Made by a program: the position numbers and the translations under genes | Assembly: GCA_905479905.1 (NCBI GenBank) | Contig: CAJQOK010000019.1 | Location: forward strand, 1 to 7,749 | DNA: 7,749 nucleotides | Source: an uncultured Aliterella sp. | GTDB taxonomy: Bacteria > Cyanobacteriota > Cyanobacteriia > Cyanobacteriales > Chroococcidiopsidaceae | Direction: 5' to 3' | Part shown: one piece after another, positions 1-7,749 of the stretch | Layout: the number at the start of each line of letters is the position of its first letter | Numbering within the stretch: the first letter of the stretch is position 1 | Notes under the pieces: model-generated | What the model saw: the letters and a program-made list of their open reading frames with translations, nothing else | What the model was told of the DNA's origin: nothing | The model's database searches: none

Positions 1-186
1 CAAGTCGAGACAGATTATGGTGTAGTTGGTGTTAAAGTTGCGTGGTCAAAAAAAGGGATAGTTGCTAACGTCCAGCCAGAGTATGAAGATTGCGCGCAAT
101 TAGCTAGACGCGAGGGAATTTCTTGGCGAGAAGTTCATAGAATAGCTTTACAATGCTGGTATGCACAAAAAAACCGCAGTTTGTAG
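1..186 (+). CDS. larC: LarC, nickel-pincer cofactor biosynthesis protein, C-terminal fragment
   Basis: The reading frame is open from base 1 to a TAG at 184-186 and gives the last 61 residues of a protein whose start lies outside the window. The segment VNVQPEYEDC-like (here ANVQPEYEDCAQLA) followed by a REVHRIAL helix is the conserved tail of the LarC/DUF111 family. LarC inserts nickel into the pyridinium-dithiocarboxylate precursor to make the nickel-pincer nucleotide used by lactate racemase and related enzymes; it is cytosolic and CTP-dependent. That function is family knowledge; only the tail is seen here. The preceding strand-forming part (tyrosine, glycine, VKVAW) also fits. Full-length members are roughly 400 residues, so most of the gene is missing because of the window edge. 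Two hairpins downstream separate it from the convergent lipoprotein gene. Confidence 0.85.
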   Translation, partial: QVETDYGVVGVKVAWSKKGIVANVQPEYEDCAQLARREGISWREVHRIALQCWYAQKNRSL

Positions 187-202
187 TTATTTACAAACAA
201 TA

Positions 203-226
203 AAAGCCAGGACATTACCTGACTTT
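203..226 (+). terminator. Weak hairpin just after larC
   Basis: AAAG-C-CAGG and CCTG-A-CTTT flank a six-base loop (ACATTA), giving an eight-pair stem with one mismatch, 17 bp after the larC stop. The following bases are A/T-rich but carry no immediate T-run. It may assist the stronger hairpin downstream. Low confidence as an independent terminator. Confidence 0.3.
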
Positions 227-252
227 AAATATTTCCCCCTTTTTTCAAGGGC

Positions 253-285
253 GTAGGGGCGCAATGTATTGTGTCCCTACTTTTT
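253..285 (+). terminator. Palindromic hairpin plus T-run ending larC; resembles a dispersed cyanobacterial repeat
   Basis: Bases 253-280 form a near-perfect palindrome: GTAGGG pairs with CCCTAC, and the inner GCAAT region pairs with TTGTG using two G-U pairs on the plus-strand RNA. Five T follow at 281-285. The two imperfections are G-U in the plus-strand transcript but C-A mismatches in the minus-strand transcript, so the element is best formed as a terminator for larC. The core (GTAGGGGCGCAAT and its mirror) resembles a short palindrome that I recall as widely repeated in Nostoc-type genomes. It also sits 12 bp past the stop of the convergent lipoprotein gene and may serve both. Confidence 0.7.
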
Positions 286-291
286 ATTGCA

Positions 292-942
292 TTAATCGTC
301 GGCAGTATTATCGATGTTTCTTTTTGCATCCCTAGCTAAATTTCTAACATTGGGAGTATTTTGCTTGATGTTTTCTGTAGCATTTTCCGCCGCTCTATTT
401 ACACCTTTAGTTGCATCTAAAGTATTGTCCTTAACATTTTCTGAACCGCGCTTTGTTCCTTTAACCAAATCTTCCGCCGTACCTTGAATTTTATCTTTAG
501 CACCTTCAGCGTTATCTCTCAGATTTTTACCAAAATCTTCTGCGTTTTCGCCTTTCTTATCAAGGATACGCTTAGTATTATCTGTAAGACTTCCAGTTTG
601 ATCGATAACGTTGCGCTCGGCATTTTCTTTCAAAGCTGCGGCTTTATCTTTTATTGCTGATTCAGCTTTTTCTGCTCTAGGGTCTAAGTCGCTAAAGTCA
701 TTCATTGTTCCTTTTTGAAAGCGGCTAGTTGTAGCTTCATTAGGAACTTCAGGTCTGGGATTTTTACCAGAAGTTAACCCTTTATCTGGTTGCACACCAG
801 AAGGCACATTTGGTCTATTACTTGGTGCAGTAGCTTGGGCGCTATTACAAGCAGTGTTGAATATTAGCAAAGCTCCGGCTAAAAAAGTCAAAATTATTTG
901 ACTCAATTTAACTCTTTTCACCCAATTAATTATCTTGCTCAT
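292..942 (-). CDS. Small lipoprotein with LEA-like amphipathic helical tail (216 aa)
   Basis: Function unknown. Residues 1-31 are a lipoprotein signal peptide: basic start, hydrophobic core ILTFLAGALLIF, then NTAC, which places the acylated cysteine at residue 32. The Asn at -3 is not the textbook lipobox residue, but the paralogue at 1031-1441 has STAC at the same position. Residues 33-80 are Pro/Asn/Ser-rich and probably extended. About residues 85-216 are strongly charged and rich in Ala, Lys, Asp, Glu and Asn, with loosely repeated units such as DNAEGAKDKIQGTAEDLVKG, like LEA group 3 or apolipoprotein-type amphipathic helices; no catalytic motif is seen. The ATG at 942-940 is preceded by GGAG seven bases upstream, which supports the start. 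It lies 88 bp downstream of its paralogue on the same strand. I recall similar cyanobacterial proteins as a DUF6658-type family, which is uncertain. An envelope-protection role is only an inference. Confidence 0.8.
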   Translation of the reverse strand: MSKIINWVKRVKLSQIILTFLAGALLIFNTACNSAQATAPSNRPNVPSGVQPDKGLTSGKNPRPEVPNEATTSRFQKGTMNDFSDLDPRAEKAESAIKDKAAALKENAERNVIDQTGSLTDNTKRILDKKGENAEDFGKNLRDNAEGAKDKIQGTAEDLVKGTKRGSENVKDNTLDATKGVNRAAENATENIKQNTPNVRNLARDAKRNIDNTADD

Positions 943-984
943 AGTTCTACTCCGTTTTTTTGATGAAATTAATCTTGAGTTAGG

Positions 985-1018
985 TATTGCCCTAATCCAT
1001 AAAATAATCAGGGCAATA
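985..1018 (-). terminator. Hairpin between the two lipoprotein genes
   Basis: TATTGCCCT (985-993) and AGGGCAATA (1010-1018) are a perfect nine-base inverted repeat around a 16-base A/T-rich loop. It starts 13 bp after the stop of the upstream lipoprotein gene. The minus-strand continuation is CCTAACTC without a T-run, so it may be an mRNA 3'-end stabiliser, an attenuator or a partial terminator rather than a full intrinsic terminator. Confidence 0.45.
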
Positions 1019-1030
1019 AATACAAATTAT

Positions 1031-1441
1031 TTATTTATGCAGAGCAGGGTTACTTTGAAATTCTGGTCTTCTTCCAGCTTCATCAGCTTTATCTTTGACA
1101 AACCCTGCTGCTTCTTTAAAGGCATCAGTAGCCGCTTCTACACGATTTTCTACTCGTTCGCCTAAATCTGCATTACGTTGATTTAGTCCACCTAATTTAG
1201 GCTCTATAAAGTCTTCGCTAGTTTTTATTGGTAGCTCTGTTTCTCTTTGCGCTCTTCCTGCTGGTGTCTCCGCACCGGGATAGAGAATACCGCCTGCTTT
1301 TACGGGCGCGCTATTTGGGTTTGCACCTTGAACATTTGCGGAATTACAAGCGGTGCTAATTGTTAGCAATACGCCTGCTAACAATACTGTTAGAACTTGA
1401 CGTAACCGTAGTTTTTTAAAAAAAGCAGTTAACTTATTCAC
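1031..1441 (-). CDS. Small lipoprotein, paralogue of the 292-942 product (136 aa)
   Basis: Function unknown. The leader is basic (KKLRLRQ), then hydrophobic (VLTVLLAGVLLTI), then STAC with the lipidated cysteine at residue 32. This is aligned without gaps to the leader of the neighbouring protein, including a shared ACNSA, so the two arose by duplication or share a leader module. The mature part differs: residues 33-75 contain Gly/Pro/Asn stretches (GGILYPGAETPAGR), and residues 85-125 form one charged amphipathic helix (VENRVEAATDAFKEAAGFVKDKADEA). No enzyme motif is visible. The start is GTG at 1441-1439, chosen because a full AAGGAGG lies five bases upstream. The nearby ATG at 1445-1443 is in another frame and runs into a stop after three codons. 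It is the upstream gene of the tandem pair and probably carries the pair's promoter. I recall related cyanobacterial proteins as a DUF6658-type family, without certainty. Confidence 0.8.
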   Translation of the reverse strand: MNKLTAFFKKLRLRQVLTVLLAGVLLTISTACNSANVQGANPNSAPVKAGGILYPGAETPAGRAQRETELPIKTSEDFIEPKLGGLNQRNADLGERVENRVEAATDAFKEAAGFVKDKADEAGRRPEFQSNPALHK

Positions 1442-1446
1442 CCATT

Positions 1447-1453
1447 CCTCCTT
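1447..1453 (-). promoter_or_regulatory. Strong Shine-Dalgarno that fixes a GTG start
   Basis: The minus strand reads AAGGAGG, then AATGG, then GTG. The perfect anti-16S match with five-base spacing selects the GTG at 1441 over the out-of-frame ATG at 1445. Such a full Shine-Dalgarno contrasts with the other genes here, most of which have weak or no visible ones. Confidence 0.75.
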
Positions 1454-1469
1454 GTAGCTTTTATGACGA

Positions 1470-1475
1470 ATTATG
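1470..1475 (-). promoter_or_regulatory. Candidate -10 element for the lipoprotein pair
   Basis: The minus strand shows CATAAT, one mismatch from TATAAT, about 17 bases upstream of the Shine-Dalgarno. The hexamer 17 bp further upstream (GTGTTT) is a poor -35 match. Suggestive only. Confidence 0.3.
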
Positions 1476-1899
1476 CCCGAAATCTATTTTTTAAACACGG
1501 TAAACATTTGTGTAAATGCGATCGCTTCTAAAAATAGCTTCTTTGACGCTATCTACTTAAATTAGCTGATAATTAATCAACAATCGCTAACAGTAGCAAT
1601 TCAGTAGCAAGAGATACCTCTAGCCAAGGTCACATTCTTATTTGCTCAATTAAACGCCTGTTATCTAACTCTAGAGAGATTTACAACCTTTCCATTGATA
1701 GGATTATTTGTGGTGTTTAGTGAGAAAAAATATTTATTATACAAATACAAAGATTTGCTAACTTTTGCTACAACTTCAAGCAAAGTAGACGTAAATTTAA
1801 ACTACAAAGGCTTGTTGCATAGTTTGAGTAGGCGATCGCTATATATTGCCTTAAGTACAACTAATTTTTATTCGTTGAAATTTACTGTTTAAGTTTGTC
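1476..1899. other. Gene-free intergenic region between divergent genes
   Basis: This is the rest of a 458-bp gap between the minus-strand lipoprotein gene and the plus-strand methyltransferase gene. It is A/T-rich with two HIP1 octamers (1518-1525 and 1832-1839). A TTG-initiated 65-codon frame ends at 1892, but its residue composition looks like translated non-coding DNA. Promoters of both flanking genes must lie here. I see no strong sigma70-type pair for the plus strand and no convincing RNA gene. Confidence 0.6.
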
Positions 1900-3963
1900 A
1901 TGTACAGTCTTAACCAACTTGACGTTATTTCTGAACTCTGCCAACAGAGCGAAGTTGGCAAGCGTTTACCGTCGGCTCTTTACGTCCATGTTTCGGCTTT
2001 ACCTAGTCTCGATCCTTTATTGCAAAGCTACGAAGAAAGCGCCAAGTTTGCTAGAGCGCAGCAGAATGTAAATATTGTCAAATTCAGTACAGATAAGTTC
2101 AAAATTTCTTATTTGTTTTATCCTGATTTTGATACAGATCCTCATCCCGCTTTACAATCAAGCATCGTTGTTGATTTACAAACTTTAGCAACTAGCTACC
2201 GAGACTACCGTACTTCCGATAATCCGCCCATACTGCACCGTAAAGAAACTTTTGTCACGCCCGATTATCCGCTTTACTCAGAGTTTGCAGCTTTAACTGG
2301 TCTTGAACAAGCTTTAGGATTGCTCCGTAATACTACAGCAATTGGCACGCGGCTTCTATGGGAGCAACGTTTAGAATTGCAAGGAGTTGAACTGCAAGGA
2401 CATAGCTTAATCGTGCATCCAGAACGCGCTCAAGGCGATTCTCCCCGCATTGAGCGCCATAAAGCAGCGATCGCTCGCACTGAATTATCCCGCCCGGTAC
2501 GCCTTGCTGTAGAGGCAGATTTATTTAGTTCGGAAACTACTTTTTTTGATTATGGTTGCGGCTACGGTGGCGATATTAGTTGCATTCATAACTTAGGTTA
2601 CAGCAGTACAGGATGGGATCCTTATTATTCCCCAGATACTCCCCTTATCGCCGCCGACGTGGTTAATTTGGGGTATGTAATTAATGTTATTGAAGATACT
2701 GGAGAACGTCGGGAAGCTTTGATTAAAGCTTGGGAACTTACGCGCCAAGTATTGATTGTGTCCGCGCAAGTATTGATAAGCGATCGCACTAGAGGACAAA
2801 TAGCTTACGGTGATGGTGTAGTTACGCGGCGCAATACTTTTCAAAAATACTACGAACAAGAAGAACTAAAAACTTACATCGAACAGGTATTAGAAATAGA
2901 GGCAATTCCGGTAGCTTTGGGGATTTATTTTGTCTTTCGAGATGCAAGTCTTGGGCAAAGTTTTCGCGCTTCTCGCTATCGTTCTCGCGCTACTACACCT
3001 AAAATTCGCGTCCCTAGTAAGCGGTTTGAAGATTATCGAGAGTTACTTACTCCCTTAATGAAGTTTATCAGCGATCGCGGACGATTGCCTGTAAAAGGCG
3101 AAATTGGGCAACAGTTAGAACTACTAGCAGAATTTGCTAGTTTTAAACGCGCCTTTCAAGTAATTCTTCAAGTTACAGACTCTCAAGAATGGGAAGAAAT
3201 AGCGCAAAAACGCCGAGAAGATTTGTTAGTATATTTTGCTTTAAGCAAGTTTAGCCACCGCCCAAAATTAGCAGAGTTAAAACCCCAAATTCAAGAAGAC
3301 ATTAAAGCTTTGTTTGGTAGTTATAAGCAATTACTCCTCAGCGCCGATGAGATGCTGTTTGGCGTTGGCAATTTGGCTATTATTGACCAATGTTGCCAAA
3401 AGTCCGAAGTTGGTCAAAAACTGCCCAATTCGTTAATAGTTCATGTTTCTAGCCTAGAATCTCTTAATCCCTTACTACGACTCTACGAAGGTTGCGCTAG
3501 TCGCACTATTGGACGAATGGACTCGGCTAATGTTGTTAAATTTCATACTAAAGCACCAAAAATTTCCTACTATTTTTACCCAAATTTCGATCTCGAACCT
3601 CATCCTACTTTAGCCGCTAGTATGCAGATAGATTTACGGGATTTGCAAGTATTTTATACAAATTACGATGACGACTCTAATCCCCCGGTATTGCACCAAA
3701 AAGACACCTTGGTTACTTGTGACTATCCACAATACGCCAAATTTGCTAAACTAAGCGATCAAGAACAAGATTGGGGTTTGTTAGATAATTGGCAAGAAAT
3801 TAAGCGCTTGCAAGGTTGGCAAAAATGTTTGATAGAACACTGTGCTACTATCGAAAATTATCAATTGCGGTGGCGCAAAGATGCCGATCCTTATAAGTTA
3901 AAATTACTACGTTCGGCGTTAAACAAAAAAAGAGCTAATAGCAAAAACTTTTTTAATACTTAG
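1900..3963 (+). CDS. Putative methyltransferase associated with DNA phosphorothioation (Dnd), with duplicated flanking domain (687 aa)
   Basis: I recognise the family TIGR04096, putative methyltransferases encoded beside dnd (DNA phosphorothioation) genes; the methylated substrate is not known to me. The core is residues 171-370: an RIERHKAAIARTELSRPVRL lead-in; SAM motif I FDYGCGYGG (216-224); GWDPYY (238-243) at the second strand, whose Asp is expected to hold the SAM ribose; then ADVVNLGYVINVIED (252-266), VLIVSAQVL (284-292) and the family signature YGDGVVTRRNTFQKYYEQEEL (303-323). Residues 375-488 are a helical extension. Residues 9-160 and 494-645 are clearly two copies of one domain (SEVG, VHVS, PLL, VKF, KISY, PHP, NPP-LH-K and DYP shared), so the core is sandwiched between them. 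The ATG is the first start after an in-frame TGA at 1876; no Shine-Dalgarno is visible. The end overlaps the convergent M15-like gene by 11 bp. No dndBCDE genes are in the window. Three HIP1 sites suggest long residence in a cyanobacterial genome. Confidence 0.85.
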   Translation: MYSLNQLDVISELCQQSEVGKRLPSALYVHVSALPSLDPLLQSYEESAKFARAQQNVNIVKFSTDKFKISYLFYPDFDTDPHPALQSSIVVDLQTLATSYRDYRTSDNPPILHRKETFVTPDYPLYSEFAALTGLEQALGLLRNTTAIGTRLLWEQRLELQGVELQGHSLIVHPERAQGDSPRIERHKAAIARTELSRPVRLAVEADLFSSETTFFDYGCGYGGDISCIHNLGYSSTGWDPYYSPDTPLIAADVVNLGYVINVIEDTGERREALIKAWELTRQVLIVSAQVLISDRTRGQIAYGDGVVTRRNTFQKYYEQEELKTYIEQVLEIEAIPVALGIYFVFRDASLGQSFRASRYRSRATTPKIRVPSKRFEDYRELLTPLMKFISDRGRLPVKGEIGQQLELLAEFASFKRAFQVILQVTDSQEWEEIAQKRREDLLVYFALSKFSHRPKLAELKPQIQEDIKALFGSYKQLLLSADEMLFGVGNLAIIDQCCQKSEVGQKLPNSLIVHVSSLESLNPLLRLYEGCASRTIGRMDSANVVKFHTKAPKISYYFYPNFDLEPHPTLAASMQIDLRDLQVFYTNYDDDSNPPVLHQKDTLVTCDYPQYAKFAKLSDQEQDWGLLDNWQEIKRLQGWQKCLIEHCATIENYQLRWRKDADPYKLKLLRSALNKKRANSKNFFNT
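1924..2379 (+). repeat. N-terminal copy of the duplicated domain in the Dnd-associated methyltransferase
   Basis: Encodes residues 9-160. It aligns almost without gaps (offset 485-486 residues) to residues 494-645. Shared blocks include CQxSEVG, LxVHVSxLxSLxPLL, VKF, KISYxFYPxFD, PHPxL, NPPxLHxK and VTxDYP. The two copies have diverged well beyond a recent tandem duplication. The fold is unknown to me. Confidence 0.85.
3379..3834 (+). repeat. C-terminal copy of the duplicated domain in the Dnd-associated methyltransferase
   Basis: Encodes residues 494-645, the partner of residues 9-160. Differences that may matter: it has YEGCASRTIGR where the first copy has YEESAKFARAQ, and VTCDYP where the first has VTPDYP. 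From my memory of the family, the YEGCAR-type version looks closer to the usual form, so the N-terminal copy may be the extra, diverged one; this is inference. Confidence 0.85.
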
Positions 3964-4513
3964 CTAATTCAATCCAACTTTCTATCCCTTTTCTAGTTGG
4001 TGTCCCTTTAGCGGTAAATGTCCAGATATCTCGCTTATGCTGAAGTCCGTAACTAATATGAATTGGTCTATCTGCGCCGTAGAAATAGATAGAATCAAAG
4101 GGTAAGTGCGATCGCAATATCCATTCAACAATGCGATCGCTCTTTTCATCTATAATCAAAAAATCACAAGCAGCGCCTAGTCTTTCACAGTAATATTTCC
4201 CGTTTTTTTTGACTTCGTAAGCCATATGCTGATCTCTTGCGGGATCTATTCGACCGTTTTTAATTCCTGTCAAAGGATCTTTTTTGTCTAAATATTTCCG
4301 TAAGTCTGAAGAACAAAAGCCATAAGTTAGCTGAAACTTATCTTTTCCAAAGCAGTCAATTATCGGCTCTAAAATAAATTGACTCAAAGCTTGTAGGGCT
4401 GAAATAGTCAATTTTAAGTTGGTCGGGTAGCAATTAATTTCTTTAGTGTATTTCTGATAAGTATTAGTACAAGTGCAAAAATCTTTAATGGTAAAGTATT
4501 TACCGACTTGCAT
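3953..4513 (-). CDS. M15-like zinc D,D-peptidase-fold protein next to the Dnd-type methyltransferase (186 aa)
   Basis: The pattern fits the M15A peptidase (hedgehog/D,D-carboxypeptidase) fold. QHMAYE gives His96 as first zinc ligand; GAACDFLI gives Asp117 as second; LPFDSIYFYG then RPIHISYG gives His152 as third. The spacing LPFD...IHISY closely resembles phage and cell-wall M15A enzymes (LPFDQLI...WVHVSY). Unusually, the usual SxHxxGxAxD is stretched: His96 and Asp117 are 21 residues apart instead of about 7, with KKNGKYYCERL inserted. Conserved-looking Cys13, Cys15, Cys67 and Cys109 stand out. There is no signal peptide or membrane segment, so the protein is predicted cytosolic, which is odd for a peptidoglycan hydrolase. 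ATG at 4513 with no clear Shine-Dalgarno; it follows the 403-residue gene by 19 bp and is probably co-transcribed. It converges with and overlaps the methyltransferase gene. Substrate unknown. Confidence 0.7.
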   Translation of the reverse strand: MQVGKYFTIKDFCTCTNTYQKYTKEINCYPTNLKLTISALQALSQFILEPIIDCFGKDKFQLTYGFCSSDLRKYLDKKDPLTGIKNGRIDPARDQHMAYEVKKNGKYYCERLGAACDFLIIDEKSDRIVEWILRSHLPFDSIYFYGADRPIHISYGLQHKRDIWTFTAKGTPTRKGIESWIELAKY

Positions 4514-4532
4514 ACAATTAAAAAATTAATAA

Positions 4533-5744
4533 TTACAATAAAGTTGTACTATCTCCATAAATAGCCAGTATAATGTTGTACATTTCTAAAAAGTTAATCA
4601 TCGAATCGCATTCCTCTTCTTTAAAGTCTTCGTAGTAACGAATTAAATCGACAATGCAAGTTTCTAAATGAGAGTAAGCCGGTTTGCAAATAAGCACAAT
4701 TTTAAGTAATACCGTTACTAATGTCAAAGTATTACTTTGAGAAATTAGTAACAAAAATAATGGTGATGGCTGACGATGATTTTCTGTAGTTAAATTCTCT
4801 ATTAATCGATTACAGGTAATAATTAGTAAAGAATCAGTTAAAGTTTCCTCATTATGCTTTTCATAGAGTGGCAATATTTTTAAATTTAATGTATCTAATA
4901 GTTCTTCGTGATCGATGAAGATACTTAAGTATTTGTGCAGATTTTGCTTGTAACTCCTATATTTTTGCCCTTTAGCCTGCTCTGTAAAAATTTTTGCAAA
5001 TTTCTTATAAGTAGTTGGTTCACGTTTGGCTACGATGGTTTTAATTAACCTTAAAACCTCATCACTTACACTCGTTGGGTTCCTTGATAAATTGCTTTGG
5101 GTATCAGTTTCTGAACGAGCAAGGTACATTGTCAAATCAAATTTGAAGCGATACCTTAAATGTTTTGCTCTTTCCTTAGCAGCTTCTCGGTGTTCTAAAG
5201 AATTTTTAGGATTGACAGATTGAGCTACAAATATATGAGAACTATAACGTTCGCTCCAGTGGTGTGTTTTTTGCGTTTGTTGAGTTTGTTGGCTAACAAC
5301 TTTATCTGCAAATAGTTTAATCTCTTGGTAGTCTTGACTATTTACAAACTTTTTTAACCAAATTCTTAAACAATTACTAATTGGTGAAAGCGAAGTTTTT
5401 TCAAGACTTGGGTTTTTGAATAACTCAACTAAATTATGTATATGTTTTATTTGTTTAGTAGTTTTCCAGTTATTTATTAATATGTAACAGCAGCGTTTAA
5501 GCGTTGTATAAAATACTTCTTCTTCCCCAGCGACCACAATTTCATATAAACCTTCAACAGCCCCCGAACTGGTAGAACCTAAATGCTGAATAAATAAACT
5601 ATTAAATTCTTGCAAAACGGCTTCGGGCGACCAACTTTTAATAATACCCATTAAAAAAGAATATATTTTATCTTGAGCTTGCTCAATATCTTCCGTTGGT
5701 CTAATTATTTTGACACTTGCTTGATAATTTTGATTATCTGTCAT
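4533..5744 (-). CDS. Helical cytosolic protein of unknown function (403 aa)
   Basis: I cannot assign a function. The ATG at 5744-5742 lacks an evident Shine-Dalgarno. There is no signal peptide and no sustained membrane segment, although residues 328-355 (LFLLLISQ...LVTVLLKIVLI) are strongly hydrophobic and could be a buried helix. Most of the chain looks alpha-helical. Residues 80-150 (TLKRCCYILINNW, then an Asn/Leu-rich helix, IWLKKFVNSQDYQEIKLFA) and residues 162-210 (HHWSERYSSHIFVAQSVNP, then a charged helix, FKFDLTMYLAR) are the most motif-like parts, joined by a Gln/Thr-rich linker (151-160). I have a vague memory of similar conserved hypothetical proteins in cyanobacteria, which I cannot name. 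It lies 19 bp upstream of the M15-like gene on the same strand. Its base composition is visibly more A/T-rich than the methyltransferase gene and it contains no HIP1 octamer. Confidence 0.75.
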   Translation of the reverse strand: MTDNQNYQASVKIIRPTEDIEQAQDKIYSFLMGIIKSWSPEAVLQEFNSLFIQHLGSTSSGAVEGLYEIVVAGEEEVFYTTLKRCCYILINNWKTTKQIKHIHNLVELFKNPSLEKTSLSPISNCLRIWLKKFVNSQDYQEIKLFADKVVSQQTQQTQKTHHWSERYSSHIFVAQSVNPKNSLEHREAAKERAKHLRYRFKFDLTMYLARSETDTQSNLSRNPTSVSDEVLRLIKTIVAKREPTTYKKFAKIFTEQAKGQKYRSYKQNLHKYLSIFIDHEELLDTLNLKILPLYEKHNEETLTDSLLIITCNRLIENLTTENHRQPSPLFLLLISQSNTLTLVTVLLKIVLICKPAYSHLETCIVDLIRYYEDFKEEECDSMINFLEMYNIILAIYGDSTTLL

Positions 5745-6120
5745 AACAGCACTTAATAAGTATAAAGTAGTCTAAGAAATTATTTTAATATTTAGCCCAC
5801 TTGGGTAATTATGATAATTTGTATTTATAAAATAGTTTTTGGTCATTGACTTAATGCGATTTATTATTGATAAAGCTATTTCTATCTCCTGTTATATACC
5901 ACCGATATTCTACTGATAACTTTATTATTTATTATGTTAGCGAAACTCAATTTTAGTAAATATACGGGCTTTTGCCTCAACATAGTTTTAATTTAACCCA
6001 AAAAAATAATTTGATTGCTTACTGCAAATTAATTCCTACAAGCAAACGCTTTTATACCAAGACGTGGCTTAGTATTAAGTTATCATTTTTAATTTTGAGC
6101 TTATTGTAGCATTGACATCC

Positions 6121-6144
6121 GCTCAGTCAATTTAGTGACTGAGC
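6121..6144. repeat. Perfect 9-bp inverted repeat (hairpin)
   Basis: GCTCAGTCA and TGACTGAGC flank the six-base loop ATTTAG. The stem is G/C-containing and perfect but has no T-run on either side, so it is not a textbook terminator. It begins a cluster of potential hairpins that reaches 6216. Confidence 0.7.
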
Positions 6145-6194
6145 AACCTAAGACTTAGTGGCTGTGCTTATTGCTTCCTAGCAACGGCTTGTGA

Positions 6195-6216
6195 GTCTAA
6201 AACGCTTTTTGGTCTT
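6195..6216. repeat. Imperfect hairpin around AAAACGCTTTT
   Basis: AGTCTAAAA and TTTTGGTCT-type arms pair with one mismatch and one G-U around a short CGCT loop. Its left arm (AGTCT, 6195-6199) could instead pair with AGACT at 6150-6154, so two alternative folds compete. Confidence 0.45.
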
Positions 6217-6323
6217 AAGTGCGTCAAAGCCTACTTCAGGTTTTCTTTTGTGCAAACCCTGCTATATCCCTAAATTCTAGGTAGTTAATAAATTACCCCG
6301 TGAAACGCTTTGTTCTCATTTCT

Positions 6324-6342
6324 AAAAAAACTGAGTTTCCAG
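6324..6342 (-). terminator. Possible weak terminator downstream of trnL
   Basis: On the minus strand CTGGAAACTCAG can form a four-pair stem, followed directly by seven T (complement of 6324-6330), 30 bp past the tRNA 3' end. The stem is short but the T-run is good. Confidence 0.4.
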
Positions 6343-6371
6343 CATCCCGCGAGGTTTTTATATTTTTGTTA

Positions 6372-6690
6372 TGGGGGCAGAGAGACTTGAACTCTCACGA
6401 CTTTTACATCAACGGATTTTCATCCTCTTGCAGCTTTCGCTACTGCCTAAAGATAAAATCTTTAGGTTTTGAGAATTGGACTCTCCCTTTACCCTCGCCT
6501 CGTTGCGTTAGGGTAGCTCCCGTCGAGTCTCTGCACCTTCCGAAAACCTAGGCTTTCGGCTTGGCTCAGGATTGCCTTGTCTGTTGTCAGATTTAGGTTT
6601 CCCTGAGTTTGAGAGCGGTCACTTGACAGATTTCTCCAGTCAAGGCTCAGTTTTCTAAGTCCGCAGCGTCTACCATTCCGCCATGCCCCC
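6372..6690 (-). tRNA. trnL-UAA: tRNA-Leu(UAA), split by a group I intron
   Basis: On the minus strand, exon 1 is 6690-6657 (34 nt) and exon 2 is 6420-6372 (49 nt). Acceptor GGGGGCA pairs perfectly with TGCCCCC, followed by discriminator A; CCA is not encoded. The D-arm contains the leucine-type GGCGGAATGGTAGACGC. The anticodon stem GCGGA/TCCGT encloses loop CTTAAAA with anticodon UAA, read across the splice junction. The long variable arm expected for tRNA-Leu is present, and the T-arm is GAGAG-TTCAAGT-CTCTC. The intron interrupts the anticodon after its first base (U34), the conserved site in cyanobacteria and plastids. It decodes UUA. It is transcribed divergently from ndhL. Confidence 0.95.
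6421..6656 (-). ncRNA. Self-splicing group I intron in trnL-UAA (236 nt)
   Basis: The intron starts AGAAAACTGAGCC directly after exon-1 CTT (the U of the conserved U-G splice pair) and ends in G (complement of 6421). The catalytic core elements typical of this intron are visible: CTCAGGGAAACCTAAAT, CAATCCTGAGCCAAG and GTGCAGAGACTCGACGGGAGCTACCC (the last split by our 20-base limit into GTGCAGAGACTCGACGGG and AGCTACCC). No homing-endonuclease frame is present. The length and layout match the vertically inherited cyanobacterial and plastid trnL intron. Confidence 0.92.
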
Positions 6691-6715
6691 GGTCTTAATT
6701 TGAGCGCGACTTCTA

Positions 6716-6744
6716 ACTATATACACAATCAATTCATTTGTAAA
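6716..6744 (-). promoter_or_regulatory. Sigma70-type promoter of trnL-UAA
   Basis: Minus strand: -35 TTTACA (6744-6739), 17-bp spacer, -10 TATAGT (6721-6716). Each hexamer has one mismatch to consensus. It predicts a start near 6709 and a 5' leader of about 19 nt before the tRNA, which RNase P would remove. Confidence 0.65.
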
Positions 6745-6777
6745 TAGAAAAAAATAGGAATTTTTGATTTTAGGCTG

Positions 6778-6829
6778 AAATTGCCGTAAAGTCTGCCGGG
6801 GGATACTCCGCGCGAGCTTTACCGAATTT
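6778..6829. repeat. 52-bp imperfect inverted repeat between trnL and ndhL
   Basis: The arms AAATT-g-CcGTAAAG (6778-6791) and CTTTACcGAATTT (6817-6829) pair with one mismatch and one bulge. Inside, TGCCGGG and CTCCGCG-type segments continue the stem (6794-6800 with 6807-6814, one bulge), closing on a six-base loop GGATAC. It lies 84-135 bp before the ndhL start. It could be a structured 5' leader, a protein-binding palindrome or a small inserted element; a terminator is less likely because only TTTT follows. Confidence 0.6.
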
Positions 6830-6912
6830 TGTAGGTAGTCCATGCGTCAAAGTGCAAAAAACGTAATAATATAGCAGGTGAAATCGCCTTTGGCACTTGG
6901 AACAGAAAACCC

Positions 6913-7125
6913 ATGATTGTACCCTTACTTTACTTAATACTGGCTGGCTCTTACTTATTTGTATTACCGATCGGGACTTTATTTTATTTAAGGCTACGTT
7001 GGTATACGGCTACTTCCTTTGAGCGCGGGTTTATGTACTTTTTAGTATTTTTCTTTTTTCCAGGGTTACTACTACTGTCACCTTTTGCAAATTTTCGCCC
7101 CCAACGACGACAAGTTCAGGGGTAA
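6913..7125 (+). CDS. ndhL: NAD(P)H-quinone oxidoreductase (NDH-1) subunit L
   Basis: NdhL is a small thylakoid-membrane subunit of the cyanobacterial and plastid NDH-1 complex, which takes electrons from ferredoxin to plastoquinone in respiration, cyclic electron flow and CO2 uptake. The 70 residues match the family in length and layout: helix one about residues 3-25 ([17 protein letters not shown]), a short loop with [12 protein letters not shown], helix two about residues 38-58 ([20 protein letters not shown]), then the characteristic NFRPQRRQ tail. The ATG at 6913 gives the expected N-terminus; only a weak GGAA precedes it. It is followed by the DUF3007-type gene after three bases, so the two are probably one transcript. 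This pairing is common in cyanobacteria. Confidence 0.93.
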
Positions 7126-7128
7126 ATC

Positions 7129-7440
7129 ATGCGAAAAATTGATGTTTTAGGCATTGGTGTCGGTATTTTTGTGGCGGGTGGGCTAGTTTATATAGTGTTG
7201 CAGGTAGCTGGTTTAGACAATCTAGAAGCGGGTATCTGGAGTCAATTATTGTTGGTAGCTGGCTTAATTGGCTGGGTAGCGACTTACATTACCAGAGCCG
7301 CAGGCAACAAAATGACTTATATTCAGCAACGGGAAGCCTACGAAAAAGCCTATTTTCAAAAGAGGTTAGAGGAGCTTACCCCAGAGGAATTAGCACGGAT
7401 TCAAGCTGAAATTGACCAAGAGCGATCGCAAACTAAGTAA
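7129..7440 (+). CDS. DUF3007-type small membrane protein (103 aa)
   Basis: This matches the cyanobacterial and plant DUF3007 family usually found right after ndhL; its biochemical role is not known to me. Helix one is about residues 6-26 (VLGIGVGIFVAGGLVYIVL), then GLDNLEAGIWSQ, helix two about residues 36-55 (LLLVAGLIGWVATYI), then a soluble charged tail with KMTYIQQREAYEKAYFQKR and LEELTPEELARIQAEIDQER (about 67-99), likely a coiled coil facing the cytosol. AGGGG at 7118-7122, overlapping the ndhL end, is a good Shine-Dalgarno six bases from the ATG. The tight coupling to ndhL suggests a role with NDH-1 or thylakoid assembly, which is inference. A HIP1 site lies within its last codons. Confidence 0.85.
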   Translation: MRKIDVLGIGVGIFVAGGLVYIVLQVAGLDNLEAGIWSQLLLVAGLIGWVATYITRAAGNKMTYIQQREAYEKAYFQKRLEELTPEELARIQAEIDQERSQTK

Positions 7441-7466
7441 TTTTAAGTTATAAACAAATTTAGCTA

Positions 7467-7571
7467 GGGCAAGAGCGGCTCTATAAAGAGCAGGAAGCCT
7501 GGAGAACCGATGTAGATGTGGTTCATGACATTGCTTGCAAGCTCTTAAGCGTAGATAGGTAATTTGCGCCC
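7467..7571 (+). other. Possible structured leader or small RNA upstream of the last gene
   Basis: Within the 152-bp gap there are several complementary pieces: GCTCT/AGAGC around ATAA (7478-7491), GAACC/GGTTC around an 11-base loop (7504-7524), the palindrome GCTTGCAAGC (7533-7542), and longer-range AAGAGC (7471-7476) with GCTCTT (7541-7546) and GGGC (7467-7470) with GCCC (7568-7571). Some are mutually exclusive, as in a switching leader. I do not recognise a known RNA family and there is no T-run. Low confidence. Confidence 0.3.
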
Positions 7572-7592
7572 AGCGTCTCAAAGATTTTGTAT

Positions 7593-7749
7593 ATGCTACA
7601 ACGCTTAAATGATCTTCAACGAAGTGCTAACAATTGGCTGCTAGGTAGAGATTTCCAGCAATTAATTCAACTAACTGAGCAATTATACTTAGAATTGTCT
7701 CAATGGACGCAGCAGGGAATAGCACCAAAAGTATTAATTGCAGAACGGG
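7593..7749 (+). CDS. N-terminal fragment, possibly 2-succinylbenzoate-CoA ligase (MenE)
   Basis: The frame is open from ATG at 7593 to the window end, 52 codons, after an in-frame TAA at 7560. Residues 1-52 read MLQRLNDLQRSANNWLLGRD, then FQQLIQLTEQLYLELSQWTQ and QGIAPKVLIAER. The block TEQLYLEL...PKVLIAER resembles what I remember of the diverged N-terminus of cyanobacterial MenE, the acyl-CoA ligase of phylloquinone (vitamin K1) synthesis, where IAE-DPVRFLA follows; the diagnostic part is beyond the edge. No Shine-Dalgarno is seen. The start is likely but a TTG at 7587 is an alternative. Coding nature is fairly safe; identity is tentative. Confidence 0.5.
   Translation, partial: MLQRLNDLQRSANNWLLGRDFQQLIQLTEQLYLELSQWTQQGIAPKVLIAER

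What the first reader, a model, noticed from the sequence alone, without database searches (positions are those of the whole stretch)
1900..3963. Dnd-associated methyltransferase sandwiched between two copies of the same unknown domain
Seen: residues 9-160 and 494-645 of one protein share many blocks at a constant offset of 485-486 residues, with the SAM-binding core (DYGCGYGG at 217-224) between them. Known: this family (TIGR04096) accompanies DNA phosphorothioation genes, and its substrate is unclear. Inference: two copies could make an intramolecular dimer that clamps DNA or recognises both strands of a modified site, with one copy diverged for regulation.
Basis: partly seen in the sequence, partly recalled or inferred. 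Interest (0 to 1): 0.7.

Follow-up and report, generated by a model that had tools for sequence, protein, structure and literature searches.

The report
Split-function twin-domain DNA-sulfur methyltransferase
A cyanobacterial protein of a family that travels with the genes that put sulfur into the DNA backbone carries two copies of one domain around its predicted methyl-transferring core; each copy has lost conserved residues that the other kept, and relatives still show the doubled gene it likely came from, so the protein would work as a two-part enzyme folded into a single chain.

Summary
Observation confirmed: residues 1-170 and 486-656 align at 43% identity (E 7e-50), flanking a class I methyltransferase core with an intact SAM motif. 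Family TIGR04096 normally has one C-terminal copy (MC). The two-copy form (CMC) most likely comes from whole-gene tandem duplication: MCMC relatives exist, their first methyltransferase lost its SAM motif in 22 of 23, and all 28 N copies in a rooted tree are one clade (99/97). The copies eroded complementarily: N keeps patch B (Y, N..R, G) and mostly lost patch A (R..C..G); C keeps A and lost much of B; one-copy relatives keep both. Most of these residues behave alike in 120 distant relatives, and a Sphingomonas plasmid encodes the N copy as a separate gene. I infer a (pseudo)dimer whose active centre is completed by the partner's domain. The Dnd link holds: all 45 DndC-positive genomes among 146 carry the family. 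In cyanobacteria one-copy genes mostly sit in dnd loci (15/18), two-copy genes rarely (1/46). The convergent neighbour (3953-4513) is an M15-like partner candidate, fused to the enzyme in beta-proteobacteria. Substrate, dimer and active centre are untested.

The parts
1900..3963 (+). TIGR04096 two-copy (CMC) methyltransferase gene, 687 aa
   Evidence: 879.9 bits, cut-off 150
1912..2415 (+). N-terminal copy of the C-terminal domain (C1, residues 5-172)
2221..2244 (+). patch B core in C1: N108 P P I L H113 R114 K115; further patch B residues Y28, G149, T150 (and K21, which C2 often keeps in relatives)
2449..2949 (+). class I SAM-dependent methyltransferase core (residues 184-350)
2548..2574 (+). 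SAM motif DYGCGYGGD (residues 217-225)
   Evidence: sequence
2950..3354 (+). mostly helical linker between core and C-terminal copy (residues 351-485)
3355..3873 (+). C-terminal copy (C2, residues 486-658), the copy that the one-copy members also have
3478..3516 (+). patch A in C2: R527 L Y E G C532 A S R T I G538 R539 (kept in C2, mostly lost in C1)
3953..4513 (-). convergent partner candidate, 186 aa, M15-like (H96, D117, H152 invariant in 18 rows); overlaps the methyltransferase gene's end by 11 nt; fused to the methyltransferase in beta-proteobacteria

Best explanation
This is a two-copy form of the phosphorothioation-associated family TIGR04096 that most likely arose when a one-copy gene (methyltransferase M + domain C) was duplicated whole in tandem and the first M was then lost, and it likely works as a dimer folded into one chain in which the N-terminal domain completes, in trans, the active centre of the only remaining methyltransferase. 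Shown: the two copies, the MC / MCMC / CMC series, the loss of the SAM motif in the first M of nearly all MCMC forms, one clade of the sampled N copies, and the complementary erosion of patch A and patch B. Inferred: one-copy members are homodimers with two centres; patch A (C2) serves the methyltransferase of its own half, because the N copy loses A when its own M disappears; patch B (C1) serves the partner's methyltransferase, because C2's B is partly eroded already in MCMC, where the first M no longer has a SAM motif. A CMC chain would so keep exactly one complete centre: M2 + A(C2) + B(C1). Predicted but untested: the substrate is DNA at or near a phosphorothioate, and the M15-like protein encoded convergently in the window acts in the same step or its processing.
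For: Duplication: of 120 listed proteins (the window's own included) 93 are CMC, 25 MCMC, 1 MCCMC, 1 MMCMC; in six of them (four counted as MCMC) only 31-43 residues of the M tail are left before the N copy. Tree: 52 N copies on one side of one branch, 99/96, in 100% of bootstraps, long-branched proteobacterial rows included; rooted on actinobacterial one-copy rows, 28 N copies, 99/97, 100%, an MCMC row branching first. First M dead: 22 of 23 lack the second SAM glycine and 22 of 23 the acidic residue (P0012 keeps both), the second M keeps both in 23 of 23. Complementation: of 51 columns at least 90% conserved with the same residue in both one-copy sets, 26 are kept in both copies, 7 only in C1, 6 only in C2, 12 intermediate, none lost in both (59 thinned pairs). 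In 120 listed relatives of a Massilia protein, not used to define the patches, C1 keeps Y513 99%, N594, H599, R600, K601, G635 100%, and C2 keeps R527 99%, C532 and G538 100%, while C2 has lost Y513, N594, R600 and G635 and C1 has lost C532 and most of G538. Order: in 21 MCMC proteins C1 still has R527 (21/21) and G538 (95%), in 92 CMC proteins it has Q 88% and P 54% there. Trans action: a Sphingomonas plasmid encodes the N copy as a separate 154-aa gene overlapping the MC gene. All 45 DndC-positive genomes of the phylum sample carry one form or the other.
Against: No coordinates or inter-domain errors were available, so it was not shown that patches A and B meet or face the SAM site; pTM 0.68 leaves domain placement open. 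The partition happened once (one clade), so sequence counts are not independent events; 'none lost in both' (about 1.1 expected by my arithmetic) is not significant alone, and the contrast between whole halves of the domain is weak (p 0.03). Several residues do not follow the pattern: K506 is still K in 80% of CMC C2 rows; H599 and K601 stay common in C2; R600 is still R in 85% of MCMC C2 rows; in the Massilia-like set R539 is D in 88% of C2, T636 is F in 95% of C1, and R527 is still R in 57% of C1; the Sphingomonas MC protein still reads LIRK where patch B has LHRK. Some CMC rows (L034, L047, L077) mix with MCMC rows in the rooted tree, so the first M may have been lost more than once. C2 and one-copy rows are not cleanly separated in either tree.
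Confidence: 0.55

Rival explanations
1. C1 and C2 are two substrate-reading arms (for example one per DNA strand around a modified site) that specialised for different faces of the target; the active centre itself needs neither.
For: Complementary specialisation fits two arms as well as a split centre; modification of both strands at short sites is established for Dnd (recalled); patch B is basic and aromatic (Y, H, R, K).
Against: Does not by itself explain why C1 keeps patch A only while its own first M is present, nor why one-copy relatives keep both patches in one domain.
Confidence: 0.27
2. C1 is a structural relic: the tandem duplicate decayed, and what remains only stabilises the fold or the interface, with no own role in catalysis or recognition.
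For: The first M clearly decayed stepwise.
Against: C1 keeps N594, H599, R600, K601 and G635 at 99-100% in 193 near relatives and at 100% in 120 distant ones; C1 survives as a separate gene in L147.
Confidence: 0.08
3. The enzyme does not act on DNA but on a sulfur-carrying small molecule or protein intermediate of the phosphorothioation pathway (for example S-methylation of a leaking thiol or persulfide), and the duplicated domain binds a Dnd or Ssp protein.
Against: No direct evidence for any small substrate; fold similarity shows no function.
Confidence: 0.3

Closest known systems
TIGR04096 (dnd_rel_methyl), one-copy members of dnd loci (unnamed cyanobacteria such as G006 and G007; by gene table Rhodococcus RL1)
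   Same: Same methyltransferase core, linker and C-terminal domain; phosphorothioation context (PMC8416521 passages).
   Different: One copy instead of two; lies within 10 kb of dndC or dndD in 15 of 18 cyanobacterial cases, the two-copy form in 1 of 46.
MCMC tandem-duplicate members (P0012, P0013, P0018 and others)
   Same: Same two C copies and second methyltransferase with intact SAM motif.
Proteobacterial CMC + M15-like fusions (Massilia L111, Methylibium L112, Piscinibacter L161)
   Same: Same C-M-C order and mostly the same partition of patches A and B.
   Different: The protein that is a separate convergent gene in the window is fused at the C-terminus (120 of 120 listed proteins, the Massilia protein itself included).
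Heterodimeric methyltransferases with one dead partner, such as METTL3-METTL14 (recalled)
   Same: A catalytically dead copy kept to complete the active one: a likeness of working.
   Different: No relation by sequence was sought or seen; here the dead catalytic domain was removed and only its side domain kept.
Trm9 / METTL6 / TehB / heterocyclic toxin methyltransferases
   Different: 10-18% identity; only the core is matched, not the flanking domains.

Membership tests
TIGR04096 DNA phosphorothioation-associated putative methyltransferase | Score over the curated cut-off along the whole model | tested here: met
   879.9 bits against 150; residues 184-658 = profile 2-477 of 478
TIGR04096 DNA phosphorothioation-associated putative methyltransferase | Occurs with DNA phosphorothioation genes | tested here: met
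   DndC over cut-off in 45 of 146 genomes, all 45 within the 53 with TIGR04096; own genome has DndC on another contig. Exceptions: 8 of the 53 lack DndC (5 of these 8 have DUF4007); among the 40 relatives G034 has DndC and DndD but no TIGR04096
TIGR04096 DNA phosphorothioation-associated putative methyltransferase | Intact SAM-binding motif | tested here: met
   DYGCGYGGD and GWDPYY in the window's protein; the SAM glycines and acidic D are invariant in 23 of 23 second M rows
TIGR04096 DNA phosphorothioation-associated putative methyltransferase | Methyltransferase activity | not testable with these tools
   No assay; the searches listed no paper on an activity of this family
DNA adenine-N6 / cytosine-N4 methyltransferase | [DNS]PP[YFW] motif after strand 4 (recalled; also in PMC10853773 passages) | tested here: not met
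   The place reads NLGYVINVIE or a close variant in all M0 and M2 rows shown
Trm9/UbiE/TehB-like class I methyltransferase fold | Same core fold | tested here: met
M15 / hedgehog-type zinc peptidase (partner gene 3953-4513) | Match to an M15 family model or solved M15 structure | tested here: inconclusive
   No Pfam match for the window's protein, no meaningful PDB sequence match; only PHROG 894 'endolysin' E 2.6e-4
M15 / hedgehog-type zinc peptidase (partner gene 3953-4513) | H...D...H zinc triad (motif recalled) | tested here: met
   H96, D117, H152 invariant in 18 aligned rows; the H-D spacing is longer than the textbook H-x6-D (recalled)
Sulfur-binding domain (SBD) of phosphorothioate-dependent endonucleases | Homology of domain C to SBD | tested here: inconclusive
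   Among PDB sequences the profile listed three weak matches at E up to 0.1, none named as an SBD; no fold comparison of domain C alone was made

The most novel reading that the evidence does not exclude
TIGR04096 is an obligate dimer with a trans-completed centre that methylates the phosphorothioate backbone itself (an S-methyl, charge-neutral linkage: a second layer on the sulfur mark), with the M15-like zinc protein as its dedicated processor or eraser; the two-copy chain is that dimer cut down to one complete centre.
Probability: 0.1. Interest if true: 0.92.

Novelty: new variant of a known kind. Interest (0 to 1): 0.6.

Why it matters
A methyltransferase is annotated beside DNA phosphorothioation genes without a function. 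The evolutionary series gives concrete, single-residue predictions (which residue in which copy must matter and which must not) that test at once whether the family is a dimer, where its active centre is and, with mass spectrometry of phosphorothioate dinucleotides, what it methylates. Its presence in all 45 DndC-positive genomes of a cyanobacterial sample suggests that it is a standard part of the cyanobacterial system, not an accessory, and the M15-like partner is a new component to test.

Tried and rejected
Rejected: independent insertion of a second domain at the N-terminus (MCMC relatives, tail fossils and the single clade of sampled N copies argue against it). Rejected: 'one copy diverged for regulation' (both diverged, complementarily). 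Rejected: 'Dnd-associated' as a mere label in cyanobacteria. I expected the family to be a general cyanobacterial gene because it is over its cut-off in 36 of 40 relatives, but DndC and DndD are also over theirs in 30 and 32 of those 40 and the phylum sample showed DndC nested within TIGR04096.

No coordinates were laid in the Python box, so no distance between patches could be measured. Promoter- and terminator-like sites in 1400-5900 were no more than in shuffles.

Literature seen: PMC10853773 passages by term, PMC3226654 passages, PMC8569181 passages, PMC8416521 and PMC9927239 passages; the rest only as search listings with abstract beginnings. In this open-licence library no paper holds 'TIGR04096' and one holds the family's full name, in a gene table.

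Full report
What is in the window. ORF 1900-3963 (+) encodes 687 aa. It scores 879.9 bits against TIGR04096, 'DNA phosphorothioation-associated putative methyltransferase' (cut-off 150), and matches that model in two stretches: residues 184-658 with the whole model and the N-terminal 172 residues with the model's C-terminal part only. The N- and C-terminal segments align at 43% identity over 171 columns, E 7e-50. AlphaFold2 with 70 rows gives mean pLDDT 88.5, pTM 0.68, and nearly the same order of helices and strands in both segments.

Architectures. I call the methyltransferase core plus linker M and the repeated domain C. Of the 120 listed proteins (P0001 included), 93 are CMC like the window's protein, 25 MCMC, 1 MCCMC and 1 MMCMC (at a looser threshold 92, 24, 1, 2 and one CCMC). 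They are the best of 7625 that passed among 7999 candidates scored, so these are not frequencies in nature. One-copy MC proteins with open frames of 483-542 aa occur in cyanobacteria, and all 120 listed relatives of a Nonomuraea member are MC.

Complementary erosion. I compared 193 C1 and 193 C2 rows from the same proteins with 135 one-copy rows (120 actinobacterial-type, 15 cyanobacterial). Two patches stand out. Patch A (numbering of C2: R527, C532, G538, R539) is conserved in one-copy rows (93-100%) and in C2 (93-100%) and mostly lost in C1 (commonest residues Q 69%, R 30%, P 41%, Q 43%). Patch B (Y513, N594, R600, G635, T636) is conserved in one-copy rows (93-100%) and in C1 (97-100%) and eroded in C2, where the commonest residues are W 43%, D 52%, Q 56%, S 45% and H 40%; its neighbours K506, H599 and K601 are still common in C2 (62, 93 and 80%). 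On 59 pairs thinned at 75% identity, mean entropy at 527-541 is 2.31 bits in C1 and 0.57 in C2, and at 594-606 it is 0.25 in C1 and 1.07 in C2. Of 51 columns with the same residue at 90% or more in both one-copy sets, 26 are kept in both copies, 7 in C1 only, 6 in C2 only, 12 are intermediate and none is lost in both. In 120 listed relatives of a Massilia protein (that protein included; those with names are proteobacteria), which played no part in defining the patches, C1 keeps Y513, N594, H599, R600, K601 and G635 (99-100%) and C2 keeps R527, C532 and G538 (99-100%), each without the other's set; but R539 is D in 88% of C2, T636 is F in 95% of C1, and R527 is still R in 57% of C1. The partition arose once, so these are not independent events.

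Why I read it as a trans active centre. In 21 MCMC proteins C1 still has much of patch A (R527 21 of 21, G538 95%, R539 52%), and it is lost in 92 CMC proteins, where its own M has gone (Q 88%, P 54%, Q 56%). So A appears to be needed beside an M of its own half. C2's patch B is partly eroded already in MCMC (Y513 kept in 33%, G635 replaced, commonest K 42%; but R600 still 85%), where the first M has lost its SAM motif. So B appears to be needed for the other half's M. The only complete set left in CMC is M2 with A from C2 and B from C1. A Sphingomonas plasmid carries C1 as a separate 154-aa gene that overlaps the MC gene by four bases; it has NPLILHRKE (patch B), while its MC partner has GCASYLAG (patch A) and a degraded patch B (LIRK is left; no GT..GW). 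This is inference: I had no coordinates, so I could not test whether the patches meet.

Phosphorothioation link. In a sample of 146 genomes of the phylum (G000 included), TIGR04096 is over its cut-off in 53 and DndC in 45, and all 45 lie within the 53; of the eight others five have DUF4007 (SspB by recall), and G047 and G086 have a weaker DndC-like gene beside the methyltransferase. DUF4007 itself is in 24, of which 20 lie in the 53. Fisher p for TIGR04096 with DndC is 8.5e-30, not corrected for shared ancestry: 49 of the 53 are in one order. Against it: among the 40 nearest relatives G034 has DndC and DndD but no TIGR04096. One-copy genes lie within 10 kb of dndC or dndD in 15 of 18 cases, two-copy genes in 1 of 46 (p 8e-11); of two MCMC genes one is near; 9 further genes are in genomes without DndC/D; G009, G010, G016, G051 and G104 were left out as broken or unclear; draft contigs can hide links, though single-contig genomes show hundreds of kilobases. 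The rule is not strict: among 80 other loci the two-copy L067 and the MCMC L037 and L039 have dndC and dndD in their flanks, and a Pseudoalteromonas CMC gene lies beside dndBCDE. Some two-copy genes instead sit beside DUF4007 genes (9 of 80 loci) or beside PAPS-reductase and FtsK genes on alpha-proteobacterial plasmids (the split form). In the window's own genome, 65% complete, DndC is on another contig.

The partner next door. The convergent ORF 3953-4513 (-) has no Pfam or NCBIfam match. Its homologue is fused to the C-terminus of the methyltransferase in Massilia, Methylibium and Piscinibacter and in all 120 listed proteins (a list that favours proteins of that length). In the phylum sample it occurs in 27 genomes, all 27 with TIGR04096, in 26 of 41 CMC genomes and 1 of 10 MC genomes (p 0.004, uncorrected; G051 and G104 left out). 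In 48 of 49 unfused hits in loci with a recognised methyltransferase gene it is convergent and downstream, often within 150 bases (loci overlap, so fewer independent genes). In the phylum sample 14 of 27 lie within 10 kb of the methyltransferase, 6 farther on the same contig and 7 on another; on Calothrix and Nostoc plasmids it occurs with no TIGR04096 gene found in the flanks fetched. It looks M15-like (invariant H96, D117, H152; PHROG 894 'endolysin' E 2.6e-4), but that is weak.

What it works like and what it is. It is a member of TIGR04096 by every feature I could test. Its core is of the Trm9/METTL6/TehB kind and lacks the DNA amino-methyltransferase motif, so amino-group methylation of bases is unlikely; whether it methylates DNA at all is open. 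It works, on my reading, like a methyltransferase heterodimer with one dead partner whose dead catalytic domain has been cut away.

Noticed in passing
window 3953-4513 (-): Unannotated M15-like gene, found only in TIGR04096-positive genomes of the phylum sample (27 of 27) and fused to the methyltransferase in beta-proteobacteria: a candidate new phosphorothioation-associated component.
   Followed up: yes
window 4533-5744 (-): 403-aa protein with no significant Pfam, NCBIfam or PADLOC match, found in only 2 of 80 related loci (L002, L003).
   Followed up: partly
L002: A contig whose methyltransferase is 95% identical to the window's, with the same neighbours, is filed in a MAG named Tatlockia (Legionellaceae); most likely a mis-binned cyanobacterial contig.
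   Followed up: no
L024, L028, L075; G047:C1:68817-69791; G086:C23:582341-583261: A DndC-like gene (25-31% identity in the three loci; under the DndC cut-off in the two genomes) lies close to the two-copy methyltransferase, perhaps a different sulfur-transfer variant.
   Followed up: no
L160:7989-9538 (Aeromonas plasmid record): M15-like gene followed with overlap by an ORF that begins with half a C1 domain, with transposase-like ORFs upstream; looks rearranged.
   Followed up: partly
L147:9522-9986: N copy of the domain encoded as a separate gene upstream of the one-copy methyltransferase.
   Followed up: yes
many genomes, e.g. G014:C2:355130-355357: Open frames of mostly 285-315 aa match only TIGR04096 positions 5 to about 82-90 (roughly 60-70 bits); a possible paralogous family.
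   Followed up: no
window 292-942 and 1031-1441 (-): Two neighbouring DUF6658 genes on the same strand (30 and 168 bits).
   Followed up: no
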